Below are positions 1-46,867 of a stretch of 46,867 nucleotides of DNA, in pieces. This DNA is from Candidatus Woesebacteria bacterium GW2011_GWA1_38_8. GTDB lineage: Bacteria > Patescibacteriota > Microgenomatia > UBA8517. Each line of letters begins with the position of its first letter. Positions within the stretch are counted from its first letter, which is position 1. A program made the translations under genes and the position numbers. Under the pieces are notes generated by a model. It did not search any database and had not been told where the DNA came from. It saw nothing but the letters and a program-made list of their open reading frames with translations. The stretch lies in NCBI GenBank assembly GCA_000993025.1, contig LBVJ01000011.1:26039-72905 (forward strand). Direction: 5' to 3'.

Positions 1-982
1 AGGGTGTTGGTGTTCTGGTTGGTATCGGTGTTACAACTATAAAATATGTGGGGAGTGGTCCTCCCGTAGACGCTGCACAGACTCCTCCGGAACAATTTCC
101 GGAACAACAAACTCCGGGATCTGTTCCCCCACAAGTTGATCCATCCGGAATACAAAACGGTATTCCGGTTAAAGTCGGGGTCGACGCTGCAGGCGTTGCT
201 GTAGGTAAAACAGTTTGACAACGGAGAGTAGAGGAAGAACAATATAAACCTGAACAGCAACCACCTTCCGTTACCACACAGGGTTGATTGTAACCAATAC
301 AGGCGATAGGTGTAGCAGTAGGAAAAATTGTCAACATAGGAGTTGCTGTCGGCGGAACATCCTGACAAGTGAATGAGGCGGGGGAACAATAGTTTGAACA
401 ACAACCGTTATCGGGTTCTGTTACATTACAAGGTGCACCTGTCGGATAACATCCTTCATATACCGCTTGTACACATTCACAGTCACGATCGGTGCAATCA
501 GGAAAAGGAAGGGTACACTGTGTCAAATTAATGGGCTCATAACCTGTGGGGCAGGAACACACACACAGATTGTCATCCACATCGCCGTCACAATTTCCGA
601 TCAATATTGCTATTGTTGGAGTTGCGGTTGAATCAGAATCATCGCCCTCAAAACCAGGCGATCCCAGCATTCCAATATTTATCCCAAGTATTGCATTTAC
701 CAGCTGTGTCAGGAAAAAGACCAAAAGCAATATTAAAAGTCCGACTATAGCGTGAGTTATCCTTTTTCTTGCAGTTTCAAGCTTACCTTTATCTCCACCT
801 GCAGTTATCCACCCAAAGGCACCCGCAACAAAAATAAATATAAAAATAATAACTCCCACAAGAAAGGCAATATCAACAAAGGATGGTAAAACCCTGTTAA
901 GATAGTTCCAACCCCCTACATCATAATCCCCACCAAGTAATGGATTGCTTACCTGAGCAAGAAGCGTCGTTAATAAGAACAT
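1..982 (-). CDS. Partial (runs off left edge) membrane-anchored protein: two-TM pilin-like (VirB2/TrbC/T4SS_pilin-like) N-terminal domain followed by Cys-rich tandem knottin-like repeats with PTATP linkers
   Basis: Reverse-strand frame from ATG at 982 stays open to position 1. N-term reads MFLLTTLLAQVSNPLLGGDYDVGGWNYLNRVLPSFVDIAFLVGVIIFIFIFVAGAFGWITAGGDKGKLETARKRITHAIVGLLILLLVFFLTQLVNAILGINIG, with the 'ITxGGDKxxLExARxRITHAIVGL' motif typical of CPR pilin-like proteins. The C-term contains repeated C-x6-C-x6-8-CC-x3-4-C-x4-6-C. Absent from the supplied ORF track because it has no in-window stop. Confidence 0.85.
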   Translation of the reverse strand, partial: MFLLTTLLAQVSNPLLGGDYDVGGWNYLNRVLPSFVDIAFLVGVIIFIFIFVAGAFGWITAGGDKGKLETARKRITHAIVGLLILLLVFFLTQLVNAILGINIGMLGSPGFEGDDSDSTATPTIAILIGNCDGDVDDNLCVCSCPTGYEPINLTQCTLPFPDCTDRDCECVQAVYEGCYPTGAPCNVTEPDNGCCSNYCSPASFTCQDVPPTATPMLTIFPTATPIACIGYNQPCVVTEGGCCSGLYCSSSTLRCQTVLPTATPAASTPTLTGIPFCIPDGSTCGGTDPGVCCSGNCSGGVCAASTGGPLPTYFIVVTPIPTRTPTP

Positions 983-1252
983 AAAGATAACTTGATATTA
1001 ACACATTAACCAAATAACATTCCATACCCACCAAAAGTATATTGGGAATAATTCGTTTAATTTGTTAAAATACCCAGAGGACGGGGTGTAGTTTCTAGTT
1101 AGATTTGCGACTTGCGAATCAGAATGATGAGCAATTAAGCAAACCTGATTATATGAAATATTTATGAATTTCATATCGGTAGAATGGGTATCCGCTATAA
1201 GGCGGATATGTAGTAAGGCATAAAAAGAAAATCTTAAAAAGAGGTTGATTTA

Positions 1253-1323
1253 CGGGGTGTAGTTTACCGGTAGAATGGGCGCATGGGGTGCGTCCGGACT
1301 GGGTTCAATTCCCAGCACCCCGA
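1253..1323 (+). tRNA. tRNA-Pro(GGG)
   Basis: Full cloverleaf: acceptor CGGGGTG/CACCCCG, D-stem GTTT/GAAT, anticodon stem GGCGC/GCGTC with loop ATGGGGT (anticodon GGG), T-arm CTGGG-TTCAATT-CCCAG, discriminator A; CCA not encoded. Confidence 0.93.
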
Positions 1324-1379
1324 CTTTCCTTTATAACTTCGTCGGGTAAACCCGGTTGGAACAATACAAAGAAAGTCCC

Positions 1380-1715
1380 ATGCATAACTTTAAGGCAAGG
1401 TTATTTAAAAAGATCGTTCCATTGTTTGATATAAAGGACAAACTGTTTTTTATATCTATTATCCTTACACTTCCTTCCGTACTAATCTGGTTTTTTGGAA
1501 CGATAAGCTATTTTTGGAGTCTGGCTTATAAATACATTTTTATTAATATGTCTCTGAAATGGCAAACGCTGTTTCTTCTGATAATTCCTTTTACGGCGTC
1601 AATACTCTCATTGATCGTTTATATAAGAACAAGGTCCCGCCCTTCAAAGATGTTATTTCTCCTGAATCTATTCTTTATTATTTTGGTAATTTTTGCATCC
1701 TTACTGCTTGGGTAA
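1380..1715 (+). CDS. Small multi-TM hypothetical membrane protein
   Basis: Hydrophobic ORF; ATG at 1380 (MHNFKARLF...) is more likely than the TTG at 1356. Confidence 0.55.
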   Translation: MHNFKARLFKKIVPLFDIKDKLFFISIILTLPSVLIWFFGTISYFWSLAYKYIFINMSLKWQTLFLLIIPFTASILSLIVYIRTRSRPSKMLFLLNLFFIILVIFASLLLG

Positions 1716-1749
1716 AAATAAAGGGCGGTTTTATTGTGCAGGATATCCC

Positions 1750-1835
1750 TCACGCTACGCGTTCCTTCAACGCGCTGTAAGGAGACCTTAGCATCGCATT
1801 TTAGTCACGCTACGCGTTCCTTCAACGCGCTGTAA
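1750..1835. repeat. 31-bp direct repeat pair (1750-1780 and 1805-1835), TCACGCTACGCGTTCCTTCAACGCGCTGTAA
   Basis: Exact identity read in sequence; the second copy encodes the last residues and stop of the uppS ORF. Confidence 0.95.
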
Positions 1836-3085
1836 AATTTCTGAAGATAGTCTTCCGCCTTTTCCCAATGTTCGTCACCGTAACCTCTGATCGCTAAATT
1901 TTTTTCCATATTGGCCAGAACACATAAGTGTGCTACTTTCGTTGCCTGAAAAAGAGAGATCCTGTAAACTTCAGCGTATAAACTTTTAGCCAGATCTTCC
2001 GCATCACCCGAATTTTCTATATCCCTTTTATCAACCATTTCTTTCCATAAGTTTACCTGAAGCGAAGTAACGAGCGACGGTTCAAAGGCCAATTTTATCT
2101 CCTCTTTAATAAGAGCATAAAACTTCTTCAGGGGGATTTTTGCATTTTCCCATTTCTTTTTATTCCCCTCAATAACCGCTTGTGTAAACAAAATTCCGGC
2201 TTCTTTGGCCAAATCTTTTGAAAACCCAAATTGTTCTTTTATATGGGCTGTTGCATAATCGCGGAATCTTGTATCTTCAGGAATGTTTGCCAGTCTCCAC
2301 CATTTAAGTTCCATTTGAGCTGTTATCTGCGGTTTGAAAAAAAAATGCTCCTCTATATCGTTTCCGCCGAATCTTCTTCTTCGTCTGGAATAATCAAGGA
2401 CCGCAGTCTTTAATTTTTCCGGAGTAAAATCGGGAAAATGATCGTTCTCCCAATAGTATTCACAATATGCGGAATTCCAAAGCAAAAACCCACTCGTTCT
2501 TTGCTCACCCGAAGTCCTGATCATCAAATCCACATAAGGATAAGGCTGATCCCGAAGATCTACATATTTATCTATCAGATCCTTGTTTATATCATTCCCG
2601 GCAATACCGGCGGAAACCACCTTTTTTACTGCTCTCAAAATATCATCCTGTCCGCCATAATCTATTGCCAAATTCATAATGTATTTTGAATTGTTTCCGG
2701 TCTTTTTTTCGGCAAATTGAATTTTATCCAGTAAAAATTTCGGCAGCCGGTCTTTCCTTCCCAAATGAACTATTTTGACATTATCACGATCGGCTTCAAC
2801 CAGATAATCATCTATCAGTTTTTTATAAAGTCTCATCAAATATTTTATTTCCTCTTCCGTTCTATCCCAATTTTCTGTAGAAAAACCCCATAAAGTTACT
2901 GTATGAATACCGATTTTTCTTGCAGATCGGGCCAGCTCCACAGCTCTTTCAAAACCAGCTTTGTGCCCAAGAAAAGTATGAAGCCCCCGTGACCGCGCCC
3001 ACCTTCTGTTGCCATCGGGGATAATTGCCAAATGATCGGGTACTTTTGTTCCCTTCGGAAGTTTAAGTTCTGCCTCTGAAGCCAT
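1805..3085 (-). CDS. uppS: Isoprenyl (undecaprenyl diphosphate) synthase with long C-terminal extension
   Basis: IIPDGNRRWARSRG, HKAG, WGFSTENW, IRTSGEQRTSGFLLWNSAYCEYYW motifs; about 170 residues beyond the RRRRRFGG end of the catalytic domain. Confidence 0.93.
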   Translation of the reverse strand: MASEAELKLPKGTKVPDHLAIIPDGNRRWARSRGLHTFLGHKAGFERAVELARSARKIGIHTVTLWGFSTENWDRTEEEIKYLMRLYKKLIDDYLVEADRDNVKIVHLGRKDRLPKFLLDKIQFAEKKTGNNSKYIMNLAIDYGGQDDILRAVKKVVSAGIAGNDINKDLIDKYVDLRDQPYPYVDLMIRTSGEQRTSGFLLWNSAYCEYYWENDHFPDFTPEKLKTAVLDYSRRRRRFGGNDIEEHFFFKPQITAQMELKWWRLANIPEDTRFRDYATAHIKEQFGFSKDLAKEAGILFTQAVIEGNKKKWENAKIPLKKFYALIKEEIKLAFEPSLVTSLQVNLWKEMVDKRDIENSGDAEDLAKSLYAEVYRISLFQATKVAHLCVLANMEKNLAIRGYGDEHWEKAEDYLQKFYSALKERVA

Positions 3086-3091
3086 GTGGAA

Positions 3092-3121
3092 ATTATATAC
3101 TCCTTATACTCGAGCTTGCAA
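3092..3121 (-). promoter_or_regulatory. Putative sigma70 promoter TTGCAA-N18-TATAAT for uppS; predicted start at or next to the ATG (leaderless)
   Basis: -35 at 3116-3121, -10 at 3092-3097, ATG at 3085. Confidence 0.5.
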
Positions 3122-3204
3122 CTCTCATATGAGACAATATGACCAAAAAATGGGTTAGGTGAAGTAGGGGACGGCAATAGAAAGGGACTTCATAGGTCGA
3201 AATA

Positions 3205-3615
3205 TTACCTCTTGGGTGACTGCTTCTCTCTCCTCGCCTTACCGCCGGTGCCGACCTTGCGCCGTTCTCTGATCCTTGCATCACGGGTTAGAAGACCTGC
3301 TTTTTTTAAAGATGAACGGAACTTGTCTTTTTCAGCCTTTGCCAATGCTTTAGCAATAGCATGAATCACTGCGTCCAACTGACCCTTTTTTCCACCGCCA
3401 GCTACTCTGACTGAAGAATAATACTTATCCGAAGCATCAACTTGTTTAAAAGATTTGATCCAGATAGCGTTAAATACTGGGCTGTCAAAGTATTTTTCAA
3501 AAGGAAGACCATTTACGGTGTTTTCCCCTTTTCCCCTGTATAGTCTCACGCGTGCAGAGGCTGTTCTTCTGCGTCCCACTGCATATGTATAATCTATCTT
3601 TTTTGCTTTTTTCAT
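3205..3615 (-). CDS. rpsI: 30S ribosomal protein S9
   Basis: YAVGRRRTASARVRLYRGKG...RERRKVGTGGKARREKQSPKR. Confidence 0.96.
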   Translation of the reverse strand: MKKAKKIDYTYAVGRRRTASARVRLYRGKGENTVNGLPFEKYFDSPVFNAIWIKSFKQVDASDKYYSSVRVAGGGKKGQLDAVIHAIAKALAKAEKDKFRSSLKKAGLLTRDARIRERRKVGTGGKARREKQSPKR

Positions 3616-3620
3616 AATTT

Positions 3621-4037
3621 CTACTTTTTCACCTTATCCTCATACGGATGCTTATCACCCGTAAATATTTTAAGTCTGGACAATCTTTTATCTTTCAGTC
3701 TATTATCGGGAATCATCCCTTTTACGGCAAGTTCCAATATTCTGTTCGGGTTCTCGGACAATAACTTTGAGTATTTGACTTCTTTAAAGCCTGCAGGGTA
3801 TCCGGAATGACTTCTGTATACTTTTTGGTCCTCTTTCTTGCCGGTAACTTTAATTTCACCCGCATTTATCGCAACTACATAGTCGCCACTATCCATATGG
3901 CGTGAGTAATTAACTTTATGTTTCCCTATCAATTTTATAGAAATTTCCGACGCTACTCTTCCCAATACTTTTCCTTTTACATCGATCAGATGCCATTCTC
4001 TCGTCACATCATTTTTTTTTGGTTGATATGTTTTCAT
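3621..4037 (-). CDS. rplM: 50S ribosomal protein L13
   Basis: REWHLIDVKGKVLGRVAS...GMIPDNRL. Confidence 0.95.
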   Translation of the reverse strand: MKTYQPKKNDVTREWHLIDVKGKVLGRVASEISIKLIGKHKVNYSRHMDSGDYVVAINAGEIKVTGKKEDQKVYRSHSGYPAGFKEVKYSKLLSENPNRILELAVKGMIPDNRLKDKRLSRLKIFTGDKHPYEDKVKK

Positions 4038-4040
4038 AGT

Positions 4041-4562
4041 CTATTTATTATCCGTTCTATTTTTTAATGAAAACTTTCTGATTACGGAAAGCGGAGTAGG
4101 TTTCTTCTTAACACTTTCGGTTTTTTTCTCAATTTCCCGCTTCTTTTTTTTACTCACTGCTATTTTTTTTTCACCAATATCCGCCGATATAATTTTTCCT
4201 ATATCGATCTTTTCCACAAATTCGATCCTTACCATCGGAGCATTATCCCCTTTTCTGGCTGAAAGATTAACATGCTTGATCATTGATCTTCCGGACCCTT
4301 TTGTGTTCTTTGATATTTTTACAATTTCATCCGAAACCATCCTGTCATTCCCGGTAAAAGCATATATATGACGGCGCACCGCAAGACTGTCCTGTTTCCC
4401 TTGGTTTAATAAGTTTTCAACCATAGGAATCAAGACTTTCGCCTTTGCATGCGTAGTAACCAACTTATGGTTAAGAATAAATGATCTTAACAAAGCCCGA
4501 TACATCGCGCGACGGCTTGTTGTGTCACGCGAAAACTTTTTACCAAAAACATTCTTTCTCAT
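4041..4562 (-). CDS. rplQ: 50S ribosomal protein L17 with C-terminal Lys-rich extension
   Basis: RDTTSRRAMYRALLRSFILNHKLVTTHAKAK. Confidence 0.94.
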   Translation of the reverse strand: MRKNVFGKKFSRDTTSRRAMYRALLRSFILNHKLVTTHAKAKVLIPMVENLLNQGKQDSLAVRRHIYAFTGNDRMVSDEIVKISKNTKGSGRSMIKHVNLSARKGDNAPMVRIEFVEKIDIGKIISADIGEKKIAVSKKKKREIEKKTESVKKKPTPLSVIRKFSLKNRTDNK

Positions 4563-4606
4563 AAAAATTCAGTATTCGAGCAGAAGGTGAAAAACTCAAA
4601 TTAAGA

Positions 4607-5533
4607 TTATCCGTTCAGGACCAAACCCTTCTCTCCCAGAGCGGCTTCAATGATCTTAACTGATTTCTCTCCCAAATTTCTAACTTTTACGAGCTTGGAC
4701 CGTTCGGCCTTGACCAAATCTTCAACTGTATCATAGCCCGCCTTAATGAGGGCGTTTGCAACTCTCGTCGGAAGGTTTATCTCTTCGACCGAAAGTTTTC
4801 CTATAGGACCTAAGTCATCTTTTTTGTTCTCCTCATCGACTTTGACAACTTTTTTTGGAGAAACTATCTGCATATAATATGAAACCATTGTATTAGCAGC
4901 TTTTAGTAACGCTTGTTTTGGATCAATGGTACCATCGGTCCATATTTCTAAGATCAACTTGTCATAGTTTGTCAATCTTCCGACACGTGTTTCTTCGATC
5001 CGGTAATTCACTCTTATAATTGGAGTAAATATCGCATCCATAGGAATAACCCCAACTTCATCTGTCTTTCTATCTTCAAAGGAAGAATAACCGACACCTG
5101 TCTCGATATCCATCTTTACATTTAAATTTGCGTCTTTGTTTAAATAAGCAAGAACTACTTCAGGGCTGGCAATCTTTGCCGGAGGATCAATTTTTATATC
5201 CTTCGCTTTTATTTCTCCTTGACCCTTCGCTTCAAGACTTGCTTTTATAGGTTTATCGCCGTTATAAAAAATTCTTACCTTCTTCAGATTTAGTATGAAT
5301 TCGACAATGTCTTCTTTCATTCCCTTAAGTGAAGTAAACTGGTGCTTTACTCCGGAAATTTTTACGTGTGTAATCGCCGCACCCGGTAGACTTGTTAACA
5401 GAACCCTTCTCAAGGAATTACCAAGAGTGTGTCCATAACCAGCCTCAAGAGGACTTATTACAAACTTTCCGTAATCTGCCTTCTTTTCTAATTCTGATAT
5501 TTGAAATATTGGTTCATTCACATTGATCACCAC
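4607..5533 (-). CDS. rpoA: RNA polymerase alpha subunit
   Basis: LEAGYGHTLGNSLRRVLLTSLPGAAI; C-terminal domain with RVANALIKAGYDTVEDL. Confidence 0.97.
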   Translation of the reverse strand: MVINVNEPIFQISELEKKADYGKFVISPLEAGYGHTLGNSLRRVLLTSLPGAAITHVKISGVKHQFTSLKGMKEDIVEFILNLKKVRIFYNGDKPIKASLEAKGQGEIKAKDIKIDPPAKIASPEVVLAYLNKDANLNVKMDIETGVGYSSFEDRKTDEVGVIPMDAIFTPIIRVNYRIEETRVGRLTNYDKLILEIWTDGTIDPKQALLKAANTMVSYYMQIVSPKKVVKVDEENKKDDLGPIGKLSVEEINLPTRVANALIKAGYDTVEDLVKAERSKLVKVRNLGEKSVKIIEAALGEKGLVLNG

Positions 5534-5601
5534 CTTTCATTGCAACTACCCTAAATTAACTAAGAGAGTAGTTTACCACGAGCCTACGGCTTATGGAAGT
5601 C

Positions 5602-6204
5602 TCACCTCGAATAATATTCGACAACATCTTGTTCTGATATAGGTTCAATAATATCTTCCCTTCCCGGATCACTTACAACCTTCCCCACACTTCCCTTTCT
5701 CTCCAACCATTTCGGGGGCTTGTAATCTTTATTGGTCAAGGATTTTGATACAACGGGAATCTTGATAGCTTTCTCTGTAAGAGATATCACATCGCCTTTT
5801 TTAATTTGATAAGAAGGTATATTAACTTTTTTGGAATTAACAAGTAAATGTCTATGGGAAACAAGTTGTCTTGCTGAAGTTCTTGTTGTAGTAAAACCCA
5901 ATCTATATACAGTATTATCAAGCCTCTTTTCAAGAATAGATAATAGCTTTTCGCCTGTATTGCCTTTAGTGCTTAATGCTTTTGCTGCGTAACGGGAAAA
6001 TTGCCTTTCTAGAATACCATACAGCCTTTTTACCTTCTGCTTCTCTCTAAGCTGTTTCGCATATTCGGAGGTCGACCTTCTGGTTCTTTTGTTGCCATGT
6101 TGTCCAGGAGGAACATTCAACCTTGTTAGTTTTGAACCCTTACCAAAAAGGTCATAGCCCTCAGCCCTTGATAATTTGTCTTTTGATCCTGTATATCTTG
6201 CCAT
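5602..6204 (-). CDS. rpsD: 30S ribosomal protein S4
   Basis: S4 RNA-binding domain RLDNTVYRLGFTTTRTSARQLVSHRHLLVN. Confidence 0.96.
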   Translation of the reverse strand: MARYTGSKDKLSRAEGYDLFGKGSKLTRLNVPPGQHGNKRTRRSTSEYAKQLREKQKVKRLYGILERQFSRYAAKALSTKGNTGEKLLSILEKRLDNTVYRLGFTTTRTSARQLVSHRHLLVNSKKVNIPSYQIKKGDVISLTEKAIKIPVVSKSLTNKDYKPPKWLERKGSVGKVVSDPGREDIIEPISEQDVVEYYSR

Positions 6205-6224
6205 AATAACCTCAAATAATGAAC

Positions 6225-6887
6225 CTACCCCCTTCTTTTCTTTTTTGGTCTGGGACCATTGTGCGGAATAGGGGTTACATCCGCTATCATAGAAATCTTC
6301 AAATTTGCACTTCTTACCGACCTTAAGGCAGCATCTCGTCCGGCACCCGGTCCTTTTACAAATATTTCTACTTCCTTTAATCCATATTCATCTTTAGCTT
6401 TGGAAAGTGCTTTTTCAACGGCAGTAGTTGCGGCATACGGGGTAGATTTTCTTGTTCCTTTGAATCCGCTGTTTCCCGAAGAGCTCCAAGAAATCACCTC
6501 CTGCTGTGTCTTGTTTAACATATCCTTCTTAAATGCTCCTATAGTTTTTCTCTTGCCTCTTTTTCCACGGGCATTGTGTCTTGTCCTTTGACCTCTTGAG
6601 GGCAAGTTTTTTGAATGTCTAGAGCCTCTGTATGAACCCGTTTGTTGGAGCCTTGTGATATTTCCCCTTACACGTCTCACAAGATCCCCTTCGACTGGAT
6701 ATTTCTCAACCGCTTCGGTAATTTTTGAAATATCTTCCGGAGACATATCGCGCATTCTCTTATCTTCGGAAATACCGGCGTCTTTCATTATCTTATGAGA
6801 TAAGCTCATACCTATCCCCTTGATCTTCGTTAAGGCATACAAAACTCTATCTTTTTCGCTTAATTCCTGTCCTGAAATTCTAGCCAT
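6225..6887 (-). CDS. S13-S11 fusion protein: full S13 joined in frame to N-terminally truncated S11
   Basis: S13: MARISGQEL...[21 protein letters not shown]11 C-terminal part: [30 protein letters not shown]...[14 protein letters not shown]...[18 protein letters not shown]. The S11 ATFNNTIVT segment is absent. Confidence 0.92.
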
Positions 6888-6934
6888 AGTTTAAAAGTAA
6901 CCAGTCACCAGGCACTTGTTACCGGTTACAAAAG

Positions 6935-7048
6935 TTACCCCTGTCTCTGCTTGTGCCTTGGGTTCTTGCAAATGACATATAATACACCTTTTCTTTTGAC
7001 ATATTTACAATCTTTACACCTTGGTTTAATCGACGATTGAACTTTCAT
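6935..7048 (-). CDS. rpmJ: 50S ribosomal protein L36 (37 aa; below the ORF track length cutoff)
   Basis: Reverse strand reads [37 protein letters not shown]. Confidence 0.95.
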
Positions 7049-7069
7049 ATAATGATATTCCCCGTTTCT

Positions 7070-7288
7070 TTAGTATTTATAAACTATCCTACCCCTGTCA
7101 ACATCATATTTGGTCATTTCAATTTTTACATTGTCACCCGGAAAGATCCTGATATAGTTTTTTCTCATTTTTCCCGTTAATGTCGCTATGAGAACCCTTC
7201 CATCTTCAAGCTCTACCTGAAACATAGTGTTCGGAAGGGCTTGTGTCACTTTGCCGTTGTATACACTAACGGGTTGGATATTTTTCAT
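7070..7288 (-). CDS. infA: Translation initiation factor IF-1
   Basis: [46 protein letters not shown]. Confidence 0.96.
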
Positions 7289-7318
7289 AATCTTACTCTA
7301 CAAAATAAAAACCAAGCT

Positions 7319-8086
7319 TCATGCCTGGTTGTATCTTGTTACCACCAAAGGACCACTTTTCGTAACAATTACGGTGTCTTCGTTAAGCGCTGATATTTTA
7401 CCATCACCCGTCACAATTGTCCACCCATCTTTTTCGTGTTTGATGCTTCCGTCTCCCATCGAGTAAATAATTTCAATTGCAAGTACAGCACCTTCAGGTA
7501 TTTCAGGTGTTTTAAGTCGATCCTGGTATATGAATTGCGGTATCTGTGGTTCCTCGTGCAGATTTCTACCTACTCCGTGTCCAACGAGAGTCTTTACGGG
7601 ATTAAAACCCGACCTTGCAAGACTTTTCTCAATTGTTTGTGATATGTCATATATTCTCGCACCGACTACGGCACAAGCTATCGCATTCTCTAAAGTATTT
7701 CTGCCTGCATTCAAAAAACTCTTGGTCGGCTCATCCACGTCAAGACCTTTGGAAAAGGATGTATCCGTATTAAAACCCGCAAAAAAAAGACCAATATCAA
7801 CACTAACAACATCGCCCTTTTTAAATATCAGGTCCTTTTTTGGTATCCCGTGAACAACTCCTTCATTAACATTGATACAAGTTGCCCAATTGTACTTCGG
7901 CACTCTGGCAAATGCAGCTTCACCGCCGGTCTTTTTGATAAGACTAATCGCCAATTCCTCAATTTCCCAAGCGCTTACTCCGATCTTTACATCTTCTTCT
8001 AAAAAATGTTTTATTTCGGAAAGTCTCTTTCCCCCATCAATGATTTTTTTTATTTCTTCTTTAGTTTTTACCGGTATTTTTTGCAT
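7319..8086 (-). CDS. map: Type I methionine aminopeptidase
   Basis: NEGVVHGIP, GDVVSVDIG, GHGVGRNLHEEP, AIEI motifs. Confidence 0.96.
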   Translation of the reverse strand: MQKIPVKTKEEIKKIIDGGKRLSEIKHFLEEDVKIGVSAWEIEELAISLIKKTGGEAAFARVPKYNWATCINVNEGVVHGIPKKDLIFKKGDVVSVDIGLFFAGFNTDTSFSKGLDVDEPTKSFLNAGRNTLENAIACAVVGARIYDISQTIEKSLARSGFNPVKTLVGHGVGRNLHEEPQIPQFIYQDRLKTPEIPEGAVLAIEIIYSMGDGSIKHEKDGWTIVTGDGKISALNEDTVIVTKSGPLVVTRYNQA

Positions 8087-8720
8087 TTGTATTTTCTATA
8101 ACCTCAACTATATCGTTAAATATCTCCTGAATCGGTCTACTGCCGTCTATACGGATCAGAAAATTTCTATTTTCCAAATACTTGATTAATTCCTTTGTAT
8201 TATTTTCATAATATCTTAATCGCACTTCAATAGATTCCGGATTATCATCTTCCCTTTGAATAAGCCTGCCGCCACACCTACACAATCCCTCCTTATCGGG
8301 AGGATCAGTAATCAGGTTATAAACCTCAGTACATTTGATACAGATCCTTCTTGCTGAAATTCTTTTTATTGTTTCCTCTCTACTTATATCTATCGAGATC
8401 GCCAAATTAATCGTAGCGCTTTTCGTCTTTAGAAAATTTTCAAGAGCCTCATATTGAGAAACAAACCTCGGAAATCCTTCAAAAAGGATGTTATTAAGGT
8501 CAATATTCTCATCCTTCAAATGATCTAAAACATATAGTGTCATCTCCTCTTGAGGAATTAACTTACCGGAATTAACAATTTCTTTTATCCGTTCGTTCTT
8601 CTCTGCCAGCTTTCTTGACAGGTCTCCCGTCTGCAAATAATACAAACCGTACTTCCCTGAAATAAGTTCTGATTGTGTCCCCTTTCCCGATCCTGGAGGA
8701 CCTAATATTACAATATTCAT
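8061..8720 (-). CDS. adk: Adenylate kinase with Cys-containing (Zn) lid
   Basis: GPPGSGKGTQ, TGDL, EGFPR, CIKC...CRCGG; overlaps the map start. Confidence 0.95.
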   Translation of the reverse strand: MNIVILGPPGSGKGTQSELISGKYGLYYLQTGDLSRKLAEKNERIKEIVNSGKLIPQEEMTLYVLDHLKDENIDLNNILFEGFPRFVSQYEALENFLKTKSATINLAISIDISREETIKRISARRICIKCTEVYNLITDPPDKEGLCRCGGRLIQREDDNPESIEVRLRYYENNTKELIKYLENRNFLIRIDGSRPIQEIFNDIVEVIENTNAKNTGKN

Positions 8721-10000
8721 TTTCTCAAAAAGGAATCGTATCTCTTCATAACCAATTGGGATTGCAAATCACGCGTAAGTTCCAAAACAACCGATACGAC
8801 GATGAGAATGCCGGTTCCACCAACTGCCAAATTGGAAATACCAATAAAACTTTGAAAAAATGACGGAAGGACTGCGATCAATCCCAAAAACATAGCTCCG
8901 GCAAAAGTGATCCTTGTCAAAACATGATTCAAATATTCAATCGTGTGTTTTCCGGGCCTTATTCCCGGTATAAAACCGCCATTTTTCTGTAAATTCTCGG
9001 CAATCTTTTCCGGATTGAAAACGACCGATGTGTAAAAATATGTAAAACCAAATACCAGCAAAAAATAGGTTGCGTTATAAGTAAAAGACTGGGGATCAAA
9101 AAGCCTTGCCAGACTTGAAGCAAAGGAAGCAATGTTTTGGTTGCCGATACCTGAAAGGAACTGACCCAAAAGTGATGGCAGTAAAACTAATGATACTGCG
9201 AAGATTATCGGAATTACCCCTGCCTGATTCAATCTAAGCGGCAAATAGGAAGACCCAACATTAATCCTTGAACCGCGTCTCGCATAGTTAATCGGAATTT
9301 GCCTTGTCGCCTCATTCATAAAGACGATCACACCCACAATGAAAATTGCCAATACAATAAAAATACCCAATTTAAGAACATCTTCACCTTGGACAATACT
9401 TATCGATTGGCCGATCGTTACCGGAAGTCTGGCAACGATTCCTGCAAAGATAAGAAAAGAGATCCCGTTCCCGATACCATATTCATTAATAAGTTCACCA
9501 AACCAAACAGATATCAATCCTCCAACGGTCATTGTCAACACCAATGCGACAAGAGACAAAATTCCAAGATCAGGTATTACGTTTTGACTTTTAAGAAGAG
9601 CGTACATTCCAAAAGACTGAAAAAGTGAAAGTGGAACTGTTAAAAATCTAGTGTATTGGTTGACCCTTTCTTGCCCGTACTCACCCTCTTTTGACAACTC
9701 TTCAAGTCTTGGAACTACATAGGTCAAAAGTTGCATTATGATTGAGGCGTTAATATAAGGACCCAGTCCAAGTGCAAGAATAGAAAAATTAGCAAGGGTG
9801 CCTCCTGAAAAGACGTCTAAAAGTGATAAAAGAGGACTACCGGAAAATAACATTTTTAGAGATCCTCTATCAATACCTGCGGCTGGTATATGAGCAAGAA
9901 ATCTGAAAAACACCAAAACCAGAAGCGTTACCAACACCTTTTTTCTGATATCTTTCGATCTAAATAAATTTGTAAAAAAACTTAATATTTCGGAGAACAT
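8717..10000 (-). CDS. secY: Preprotein translocase SecY
   Basis: Multi-TM; ALGLGPYINASIIMQLL, YARRGSR, LNQAGVIPIIFA, GIRPGKHTIEYLNHVLTRIT. Confidence 0.96.
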   Translation of the reverse strand: MFSEILSFFTNLFRSKDIRKKVLVTLLVLVFFRFLAHIPAAGIDRGSLKMLFSGSPLLSLLDVFSGGTLANFSILALGLGPYINASIIMQLLTYVVPRLEELSKEGEYGQERVNQYTRFLTVPLSLFQSFGMYALLKSQNVIPDLGILSLVALVLTMTVGGLISVWFGELINEYGIGNGISFLIFAGIVARLPVTIGQSISIVQGEDVLKLGIFIVLAIFIVGVIVFMNEATRQIPINYARRGSRINVGSSYLPLRLNQAGVIPIIFAVSLVLLPSLLGQFLSGIGNQNIASFASSLARLFDPQSFTYNATYFLLVFGFTYFYTSVVFNPEKIAENLQKNGGFIPGIRPGKHTIEYLNHVLTRITFAGAMFLGLIAVLPSFFQSFIGISNLAVGGTGILIVVSVVLELTRDLQSQLVMKRYDSFLRK

Positions 10001-10069
10001 ATCGCATCAGGGTTCGTTTGCGTCTTTGTTGTAAACAATTTCACACCTATAACGAAAGAAATGAAATGC

Positions 10070-10338
10070 TCAAACATTCTTTACAGATCCGCCTGTAACA
10101 TTTCCACCTGCCTCAATGATCTTTTCGCGTGCTTTTTTGGAAACCGGCAGATCCACGGTTAATTTTTTCGTCAAATTATAATTGCCCAAGACCTTAACTC
10201 CCTTTTTTGATATATCACTCTTTTTGACAAAACCCTCTTTAATTAAATATTCTTCATTCAAAATGGTGCCGGACGGCAATTCCTGCAATGCTTCGAGATG
10301 TATAGGAAACGGCTTGATCTGGTTGTGAGTTTTTTCAT
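10070..10338 (-). pseudogene. rplO: 50S ribosomal protein L15, C-terminal half only; reading frame disagrees with the ATG that overlaps the rpsE stop
   Basis: Frame gives ...HNQIKPFPIHLEALQELPSGTILNEEYLIKEGFVKK...KGVKVLGNYNLTKKLTVDLPVSKKAREKIIEAGG; the basic GRGxGSGKGKTSGRGxKGQ N-terminal half is missing. The ATG at 10338 (ATGA overlap) reads MKKLTTRSSR.. in another frame. Confidence 0.7.
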
Positions 10339-10811
10339 AAATTAATATCTTCCTTCATTTTCCTGACCCGATCAAAATAAGCAAGTTTTTTAAGTGCATT
10401 TAAGGTTGCGTACACATTTGATGCTTTATTTTTAGTACCCAATATCTTACCGACCGCATCTCTTACACCAACTGCCTCCAAAATAACTCTAATGGCACCT
10501 CCGGCAATAATACCAGACCCCCTAGGTGCAGGTTTAATCAATACTCTCGCAGCAGAAAACTTTTCCTCAACGGAGTAGGGGATAGTTGTCCCCTTAAGGG
10601 GTGCTAAAAACATCTTTCTCTTAGCAGCAGCCAAAGATTTCTGAATTGCTCCTGATACATCTCCCGCCTTTGCCAGACCCAACCCAACCTTGCCTTTTCT
10701 ATCACCAACGACAACAAGCGCCGAAAAACGGATAGTGTTGCCACCTTTGGTTTTTTTGGATATTCTTTTTATTTCAATAACTGTTTCAGAGTACTCTTTA
10801 TTATTATCCAT
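10335..10811 (-). CDS. rpsE: 30S ribosomal protein S5
   Basis: FSALVVVGDRKGKVGLGLAKA, GIIAGGAIRVILEAVGVRD; likely start MDNNKEY at 10811. Confidence 0.95.
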   Translation of the reverse strand: MDNNKEYSETVIEIKRISKKTKGGNTIRFSALVVVGDRKGKVGLGLAKAGDVSGAIQKSLAAAKRKMFLAPLKGTTIPYSVEEKFSAARVLIKPAPRGSGIIAGGAIRVILEAVGVRDAVGKILGTKNKASNVYATLNALKKLAYFDRVRKMKEDINL

Positions 10812-10812
10812 A

Positions 10813-11169
10813 TTAAAATTTAAGTCCTCCCTTCCTCGCACCATCAGCGAGAGATCTTACTCTCCCGTGATATTTATATTCCCCTCTATCGAAAACAACT
10901 TGGGCGATTCCTTTTTTTAACGCCCTTTTTCCAATTTCCTCTCCTACTTTTTCCGCCATCTGAACCCCCGTCAACGATTTATCTTTAGTACCCAATTTCA
11001 TACCGACATCATTAAAGGAAATGATGGTAATTCCTTTATTATCGTCAATTATTTGGGCATAAATATGAGTATTCGATCTGAAAACGGTCAACCGTCGTCT
11101 CTTACCTACCCTTTTGATCGAACTGCGTACCCTTTTTTTTCTTTTTTCTTCCTGTTTTCTATTTCTCAT
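10813..11169 (-). CDS. rplR: 50S ribosomal protein L18
   Basis: RLTVFRSNTHIYAQIIDD...VVFDRGEYKYHGRVRSLADGARKGGLKF; likely start MRNRKQEE. Confidence 0.93.
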   Translation of the reverse strand: MRNRKQEEKRKKRVRSSIKRVGKRRRLTVFRSNTHIYAQIIDDNKGITIISFNDVGMKLGTKDKSLTGVQMAEKVGEEIGKRALKKGIAQVVFDRGEYKYHGRVRSLADGARKGGLKF

Positions 11170-11173
11170 TTTT

Positions 11174-11722
11174 TTAAGCTCCTTGCGTTTTTGCTGCTTT
11201 ACCTGCTTTTCTCCTGACGATTTCGTCAACATATTTTATACCCTTACCTTTATAGGGCTCCGGAGGCCTTACGGACCTGATTTTATCTGCGACCTGACCC
11301 ACAATTTCTTTGTCAATACCCTCAACCGAAACAATAGATTTCTCGACCTTAAAAGAAATTCCCTCAGGGCAAGAGATCTTTACAGGATGAGAAAAACCAA
11401 CCGTCAATATTAAATCTTTTCCCGAGACTTCAGCCCTATAACCTACACCCACCAATTCCAGCGATTTCTTCCATCCATCAGTTACTCCCACGACCATATT
11501 TGCAAGGTGCGACCTTGTTGTTCCCCAAACCACCAAAGCTTTTTCTGACTTGGATATTGGTTTAACAGACGCCATCCCATCCTGAACGGTTATTGATAAA
11601 AGCCGTACAGGAAATTTTCTTTCAATTTCCCCTCTCGGACCTTTGACCGATAGCACATCTGCCTTAGTCTCAACTTGAACTCCTTCCGGAATTAATATTA
11701 GTTTCTTCCCAACTTTACTCAT
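11174..11722 (-). CDS. rplF: 50S ribosomal protein L6
   Basis: MSKVGKKLILIPEGV...VKGPRGE...IRSVRPPEPYKGKGIKY. Confidence 0.96.
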   Translation of the reverse strand: MSKVGKKLILIPEGVQVETKADVLSVKGPRGEIERKFPVRLLSITVQDGMASVKPISKSEKALVVWGTTRSHLANMVVGVTDGWKKSLELVGVGYRAEVSGKDLILTVGFSHPVKISCPEGISFKVEKSIVSVEGIDKEIVGQVADKIRSVRPPEPYKGKGIKYVDEIVRRKAGKAAKTQGA

Positions 11723-11726
11723 ATTA

Positions 11727-12104
11727 TTAATGTATTTCTGAGATCACTTCTCCGCCAAGATTTTTTTTAATAGCTTCTTTCGATGTCATAACGCCTTCGG
11801 GTGTTGAAATAATATAAAACGATAATCCTTTAAGCTTTTTTAGCTGGTCAACTTTTTTATATACTCTTCTTCCCGGCTTTGAGACAAGTTTCATCTCCAC
11901 CAACACGGGTTGTTTTTTCATATAGGCTAGATCAACAACCAAATCCCCACCACTTTTCTTGATATCACGTAAATATTTCTCTTTCTTCAAAAGTTCTGCT
12001 ACTTTAAAGACAAGCTTGGAATAAGGCATTACAACCTCGCTTCGCCCAGCTAAGGCTGCATTCTTAAGCTTGATCAAAAAATCACCTATAGGATAATTTA
12101 CCAT
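11727..12104 (-). CDS. rpsH: 30S ribosomal protein S8
   Basis: PIGDFLIKLKNA...ISTPEGVMTSKEAIKKNLGGEVISEI. Confidence 0.95.
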   Translation of the reverse strand: MVNYPIGDFLIKLKNAALAGRSEVVMPYSKLVFKVAELLKKEKYLRDIKKSGGDLVVDLAYMKKQPVLVEMKLVSKPGRRVYKKVDQLKKLKGLSFYIISTPEGVMTSKEAIKKNLGGEVISEIH

Positions 12105-12110
12105 ATACTT

Positions 12111-12296
12111 TTACCAACTTGCTTTCCGAATACCGGGTATCTCTCCCCTGTGAGCATGTTCTCTAAAGCATAAACGGCACAACCCGAACTTACGCATATA
12201 TGCCCTCCCCCTTCCACAAAGACTGCATCTATTAGTGTACCTCGTTTTGTATCTTAATTTTTTAGTTTCACGAACCTCTTTAGTTTTTGTTGCCAT
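12111..12296 (-). CDS. rpsN: 30S ribosomal protein S14 type Z
   Basis: [39 protein letters not shown]. Confidence 0.96.
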
Positions 12297-12298
12297 AG

Positions 12299-12838
12299 TT
12301 ATTTCTTTTCAAACGGTAAACCCAAAAGCTCTAAAAGACGAAAAGAGCGTTCGGGAGTACCAGATTTTATCACAATTGTGATCTCCAATCCTCTGGACGC
12401 TGACTTCGAAATGTCTATCTCGGGAAATACACTATGCTCTGAAATACCCAATGTATAGTTCCCATATTTATCAAAACTGCCAACCTTTACCCCCCTAAAG
12501 TCTCTTATACGGGGAAGAACTATAGAAAATAGACGGTCTAAAAAGTCATACATTTTTTTACCTCTCAAAGTTACCTTTAAACCGACAGGTGAACCTTTTC
12601 TTAAACTAAAACTTGCGACCGATACTTTTGCTTTCCTAATACTCGGATACTGTCCGGAAATCGCTGCAAAATCCTGTTTAGCCCGTTCAAATACTTCTTT
12701 ATTTTTTTGCGCGTCACCTATACCTGTATTTAATACCACCTTTTCGATCCTTGGAGCTTGCAAAGTATTTTTGATAGCAAACTCTTTAACAAGTATCGGC
12801 AATGTCTCATTTGTATATTTTTCTTGTAGTCTTTGCAT
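12299..12838 (-). CDS. rplE: 50S ribosomal protein L5
   Basis: [15 protein letters not shown]...[14 protein letters not shown]. Confidence 0.96.
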
Positions 12839-12843
12839 AATAA

Positions 12844-13167
12844 TTATTTCTTATGTGTAATCTCTTTCCCGCATTTTTTACAAAAACGCATTTTTACGTC
12901 ACCGGCTATTCGAAAACCAACTTTTGTTTCTTTTGAACAACTTGGACAGATCAGTTTCAATTTTGACAGTACTATCGGCCTTGGAATCGTAAAAATACCC
13001 CCCTTTTTACCTGAAGATGGTTTGATGTGTTTTTTATACTCATTCAAACCCGGCAATACAGCCTTCCCGGCAACGGAAAATACTTTTTCTATTGTCCCTT
13101 CACGACCCTTATCTTTTCCCGATGTAATTTTTACTTTATCTCCGACTTTAAATTTCAACATATACAC
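12844..13167 (-). CDS. rplX: 50S ribosomal protein L24 with C-terminal zinc ribbon
   Basis: KOW motif KVGDKVKITSGKDKGREGTIEKV; CPSC...CKKC. Confidence 0.94.
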   Translation of the reverse strand: MYMLKFKVGDKVKITSGKDKGREGTIEKVFSVAGKAVLPGLNEYKKHIKPSSGKKGGIFTIPRPIVLSKLKLICPSCSKETKVGFRIAGDVKMRFCKKCGKEITHKK

Positions 13168-13262
13168 AATTTCAAATAAGCAAAGCTTAAGACTTCGTCA
13201 AAAATACCAAATTCAAATAATCCATTTCCGAATTTGGCATTGGTATTTATTGGTATTTATTC

Positions 13263-13628
13263 CTAAACCACCTCTCTTGCAAGTGATGCTATCTTTGTAT
13301 ATCCAACATCCTTTACTTCTTTTGCGACAGGACCAAGTACACGCGTTCCCCTGGGAAATCCCTGTTTATCAATAACAACTCCCGCATTATCGTCAAAACG
13401 TACATATGTTCCGTCTTTTCTTCTAATCTCCTTTTTTGTTCTCACTACCAGAACTTTAACCTTCTCATGATCCGTCACAATACCCGTGGAGTCCGCACCT
13501 CTGACTACACAATTCACCACATCGCCAACTGTAGCGTACTTTCCAACTTTATGAGAAATTCCAAAAACCATTAATTTTTTTGCTCCTGAATTGTCGGCGG
13601 GAATCAACATGCTCCTCAGTTGTATCAT
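13263..13628 (-). CDS. rplN: 50S ribosomal protein L14
   Basis: [23 protein letters not shown]...VLGPVAKEV. Confidence 0.96.
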
Positions 13629-13930
13629 ATTTTTTTACCTTTCCTTATAGTTTTTAATTTAACTCCGCCTGATTTTTCAGGTGATTTCAGGACACTTTTA
13701 TTTTTATCTTCAATTTCAACTATCTTCCATTTTTTTAGTTTACTGAAAGGCTTACATGCTACAAATTTCACTATATCCCCAACCTTGGCACCTAAGTCAT
13801 CTTGAACATGGTATTTTTTCGATCTGATAAATCTCTTATCGTATAGCCTGTGCATCTTTATCACATCATTGCGTACGGTTGCCGTGTTCATCATCTTTGT
13901 CGATATTACTGTTCCTGTAAAAATTTTCAT
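13625..13930 (-). CDS. rpsQ: 30S ribosomal protein S17
   Basis: [16 protein letters not shown]...[19 protein letters not shown]. Confidence 0.93.
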
Positions 13931-14157
13931 ATTTCTTTATTATTGACTATTAACAATTCCTTCTTCTCTTTAATTTTAAGTATAGTGCTTATTTGAGATA
14001 TCTTTTTACCGATATTTTTTGCCTTCTTTAAATTTTTTTCCCTGCCAACACCGATATCCAAAATTACCTTTCTCTTTTCTGATTTAAGTTGGGAGATCTC
14101 CTTTTTTAAATCAGACAGCTTTTTATTATAAAAACTATTAAAATCTTTTTTCTTCAT
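13927..14157 (-). CDS. rpmC: 50S ribosomal protein L29
   Basis: Position in operon and helical small protein KLSDLKKEISQLKSEK..IKEKK. Confidence 0.75.
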   Translation of the reverse strand: MKKKDFNSFYNKKLSDLKKEISQLKSEKRKVILDIGVGREKNLKKAKNIGKKISQISTILKIKEKKELLIVNNKEI

Positions 14158-14158
14158 A

Positions 14159-14566
14159 CTATTCCTTGCTAATAATCTTAGTTTTTATGGGCATTTTGTC
14201 AGATGCCATTTCTAACGCATTTATTACTACGCTTACCGAAGGACCGGTAACCTCGTATATTACCCTTCCAGGTTTGACAACGCAAACATATCTATCAATG
14301 TCACCCTTTCCGCTTCCCATCCTCTGCCCTGCAGGTCTTGATGTAACCGGTTTGTCAGGAAATATCCTTATCCAAACCCTGCCCCCTCTTTTTAGTGTGT
14401 GCGTAATTGCCCGTCTTCCTGCTTCTATTTGCCTGCTTGTCACCCAACCAACTTCAAGCGCTTTCAATCCATGCTCACCGAACGAAAGACTTGAACCCCT
14501 CATGGCCATACCCCGTCTTCTACCTCTAAATTCTTTTCTGTATGTTCTTCTTTTTGGTTCCAACAT
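14159..14566 (-). CDS. rplP: 50S ribosomal protein L16
   Basis: YRKEFRGRRRGMAMRGSSLSFGEHGLKALEVGWVTSRQIEAGRRAITHTLKRGGRVWIRIFPDKPVT. Confidence 0.97.
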   Translation of the reverse strand: MLEPKRRTYRKEFRGRRRGMAMRGSSLSFGEHGLKALEVGWVTSRQIEAGRRAITHTLKRGGRVWIRIFPDKPVTSRPAGQRMGSGKGDIDRYVCVVKPGRVIYEVTGPSVSVVINALEMASDKMPIKTKIISKE

Positions 14567-14575
14567 AGGTCGTCG

Positions 14576-15226
14576 TTACTCTCCCTTTTTATGTATATAT
14601 ACTTTCACCCCAACGTAACCTCTTTTTGTCATTGCAGGTACTTGTGCATAATCGATATTCTCTCTCAAAGTTTGTGATGGTACAGACCCTTTATGAAATT
14701 TTTCAGTTCTTGAAATCTCCGCTCCCTGAATTCTTCCGGAAAGTACAATCTTAATTCCCAAAGCTCCCGACTGCATTGTTCTTTCTAAAGTCTTTGCAAC
14801 CACCCGCCTGTATGGCATTCTTCTTTCAAGGTCAGACGCTATTCTGGATGCTACAAGATATGGCGAAAGTTCCGGATTTTTTACTTCGTTAACCTTCAGT
14901 TCAACCTTAATATCTTTAACAGATTTTTTTCTGATGTCTTCGAGTATTGAGACAACATATTTTTTGAGCTCTTCGATCCCCGTACCACCGCGGCCGATCA
15001 CAACTCCCGGTCTTGATACCGTCATTATAATGACCATGCTTTTTGGCAACCTCTCTATTTCTACAACATCAACCCCTGCCGTTTTAAGCTTTTGCATCAG
15101 AGCCTTTCTTAATGTGATATCCTCAAGTAATTGCCGTTTATAACTTCCATCGTCCTGAAACCAACGCGATTTCCAAGGATAAAATGTCCCTACTCGAAAA
15201 CCTATTGGATTAACTTTTTGTCCCAT
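14576..15226 (-). CDS. rpsC: 30S ribosomal protein S3
   Basis: MGQKVNPIGFRVG, KH domain, GRIQGAEISRTEKFHKGSVPSQTLRENIDYA. Confidence 0.97.
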   Translation of the reverse strand: MGQKVNPIGFRVGTFYPWKSRWFQDDGSYKRQLLEDITLRKALMQKLKTAGVDVVEIERLPKSMVIIMTVSRPGVVIGRGGTGIEELKKYVVSILEDIRKKSVKDIKVELKVNEVKNPELSPYLVASRIASDLERRMPYRRVVAKTLERTMQSGALGIKIVLSGRIQGAEISRTEKFHKGSVPSQTLRENIDYAQVPAMTKRGYVGVKVYIHKKGE

Positions 15227-15266
15227 ATCTTCTCAAATCCTAAATCCTAAATACGAAACTCTAAAC

Positions 15267-15794
15267 TCAAATGGATTTATTTTTTGCTCCTTTCTTTGAA
15301 ATTACGGACTGTAATTTACTTTTTAAATTCTTGGTTGTTTTCTTAACAGTGCCCATATCTTCTTTTTTATCAACCATTTTTTCTTTATTTTCTTTTTCAT
15401 CGGTTTTAATTATTTCCATTCCTTTTACTTTTTCCGTTTCGGATTTAGGGTTTCGGATTTCGGATTTACGTGTTGTTAACACAACGCGTATGTGGCTCAT
15501 TCTTTTTTTGTAAGGATGCCAACGTCCCCGAGAGGCAGCCCTTCCTCTTTTTAGCCTTGGCCCTTCACCAATTTGAACTTCTTTAAAAATCAATTCCGTA
15601 TCGCTTAAACCTTTCTGTCTTGCACTGGACAATGAATTTTTTATTACTTTAACAAAAGTTTCAGATCCGTTCTTTCTAAGAAAGGGCAGTTTTTCCAAAG
15701 CATCAACAGGGGTTAACTTTCTCACAACATCCGCAACAATCCGAAGTTTTTTCGGTGAAAGTCTAACATATTTTTGTGTTGTAATGACATCCAT
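15267..15794 (-). CDS. rplV: 50S ribosomal protein L22 with repeat-derived C-terminal extension
   Basis: KYVRLSPKKLRIVADVVRKL...RASRGRWHPYKKRMSHIRVVL, then KSEIRNPKSETEKVKG and a Lys/Glu tail. Confidence 0.94.
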   Translation of the reverse strand: MDVITTQKYVRLSPKKLRIVADVVRKLTPVDALEKLPFLRKNGSETFVKVIKNSLSSARQKGLSDTELIFKEVQIGEGPRLKRGRAASRGRWHPYKKRMSHIRVVLTTRKSEIRNPKSETEKVKGMEIIKTDEKENKEKMVDKKEDMGTVKKTTKNLKSKLQSVISKKGAKNKSI

Positions 15795-15815
15795 ATTAAG
15801 TTGTTTAAAAAAAAA

Positions 15816-16097
15816 TTATGTTTTTTCAAGCGTTCTCTTAACTATCTGTCCATGACCTCTAAAGGTTCTCGTTGGCGAAAACTCTCCAAGCCTCTGCCCA
15901 ACCATATCTTCGGTTACAAAAACATTAATGAACACTCTTCCGTTGTGAACCATAAAATATTTTCCGACAAATTCAGGTGATATCATACTTGCCCTTGCCC
16001 ATGTCTTAACAGGACTCTCTTTTACACCCAATCCTTTGCCAATTTTTTCTAATATATTGGCATCTATGTAAGGACCTTTTTTAGAACTACGACTCAT
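15816..16097 (-). CDS. rpsS: 30S ribosomal protein S19
   Basis: MSRSSKKGPYIDANIL...VGQRLGEFSPTRTFRGH. Confidence 0.96.
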   Translation of the reverse strand: MSRSSKKGPYIDANILEKIGKGLGVKESPVKTWARASMISPEFVGKYFMVHNGRVFINVFVTEDMVGQRLGEFSPTRTFRGHGQIVKRTLEKT

Positions 16098-16099
16098 AA

Positions 16100-16873
16100 T
16101 TAATTTCTAATTTTAGACGGATTACTATGTTTACCCGCTTTTCTTCCTTGAACTATCATATGATTGGAATATTTTCTCTTCTTTCTGGTTTTTCCTACAG
16201 CTTTTTTGCCCCAAGGGGTTTTTGGATACTTCAAACCTATACCACTTCTTCCCTCACCCCCACCGTGCGGGTGAGCATTCGGATGCATTGCAACCCCCCT
16301 GACGGTAGGTCTTATACCTAAATGTCTTTTTGTGCCGGCTTTACCAATTCTCACATTCCTGAATTCAGGATTTCCGACCTGTCCGACCATAGCCCAACAA
16401 TCTTTTCTAAATCTCTTTATTTCTCCTGACGGCAACTTCACTAAAATATTTTTTATCTCTTTTCCGTGCAATACGGCAAAAGAACCAGCCCCCTTGACCA
16501 TTTGCGCCCCTTTTCCGGGAACAATTTCAATGCAGCTTATTTGTGTCCCGACGGGAATCTTTTCAAGAGGAAGGTTATTACCTTTCTCGATCGGTGCGGA
16601 TATAGATGATATAATACGATCCCCAACCTTCAGCCCCGCGGGGGAGATTATATATCTTTTATCGCCGTCTTCATAGGTAAGAAGTGCAAGGGGTGCGTTA
16701 CGATTTGGATCATATTCAATTTTCCCGACAAACCCCCAAACATCCTTCTTTTCTCTTTTAAAATCAATGTCGCGATAGAACCTTTTCTCTCTGCCTCCCT
16801 GATGTCTAACACTTATCCGTCCCTTGGAACCTCTTCCCGATTTCTTTTTTAATATGTATTTAAGACTTTTCAT
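16100..16873 (-). CDS. rplB: 50S ribosomal protein L2, short N-terminus
   Basis: GRISVRHQGGREKRFYRDIDFKR...VRGVAMHPNAHPHGGGEGRSGIGLKYPKTPWGK. Confidence 0.97.
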   Translation of the reverse strand: MKSLKYILKKKSGRGSKGRISVRHQGGREKRFYRDIDFKREKKDVWGFVGKIEYDPNRNAPLALLTYEDGDKRYIISPAGLKVGDRIISSISAPIEKGNNLPLEKIPVGTQISCIEIVPGKGAQMVKGAGSFAVLHGKEIKNILVKLPSGEIKRFRKDCWAMVGQVGNPEFRNVRIGKAGTKRHLGIRPTVRGVAMHPNAHPHGGGEGRSGIGLKYPKTPWGKKAVGKTRKKRKYSNHMIVQGRKAGKHSNPSKIRN

Positions 16874-16879
16874 AAATGT

Positions 16880-17152
16880 CTATTTTTTTACATCAAAAAG
16901 ATCTATTTTTTCTTTACCTTTTAAAGAAACTACCGCTTTCTTTTTGGCGGCGATCTTTTTGATTTTTCCCCTATAATCCTTTTTTATGAGACTTTTAAAA
17001 TTAATTGTTTTTACACTTGCAACATGGACCCCAAAAAGCTCATTTATCCTCTCTTTTATCTGATATTTATTTAAACCGCGGTCTACATAAAAGGTATATT
17101 TTCCTTTTTTTGCCTCGTTCAATCCTTTTTCTGTCAGTATCGGTTTTATCAT
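16880..17152 (-). CDS. rplW: 50S ribosomal protein L23
   Basis: IKPILTEKGLNEAKKGKYTFYVDRGLNKYQIKERINELFGVHVASVKTINF. Confidence 0.93.
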   Translation of the reverse strand: MIKPILTEKGLNEAKKGKYTFYVDRGLNKYQIKERINELFGVHVASVKTINFKSLIKKDYRGKIKKIAAKKKAVVSLKGKEKIDLFDVKK

Positions 17153-17154
17153 AT

Positions 17155-17946
17155 CTATACTTTTTTAGTTTTTTTTGCTTTATCCTTCAAAGATCCTGCC
17201 GAAACGGGCTTTGCTTTTTTTGTCATCTTTTTTTTACTTTGAGAAATTTTCTCTCTTGTTTTCTTCAAGACGGGTTTATTAATTTTCAAGGTTTTATCCT
17301 CTACCTTTTTTTCTTTTCCGCTTACTATTTTCTCTGTTAAAGCTTCTTTGTCGATAACCAAAATATTTGCCAAGAATACTTTATAGACATTTATGTCTTT
17401 ATAATGTTCACAAACCACTCCATTCAAATTTCTGAATGCTTTGATCGCGTCAAAATTTTTTTCAGAAAAAGCAATTAAAACATTCTTCCTAGTAGTTACG
17501 TTCTTTTCTTTAAGAATGTTTTCTACCAAGAATGATGCTTCTTTCGTCTTTTTGATCTTTTCCAAATTATCAACCAAAACTATCAAAGAGTCCTTGATCT
17601 TGTAGTTTAACGCATATAAAAGAGCCTTGTTCTTTTGAGACCCCGAAAGTTTTAACAATCTTTTTATTCCTTTGGGTCCATGCGCCACTCCGCCTCCGAC
17701 AAAGATCGGCGCCGACTTCGCACCGTGTCTTGCTCCCCCGGTTCCTTTTTGCTTGTATATCTTTCTTGTTGAAATTCTGACTTCGCCTCTTGTTTTGACC
17801 TTAGCCAAACCAAGGTGTGTCCTGTCTTCATATATACGAACCGCTTGAGAAAGAAGCTCTAAATTCGGCTTCACGTCGAATTCCTTGGGAAAATTGATGC
17901 TTTCCTTTTTCTTTCCGTCAAATGTGTAGAGATCTGCTTTCAACAT
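17155..17946 (-). CDS. rplD: 50S ribosomal protein L4 with C-terminal Lys-rich extension
   Basis: TRGEVRISTRKIYKQKGTGGARHGAKSAPIFVGGGVAHGPK. Confidence 0.95.
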   Translation of the reverse strand: MLKADLYTFDGKKKESINFPKEFDVKPNLELLSQAVRIYEDRTHLGLAKVKTRGEVRISTRKIYKQKGTGGARHGAKSAPIFVGGGVAHGPKGIKRLLKLSGSQKNKALLYALNYKIKDSLIVLVDNLEKIKKTKEASFLVENILKEKNVTTRKNVLIAFSEKNFDAIKAFRNLNGVVCEHYKDINVYKVFLANILVIDKEALTEKIVSGKEKKVEDKTLKINKPVLKKTREKISQSKKKMTKKAKPVSAGSLKDKAKKTKKV

Positions 17947-17958
17947 AGTATTAAATGA

Positions 17959-18828
17959 TTATTTGGTTTCTTCAGCGCTGTCGCCTTTTAGTTTTTCAGT
18001 TTTTGAATTTTTTGGTTCTTCTTTCCCTTCTTTCTTGTTTTCTTCATTTTCTATATTCTTATTTTCTTTATTTTCAACTTCCTTCTCTTCTTTTTTCTCC
18101 TCAATCACTTGTTTGTCCACCACAACCTGAGCGTCGGTGGAGTCAACCTCTTTGACTTCCGCCTCTGCTCTTACTCCCCCTTCTCCCGTCTTTTTAATAA
18201 AAACCAAACTTTTAACTGCTCCGGGAACTGCACCTGTTATTGCGATCAAACCATTCTTTTCGTCGAGATCGATAATATTTAAATTCTTCACAGTTACTCT
18301 ATCGCTTCCCATTCTACCCGCCATTCTTTTACCTTTAAAAACACGGCCCGGAGAGGTCCTGTTACCTATAGATCCGGGAGCGCGCTCTCTATCCGATTGG
18401 CCGTGAGTTTTTGGTCCGCCTGCAAAACCCCAGCGTTTAACGACCCCTGCAAATCCCTTGCCCTTTGAAATTCCGGTTATGGTTACAACATCACCCGCTC
18501 TTAATACATCTGTAACTTTTACTTCATCCCCAACTTTGAGTTGACTATCTTCCTTTACTCTTACTTCTCTTAAAAATCTTGGAAGCATTTTTTCCTTGGA
18601 GTCTTGGGTTTTTGGAGATTTTTTTAAGTGTCCTTGAAGCGGTTTGGAGACGTTTTTAATTCTTTTGGAGCCTGTCCCGAGCTGAACTGCCATATACCCG
18701 TCTTTTTCCTCATACTTGATCTGTGTCACCACACACGGCTCAACCTTTACCCACGTCACAGGATATCTACGATCGTTTATATAGACCGCCCCCATTTTTT
18801 GTTTAAAACCGAGTATTGTGTCTAACAT
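17959..18828 (-). CDS. rplC: 50S ribosomal protein L3 with acidic/Lys C-terminal extension
   Basis: GKGFAGVVKRWGFAGGPKTHGQSDRERAPGSIGNRTSPGRVFKGKRMAGRMGSDRVTVKNL. Confidence 0.96.
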   Translation of the reverse strand: MLDTILGFKQKMGAVYINDRRYPVTWVKVEPCVVTQIKYEEKDGYMAVQLGTGSKRIKNVSKPLQGHLKKSPKTQDSKEKMLPRFLREVRVKEDSQLKVGDEVKVTDVLRAGDVVTITGISKGKGFAGVVKRWGFAGGPKTHGQSDRERAPGSIGNRTSPGRVFKGKRMAGRMGSDRVTVKNLNIIDLDEKNGLIAITGAVPGAVKSLVFIKKTGEGGVRAEAEVKEVDSTDAQVVVDKQVIEEKKEEKEVENKENKNIENEENKKEGKEEPKNSKTEKLKGDSAEETK

Positions 18829-18968
18829 AGTAATATAATGCTAATCAACTAATTTATACTAATTCTACTAATACCTACCAATTACGAAGTTAAACCAAAT
18901 TTGTACTTCATTCCATTCGTAGTTATTCGTTGCATTCGTACCCATTCGTAGATTAGTATCATTTAACA

Positions 18969-18995
18969 CTAAAAAGGCGCCGGATGGGCGCCATT
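18969..18995 (-). terminator. Leader hairpin plus T-run (attenuator candidate) upstream of rplC
   Basis: Minus strand AAATGGCGCCCATCCGGCGCCTTTTTAG: stem GGCGCC/GGCGCC followed by TTTTT, inside the predicted rplC leader. Confidence 0.6.
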
Positions 18996-19063
18996 TAAAT
19001 GACTAATCTATCCAGCTTCACCTACTGAGAGTATGTTTTGACGAACTTCTCCACAGCGGGGTT

Positions 19064-19092
19064 AGTATATCAAAGAGTGATTTATATGGCAA
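19064..19092 (-). promoter_or_regulatory. Putative sigma70 promoter TTGCCA-N17-TATACT for rplC operon
   Basis: -35 19087-19092, -10 19064-19069, 17-nt spacer. Confidence 0.6.
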
Positions 19093-19140
19093 TACCCTCC
19101 ATCCGACGCAATGAAAATTGCATAGCTGAGATTTTTAACG

Positions 19141-19527
19141 GTGCAAAATATTATTTACTCACCGGAAAAAAGTAATATACTTGAGAACATGACCGTCGAA
19201 AACCCAAAAACTCCCTATGTACAAATGAATCGGTATTATCAGCAACAGGATGGAACGGTTGTGAAAAGAACAGTTGACGTTCCCATTAGAGTTCCCAAGG
19301 GTTATTTTGAACAATGCAAGAATGAAGGTGCATTAATTACAGCCTATCTTGCAAGAGGAAGAGTGGACGGTGAAGTTCTTCCTCTCGAAGAAGAACTTCC
19401 TTCCAATATTGTACAAAGAGCCAGAAACCGCGCAGAAGCCTTTATGATTATGGATGATATTGCCGAGAGTGAAAAACGTCCACGATCCAAACTTCTCCAA
19501 AGGATCAAACAATTCTTCTCTAGTTAA
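19141..19527 (+). CDS. Hypothetical protein (start may be ATG at 19189, MTVENPK...)
   Basis: Open frame of 128 aa, no recognised family. Confidence 0.6.
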   Translation: MQNIIYSPEKSNILENMTVENPKTPYVQMNRYYQQQDGTVVKRTVDVPIRVPKGYFEQCKNEGALITAYLARGRVDGEVLPLEEELPSNIVQRARNRAEAFMIMDDIAESEKRPRSKLLQRIKQFFSS

Positions 19528-19619
19528 AGAGGTGTAACTTCCCCCATCTTTTGTCTCAAGAAGTACACCCGTAGGGTGATCTTATACCTCCACCCCTTAC
19601 TTTTGAGAATTATAGTAAT

Positions 19620-20156
19620 TTATTTGGGAACGATTAATGCCAAAAATTCACGATTTTTGCCTTTTTCTCCCAAAATCGGCGACTCGACCGTTATTTCAAT
19701 CCTCCCCCCAACCTCCTCTATCTCCTTTTTTGTTATCTCGATCACTTGGTTAACTTGGTCGCTTGTTAATCTTGCTTTTTTTGCTTCATAGTGTGGTTTT
19801 ATTAATGAAATTATTTTTCCGCCGGGTTTCAGGTTATTAAAAGCATTGGGTAAAATATTCTTTTGTCTTGTCCAGGAAGTGTCAACAGTAACAAGGTCTG
19901 CTAATTCCGGAAGTACTACATGCATGGCGTTGGTACGCTCCATTACGATAACCCTAGTGTCATTACGAAGAGCCCATGCAAGTTCTCCGTATGCAGTGTC
20001 AACCGAATAAACTTTTTTTGCTCCGTTTTGGAGTAAACAATCAACAAAACCACCGGTAGAGGAACCAAAATCAGCAACTGTAAGACCGTCTACAGAAATA
20101 TTAAACTTATCTAGTGCAAATTGGAGCTTTTCTCCTGCGCGGGATGCAAATATCAT
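19620..20156 (-). CDS. TlyA/FtsJ-like rRNA 2'-O-methyltransferase, no S4 domain
   Basis: ASRAGEKLQFALDKFNISVDGLTVADFGSSTGGFVDCLLQNGAKKVYSVDTAYGELAWALRND, a TlyA-like core. Confidence 0.85.
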   Translation of the reverse strand: MIFASRAGEKLQFALDKFNISVDGLTVADFGSSTGGFVDCLLQNGAKKVYSVDTAYGELAWALRNDTRVIVMERTNAMHVVLPELADLVTVDTSWTRQKNILPNAFNNLKPGGKIISLIKPHYEAKKARLTSDQVNQVIEITKKEIEEVGGRIEITVESPILGEKGKNREFLALIVPK

Positions 20157-20174
20157 TATTAAATTAATAAATAA

Positions 20175-20555
20175 TTAAATTATTGCTTTTTTCATACTAC
20201 CTTTCGTAAATTTTACTAATTGGTTAATCTCTTTCGGTAAATCTTGAAGTACATTAAGAATATACTTGTATTCTTTTTCGTCAATTAACTCTCGTTTTCT
20301 CGCTTTCTCGTTCCAATCTAAAGTTTCCAAGGTTGAGCCTCTTGAAATACGATAGTGTCTCACCATATCTTTTAAATAATATTTTCCAAAACCTTCAGCA
20401 ATATTTGCTGATATTGAATCTGCGGATCTAACAAACTGGGAACCGATGGTATTTTTAGCAAACATATCCCATTTTCTAACTACAATCCAGATATAATTTG
20501 AAAGTGAGAATGCCTTTTTGTAAACACCGATATTATTAAGTTTCAGATACGCCAT
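20175..20555 (-). CDS. Four-helix bundle protein (23S rRNA intervening-sequence protein family)
   Basis: VYKKAFSLSNYIW...GSQFVRSADSISANIAEGFGKYY...RISRGSTLETLDW, the family signature. Confidence 0.88.
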   Translation of the reverse strand: MAYLKLNNIGVYKKAFSLSNYIWIVVRKWDMFAKNTIGSQFVRSADSISANIAEGFGKYYLKDMVRHYRISRGSTLETLDWNEKARKRELIDEKEYKYILNVLQDLPKEINQLVKFTKGSMKKAII

Positions 20556-20622
20556 TTAATAGTTTAAGAATATATTAATTTGATAATCGAGTAAACGAAG
20601 GTTAATGGAGAAAATTTCACAA

Positions 20623-20931
20623 TTACATCTTTATTTCTATACTCACACCTGCCGGCAAATCCAGATTGGAGAGTGAATCGATCGTTCTTGGAGATGGATC
20701 CATAATATCAATAAGCCTTTTGTGAACGAGCATTTCAAAATGTTCCTGAGCATCTTTATCCGTAAAAGGAGATTTTAATACTGCATATGTAGATTTTTTT
20801 GTTGGGAGAGGAATAGGACCGATTATTTTTGCTCCTGTGGCTATAGCAACATCCAATATCTTAGCCGCCGCTTCATCTATTAAGCGGTGATCGTAGCTTT
20901 TCAGTTTTACTCTTAATCGTCCTGCTGCCAT
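20623..20931 (-). CDS. rpsJ: 30S ribosomal protein S10
   Basis: RLRVKLKSYDHRLIDEAAAKILDVAIATGAKIIGPIPLPTKK. Confidence 0.97.
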   Translation of the reverse strand: MAAGRLRVKLKSYDHRLIDEAAAKILDVAIATGAKIIGPIPLPTKKSTYAVLKSPFTDKDAQEHFEMLVHKRLIDIMDPSPRTIDSLSNLDLPAGVSIEIKM

Positions 20932-20967
20932 ATGCCGTTAAGGTGCCTAAGCCGAGTCCGACTCGAC

Positions 20968-20989
20968 AAAAAAAAGCCCCTGTCGGGGC
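20968..20989 (-). terminator. Rho-independent-like terminator after tuf
   Basis: Minus strand GCCCCGACAGGGGCTTTTTTTT (stem GCCCC/GGGGC). Confidence 0.8.
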
Positions 20990-21006
20990 ATTTTGGTGCA
21001 TATCAA

Positions 21007-22209
21007 TTATGCAGTTATTTTTGTGATGGCTCCAGCACCGACCGTGGAACCACCTTCTCTTATCGCAAACCTGAATCCTTCTTCACAAGCTACCGGTTGG
21101 ATAAGTTTTACTTTCATTTTTGCACTGTCTCCAGGCATAACCATCTCAATCCCCTCGGGAAGTGTTACTTCACCTGTAATATCTGCAGTTCTGATAAAGA
21201 ACTGGGGCTTGTAGCCTGTAAAGAAAGGTGTGTGTCTTCCACCCTCCTCTTTGGAAAGGATATAAACTTCAGCTTCAAATTCTGTGTGTGGAGTGATTGA
21301 TCCGGTCTTGGCCAAAACCTGCCCTCTTTCAATTTGGTCTTTTTCAACGCCTCTTAATAGCACGCCTACGTTATCACCTGCTTGGGTGAAATCCAGGGAT
21401 TTTCTGAACATTTCAAGACCTGTGGCAACCGATTTTTGAGTCGCCTTAAGACCAACAATTTCAATTTCCTCGTTAATGTTTAACTTGCCTCTTTCAACTC
21501 TACCGGTAGCAACTGTTCCACGCCCCTTAATTGAAAAAACATCTTCAACAGGCATCAAAAATGGTTTATCTGCATCTCTTACAGGATCGGGAATATATTC
21601 ATCCACTTTCTTCATAAGTTCCAAGATCTGATCTTCAGCTTTAGCGTCCCCTTCCAGTGCTTTAAGTGCCGAAACTCTGACGATCGGAACTTCGTCGCCG
21701 GGATACTGATATTTTTTAAGAAGCTCTCTGATGTCGCTCTCTACCAAGGTTATAAGCTCTTCGTCATCCATTGCATCAACTTTATTCAATGCGACTACGA
21801 TCGCAGGAACATTAACCTGACGGGCTAAAATAATGTGTTCTCTTGTTTGTGGCATCGGACCATCAGGGGCGGAAATAACAAGGATCGCACCATCCATTTG
21901 GGCTGCGCCTGTGATCATGTTCTTGATGTAATCTGCGTGTCCGGGGGCATCAATATGTGCATAATGGCGTTTTTCTGTTTCATATTCAACATGGGTGATG
22001 TTGATCGTAACTCCTCTTTCTTTTTCCTCGGGAGCATTATCAATTTCGTCAAATTTATAGGCTCTGTTTACTCCACCCGGAAATTTCTTGGCCAAAACAG
22101 TGGAAATTGCGGCAGTCAAAGTGGTTTTACCGTGGTCGACATGACCAATGGTACCAATGTTTACATGGGGTTTCGTTCTGTCAAATTTTTGTTTTGCGTC
22201 ACCAGCCAT
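21007..22209 (-). CDS. tuf: Elongation factor Tu
   Basis: [48 protein letters not shown]. Confidence 0.98.
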
Positions 22210-22266
22210 AATTTAGTTAATAGTTAATAGTTACTTAGTTAGTATACGAATAAGTCTTCAAAAAAA

Positions 22267-22285
22267 CAAGGACAATTAATGTCCC
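22267..22285 (-). terminator. Hairpin plus T-run in tuf leader (attenuator candidate)
   Basis: Minus strand GGGACATTAATTGTCCTTGTTTTTTTG. Confidence 0.5.
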
Positions 22286-22295
22286 AATGTTAGGT

Positions 22296-22325
22296 ATTAT
22301 AATTAAGCTCAAGTGAGCTTGTCAA
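22296..22325 (-). promoter_or_regulatory. Consensus sigma70 promoter TTGACA-N18-TATAAT for tuf, with 16-bp inverted repeat AAGCTCAAGTGAGCTT in the spacer
   Basis: -35 22320-22325, -10 22296-22301, inverted repeat 22305-22320 with 7-bp arms. Confidence 0.7.
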
Positions 22326-22334
22326 CCGGCAATC

Positions 22335-24494
22335 TTAGTCAGGACTTTTTCCGCTTTTAGCAACGATTTCATCAGCTATATTTTTTGGGACTTCTTCATA
22401 GTGACTTGGTTCAACATATGCACGCGCCCTGCCTTGTGATATAGAACGTAGCTTCGTAGCATAGCCGGAGAGCTCTGCAAGGGGGGCTAAAGCGTTGATC
22501 ACAGTTTCCATTCCCCTTGTCTCCGTTCCCTGCACTTGAGCGCGTTTGCTTGATAGATCTCCGATAATATCACCCATATACTCTTCGGGTGTGGCAACTT
22601 CAACTTTCATTATAGGTTCAAGTATCACCATTTCGGCTTTTTTGACCGCTGCTTCTACCGCCATTGAACCTGCGATCTGAAAAGCTAAATCGGAAGAGTC
22701 AACGTCGTGATAAGATCCATCGTAAACTGCAACTTTAATATCCGTCATTGGAAAACCTGCCATGATTCCCTTTTCCAATTTTTCCTTAACTCCTTTTTCG
22801 ATCGAGGAAATAAACTCTGCGGGTATTGCTCCACCTTTGATCTTATTTTCAAATTCAAAACCCTCACCCCTGCCTTTTGCTTCAACCCTAACAAGACAAT
22901 GTCCATATTGTCCATGACCGCCGGTTTGCCTGATATATTTTCCTTCGCCTTCAGCCAACTTCTTTATCGTTTCTTTGTAAGCTACCTGAGGTGAACCTGT
23001 ATTTGCCACAACATTAAATTCTCTCCTCATTCTGTCAACCAATATCTCCAATTGAAGTTCCCCCATTCCTGAAATGATCGTCTGGCCTGTTTCAAAATTT
23101 GTTTTTACTTTAAATGTAGGATCTTCATCCGCAAGTTTTTGAATAGCAAGACCCATCTTCTCCTGATCGGATTTTGTCGCCGGTTCAATTGCCAATGATA
23201 TAACAGGCTCGGGAAAAGCGATCGATTCCAATATAATCGGATTTGCCGGCAAACTCAAAGAGTCTCCTGTTGAAGTATCTCTTATACCGACAACTGCCAC
23301 TATCTCTCCCGTAAAGGCTTCCTCTACCAGCTCTCTTTGGTCGGCGTGAAGTAAAACAAGCTTTCCAATTCTCTCCTGTTTTTGTTTACTGACATTATAT
23401 ATAACATCACCCGCACTAACCTTCCCCGAATAGATTCTCATATATACAAGTCTCCCCACATGAGGATCCGTAACAACCTTAAAAGCAAGTGCAGAAAACG
23501 GTACATCATTTTTGGGTTCTCTTTCCTCTTTCGTACCAGTCTTCGGATTTATTCCGGTAACTGGCGGAACATCTAAGGGAGAAGGCAGATATTCAACAAC
23601 CGCATCCAAAAGAAGTTGTACTGTTGCCATTCTATTATCTCCACCTAAGATCGGGAAGAATTTGCCGGAAACTACACCCTTTCGAATAGCCCGTCTTAAT
23701 TCAGTTTCATCAGGATCTTTTCCCTCAAGATATTTTGCTAAAGCTTGGTCATCAAATTCCGAAACAGCTTCTACAAGTTCGGCTCTATATTTTTTTGATA
23801 CTTCTAAATACTCAGCCGGTATCTCTTCCTCTTTAAGTTCATTATCCTCCATTCCAGTGTATGTGTATGCTTTCATTCTTATGATGTCGATCACACCACG
23901 GAGTGAATGTTCAAGTCCTACCGGATATTCAATAGGAGAGGCGTTAGCACCTAATTTTTCCCGAATAGATTTTATCGACCCCTCAAAGTCAGCGCCTATC
24001 AAATTTAATTTATTTAATATGCAAACCCTTGGCACATTATATTTGTCCGCCTGTCTCCAAACCGTTTCCGACTGAGATTCAACACCTGTTCTGCCGTCAA
24101 ACACCATTACTGCGCCATCCAAAACACGAAGCGACCTCTCAACTTCTGCAGTAAAATCAATATGCCCGGGAGTATCAATAATATTTATTCTGTAATGACC
24201 GTTCTCTATAGCCGATCCGCTTTGAAGATCCCAAAATGTTGTTATTGCTGCAGAAACTATTGTAATTCCCCGTTCCCTTTCCTGCGCCATCCAGTCAGTT
24301 ACTGTAGTTCCATCGTCAACAGAACCCTGTTTATATGTCTTACCTGTTTCGAAAAGAATACGTTCGGTTGTTGTTGTCTTGCCCGCATCGATATGCGCAA
24401 TAATCCCAATGTTCCTAATTTTTTCCATTGGAACGATACGGTCTTTTGTGACCGTCATAACCATACTCGCTTTTTTCTTGGGTGGGTTTGCCAT
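22335..24494 (-). CDS. fusA: Elongation factor G
   Basis: IRNIGIIAHIDAGKTTTTERILFETGKTYK, DTPGHIDFTAEVERSLRVLDGAV. Confidence 0.98.
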   Translation of the reverse strand: MANPPKKKASMVMTVTKDRIVPMEKIRNIGIIAHIDAGKTTTTERILFETGKTYKQGSVDDGTTVTDWMAQERERGITIVSAAITTFWDLQSGSAIENGHYRINIIDTPGHIDFTAEVERSLRVLDGAVMVFDGRTGVESQSETVWRQADKYNVPRVCILNKLNLIGADFEGSIKSIREKLGANASPIEYPVGLEHSLRGVIDIIRMKAYTYTGMEDNELKEEEIPAEYLEVSKKYRAELVEAVSEFDDQALAKYLEGKDPDETELRRAIRKGVVSGKFFPILGGDNRMATVQLLLDAVVEYLPSPLDVPPVTGINPKTGTKEEREPKNDVPFSALAFKVVTDPHVGRLVYMRIYSGKVSAGDVIYNVSKQKQERIGKLVLLHADQRELVEEAFTGEIVAVVGIRDTSTGDSLSLPANPIILESIAFPEPVISLAIEPATKSDQEKMGLAIQKLADEDPTFKVKTNFETGQTIISGMGELQLEILVDRMRREFNVVANTGSPQVAYKETIKKLAEGEGKYIRQTGGHGQYGHCLVRVEAKGRGEGFEFENKIKGGAIPAEFISSIEKGVKEKLEKGIMAGFPMTDIKVAVYDGSYHDVDSSDLAFQIAGSMAVEAAVKKAEMVILEPIMKVEVATPEEYMGDIIGDLSSKRAQVQGTETRGMETVINALAPLAELSGYATKLRSISQGRARAYVEPSHYEEVPKNIADEIVAKSGKSPD

Positions 24495-24545
24495 AAAAAT
24501 AAGATATTAGGATAATAAGATATTAAGATATCAAGAGAGAACACA

Positions 24546-25022
24546 TTACCATTTGAAATGTGCAAAAGCCCTATTCGCTTCCGCGACCTTTTCCATATCA
24601 ACCTTTTTCTTTATCGCTCCGCCCTCGCCTTTCGCCGCATCAGATAATTCCGCAGCCAATTTCTGAGAAAAAGTTTTGTATTCAGAATTTGACCTTAATC
24701 TTGTTGCTGCAACGATCCATCTTATAGCAAGCGATTCCTTTCTTGATCCGCGAACCTGCATAGGTACCTGATATGCGGCACCGCCTATTCTTCGTGGTCT
24801 TACTTCCATAGACGGTTTTACGTTCTCTATTGCAAGGGAAAATATTTTTACCGGATCATCGCCTCCCTTTTTCATAATTTCAAAAGCTTCATAAACCTCT
24901 CTTTGAATGACAGATTTTTTACCTTCGCGCATGGCGCGATTAATAAGTTTTGCAACGATCCTATTTTTATAGATAGGGTCCGGTTCGATTTTTCTTATTT
25001 TTGCTGATCCTCTTCTTGGCAT
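24546..25022 (-). CDS. rpsG: 30S ribosomal protein S7
   Basis: MPRRGSAKIRKIEPDPIYKNRIVAKLINRAMREGKKSVIQREVYEAFEIM. Confidence 0.97.
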   Translation of the reverse strand: MPRRGSAKIRKIEPDPIYKNRIVAKLINRAMREGKKSVIQREVYEAFEIMKKGGDDPVKIFSLAIENVKPSMEVRPRRIGGAAYQVPMQVRGSRKESLAIRWIVAATRLRSNSEYKTFSQKLAAELSDAAKGEGGAIKKKVDMEKVAEANRAFAHFKW

Positions 25023-25057
25023 AGTTTAGTTAATAGTCAGTAGTTAATGGTTAATAG

Positions 25058-25504
25058 TTATGCTGCCGGCGTTGTTGGTGCCGTGGCTGTCACATTTCCC
25101 GATCTTTTGGCTCCATAACGGCTTCTTGAACTTTTTCGGCCTACAACACCAGCCGTATCAAATTTCCCTCTTACAACCTTATATTTAACTCCCGGAAGGT
25201 CCTTAACACGTCCGTACCGTACAAGCACTATCGAATGCTCCGCCAACTCGTGTCCCTCACCCGGAATGTAAGCCGTCACTTCCTGCTTGTTTGATAAACG
25301 AACCCTGCAAACCTTGCGCAGTGCAGAATTCGGCTTTTTTGGCGTCATAGTTCTAACTTGCAAAATAACCCCTCTTTTAAAAGGAGATGGGTTTTCCGAA
25401 AAACGCCTGTCTTTGGCGTTAAACCAACGCCTTAAGGCTCCTTTTTTGGATTTTTTTACGATCCTTTTTCTACCTTTTCTGACTAGTTGAGATATAGTTG
25501 GCAT
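25058..25504 (-). CDS. rpsL: 30S ribosomal protein S12
   Basis: [12 protein letters not shown]...[43 protein letters not shown] track start (25540) is upstream of the likely start. Confidence 0.97.
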
Positions 25505-25582
25505 ATAAAAATAACTTAAAACTAAAAAAACAAAACTCAAAAATTACACACGAGTTACGATTTTAGCGTTAAACAAAAAAAA

Positions 25583-28500
25583 TTACAAGGCGAGGCGCTC
25601 CGGTGTAACCGGTATCAACCTCCCGATTATAACATTCTCTTTAAGACCCAATAATTTATCTTCGCTGCCGGATAAAGAAGCATTTGTAAGGACATCTATT
25701 GTTTGTTCAAACGATGCAGCAGAAAGCCAGCTCTGGGTATAAAGAGCTCTTCTTGTAATCCCAAGTAAAACCTGTTGAGCCGTAGAAGGTTCTCCTCCGG
25801 AGGCTAATACTCTTTCATTATCTTCCTCAAATAGTGTTTTTTCGATAATTTCTCCCGGTATTAAAGGGGAATCACCTGATGTAACAAGTTTCACTTCATC
25901 ACTCATCTTTTTAACAATTATCTCAAAATGCTTATCGTGGATGTTTATTCCCTGACTCTCGTAGACAAATTGCAATTCATTTACTAAATATTCCTGAACC
26001 GCTTTCAGACCTCGGATAAGTAGAACTTCTTTAAGATCCAGATATCCTATTGCTAACGGATCTCCGGCACCAATGACCTGCTTGTCTTCAACTGCCAACT
26101 TGATCGTTTTGGGAACGATATACTCCCTGACCTCCTTCGGTCTGGAAGAAGATGTTACTGTTACCTTCCAACCCTCCTCAATTTCTCCGAGTGTCACTTT
26201 CCCTGAAATTTCAGATAGGGGAGAGAACGCTTTTGGTGTACGCGCTTCAAAAAGCTCCTCGACGCGGGGGAGTCCTTGAGTGACATCGACTCCAACAACA
26301 CCACCGGAGTGTTTAGTTCTTAAGGTTAACTGAGTTCCAGGCTCTCCAATCGACTGAGCGGCAATTACACCAACGGGAACTCCTATCTTGATCTGATCTT
26401 TTTTAGAAAGATCCCGCCCGTAACATTTTGCACATATTCCATATTTTTCTATACATGTTAAGGGGGACCTTACAACAACTTCTGAAATTTCATTTTTTTC
26501 AACTATCTCTATTTCAGATTCGCCCATCATTACATCGCGGGAAATTATTACTTTCCCCTTCGAATCCAATATATCTTTTGCTAAAACTCTCCCCATCAAC
26601 CTAAAGGTAAACGCTTTTGGACGGTCGGATCTTTTAACCAATAAACCCTCTTTTGTATTACAATCTTCGACCCTGATAATGCAGTCATGAGAAACATCGA
26701 CAAGTCTTCTCGTAAGATATCCTGCATCTGCCGTCTTCAAAGCTGTATCCGTAAGACCTTTTCTCGAACCCCTTGATGAAGTAAGATATTCAAAAATCGA
26801 AAGCCCCTCTCTGAAATTTGATTTTATCGGCATTTCCACAATTTTTCCAAGAGGGTCAACAACTAAACCTCTTATAGCTGCAAGTTGTTTTACCTGATCC
26901 CGAGAGGTTCTTCCGACTTTTGCGTCAATTACCATTTTTATCGGATTATCCGAATCCAGAAGATCCCATGTCTTATCGGTCAGATCTTCCGTTGTTTCGA
27001 TCCACACCTTTTGATTCAAATTTCTTTTCTCTTCTAAAGTTATCAAACCCTGTGCATAGTTGGCATCGTGCTCTGCGATACGGCCGTCAGCTTCGGAAAT
27101 GATCTTTTGTTTATCCGGATGGACTCTTGCATCAAATATTCCAAAGGAAAAACCTGAAACTGTCCCACCAAAAAACCCCAGATCCTTGACCGCATCGATC
27201 ATCTCTACCACAACAGAAGTGTCCTTTGTAGCATATGTTCGGGCAAATATCCGTTTAATGAGAGTTGAAGTGACCGGCTCGTTGATGTATTCATTTTCAA
27301 AAGGCAAAACTTCATTAAACAATATCCTGCCTGCGGTGGTTTCCAATATTTCTCCATTTATTCTGACGTTTATAAGCTGCCTCAAATCAAACTTGCCTGC
27401 CTGATAAGCGGTTATCGCCTCTGTTTTATCAGCGAATATTGTTGAATATATCGACCTATTAGGATCAAGACTGGTCAGAAAATAAACACCAAGTGCCATT
27501 TCCTTGCTTGCCGGAGTTGAAATCGGACTGCCATCGGCGGGACGAAGCAAATTATTTTGAGGAAGCATTAAGCTCTCCGCCTCTTCCAATGCTCTTTTTG
27601 ATAAAGGAACATGAACTGCCATCTGATCACCGTCAAAGTCGGCATTAAAACCGCTGCAGATCGCAGGATGAAGTCTTATGGCATTGCCCTCAATAAGTAT
27701 GGGGTAAAATGCCTGTATAGACAATTTGTGAAGTGTCGGAGCTCTATTTAGTATTACCGGATGTTTTTTTGTAATTTCTTCAAGAATATCAAAAACTTCG
27801 GGGGGTCTTTTCTCAAGCAAGTTTTTGGCACTTTTAACATTTGGCGCTATTCCCCTTAGAATCATTTCCTTTAGAACGAAGGGTTTAAACATTTCAAGCG
27901 CCATCTCTTTCGGAATACCGCATTGATTCAATTTAAGATCAGGTCCCACAACGATCACAGACCTTCCCGAATAGTCAACCCTTTTACCCAAAAGGTTTTG
28001 CCTGAACCGCCCCTGTTTACCTTTAAGCATATCGGAAAGAGATCTCAAAGGCTGTCTACCACGTCCCCGCCTAGTTGCTTTTCTCTGAGAAGCATCAATC
28101 AGAGAATCTACCGATTCCTGAAGCATTCGTTTTTCATTTCGTAAAATTATTTCCGGAGCTCCTAAGTTTATAAGATGCTTCAGACGATTGTTTCTATTGA
28201 TCACTCTTCTATACAAGTCATTCAAGTCGCTTGTGGCAAATCTTCCCCCCGAAAGTTGTACCATCGGTCTAAGATCCGGAGGAAGTACCGGAAGTACTTT
28301 GACTATCATGGAGGTGGGATCTACTTTAGCTCTCCTCATCCCGTCGATCGTCTTTAATCTTTTTGCGATCTTTACATATCTGGGAGTAGTTGTATTTTTG
28401 ACCTCGGTAAGTTCTCGCCTCAAATTCATCGTAAGCTCTTCAATATTAATTTTTGAAAGAGCCGTAAGTATTGCATCTGCCCCCATCTTAGCTTCAAAAA

Positions 28501-29293
28501 AGTCACTTGCTTCATAAATAGTGAGTTGTTCATATTCCTCTTCCGATAAAACTGAAAGCGTGTCCAAATTTTTTATAAGACTTATCATCCCCTCAAACAA
28601 TTCTTTTGTACTTTGCAGTGAATTTTTTTCCTCCTTTGCCAAAGCCGCTTCTTTTTTACGAAACTCAAGGTCTATCTCGGATGTAGCAAGAGATACCTGT
28701 TCCTTGTTTTTGATCTTTTTTTCCGTTTTCTCTTTTTCTTCGTTTAGTTTGACCTTGATCTGGTCTCTCCTTTCTTCAAAGGAGTCTTTAAGTTCCTGTT
28801 CTCTTACTGCCCAAGCTTTTTCCACCCCTTTTATCGCCTCTTCTTTCTTCTTATCCTCAACACTCAAAACCAAATATCTGGCAAAATAGACCACCTGCTC
28901 AATTGCTCTTGGAGCAACGTCTAATACAAGAGAAAGTCTCGATGGGGCACCCTTAAAAAACCAGACATGGGCAACAGGAGATGCAAGGCTTATATGACCC
29001 ATTCTTTCACGCCTTACTCTGGATTGTGTAACTTCTACACCACACTTATCGCAAACTACTCCTTTATATCTGATCCTTTTATACTTCCCGCAATAACATT
29101 CCCAATCTTTTGTGGGTCCAAAAATTCTTTCGTCAAAAAGTCCATCCTTTTCCGGCTTAAGTGTTCTGTAGTTGATCGTTTCCGGTTTCGTAACCTCACC
29201 ACGCGACCAACGCCTGATGTCTTCAGACGAAGCAAGTTTAATGATCAGTGATTTGAAATCACTTAAATTTTTCAGATCGTTTAAAAGGTCCAT
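25583..29293 (-). CDS. rpoC: RNA polymerase beta' subunit
   Basis: NADFDGDQMAVHVPLS; CYCGKYKRIRYKGVVCDKCGVEV; coiled-coil insertion. Confidence 0.98.
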   Translation of the reverse strand: MDLLNDLKNLSDFKSLIIKLASSEDIRRWSRGEVTKPETINYRTLKPEKDGLFDERIFGPTKDWECYCGKYKRIRYKGVVCDKCGVEVTQSRVRRERMGHISLASPVAHVWFFKGAPSRLSLVLDVAPRAIEQVVYFARYLVLSVEDKKKEEAIKGVEKAWAVREQELKDSFEERRDQIKVKLNEEKEKTEKKIKNKEQVSLATSEIDLEFRKKEAALAKEEKNSLQSTKELFEGMISLIKNLDTLSVLSEEEYEQLTIYEASDFFEAKMGADAILTALSKINIEELTMNLRRELTEVKNTTTPRYVKIAKRLKTIDGMRRAKVDPTSMIVKVLPVLPPDLRPMVQLSGGRFATSDLNDLYRRVINRNNRLKHLINLGAPEIILRNEKRMLQESVDSLIDASQRKATRRGRGRQPLRSLSDMLKGKQGRFRQNLLGKRVDYSGRSVIVVGPDLKLNQCGIPKEMALEMFKPFVLKEMILRGIAPNVKSAKNLLEKRPPEVFDILEEITKKHPVILNRAPTLHKLSIQAFYPILIEGNAIRLHPAICSGFNADFDGDQMAVHVPLSKRALEEAESLMLPQNNLLRPADGSPISTPASKEMALGVYFLTSLDPNRSIYSTIFADKTEAITAYQAGKFDLRQLINVRINGEILETTAGRILFNEVLPFENEYINEPVTSTLIKRIFARTYATKDTSVVVEMIDAVKDLGFFGGTVSGFSFGIFDARVHPDKQKIISEADGRIAEHDANYAQGLITLEEKRNLNQKVWIETTEDLTDKTWDLLDSDNPIKMVIDAKVGRTSRDQVKQLAAIRGLVVDPLGKIVEMPIKSNFREGLSIFEYLTSSRGSRKGLTDTALKTADAGYLTRRLVDVSHDCIIRVEDCNTKEGLLVKRSDRPKAFTFRLMGRVLAKDILDSKGKVIISRDVMMGESEIEIVEKNEISEVVVRSPLTCIEKYGICAKCYGRDLSKKDQIKIGVPVGVIAAQSIGEPGTQLTLRTKHSGGVVGVDVTQGLPRVEELFEARTPKAFSPLSEISGKVTLGEIEEGWKVTVTSSSRPKEVREYIVPKTIKLAVEDKQVIGAGDPLAIGYLDLKEVLLIRGLKAVQEYLVNELQFVYESQGINIHDKHFEIIVKKMSDEVKLVTSGDSPLIPGEIIEKTLFEEDNERVLASGGEPSTAQQVLLGITRRALYTQSWLSAASFEQTIDVLTNASLSGSEDKLLGLKENVIIGRLIPVTPERLAL

Positions 29294-29302
29294 AATTATA
29301 TT

Positions 29303-32300
29303 TTACTTAATTTCAACTTTTTCTTCTTCCTGAACGGAATCTTCAACTTTAACGGCTTCTTCGACTTCCATTGGTCCGGAAGGATTTAAGAGTTCATCTG
29401 TAGCGACAACCTGAGCCCCCGCTGCTGCCGCAAGCTCTACTCCTTCCGGAGTAGAAACTACATTTTCCTCATCAACATACGTTCCACCAACCGTTTCGAT
29501 AGAAAGACCTAAGGAATTAAGCTCTCTAACTAAAACCTTAAAGCTTTCAGGGACTGTTGCTTCCGGAATATCAGTACCTTTAACTATAGCTTCAAAGGCA
29601 CGCGCCCTGCCTGAAATATCATCCGATTTTATCGTTAACATTTCTTGTAGTACATAGGCTGCCTGATGCGCTTCCAATCCCCAAACTTCCATCTCCCCGA
29701 GCCTTTGTCCACCCATCTGTGCCTTTCCACCCAACGGTTGCTGGGTAACTAAAGAATAAGGTCCCGTTGAACGCGCGTGGGTCTTGTCTTCAACCATGTG
29801 GGTAAGCTTCAATATATAAGCTATACCGACAACGGTTTCGTCCTTAAAACTATCTCCCGTTCTGCCATCGACAAGCCTAATTTTACCTGTCAACGGCAAT
29901 CCCGCTTTTTTAAGTTCATCGGAAATGTCTTTTTCTCCAATTTTGTCAAAAACAGGAAGCGCCACCTTTACTCCGAGCTTATTAAGCGCCCACCCCAAAT
30001 GACATTCAAGCAGTTGCCCCAAATTCATCCTGGCAAGAACCGATAGCGGTGAGATTATAATATCAACGGGTGTTCCGTCTGGAAGATAAGGCATATCGGA
30101 AGTAGGAAATATTTTTGCAATTACTCCTTTGTTGCCGTGTCTTCCGGCAACCTTATCTCCAACAGTGATTTTTCTCATTTGAGCAACTTTTACCAGAACT
30201 TTTTTTATAACTCCCGGACCCAACTCATCGCCAGTATCCCTATCCAAAATATTAACACCAATAACGATCCCCTTTTCACCATGGGGTACTCTCAGAGAAG
30301 TGTCTCTGACCTCTCTTGCCTTCTCTCCGAAAATTGCTCTTAATAGTCTCTCTTCCGAAGTCAGTTCTGTCTCACCCTTAGGGGCAATCTTACCAACAAG
30401 AATGTCGCTTGGGCCTACTTCAGCTCCAACAACAACTATTCCGTCATCTGCCAAATTAGCAAGGTCTCCTTCGGACACATTCGGGATATCCCTGGTAATT
30501 TCTTCCGGACCCAATTTTGTATCGACAACATCACACTCGTATTCTTCGACATGAATAGATGTTAATAGATCCTCTTTTACAAGTTTATCCGATATAAGTA
30601 TTGCGTCTTCAAAACCATATCCTTCAAGGGTCATATAAGCAATTACCAAATTTCGCCCAAGCCCAAGTTCTCCAAACTCGGTTGATGGACCGTCTGCAAG
30701 GCAATCACCCACTGACACTTTATCACCGGGTTTTACTCTTACCGTTTGGTTATAACAAGTAGAATGGGATGTTCTCTTGAATTTCGATACATAATAAATC
30801 TCTTTTCCGCCATTATCTGTAAGCTCAACCTCTTCCGCAACGTCCGACAAGTCCGCTTTTTTGTCCAGTTTGACGATGATCTTTTCTGAGTCGGCAAATT
30901 CAACTTTGCCGGAATGAATGGCATAAATGCTTCTTCTCATACCCTTCACTATCTCCCTCTCCATTCCAGTTCCAACAAGGGGTGACTCAGGATTTACCAG
31001 CGGAACTGCCTGACACTGCATGTTGCTTCCCATCAACGCTCTGTTTCCTTCATCGTGCGCCAAAAAGGGGATTAGGGAAGCGGAAGTACCCACAACCTGT
31101 CGTGGAGTCAAATCAATAAAATCTACCAAGGATGTCAACCCCTCGGATGCTACCCCGTTATAGCGGAAAGGGACACGACTACTAACTAAGTATTTATTTT
31201 CATCAATTTCTACTCCTGCATGAGTAATGTGATATTTCTCCTCATCATCGGCAGTCATATATACTATATCGTCCGTTACTTTTACTTTTATTTTGTTTCC
31301 CTTCTTTTCTTTTTCCAACTTTCTATACGGAGTTTCGATAAATCCATATTCGTTGACCTTTGCGTATAGAGAAAGATATGAAACAAGACCGATGTTTGGA
31401 CCTTCCGGTGTCCTCACCGGATCAATTCTTCCATATTGGGAGGAATTAACGTCTCTTATTGAGAACGATGCCCTTTCCCTGTTTATTCCTCCAAGCCCCA
31501 GAACCGAAACTCTACGCAAATTATCAAGTTCAGAGAGAGTGTTTGTATCATCAAGTATCGTAGACAGCTGATTGGATCTGAAAAATTCATTTAATGATGC
31601 GATCAAGGGTCTTGCGTTTATTAAAGTTGATGGAACAGGTCTATCGTCGGGTGATATCAAACTCATTTTTTCTTTAACCGATCTTTCAAGTCTCAGTAGG
31701 CCAATTCTGAAAGCGTTTACCGCGACAAGTTCACCCACTCTTCTCAATCTTCTGTTGGCCAAATGGTCGATATCGTCAACTTTTCCGACACCATTCTGGA
31801 GACCGATAAGGTATTTTACTGCGCCCACGATATCTTGTTTTGTATTCAGCCCAAGTCTTTTGTTTATCTTATAACGTCCAACGCTCCCAAGATCATATCT
31901 TTTAGGATCAAGAAAAAGTGAACGGAAAAGATTCTCAGCATTTTCCAGAAGAACGGGCTCACCCGGTCGGAGTTTTCTATAAATTTCGAGGTATGCTTCC
32001 TCTCTTGTCTTTGAGGAGTCTTTTGCAAGTGTAGAAGTAATATATTTATGATTATCTCCAAGATCAACATCCTTAAACGTGTTTAGTATCTCTTCGTCCG
32101 AGGACAATCCCATCGCTCTTAAGAAAGCCGTCCCAACAACCTTTCTTCTTCTGTCTATTCTTGCCGCAATAACATCATTTTTTGAAACTTCGAATTCAAG
32201 CCAAGATCCCCTCAGGGGTCTTACTTCTGACATATAGAGCATCCTTCCTGAAGATATGTCTAGATTTCCGGAAAAATAAACTCCGGGGCTTCTGACGATC

Positions 32301-32692
32301 TGATTGATCACGGCTCTTTCGATACCATTAACCACAAATGTCCCTCTTGCAGTCATTTGCGGAAGATCTCCAAGAAACACATCCTGAGTTACTTCTTTTC
32401 CCGTTCTTTTGTTAATGAGGGTTGCAGTAATTTTTAATGGAGCGGAATAGGATATTCCTTTCTCCTGACAAATCCTTGGTGAGAATTTGGATGGTCCCAA
32501 ACTGGGATTACCCAAAACGATCCTCCAATTTTTTCCGGTAAAATCATCTATTGGAGAAATATCTGTCAACTCTTGAGTTATACCTTCTTTCAAAAACTTA
32601 TCCCAGGATTCCCTTTGTACGAATGTCAGATCAAGTTTTGGAAGATATCTTTCATCCCGCCCGAAATTTTTACGGATATTTTTAGCCGTCAT
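29303..32692 (-). CDS. rpoB: RNA polymerase beta subunit
   Basis: GRIDPVRTPEGPNIGLV, GDKVAGRHGNKGVIAKI, GGKAQMGGQRLGEMEVWGLEAHQAAYVLQEMLTIKSDD. Confidence 0.98.
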   Translation of the reverse strand: MTAKNIRKNFGRDERYLPKLDLTFVQRESWDKFLKEGITQELTDISPIDDFTGKNWRIVLGNPSLGPSKFSPRICQEKGISYSAPLKITATLINKRTGKEVTQDVFLGDLPQMTARGTFVVNGIERAVINQIVRSPGVYFSGNLDISSGRMLYMSEVRPLRGSWLEFEVSKNDVIAARIDRRRKVVGTAFLRAMGLSSDEEILNTFKDVDLGDNHKYITSTLAKDSSKTREEAYLEIYRKLRPGEPVLLENAENLFRSLFLDPKRYDLGSVGRYKINKRLGLNTKQDIVGAVKYLIGLQNGVGKVDDIDHLANRRLRRVGELVAVNAFRIGLLRLERSVKEKMSLISPDDRPVPSTLINARPLIASLNEFFRSNQLSTILDDTNTLSELDNLRRVSVLGLGGINRERASFSIRDVNSSQYGRIDPVRTPEGPNIGLVSYLSLYAKVNEYGFIETPYRKLEKEKKGNKIKVKVTDDIVYMTADDEEKYHITHAGVEIDENKYLVSSRVPFRYNGVASEGLTSLVDFIDLTPRQVVGTSASLIPFLAHDEGNRALMGSNMQCQAVPLVNPESPLVGTGMEREIVKGMRRSIYAIHSGKVEFADSEKIIVKLDKKADLSDVAEEVELTDNGGKEIYYVSKFKRTSHSTCYNQTVRVKPGDKVSVGDCLADGPSTEFGELGLGRNLVIAYMTLEGYGFEDAILISDKLVKEDLLTSIHVEEYECDVVDTKLGPEEITRDIPNVSEGDLANLADDGIVVVGAEVGPSDILVGKIAPKGETELTSEERLLRAIFGEKAREVRDTSLRVPHGEKGIVIGVNILDRDTGDELGPGVIKKVLVKVAQMRKITVGDKVAGRHGNKGVIAKIFPTSDMPYLPDGTPVDIIISPLSVLARMNLGQLLECHLGWALNKLGVKVALPVFDKIGEKDISDELKKAGLPLTGKIRLVDGRTGDSFKDETVVGIAYILKLTHMVEDKTHARSTGPYSLVTQQPLGGKAQMGGQRLGEMEVWGLEAHQAAYVLQEMLTIKSDDISGRARAFEAIVKGTDIPEATVPESFKVLVRELNSLGLSIETVGGTYVDEENVVSTPEGVELAAAAGAQVVATDELLNPSGPMEVEEAVKVEDSVQEEEKVEIK

Positions 32693-32754
32693 TTGATAGC
32701 GTTTCTATAGATATTTGAGTTTTTTACCCATAAACCCCCGTAAATATATTTCGG

Positions 32755-32785
32755 GACAAAAATGCAAGCGTACATATTTGTACGC
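32755..32785 (-). terminator. Hairpin plus T-rich tract in rpoB leader (attenuator candidate)
   Basis: Minus strand GCGTACAAATATGTACGCTTGCATTTTTGTC: 6-bp stem. Confidence 0.5.
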
Positions 32786-32795
32786 CTAGTACGGG

Positions 32796-32824
32796 TTTTT
32801 ATCACAACCGAAATAGCCTGTCAA
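32796..32824 (-). promoter_or_regulatory. Putative sigma70 promoter TTGACA-N17-TAAAAA for rpoB
   Basis: -35 32819-32824; weak -10 32796-32801. Confidence 0.5.
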
Positions 32825-32855
32825 TAAGGAAAAATGCGAAAAACTATAAATTTCG

Positions 32856-33860
32856 TTACTTTCCCAAATACTTTCTCACATTTGAAGCATGTTCGGCGGA
32901 GGATTTGGCATAGTGAATCACGCCATCGGACGAGTGAATATAGAACCAATAGTCCGAATCTATTGGATTCGCAGCTGCCTGAAGTGAGCGCAAACCGGGA
33001 TTGCTGATCGGAGCGACCGGCAGATTCTTATACCTGTAGGTGTTATAGGGCGAATCAATATCCAAATCATCAAGTGTCAATATCGGCCACCAATTATTGG
33101 GCTGTTGGCTGTTGGACTGTTGACTGGCAATCGCGTATTGGACGGTTGCATCAACCTGAAGCGGCCAATCATTTTCAATTCTTTTCCAAAGTATTCCGGC
33201 AACAACAGGCTTTTCATCCGCAGTTTTGGTTTCGCGCTCCAAAATCGAAGCCATTATTACAACATCTTTTTTTGAAAACTTTCCTTTTAAAAGAGGGGTA
33301 ACTGCGCTATCAAATTTGTCGTCAAATGTTGAGGCTAATTTATTAAAAACAAATTCCGCCGGCACTTCTCTGGGAAACAGATATGTATCGGGGAATAAAT
33401 ATCCTTCGGAATCTTTTGCCAAGGTTAAAAATTGTGTTCTGAATACCTCCGCCTTCTCTTTATCCATTTCAAGCGCAATGATCACTTTTTCCACAACCTC
33501 CTCTTTCCGCAAACCTTCAGGAATCGTCGCCCAGAGCTCTTTTGTACCTTTACCCATAATTCTTACGATTTCGGAAACACTCATTGAAGGAGAAAGTTCA
33601 AATTCCCCCGCATTGATATTTTTGCTTCTATCCAGAAATTGAACATATATCTTAAAGGCCAGTTTATTTTTTATAAGTCCTTCATTATAAAGAAGTGTTC
33701 CTATCTCCGAAGCCGATTTTCCTCTGGGAGCAGTAAAACTTATATTTACACCGGAATCAGAAACCGCAGAGGTTTCTTTTTTAAACCAGTAGAAAAAGTA
33801 AGAGATCGAGGCGATCACAATAACCAAAAAAGCAACAAACGGAAAATATATCTTCTTCAC
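32856..33860 (-). CDS. mltG: Endolytic transglycosylase MltG (YceG-like)
   Basis: N-terminal TM; EGLRKEEV, SILERETKTADEKPVVAGILWKRIENDWPLQVDATVQYA, PYNTYRYKNLPVAPISNPGLRSLQAAANP. Confidence 0.95.
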   Translation of the reverse strand: MKKIYFPFVAFLVIVIASISYFFYWFKKETSAVSDSGVNISFTAPRGKSASEIGTLLYNEGLIKNKLAFKIYVQFLDRSKNINAGEFELSPSMSVSEIVRIMGKGTKELWATIPEGLRKEEVVEKVIIALEMDKEKAEVFRTQFLTLAKDSEGYLFPDTYLFPREVPAEFVFNKLASTFDDKFDSAVTPLLKGKFSKKDVVIMASILERETKTADEKPVVAGILWKRIENDWPLQVDATVQYAIASQQSNSQQPNNWWPILTLDDLDIDSPYNTYRYKNLPVAPISNPGLRSLQAAANPIDSDYWFYIHSSDGVIHYAKSSAEHASNVRKYLGK

Positions 33861-34008
33861 AAAACATAGTTTAGCAGAATTAGGAAATAGTAGTTAGTAG
33901 ATAGCAGATACGGCAAATATGAATAAAAACGAAGAGAGAAAATAGTCAGCTGAAACCAAAAAAAGGTTATGGAAAGTGGAGATTAGAAATTAGAATTTTG
34001 GAATTAGA

Positions 34009-34221
34009 CTAGACTTCTTCCAGAAGCGCACGGCGGTATTTCTTATCTTTTGAACCATAGATGAAGATCCTTCCGCAGGAACAGATTACTTTGTCGGAAT
34101 TGGCATCATGCTTTTCCTTTTTACCTTCGGTTAAGGGTTTTCCACAACCGACGCATCGGCCTTGCGACATAAGCCAAGCTTGGATCGGAGCGATAACATT
34201 CTTTAACATATTACTCTGCAA
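34009..34221 (-). CDS. Small zinc-ribbon hypothetical protein
   Basis: CVGCGKPL...VICSCGRIFIYGS. Confidence 0.65.
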   Translation of the reverse strand: MQSNMLKNVIAPIQAWLMSQGRCVGCGKPLTEGKKEKHDANSDKVICSCGRIFIYGSKDKKYRRALLEEV

Positions 34222-34318
34222 TCAGTATATCACAAAAATTTTTCCTTTTGTCAAAAGCAATTTTTAGATTCTTTATCCACAGATATTTTACATAGAAACA
34301 CCTGAAGTGTTTACTAAC

Positions 34319-34484
34319 ATGGTAAATTACGGCAACTTTTGCGAAATGACAGACGAAAGGTTGGGACCGTCAAGCAACAAGACAAGATATCCGAAAATGG
34401 ATTACCGAACACCCTGAAGGTGTGAATATTTTGCCGTCTGACTTTGGCGATGTAGCAAAAAACGAGGTTGATCTGATCTTGTAA
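34319..34484 (+). pseudogene. Possible frameshifted short ORF remnant
   Basis: ATG VNYGNFCEMTDER, then one frame away WDRQATRQDIRKWITEHPEGVNILPSDFGDVAKNEVDLIL*. Confidence 0.25.
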
Positions 34485-34638
34485 GCCAATTAAGAAGAAT
34501 AACCTCAGGTCTGAAAACGTTAGGGGTAGTAAGAATTGAAGGTACAACTGCTAGACCAATTTCTCCAATCAAACCCTAATAATTTTGCTCAAAATCTTAG
34601 GAGGGAATAGTCCGCTCCACCCGCTAAAGACACTGTCT

Positions 34639-35022
34639 TTAAAGGGTGTCAAGATAGCTTTGTAAAATTATTGCAGCGGAGTATGCATCTTCCATTTCTT
34701 TTCTTTTTTTCCTTTTTATACCCGCTCCAATTGATAATTCCTGCGCAGTTTGGGTAGAAAGCGACTCGTCCTGATAAATAACCGGAGTTTTTATTTTTTC
34801 TTCCAAAACCCTGCCAAACTCTTTTGATTCCCTTCCCATCTCCCCCTCCGAAATTCCAATAACAATTTTTTGAATTCCAAACTCAGAAATAATTTTTCCG
34901 AGTTTTTCTCTTAATATCCTAATATCCTCGTATCGTAATATCCTAAGTGGTTCTGCAATCACACCGTCGGAAACGGCAAGACCGATCTTTTTTCTTCCGT
35001 AATCAATTCCTAAATATTTCAT
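34639..35022 (-). CDS. ruvX: Putative pre-16S rRNA nuclease / Holliday junction resolvase-like (RuvX/YqgF)
   Basis: LGIDYGRKKIGLAVSDG, VIGISEGEMG, YQDESLSTQTAQE, DAYSAAIILQSYLD. Confidence 0.94.
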   Translation of the reverse strand: MKYLGIDYGRKKIGLAVSDGVIAEPLRILRYEDIRILREKLGKIISEFGIQKIVIGISEGEMGRESKEFGRVLEEKIKTPVIYQDESLSTQTAQELSIGAGIKRKKRKEMEDAYSAAIILQSYLDTL

Positions 35023-35027
35023 ATTAA

Positions 35028-35678
35028 CTAATCAACAATCGCCGCCTTTACCACCAGCCTTCTGGGTTTAAGGGGGTGTCCGGGAGGGACACATGTCACC
35101 AAACTCAAATATGAATCGTTTGACCTCTGATCCAAAATGTTAAGATTGTCCGGTTCCACTTCGAACATCTCAACAACTTTGTATTTATACTCTATATTCC
35201 CAACATTTACAAAGATCTCATCACCCAGCTCCAATTTTGGAATGGTTGAAAATATCGAAATATAATTCTTCGGATTATAAAACACAGGTAGGATCGAATG
35301 CCCAAAAATAACCGTGTTGCCAACTTGTCCCGGCCGTGCGGTACCCGGATATTGTATCAAGCTCCGGCTTAGATCTTCGCCCCCTTCATAAACTTCAGCA
35401 TCCTTTATTTTCAGTCCGGGAATGCTTAATAAATACACGTTTTCAGCATCTTTCTCTTTCTGATCAATATCATATTCCGAAGACCAGTTCCTTAAGCTTT
35501 TATAGTCTTTTAAGGAGGCGGTTAATATATTCTGTTTGACCTCGGCAGGGATAGGACTAACCAGCTTCGGAAAACGTCTCCGCGATGTATATTCGTACTC
35601 AACTATCGGATAGAGCGACAAAAAAATAAATAGAACGCCAAGCACTCCCAGAACCGGGGAAAATATTTTTGTATTCAT
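35028..35678 (-). CDS. Sortase family transpeptidase
   Basis: GNTVIFGHS (catalytic His), LSLVTCVPPGHPLKPRRLVV (TLxTC-like Cys and Arg), N-terminal TM. Confidence 0.9.
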   Translation of the reverse strand: MNTKIFSPVLGVLGVLFIFLSLYPIVEYEYTSRRRFPKLVSPIPAEVKQNILTASLKDYKSLRNWSSEYDIDQKEKDAENVYLLSIPGLKIKDAEVYEGGEDLSRSLIQYPGTARPGQVGNTVIFGHSILPVFYNPKNYISIFSTIPKLELGDEIFVNVGNIEYKYKVVEMFEVEPDNLNILDQRSNDSYLSLVTCVPPGHPLKPRRLVVKAAIVD

Positions 35679-37945
35679 TTTTCGGAACCTACCGATATCT
35701 CAATATTTGAAGAAATTCTGGGAAGCGTTCCAAGCTTGCCGGGAAACCTGAAGCCCTTAAAGACTATAACAACTCTGCTAAAACCTGGAACATTATTGTC
35801 CAAATATTCCTCAGCTACATCGGGAAATTTCCCCGTTATATTCTTCTTTACTTCGTCAATATCTATCTTCGGAAGGAGATCTGCTCCAATAAATAGATCC
35901 AAAACATACAAATTATCATCTTCGCTCTTATATGTAAAATCAGCTTGTATCTGATCATTTTTAAGAGTATATCCTTCAGGCACCCTTTGACTTAAATACT
36001 TCAGACCAATATCTTCAATTGTCTCCCTTTCAACAACAATGCCACTCGCCTCTATCTCAAGATCTAATTTTAACGACGACGCCTCATCTCCAACCTTCTT
36101 ATCGTACTCTTTATCTATAACCGTAAAATTAATAGAATCATCGATCACAAAAAGGTCGGATGAAGCCTTTCCTAATATAGATTCTTTTAATTTTTCTTCT
36201 AATTCATTTTGAAGCTCCTTAAGTAAATTCTTCTGGTCATTATCGGATACGGCGCTGACTTCACGGCTGCTTCCCCCCGAAAATGCCGACTCATTTGTGC
36301 CTTCCATATCCGCACTGGAATAATTTGAGATCGTAAAAGTTGTCCCTGAAGCCAAGTTATACTGTGCACCAATTTCAGAAGCTGTAACCCTAGCTTTCGT
36401 GATCCCGCGCGTAAGAACACTACCGCTTGCGATCGTAATATCCTCATCGAGAGTAAAATTAAGCCCTTGCGGACCTTTTACTAATGCGCCTTTGTCCAAT
36501 GATATTTCGCTTCCTGACCTGTAAACAGTGATCTCGCCCGTGGCTTTATCGCCAATGACCTTGGTACCTGTTGAAGGGATTGATTTCTCCCCCGATACTC
36601 TATCTTCGATAGTCTGACCGGAAATTCTCATATTTTCCAGATCTGAATCTTCAGAAAGTGTATCTACTGTTAATTCTGTCTTGTCATCGATACGCTGGGG
36701 AGAAACATATATCGTAACCTCCGCGCTGGGAACAAACCACCAAAAAGCGAAAAATCCTATTACCAAGATCAAAAAAAACACTATTCCGAAAATCGTAGGT
36801 TTAATAGAACCAATCCTAAATTTAACCGGCATGTTGGGCGTTTTCGCTTGTGAAGATCTTACTTTTTTAAATTTTCCAAATATGGAAAACAGGTTCTTTT
36901 TTTCGTGCCGTACATTATTATTCAAACTATCCCCTTCCATATCAGCGGTCTTTTCAGCGATTGGTTCCACAGCTTCCACATTTGGCAAATTTGACACAGG
37001 GGGGGCATTGTCGGACACAGCATCTGTGTCAACCGTAAAACCAAAATCCTCCGGCGCAATTTCCTCAACAGGCTCTTGCAGGTTTGGTTCATCGGGTAAA
37101 ACAGTCTCTTCGCTGAAAGGAAGACCTCCGGCAAGATCCTCCTTTACATCCAGTATTTTCTCAGAGGACGGTGTTTCCAAAGCGAGTATGCCATCTACTT
37201 CTCCAAGTTCAGAACCGCCCGCAAGAGAAACCGCAAAAATTTTGTTGTCGGGTTGAACGATCTCGATCTTTGGGGTATGCAAAAACTTGACCTTTTCAGA
37301 ACTTTCCCAATCCGCTTTTACAAGCTCTTGTCTGACATCTTCAAGTTCTCCTTCTTTGGAATTGTAAAGAATGATCCTTGATGGATACGCTTCGCCTGTA
37401 TAAAAGCGCGAAAGTCCTTCCGTTACATCATCAACGATCGAAACACTTCTTCCAACTTGAGAAACTCCGGCTAATTTACCAAGCTTAAATATTGAAATCT
37501 CCAAACTATCTTTTGATACTCCTAAAAAGACTGCGTTTACGTTTCCTCCTTCCTCAAGTTTATAATAATTCGATAAGGCCTCAGATATAACAACGAATCC
37601 TACGGGAGACAATGACAGCTCGGTACAAACCTTTTTAATTTTAGAAAGGTATTCCGCTTTGATCTCACCTCCGTCGACCCAAGACGACATAACTCCGAAA
37701 ACCGTTTTAGCGGGTGGGTCAATTTCCTCGGAAATGCTCGTTACAACCGCGGAACACGAAGTGTCACAAGCTGTAACCAACTCTTCATCGGAACTCCAGT
37801 GCGAGGGCGGACTAACAGACACTATCTGAACTTTTTTATTCGTAAATTTCCAGATTCCCGCAGAAACCCACTCGGGTTCGATCACAAGCGACCAGAGATG
37901 CTCTTCTTCCTCATTTTTCTTGGGCAAAATACTTTTCAAATCCAT
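35675..37945 (-). CDS. Large single-TM protein: actin-like (PilM/FtsA-like) N-terminal region, TM, baseplate-J-like extracellular region
   Basis: TM at FGIVFFLILVIGFFAFWWFVPSAEVTIYVSP; GEITVYRSGSEISLDKGALVKGPQGLNFTLDEDITIASGS...GAQYNLASGTTFTI; N-terminal region resembles the actin-fold of PilM-type proteins. Confidence 0.65.
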   Translation of the reverse strand: MDLKSILPKKNEEEEHLWSLVIEPEWVSAGIWKFTNKKVQIVSVSPPSHWSSDEELVTACDTSCSAVVTSISEEIDPPAKTVFGVMSSWVDGGEIKAEYLSKIKKVCTELSLSPVGFVVISEALSNYYKLEEGGNVNAVFLGVSKDSLEISIFKLGKLAGVSQVGRSVSIVDDVTEGLSRFYTGEAYPSRIILYNSKEGELEDVRQELVKADWESSEKVKFLHTPKIEIVQPDNKIFAVSLAGGSELGEVDGILALETPSSEKILDVKEDLAGGLPFSEETVLPDEPNLQEPVEEIAPEDFGFTVDTDAVSDNAPPVSNLPNVEAVEPIAEKTADMEGDSLNNNVRHEKKNLFSIFGKFKKVRSSQAKTPNMPVKFRIGSIKPTIFGIVFFLILVIGFFAFWWFVPSAEVTIYVSPQRIDDKTELTVDTLSEDSDLENMRISGQTIEDRVSGEKSIPSTGTKVIGDKATGEITVYRSGSEISLDKGALVKGPQGLNFTLDEDITIASGSVLTRGITKARVTASEIGAQYNLASGTTFTISNYSSADMEGTNESAFSGGSSREVSAVSDNDQKNLLKELQNELEEKLKESILGKASSDLFVIDDSINFTVIDKEYDKKVGDEASSLKLDLEIEASGIVVERETIEDIGLKYLSQRVPEGYTLKNDQIQADFTYKSEDDNLYVLDLFIGADLLPKIDIDEVKKNITGKFPDVAEEYLDNNVPGFSRVVIVFKGFRFPGKLGTLPRISSNIEISVGSEK

Positions 37946-38061
37946 ATAAATGATTCGAATAATACGAATAATACTAATGACACGAATATATCCAAATACT
38001 TCAGTTTAAGAATACAGCATTTGCATTTATTTGTAGATTCGCATTATTGGTAATATCCGCA

Positions 38062-39888
38062 TCATTTTTCCAAAGTCATATACACCCTCACTAATCCGCT
38101 GCCGATCTTTTCCTGTTTATTAATCTTAACACGACCGATCTCACCAGTACTACCAACATGCGGTCCGCCGCAAAATTCACGGCTTATCGCGTCGTCTAAA
38201 TTTTCACCCACATAATAAACTTTTACAGTATCGGCATATTTTTCGTTAAAGCCGTGTATCGCACCCGTTTTTAAAGCTTCATCTTTTGGCAGAACCTCGA
38301 ACTTAACGGGTACATTTTCGGCGATAACTTTGTTGACCGTTTCTTCAACCTCCTTTACCTGTTCATCTGTCAATTTTTCATTGTTCGGAAAATCAAAACG
38401 CGACCTTTCTTTGGTAATATTTTGTCCCTTTTGGATCACATGATCTCCCAACACCTTCCGGAGCGATGCCAATAAAAGATGTGTGGCCGTGTGAAATTTT
38501 ATAACTTCCGGACTATCGTCCGCCAGACCTCCCTTAAAAACTCCGGCGGAAGTTGTCCTTGACAAATTTTTATGTTTTTCAAATTCTTCCTGAAATTGTT
38601 TTTTATCTTCTAAAGAAAATTTCACACCTTTTCTTTCAGCGGCTTCCAGTGTCAATTCCAGCGGAAAACCTTCTGTTTGATACAGATCAAAAGCAATATT
38701 TCCCGTCAGAACCGTTCCTTTATCAATGATCGTTTCAAGTTTTTTCATCCCGCGATCAATCGCCTTAGCAAATTTCCCCGATTCTTCATTTATAACATTT
38801 TCGATTTCGGAAACAGATTTCACCGGAACCGGAATTTTATTTTCGGAAAGGTCCGGTATTGGCAACCCTAAATATTCTCCTTTGGGAGAAAGTATCTTAG
38901 CGTGCAGAACCGCTCTTCGTATCAGTCTTCTTAATATATAGCCATGTGCCTTGTTTCCGGGATAAACACCTCCCGAAATTAATGCCGACGAAGCACGCAG
39001 ATGGTCAGCAACAATCCGAAAACTACGATCGAACATCTCTGAATCCCCGTACTTTCTGCCATATTTTTCTTCAAGTATTTTGATATTATGGGAAAAAAGA
39101 TCGGTTCTGAACATATCGGGGTCACCGTTTAAAACTGCCGTAATTCTCTCTAAACCGCCTCCAAAGTCAACATTTTTCTGAGGAAGTTCTTCAAGTTTTC
39201 CCTCACCAACCTTTTTGTACTGGATAAAAACAGAGTTACCAATTTCCAAAAATCTCCCGCAATCACAGTTCGGGTGGCACATTTCGTTTTTATATAGAGA
39301 GTTTTCGTGAAGGTGAAGTTCTTCTCCAAAATCGTAAAACATTTCCGAATCGGGTCCGCCAATATGTCCCACGTTCATCTCTTCAGGGGTTCCAGTCATC
39401 GACCACCAATTTTTTTTAGCTCCATAAAATATAATTTTGTCATCCGGAAGTCCAAGATTTTTCCATATACCGTATGATTCTTCATCTTTTGGAACATCCT
39501 TTGTTCCTTCAAAGACCGATACCCAAAGACGGCCCTTCTCTATTCCCAACTCATTGGTTATAAACTCATAAATCCACGGCAATTGTTCATCTTTAAAATA
39601 ATCCCCCAAACTCCAATTACCAAGCATTTCAAAAAAAGTGATATGGCGATTGTCCCCAACTTCTTCAATATCTCCCAGCCGAATGGATGGCTGTGAGTTA
39701 ACCAGTTTTTTTCCCTTGGGGTGTACCTCACCCAATAAGTAAGGCACGAGCGGCTGCATTCCTGCAGATGTAAAAAGAGTTGAGGGATCATTTTCTAAAA
39801 CTAAAGGGGCAGGATCGATCTCTTTATGATTCCTGGGAGAATCCGTAAAATATTTTATAAATTTGTCTCTTATTTCCTTTGAATCCAT
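38062..39888 (-). CDS. alaS: Alanyl-tRNA synthetase, short form lacking the C-terminal C-Ala/DHHA1 region
   Basis: TSAGMQPLVPYL, HTATHLLLASLRKVLGDHVIQKGQNI, EFCGGPHVGSTGEIG; ends soon after the editing site. Confidence 0.95.
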   Translation of the reverse strand: MDSKEIRDKFIKYFTDSPRNHKEIDPAPLVLENDPSTLFTSAGMQPLVPYLLGEVHPKGKKLVNSQPSIRLGDIEEVGDNRHITFFEMLGNWSLGDYFKDEQLPWIYEFITNELGIEKGRLWVSVFEGTKDVPKDEESYGIWKNLGLPDDKIIFYGAKKNWWSMTGTPEEMNVGHIGGPDSEMFYDFGEELHLHENSLYKNEMCHPNCDCGRFLEIGNSVFIQYKKVGEGKLEELPQKNVDFGGGLERITAVLNGDPDMFRTDLFSHNIKILEEKYGRKYGDSEMFDRSFRIVADHLRASSALISGGVYPGNKAHGYILRRLIRRAVLHAKILSPKGEYLGLPIPDLSENKIPVPVKSVSEIENVINEESGKFAKAIDRGMKKLETIIDKGTVLTGNIAFDLYQTEGFPLELTLEAAERKGVKFSLEDKKQFQEEFEKHKNLSRTTSAGVFKGGLADDSPEVIKFHTATHLLLASLRKVLGDHVIQKGQNITKERSRFDFPNNEKLTDEQVKEVEETVNKVIAENVPVKFEVLPKDEALKTGAIHGFNEKYADTVKVYYVGENLDDAISREFCGGPHVGSTGEIGRVKINKQEKIGSGLVRVYMTLEK

Positions 39889-39954
39889 GAATCCTAATTA
39901 TATACTGCAATTACCATCCTTTGAAGGTGAAACGAAGCATAAATCTCCGGTTTT

Positions 39955-40167
39955 CTACTTCTTTTTCTTAAACAGCTCTAAAATACCTGAAAGTTTTTCT
40001 GTCCTTATCAACCCTCCGCCTAAAAGAGAATCGTCCAATATTGTATTAAGTTTTTTTATACCTTTTCGCAGGTCAAACAAGATCAGAAAGACCTGTATTC
40101 CCACAACTGCGAGAAGTAATGTCAGTATTACTACAACCACAACCAACAAAGTGTGAATTCCATCCAT
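39955..40167 (-). CDS. Small single-TM hypothetical protein
   Basis: MDGIHTLLVVVVVILTLLLAVVGIQVFLILFDLRKGIKK. Confidence 0.65.
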   Translation of the reverse strand: MDGIHTLLVVVVVILTLLLAVVGIQVFLILFDLRKGIKKLNTILDDSLLGGGLIRTEKLSGILELFKKKK

Positions 40168-40204
40168 AAGGCTTAATTAAAATATAAACTTCAGTGTTTT
40201 TATA

Positions 40205-40837
40205 TTACTCCTTCTTTGGAATAATATTCCTAACCACGACCGTCTCTTTTCCATATCTTGATCTCGCAATAAATACTATCTCTTTTGTATCTTCGTTGAC
40301 TCCGAGTTTTCCAAAAAATTCACCATTTTCATTAATAAGAAACCTTTGTTCGTTTATAGAAAGTGTAACGTCCGGATCGGTTTTTCCGGAAATCTCAGTT
40401 TCACCCACAAGAATTTCCTGACTTTCCGCCGGAACATGAACCAACAATTTTGGTGGTGAAACATAAAGAATATATTGATATCCAAGATATGCTATAAGAA
40501 GAAGGATCAACATGGTAGAAAAAAATATCGCCGCAAGCTTCGGGCTGAACGACACCTTCAACTTGACGTCAGGTTTAGGATAAAGCAAGTTTTTACTATC
40601 TTCTATCGGGTAATCTCTTCTCAGTAGTGCAACAGTATTTTCTTCCGGTAAATTCAAACTTTTTGCAATAGTTTTTACAAAACCGAGGGTTGTATGATAC
40701 TCGGGCAATTCATCCCAAACACCCTTTTCGATCAAACTTAAAAATGTTTTTTTAATCTTTGTTTCACTTTCCAGATCTTTCAACGTAAGTTTTTTTTTAA
40801 CTCTGGCTTCTTTCAGATAACTACCTAATTTCTTCAT
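40205..40837 (-). CDS. RodZ-like protein (HTH-TM-Ig-like)
   Basis: GSYLKEARVKKKLTLKDLESETKIKKTFLSLIEKG; TM; beta-rich C-term. Confidence 0.8.
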   Translation of the reverse strand: MKKLGSYLKEARVKKKLTLKDLESETKIKKTFLSLIEKGVWDELPEYHTTLGFVKTIAKSLNLPEENTVALLRRDYPIEDSKNLLYPKPDVKLKVSFSPKLAAIFFSTMLILLLIAYLGYQYILYVSPPKLLVHVPAESQEILVGETEISGKTDPDVTLSINEQRFLINENGEFFGKLGVNEDTKEIVFIARSRYGKETVVVRNIIPKKE

Positions 40838-40869
40838 ATGGATTTATGTATTAGATGTGAAGATCAACT

Positions 40870-43011
40870 TCAAACTCCGCTTTCGGACGTTTCGTTGCCT
40901 AGAATTTCTTCCGGACTTCGTACCAAAACCTCCCGTCCTTTTGACGAGTTATCAATTTGGGGTCCGATCACACCCGCGGCTTCCAGTTGATCAATTATTC
41001 TCGCTGCGCGGGCATATCCGATAGACAATCTTCTCTGCAAAAGTGAGGCAGATGCCTTGTCAAATTGACACACAAGTTCAATCGATTTTCTAAAAAGCTC
41101 ATCAACATCCCCTTCGATCCCCGGCACTGTTTGATTTTTAGCCGAAGCTGTAACCTCTTCAGTATATTGAGGCTGAATATCCTGATTTTTCATAAACGAT
41201 ACCAAAGAATTTATATCTTTGTCGGACACGTTTGCCCCTTGGATCCGGATTGGTTTAGCTTGGTCAGGAGGAAGATACAACATATCACCTTTACCTAAAA
41301 GCTTTTCGGCACCTTGAGCATCAAGTATAACTCTCGAATCGACCTGAGAAGACACTGCAAAAGCAATTCTGCAAGGAATATTTGCTTTTATAAGTCCGGT
41401 GATAATATTAACCGATGGCCTTTGTGTTGCCAAAACCATATGTATCCCCGTTGCACGACTCATCTGTGCTATCCTCGTGATCGTGTCTTCGACCTCAACC
41501 GGAGAGACAAGCATAATATCGGCTAACTCATCAACAAATAGAACAATATAGGGCATCGCCTGAAATCCTGACATCTCATTATATGCATCAATATTCCTTA
41601 CTCCCGCTTCCGAAAACAGTTTGTATCTTCTATCCATTTCGCTCATTAACCATTTTAAGGCTGAGATTACCTTTTTGGGTTCTGTGATCACAGGTGTCAA
41701 AAGATGGGGTATGCCGTTATAGTTCGTCATCTCAACCCTTTTGGGGTCAACGAGTATCAATTTGAGTTCAGCAGGTGATGTCCTGTAAAGCAAGGTTGAG
41801 AGAAAAGTATTTATACACACGGACTTACCGGACCCTGTCTGTCCTGCAACAAGAACATGAGGCATCCGGGAAAGGTCAGCGACAATAGGTTTACCGGAAA
41901 CATCAAGTCCCAAAGCAACGACAAGTTTGCTCTTGTGAGTCTTTAATATTTCGGATTCCAGCATCTTCCTGATCGGTACGAACTCAGGAAGCTTATTCGG
42001 TAGTTCAATTCCTACAAGTGATCTGCCCGGTATGGGTGCCTCGATCCTGATGGTACCTGTAGGTGCAGCCAGTGACAAAGCCAAATCCCTCTCAAGAGCA
42101 GTAATTTTTGAAAGTTTTGTCCCAAGCGCAACCTCTAAAGCATACTGTGTGACAGCCGGTCCTAAATTTACCTCAACAACCCTTGCAGCAATGCCAAAAG
42201 ATTCAAGCGTTTGCTCAATCGTTGCCGCATTATTTTTGATATCTCCACGTTCTGCTTTACCTCCGCTTGTTTCTGAAAAGATCGTTATTTGCGGGTATTT
42301 CCACACTTTTTCCTCACCCGGAACATTGGTGACGATCTTTTGGGTTTCGGGTTCGGGATTAAAAATATCAACTCCTCCTTTTTCGTTTTTCGGCTGGTTG
42401 ACCGTTAGTTTGGCATCACTTCCGAAAATCGGTTTGTCTCCCATAACTTTCATATCTCCTTTTTGAGAATTTTTAAACATTCCCGCCTGAAATGGTCTTT
42501 TCCCTATAGACTTGCTTCGTATAATGTATTTTCTATATGCATCTTTCAGGAAGATATAAACCTGATCTAATGATGTGTTAAACAAAACTATAAGTCCGAC
42601 AATAGAAATTCCCAATAACACAATAAAGGCACCCGCATCGGTGATCAGGGTCGAGATCCCCATCCAACCATTCAGACCGACCATGCCCGCTCTGGTCAAA
42701 AACATTACCGAAATGAAAAACAAAAGTGCGCCAACGGCGACATTGGGCTGACTCAAAGGAATCCTTAAACGGGAAACAAGAAGTCCGAAGCTTATAAAAA
42801 TAAATGGTATGAAATAGGATGTCCAATCAAATAGTTTAAATATAAATTCATTAAATTTATAAAGGATAACTCCGTTTCTGGTAAACGATATTAAAATCAA
42901 TCCCGCCAAGATGTAAAACACTACTTGAACGATCGAGTACACCGTTCCCGGTCTTAGTTTTAATTTAAAAGCTTTTTTCGATTTGGTCTTCCGCCTCTTT
43001 TTTTTACTCAT
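40870..43011 (-). CDS. ftsK: FtsK/SpoIIIE DNA translocase
   Basis: Multi-TM N-term; HVLVAGQTGSGKSVCINTFL, LILVDPKRVEM, VDELADIM, C-terminal winged-helix gamma domain. Confidence 0.97.
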   Translation of the reverse strand: MSKKKRRKTKSKKAFKLKLRPGTVYSIVQVVFYILAGLILISFTRNGVILYKFNEFIFKLFDWTSYFIPFIFISFGLLVSRLRIPLSQPNVAVGALLFFISVMFLTRAGMVGLNGWMGISTLITDAGAFIVLLGISIVGLIVLFNTSLDQVYIFLKDAYRKYIIRSKSIGKRPFQAGMFKNSQKGDMKVMGDKPIFGSDAKLTVNQPKNEKGGVDIFNPEPETQKIVTNVPGEEKVWKYPQITIFSETSGGKAERGDIKNNAATIEQTLESFGIAARVVEVNLGPAVTQYALEVALGTKLSKITALERDLALSLAAPTGTIRIEAPIPGRSLVGIELPNKLPEFVPIRKMLESEILKTHKSKLVVALGLDVSGKPIVADLSRMPHVLVAGQTGSGKSVCINTFLSTLLYRTSPAELKLILVDPKRVEMTNYNGIPHLLTPVITEPKKVISALKWLMSEMDRRYKLFSEAGVRNIDAYNEMSGFQAMPYIVLFVDELADIMLVSPVEVEDTITRIAQMSRATGIHMVLATQRPSVNIITGLIKANIPCRIAFAVSSQVDSRVILDAQGAEKLLGKGDMLYLPPDQAKPIRIQGANVSDKDINSLVSFMKNQDIQPQYTEEVTASAKNQTVPGIEGDVDELFRKSIELVCQFDKASASLLQRRLSIGYARAARIIDQLEAAGVIGPQIDNSSKGREVLVRSPEEILGNETSESGV

Positions 43012-43028
43012 ACTTTTAATGCAATTTC

Positions 43029-43057
43029 ATTATACTTAAATGTCGAGTCTATTCCAA
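43029..43057 (-). promoter_or_regulatory. Putative bacterial promoter TTGGAA-N17-TATAAT for ftsK
   Basis: -35 43052-43057, -10 43029-43034. Confidence 0.6.
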
Positions 43058-43087
43058 CAACCGCGAAGCAAGGTATCCGTAAATGGT

Positions 43088-44785
43088 CTATATTTCGACA
43101 AAAATCGGGAGGATCATGGGGCGGCGGCCGGTTTTTTGGAAGAAGAATTTCTCAAGATATTTTTTTGCTTCTAACTGCGCGGCTTTTTTATCAACTTTTC
43201 CATTCTTTTCGATCTGAAATCTCAACCTTTTTTCGGCGTCTCTTAAAAGCGCTTTTTCGATCTTCTCGAAAACAAAACCCCGGCTGATTATCTCCGGATC
43301 GCCTTTTAATTTTCGATCTTTCCCAACCTTTATAAGAGCAACAACAAAACCTTCACTACCTAAAATAGTCCTGTCTCCAAGCACTACCTTACCAATATCC
43401 CCAATACCCAACCCATGGACCAAAATCTCTTTTGTACTGATTTTTTGGCCTAATGAGGCTGATTTACCTTTAAAATCGACATTGTCTCCGGGTTTTAATA
43501 TAAATACATCTTTCCCTTCTCCTCCATTTCTGATAACCAGTTTTCTATAGGCATGCATAAAGCGGACCGCTCCGCCTATCGGAATGTAATATTTTGGACG
43601 GGTCAGGTTAAAAAGTTCAACAATATCTTCCTGACCCCCGTGTCCGGAAACATACAAACCCTCATTAAGATCATAGTAGTGAACATCCACTCCCATATCG
43701 ATCAGTTTGTCGATCACATAATCCTCGCTTTCTTTTGAATACGGCGGAGCGGGATCGGCAGAGAAAATTACCATATCTCCTTCAAGAACTTCCATCCTTT
43801 CGTGCTTACCTTCGGCAATCCTGTAAAGAGAACTTCCGACTTGCCCATAACAACCCGAGACGATATAGGCTACTTTATTTCTGGGCAGATCATAGGATTG
43901 CTCTAAGGATATAACCTGGTCTCTCGAATATTTTATGTAGCCCAACCGATGTGCTGCCTCAACCTTCTTTTGGATAGATCTTCCTACAAAAACCACTTTC
44001 CTTCCAAGCTTGTTGCCGAATTCCATTATGCTTTTCAGCCTTGCAATGTGCGACGAGAAGGTTGTTACTATTATAGCCTTTTTTTTACTTTCGATGCCCA
44101 GCATGACATCCTTGAGCATCTGCTTTGCCACACTCTCTGATGGCATCTTTATATGCTCGCCTGCATATGTTGAATCGACAATGCACGCCAAAATTCCCTT
44201 GTCCCCGAGCTTCTTCAGCCTCTCAAAGTCAGGCTTTTTTCCAAGAGTTGGATAGAGATCAAACTTGAAGTCATTTGCATAAAGCACAATGCCTTCTGGC
44301 GTATGAAGGAAGGCCATGACTGTATGGGGTGTGGAATGAGTTATTTCAACAAACTCGAGCTTGAGGTTTTTCGAAATTTGATAGACACCATTGACACTCA
44401 AGGTCTTTAGCTTGTTTTTTAGTTCAAGCTTTTCATCTGAGACAATCCTTCTCAGAACCTCAGCAGTGTAGGGCGAGCATATTATCGGCGCATTGTACCT
44501 GTTAGAGAGAAAAGGCACGCCTCCAAGATGGTCCAAATGAGCATGCGTCGGCACAATTGCTACCACCTTGTCCTTCCAATCATCTATTGCAGAAACATCC
44601 GGCAGGGCCTGGACCTTGATTAGCTCCCTTGTGTCCCAGACAACAAGGTCCTCGTCATTTGTGTAGCGTATGTAATTCTCAAGATGAAGTCCCATATCAA
44701 AAATCACAACCTCATTGCCAACCTTAACTGCAGTGCAGTTCCTGCCAACCTCATCATAGCCGCCCACAGCGCATATTTCGACCAT
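43088..44785 (-). CDS. rnj: Ribonuclease J (beta-CASP); archaeal-like N-terminal part, bacterial-like C-terminal part
   Basis: GGYDEVGRNCTAV, PTHAHLDHLGG, TTFSSHIARLKSI, VSGHGGQEDI; bacterial-type C-terminal domain VHGLGIGDIGKVVLGDR...ISRGFVF. Confidence 0.93.
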   Translation of the reverse strand: MVEICAVGGYDEVGRNCTAVKVGNEVVIFDMGLHLENYIRYTNDEDLVVWDTRELIKVQALPDVSAIDDWKDKVVAIVPTHAHLDHLGGVPFLSNRYNAPIICSPYTAEVLRRIVSDEKLELKNKLKTLSVNGVYQISKNLKLEFVEITHSTPHTVMAFLHTPEGIVLYANDFKFDLYPTLGKKPDFERLKKLGDKGILACIVDSTYAGEHIKMPSESVAKQMLKDVMLGIESKKKAIIVTTFSSHIARLKSIMEFGNKLGRKVVFVGRSIQKKVEAAHRLGYIKYSRDQVISLEQSYDLPRNKVAYIVSGCYGQVGSSLYRIAEGKHERMEVLEGDMVIFSADPAPPYSKESEDYVIDKLIDMGVDVHYYDLNEGLYVSGHGGQEDIVELFNLTRPKYYIPIGGAVRFMHAYRKLVIRNGGEGKDVFILKPGDNVDFKGKSASLGQKISTKEILVHGLGIGDIGKVVLGDRTILGSEGFVVALIKVGKDRKLKGDPEIISRGFVFEKIEKALLRDAEKRLRFQIEKNGKVDKKAAQLEAKKYLEKFFFQKTGRRPMILPIFVEI

Positions 44786-44810
44786 AAAAGGAAAAGATGT
44801 AGAATTAGGG

Positions 44811-44819
44811 TATATATAT
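44811..44819 (-). promoter_or_regulatory. Archaeal-type TATA box upstream of RNase J start
   Basis: TATATATA centred ~30 nt before the ATG at 44785, compatible with a leaderless transcript. Confidence 0.55.
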
Positions 44820-44830
44820 GTTTCCCAATT

Positions 44831-45247
44831 CTATTTGGCTTTGCTTGGGTCCATCCAGAACACTTCCCAGATATGTCCGTCAAGATCTTCAAAATCCCTT
44901 GAATACATCCAGCCGTGGTCAGGGAACTTTTTAGGCTCTTTTGCGCCTGCCTTGAGCGCAGTATTGACAATCTTGTCGACTTTTGCCCTGCTTTCGACCT
45001 GCAAGGCTGTCAGAACTTCAACTGTTTTTCTTGAATTTGCTATTTTCTTTGTGATGAAGGTCTTGAAGAATTTTTCAGTAATAAGCATGGAATATATATT
45101 TTCCCCGATAATCATGCAGGCAGCATTCTTGTCTGTGAACTGCTTATTGAACCTGAAGCCAAGCTTTGCAAAGAATTTCATTGTCTTATTCAAATCCTTG
45201 ACCGGAAGATTGACAAATATTTGTTTTGCAACATGCTGTTTTTTCAT
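44831..45247 (-). CDS. VOC/glyoxalase-like superfamily protein
   Basis: QIFVNLPVKDLNKTMKFFAKLGFRFN...SRDFEDLDGHIWEVFWMD. Confidence 0.85.
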   Translation of the reverse strand: MKKQHVAKQIFVNLPVKDLNKTMKFFAKLGFRFNKQFTDKNAACMIIGENIYSMLITEKFFKTFITKKIANSRKTVEVLTALQVESRAKVDKIVNTALKAGAKEPKKFPDHGWMYSRDFEDLDGHIWEVFWMDPSKAK

Positions 45248-45335
45248 TTTTGCATCACCGAATCTGTAGAATAAACTATTGTTAATAAATATTATGGATT
45301 CATGAATTCCTTTTTGATTTTTCGAAGAAAAATCC

Positions 45336-45352
45336 CGTGCGTGGAACGCACG
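45336..45352. repeat. Inverted repeat hairpin CGTGCGT-GGA-ACGCACG
   Basis: Perfect 7-bp arms, 3-nt loop. Confidence 0.9.
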
Positions 45353-45369
45353 ACTCTTTTGGATGATAG

Positions 45370-45390
45370 CCTTTTCTCTTAGAGAAAAGG
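45370..45390. repeat. Inverted repeat CCTTTTCTCT-T-AGAGAAAAGG next to tRNA-Leu 3' end
   Basis: Perfect 10-bp arms. Confidence 0.9.
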
Positions 45391-45393
45391 GTA

Positions 45394-45477
45394 TGCGGGG
45401 GAAGGGATTCGAACCCTCGAAAGCACTAAGCTATACGGCTCTGAACCGTACCCGTTTGGCCACTCCGGCACCCCCGC
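45394..45477 (-). tRNA. tRNA-Leu(CAG), class II
   Basis: Minus strand GCGGGGGTGCCGGAGTGGCCAAACGGGTACGGTTCAGAGCCGTATAGCTTAGTGCTTTCGAGGGTTCGAATCCCTTCCCCCGCA; anticodon loop TTCAGAG, long variable arm, no encoded CCA. Confidence 0.93.
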
Positions 45478-45576
45478 GCTTGGATTAATGAAGCTTCGAT
45501 TTGTTTAAAAAGCTATTCTTAGGAGGCATGCCAACCTTTATTAAATGCTTTCAATGCTTCAAATTAGGTAATTAAC

Positions 45577-45858
45577 ATGCCAAAAAAAGTCCAAGCATCG
45601 CATATTCTTGTAAAAACAGAGTCAGAGGCAAATGTAATTTACTTTGATGTTACGCACGGCGCGAGCTTTGAGAAAACTGCCATGGAAAAAAGCCTTTGCC
45701 CGTCAAAGAAGCGAGGTGGAGATTTGGGATGGTTTGGAAGAGGCCAGATGGTTAAGGAATTTGAGAATGCAGCTTTTTCCATGGAAAAGGGCCAGATATC
45801 AAGGCCTGTGAAAACGCAATTCGGCTGGCACATAATAAAATTAACAGACATCCAGTAG
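45577..45858 (+). CDS. Stand-alone parvulin-type peptidyl-prolyl isomerase
   Basis: QASHILVKTESEA...CPSKKRGGDLGWFGRGQMVKEFENAAFSMEKGQISRPVKTQFGWHIIKL. Confidence 0.93.
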   Translation: MPKKVQASHILVKTESEANVIYFDVTHGASFEKTAMEKSLCPSKKRGGDLGWFGRGQMVKEFENAAFSMEKGQISRPVKTQFGWHIIKLTDIQ

Positions 45859-45860
45859 AA

Positions 45861-46340
45861 TTATTTGTGCAATGGATGCTTTCTCTTGTAAATCACAAAA
45901 TCAAATTCAGGGAATTTTTTCCTGTGCTCTTCAATCCATTCATTTGTGTCATATTCAGGGAAGTAAATGTCACCTATGAATTTTCCGTGAATGTGGGAGA
46001 TGTAGAGTTTATCTACTAATGGTAGGAATTGTCTGTAAATAGATGCGCCGCCCATGACAAAAATGTCTTTTTTGAATTCCTTGGCTTTTTCTATTGCTTC
46101 TGGGATTGAATGGCAGACATAGGCGCCTTCAATTTGCAAATCGCCATTGTAAAGAACAATGTTATTCCTGTTTGGCAAGGGCTTTCCTATGCTTTGGAAT
46201 GTGGTGTAGCCCATGATAACAGTTGTGCCTGAGGTTATTTGCCTGAAGTTCTTCAGGTCATCAGCTATTTTCCAGGGCAATTCAATTCCATTCCCTATTA
46301 GCCTGTTATCGTCATAGCCTGTTATTAATGCCAGCATCAT
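45861..46340 (-). CDS. folA: Dihydrofolate reductase
   Basis: LIGNGIELPWKIADDLKNFRQITSGTTVIMGYTTFQSIGKPLPNR...IFVMGGASIYRQFL. Confidence 0.94.
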   Translation of the reverse strand: MMLALITGYDDNRLIGNGIELPWKIADDLKNFRQITSGTTVIMGYTTFQSIGKPLPNRNNIVLYNGDLQIEGAYVCHSIPEAIEKAKEFKKDIFVMGGASIYRQFLPLVDKLYISHIHGKFIGDIYFPEYDTNEWIEEHRKKFPEFDFVIYKRKHPLHK

Positions 46341-46502
46341 AAGATTTCAGAATGGTTATTGCTAATAAATCTTGTGGAAAAGTAAATTGTATGTGGATGT
46401 CATGATGCAGTTCAAGTCCATGAAATAGTATCAAATAAATTTTGCGTTTTTAATTCCATTTGATAGAAAATTATTTAAACTCTTATATGGTTAAACTTAC
46501 TT

Positions 46503-46640
46503 ATGGAATTTAAAAAATTTTTAATTTGGCTGGTCGTCGCAATTGTTGCATTTTTTATAATTGCTTTCTTTATTGACGCTAATTGGTTAGGCAGCTTTTC
46601 TTATAGAGTTGTTCATGCTCTTACCTTTGGACTTGTTTGA
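46503..46640 (+). CDS. 45-aa single-TM protein
   Basis: MEFKKFLIWLVVAIVAFFIIAFFIDANWLGSFSYRVVHALTFGLV*; TTTAAA box about 27 nt upstream. Confidence 0.55.
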   Translation: MEFKKFLIWLVVAIVAFFIIAFFIDANWLGSFSYRVVHALTFGLV

Positions 46641-46755
46641 TTTTTTGTATGAATAAGGAATCACAGGAAATAATTATTTTTCTATTAATGAAGGAAATAT
46701 GTATGCGGAGGGCAGGATTAATTACATAACAAGAAGCGTTGCCTAATCTGGCTAT

Positions 46756-46867
46756 CTATTTTCTAACTATCTTGTTTATTGTCTTGAAAAACAATGATGC
46801 ATTATCCAATGATTCTTTTGCGGGCTCTTTATTTGCCTGCGGCAATTTTTGATAAGTGAATTCACCC
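46756..46867 (-). CDS. Partial CDS, C-terminus only, runs off right edge
   Basis: Reverse frame EFTYQKLPQANKEPAKESLDNASLFFKTINKIVRK*. Confidence 0.5.
   Translation of the reverse strand, partial: GEFTYQKLPQANKEPAKESLDNASLFFKTINKIVRK

What the first reader, a model, noticed from the sequence alone, without database searches (positions are those of the whole stretch)
1..982. Pilin-like two-TM domain fused to three tandem knottin-like CC-motif modules with PTATP linkers
An unlisted open minus-strand ORF starts with a two-TM segment bearing ITAGGDKGKLETARKRITHAIVG, characteristic of small pilin-like (VirB2/TrbC/T4SS_pilin) proteins in Patescibacteria. Then follow CYPTGAPCNVTEPDNGCCSNYCSPASFTC (365-451), CIGYNQPCVVTEGGCCSGLYCSSSTLRC (218-301) and CIPDGSTCGGTDPGVCCSGNCSGGVC (77-154), separated by PTATP-rich linkers. 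The spacing C-x6-C-x6-8-CC-x3-4-C-x4-6-C matches the inhibitor cystine knot layout of spider and cone-snail toxins and of plant and insect knottins. A further Cys-rich block (NLCVCSCPTGYEP...CTDRDCEC) precedes them. A surface-anchored bacterial protein displaying concatenated knottins would be unusual; it could be an adhesin or effector toward a host cell, and the ORF continues past the window.
Basis: partly seen in the sequence, partly recalled or inferred. Interest (0 to 1): 0.85.

Follow-up and report, generated by a model that had tools for sequence, protein, structure and literature searches.

The report
Pilin-anchored knottin array in Woesebacteria
An uncultured ultra-small bacterium carries a membrane-anchored, pilin-like protein that holds four knottin domains (the small disulfide-knotted fold best known from spider and cone-snail venoms), and the same domains turn up on pilins of distantly related Patescibacteria, which suggests they help these probable parasites grip other cells.

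Summary
The ORF ends at an 8-N scaffold gap; read across it, it encodes 535 aa with 46 Cys. Order: T4SS_pilin-type two-TM anchor (PF18895, E 1.3e-5, 1 bit below the cut-off), an 8-Cys block, three knottin modules on PTATP linkers, a SDGG-type Cys domain, a fourth knottin, and a new 8-Cys C-terminal domain. Orthologues occur in two other Woesebacteria genomes.

A profile of the bacterial modules hits 47 PDB sequences at E<1, nearly all ICK peptides. The AlphaFold model of module 2 (pLDDT 82) matches ICK toxins at TM 0.79-0.82.

It is uncommon (about 3-6% of sampled Patescibacteria genomes) but not unique: about 9 of 20 module-bearing proteins found are pilins, six VirB2/T4SS_pilin-like and three true type IV pilins. 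In this genome the same 8-Cys domain also ends a type IV pilin. DsbA/DsbB, VirB4, a pilin array and T4P genes are present.

Best reading: an exported, pilus-associated or membrane-anchored adhesin whose knottins bind a partner cell. Architecture is well supported; knot connectivity and function are inferred. It is a new variant of a known kind (pilin-anchored adhesins). Descent from animal toxins is not supported.

The parts
2..982 (-). Pilin-anchored knottin-array protein, residues 1-327 of 535 (continues to C11:25413, L005:11414)
   Evidence: ORF
665..901 (-). Two TM helices of T4SS_pilin type (residues 28-106; Pfam match 30-94) with basic cytoplasmic loop TAGGDKGKLETARKRITHA (5 K/R)
   Evidence: PF18895 E 7e-6; hydropathy; loop charge
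473..592 (-). N-terminal 8-Cys block (residues 131-170), shared with the G001 and G013 pilin-like paralogues
365..451 (-). Knottin module 1 (C-x6-C-x8-CC-x3-C-x6-C)
302..364 (-). PTATP linker 1
   Evidence: sequence
218..301 (-). Knottin module 2 (C-x6-C-x6-CC-x4-C-x6-C); AlphaFold model pLDDT 82, TM 0.79-0.82 to ICK toxins
155..217 (-). PTATP linker 2
   Evidence: sequence
77..154 (-). Knottin module 3 (C-x6-C-x7-CC-x3-C-x4-C)
1..76 (-). PT-rich linker running into the 8-N scaffold gap; beyond it SDGG-type Cys domain (res. 355-424), knottin 4 (425-449), 8-Cys C-terminal domain (466-535)
1356..1715 (+). Small membrane protein; a protein that looks homologous by eye sits at the same place in G001 (synteny marker)
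1805..3085 (-). uppS-like undecaprenyl diphosphate synthase, synteny marker shared with G001
   Evidence: PF01255 E 1.6e-67

Best explanation
This is an exported surface protein built on a VirB2/T4SS_pilin-type anchor. Both termini of the anchor face outside; the basic loop faces the cytoplasm. Its long exodomain carries four ICK (knottin) modules on Pro/Thr-rich, probably extended stalks, plus three other disulfide-rich domains. DsbA/DsbB oxidise the exported chain so that each module knots. The anchor either enters the T4SS-like pilus or stays in the membrane next to it. The protease-resistant knottins then act as several copies of a binding head that contacts a partner or host microbe, much as type IV pilins with extra C-terminal domains do in Saccharibacteria. 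Shown: architecture, module profile and model, presence of the oxidation and pilus genes, and recurrent knottin-pilin fusion. Inferred: knot connectivity, pilus incorporation, partner binding.
For: Anchor: PF18895; basic loop and N-out/C-out topology. Knottin fold: a profile built only from bacterial modules hits 47 PDB sequences at E<1, nearly all ICK peptides, best 1.9e-4; two relatives' modules exceed Pfam's cut-off for Toxin_12 as excised modules (22.9 and 33.7 against 21), though not in the whole proteins; model of module 2 fits ICK structures over full length, rmsd 1.3-1.7 A. Pilus link: about 9 of 20 distinct module proteins are pilins: T4SS_pilin type in G000, G001, G013, G135, G406, G586 and type IV pilins with N_methyl signal in G049, G234, G641. 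In this genome the target's 8-Cys C-terminal domain also ends a type IV pilin in the PilD locus. Exodomains swap on the same anchor: endostatin/DUF1554-like in G010. The same SDGG-knottin-8-Cys cassette sits on a signal-peptide M23 peptidase with intact HxxxD and HLH, next to T4P genes, in G013. Machinery: DsbA/DsbB, VirB4 of the CD1110 family at 371 bits, pilin array, T4P genes. Literature: VirB2 arrays abundant in Microgenomatia and proposed to aid host adaptation (PMC12102498); in TM7x, PilX2 with an extra C-terminal domain is needed for normal host binding (PMC12206443).
Against: No evidence that this particular T4SS_pilin domain polymerises, and no binding partner is known. The gene is not in the pilin array (C31) or near VirB4 (C2), but beside recA and uppS. 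About half of module-bearing proteins are secreted or anchored proteins without a pilin domain, so the knottin is not pilus-specific. The host of Woesebacteria is unknown.
Confidence: 0.5

Rival explanations
1. The two-TM domain is only a membrane anchor, and the Cys-rich exodomain is a rigid, protease-resistant coat or spacer, or binds the cell's own wall or surface layer, with no role in attachment to other cells.
For: The gene is solitary in G000, away from the pilin array and VirB4. The same cassette is joined to an M23 peptidoglycan hydrolase in G013, which would also fit binding to own wall.
Against: Knottins and the 8-Cys domain also occur on true type IV pilins with prepilin signals, whose normal fate is a filament. 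Exodomains differ between genera, more like ligand domains than a conserved coat.
Confidence: 0.25
2. The modules are released or act in place as inhibitors or toxins (protease or amylase inhibitors, antimicrobial knottins) against neighbours.
For: Known knottins are mostly inhibitors, antimicrobials or channel toxins (general knowledge); module 2 is closest to spider ICK peptides.
Against: No processing site was tested or evident between modules. The likeness to toxins is mostly the Cys frame: a profile from residue-shuffled modules with the Cys frame kept still finds only ICKs, 13 against 47 hits. The other domains suit display rather than release.
Confidence: 0.12
3. The modules are ordinary bacterial Cys-rich repeats that do not form a cystine knot.
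For: No coordinates could be inspected for 1-4/2-5/3-6. AlphaFold had only 6 sequences, three of five models scored 60-64, and it may recall toxin folds. Raw Foldseek E-values are weak (best 0.019), as expected for 35 residues.
Against: The profile and the Cys-frame control retrieve nearly only ICKs from all PDB sequences. A different module, inside a poor 179-residue model, also matched conotoxin GXIA (TMt 0.73, rmsd 1.0).
Confidence: 0.1

Closest known systems
T4SS_pilin / VirB2-like pilin arrays of Patescibacteria (PF18895; PMC12102498)
   Same: Two-TM core with basic GGDK...ARKRI loop and N-out/C-out topology; genome also has a classic array and VirB4
   Different: Array members in this genome are about 110 aa; this one is 535 aa with a 430-aa Cys-rich exodomain and lies outside the array
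Inhibitor cystine knot peptides (theraphotoxins, conotoxins, plant knottins)
   Same: Six-Cys frame C-x6-C-x5-8-CC-x3-4-C-x4-6-C; predicted fold TM about 0.8
   Different: Tandem modules in a large bacterial membrane protein; no evidence of common descent with animal or plant knottins
Type IV minor pilins with added C-terminal domains, e.g. PilX2 of Nanosynbacter lyticus TM7x (PMC12206443)
   Same: Pilin plus extra adhesive domain on an episymbiont; knottin or 8-Cys domains occur on real type IV pilins in relatives
   Different: Target has no prepilin signal; its anchor is of the T4SS_pilin kind and its heads are knottins, not a beta-propeller
SCREPs, secreted Cys-rich repeat proteins (PMC6262176)
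   Same: Concatenated disulfide-rich domains; paper reports many in bacteria
   Different: That survey (passages read) names no pilin anchor

Membership tests
Knottin / inhibitor cystine knot | Six Cys in frame C-C-CC-C-C with ICK loop lengths | tested here: met
   4 of 4 modules; profile retrieves nearly only ICKs from the PDB
Knottin / inhibitor cystine knot | Small antiparallel beta fold with C-terminal hairpin | tested here: met
   Predicted strands 21-24 and 29-32; TM 0.79-0.82 to ICK structures; prediction only
Knottin / inhibitor cystine knot | Disulfides 1-4, 2-5, 3-6 with the third passing the ring | not testable with these tools
   No coordinates returned; needs experiment
T4SS_pilin (PF18895) | Profile score above the gathering cut-off 26.6 | tested here: inconclusive
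   25.6 (full) and 26.5 (window part); orthologue 29.1 passes
T4SS_pilin (PF18895) | Two TM helices with short basic cytoplasmic loop | tested here: met
   TM 28-64 and 72-106, loop with 5 K/R
T4SS_pilin (PF18895) | Polymerises into a pilus | not testable with these tools
   Needs experiment
Type IV pilin | Prepilin N_methyl signal | tested here: not met
   No PF07963 match in the target; met in relatives G049, G234, G641 and in G000:C20
Animal venom ICK toxins (by descent) | Sequence kinship beyond the Cys frame | tested here: inconclusive
   Best single toxin hit E 0.05; the shuffled-residue profile keeps ICK hits; convergence is likelier

The most novel reading that the evidence does not exclude
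Patescibacteria have repeatedly put knottin modules on two unrelated kinds of pilin (VirB2-like and type IV) as exchangeable binding heads for recognising the cells they live on.
Probability: 0.4. Interest if true: 0.78.

Novelty: new variant of a known kind. Interest (0 to 1): 0.6.

Why it matters
How Patescibacteria choose and hold their hosts is largely unknown. Knottins are small, stable and can be made recombinantly, so if they are the binding heads, host receptors could be fished out directly with single modules. It would also place a fold best known from venoms and plant defence on bacterial pilins, by convergence.

Tried and rejected
VKOR in own genome: none. Structure of the SDGG-knottin-8-Cys region: low confidence (pLDDT 59), so the C-terminal domain's fold stays unknown. 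First alignments for folding misplaced module 3's CC and were redone without it. Descent from animal toxins: rejected as unsupported. Literature: searches combining knottin or cystine knot with Patescibacteria, pilin, or prokaryotes showed no report of pilin-borne knottins among the papers listed; the one combining CPR, cysteine-rich and pilin returned none; the library is partial.

Full report
What was checked. The ORF starts at ATG 982 on the minus strand and is open to the window edge. The window lies at G000:C11:26039-72905 of a 1.04-Mb, 59-contig assembly. Base 1 abuts a run of 8 N. Beyond it the same frame continues to a stop, giving 535 aa, C11:25413-27020. The gap length is not known, but the orthologue in G001 joins the same N- and C-terminal parts in one uninterrupted ORF. 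The closest relatives are named: G001 is Candidatus Woesebacteria GW2011_GWA1_39_21 and G013 is Woesebacteria RIFCSPLOWO2_01_FULL_39_23.

Anatomy. Residues 28-106 form two TM helices with the basic loop TAGGDKGKLETARKRITHA, matching PF18895 T4SS_pilin at E 1.3e-5, about one bit under Pfam's cut-off. The orthologue passes it. Charge puts both ends outside. Then follow an 8-Cys block (131-170), knottins 1-3 (178-206, 228-255, 277-302) on PTATP linkers, a PT stalk with the gap, a SDGG-type 6-Cys domain (355-424), knottin 4 (425-449) and an 8-Cys C-terminal domain (466-535). Every domain has an even number of Cys, 46 in all. In 100,000 shuffles of the Cys-rich segment, none gave even two strict modules. 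The modules share 67-73% of aligned DNA positions, as expected of old tandem duplicates.

Are they knottins? Single sequences only hint at ICK toxins (E 0.05). A profile of 23 bacterial modules hits 47 PDB sequences at E<1, nearly all ICK peptides. A control profile with all non-Cys residues shuffled still hits 13, all ICKs. So the Cys frame itself is ICK-specific, and the rest adds signal, but this does not show descent from animal toxins. Cut out on their own, modules of G013 and G641 exceed Pfam's cut-off for Toxin_12; in the whole G641 pilin the match is just below (19.3). The AlphaFold model of module 2 (6 sequences, pLDDT 82 for the best of five; others 60-82) matches ICK toxin structures over its full length at TM 0.79-0.82, rmsd 1.3-1.7 A. 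Knot connectivity could not be read.

How widespread? In the own genome the modules occur only in this protein. In the order, 3 of 57 genomes have them; in the class 11 of 374, or 22 of 374 with a broader profile and looser threshold; in the phylum sample 9 and 13 of 380. Some of the weakest hits lack the CC. Reading the proteins, I count about 20 distinct ones with a full CC module. Nine are pilins: T4SS_pilin type in G000, G001, G013, G135, G406 and G586 (in G586 the knottin precedes the anchor), and type IV pilins with an N_methyl signal in G049, G234 and G641. Against an assumed background of 6% pilins among exported proteins, 9 of 20 has P about 1e-6, and at 15% about 1e-3. The background is assumed, the three Woesebacteria proteins are related, and the profile was seeded from pilin-borne modules, so this is a guide, not a test. 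Other carriers include dockerin-like secreted proteins and an M23 peptidase.

Links to pili and wall. The 8-Cys C-terminal domain (profile A4) occurs in 9 of 348 class genomes. In the own genome its second copy ends a type IV pilin in the locus with the prepilin peptidase. In G013, three tandem pilin-like proteins with this domain lie next to recA and recX; the target too lies just upstream of recA and recX. In G010 the same anchor and C-terminal domain carry an endostatin/DUF1554-like domain instead of knottins. In G013 the SDGG-knottin-8-Cys cassette is fused to an M23 peptidase with its metal ligands HxxxD and HLH, beside T4P genes. In G001 a shorter copy sits next to a T4P operon.

Machinery. 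The genome has a DsbA/DsbB pair but no VKOR, a VirB4 of the CD1110 family on the contig with dnaA, a T4SS_pilin array, and T4P genes PilB, PilC, PilM and pilins on the same contig as the target.

Mechanism. Export and oxidation follow from the anchor and DsbA/DsbB. Incorporation into a pilus is plausible but unproved. Binding of partner cells is inferred from domain swapping on the anchor, tandem copies, the recurrent pilin link, the wall-hydrolase fusion and published roles: VirB2 arrays in Patescibacteria are proposed to serve host adaptation (PMC12102498), and in TM7x the extended minor pilin PilX2 is needed for normal host binding (PMC12206443). The host of Woesebacteria is unknown.

Verdict. 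It is uncommon rather than unique, and the more interesting point is the recurrent knottin-pilin link across the phylum. I place it as a new variant of a known kind, pilin-anchored adhesins.

Noticed in passing
L032:4765-6768 (G010:C1): T4SS_pilin-type anchor with an endostatin/DUF1554-like (C-type-lectin-like) exodomain and the same 8-Cys C-terminal domain.
   Followed up: partly
L031:5211-7580 (G013:C15): Secreted M23 peptidase whose N-terminus is the SDGG-knottin-8-Cys cassette, next to type IV pilus genes.
   Followed up: partly
L115:1036-1719 (G000:C20): Type IV pilin in the PilD locus of the own genome ending in the same 8-Cys domain as the target.
   Followed up: partly
L130:6407-8350 (G000:C2): Large TM protein ending in an M23-like domain (HVHF, HDHYEF) directly after virB4; perhaps a VirB1-type wall hydrolase. 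Read by eye only.
   Followed up: no
L006:478-1572 (G000:C31): Pilin-array member with a Cys-rich ectodomain before, not after, the two-TM domain.
   Followed up: partly
window 1253-1324: tRNA-Pro(GGG) between the knottin protein and uppS; the end of its sequence (aaactacaccccgt) seems repeated as a fragment near window 1080-1095.
   Followed up: no
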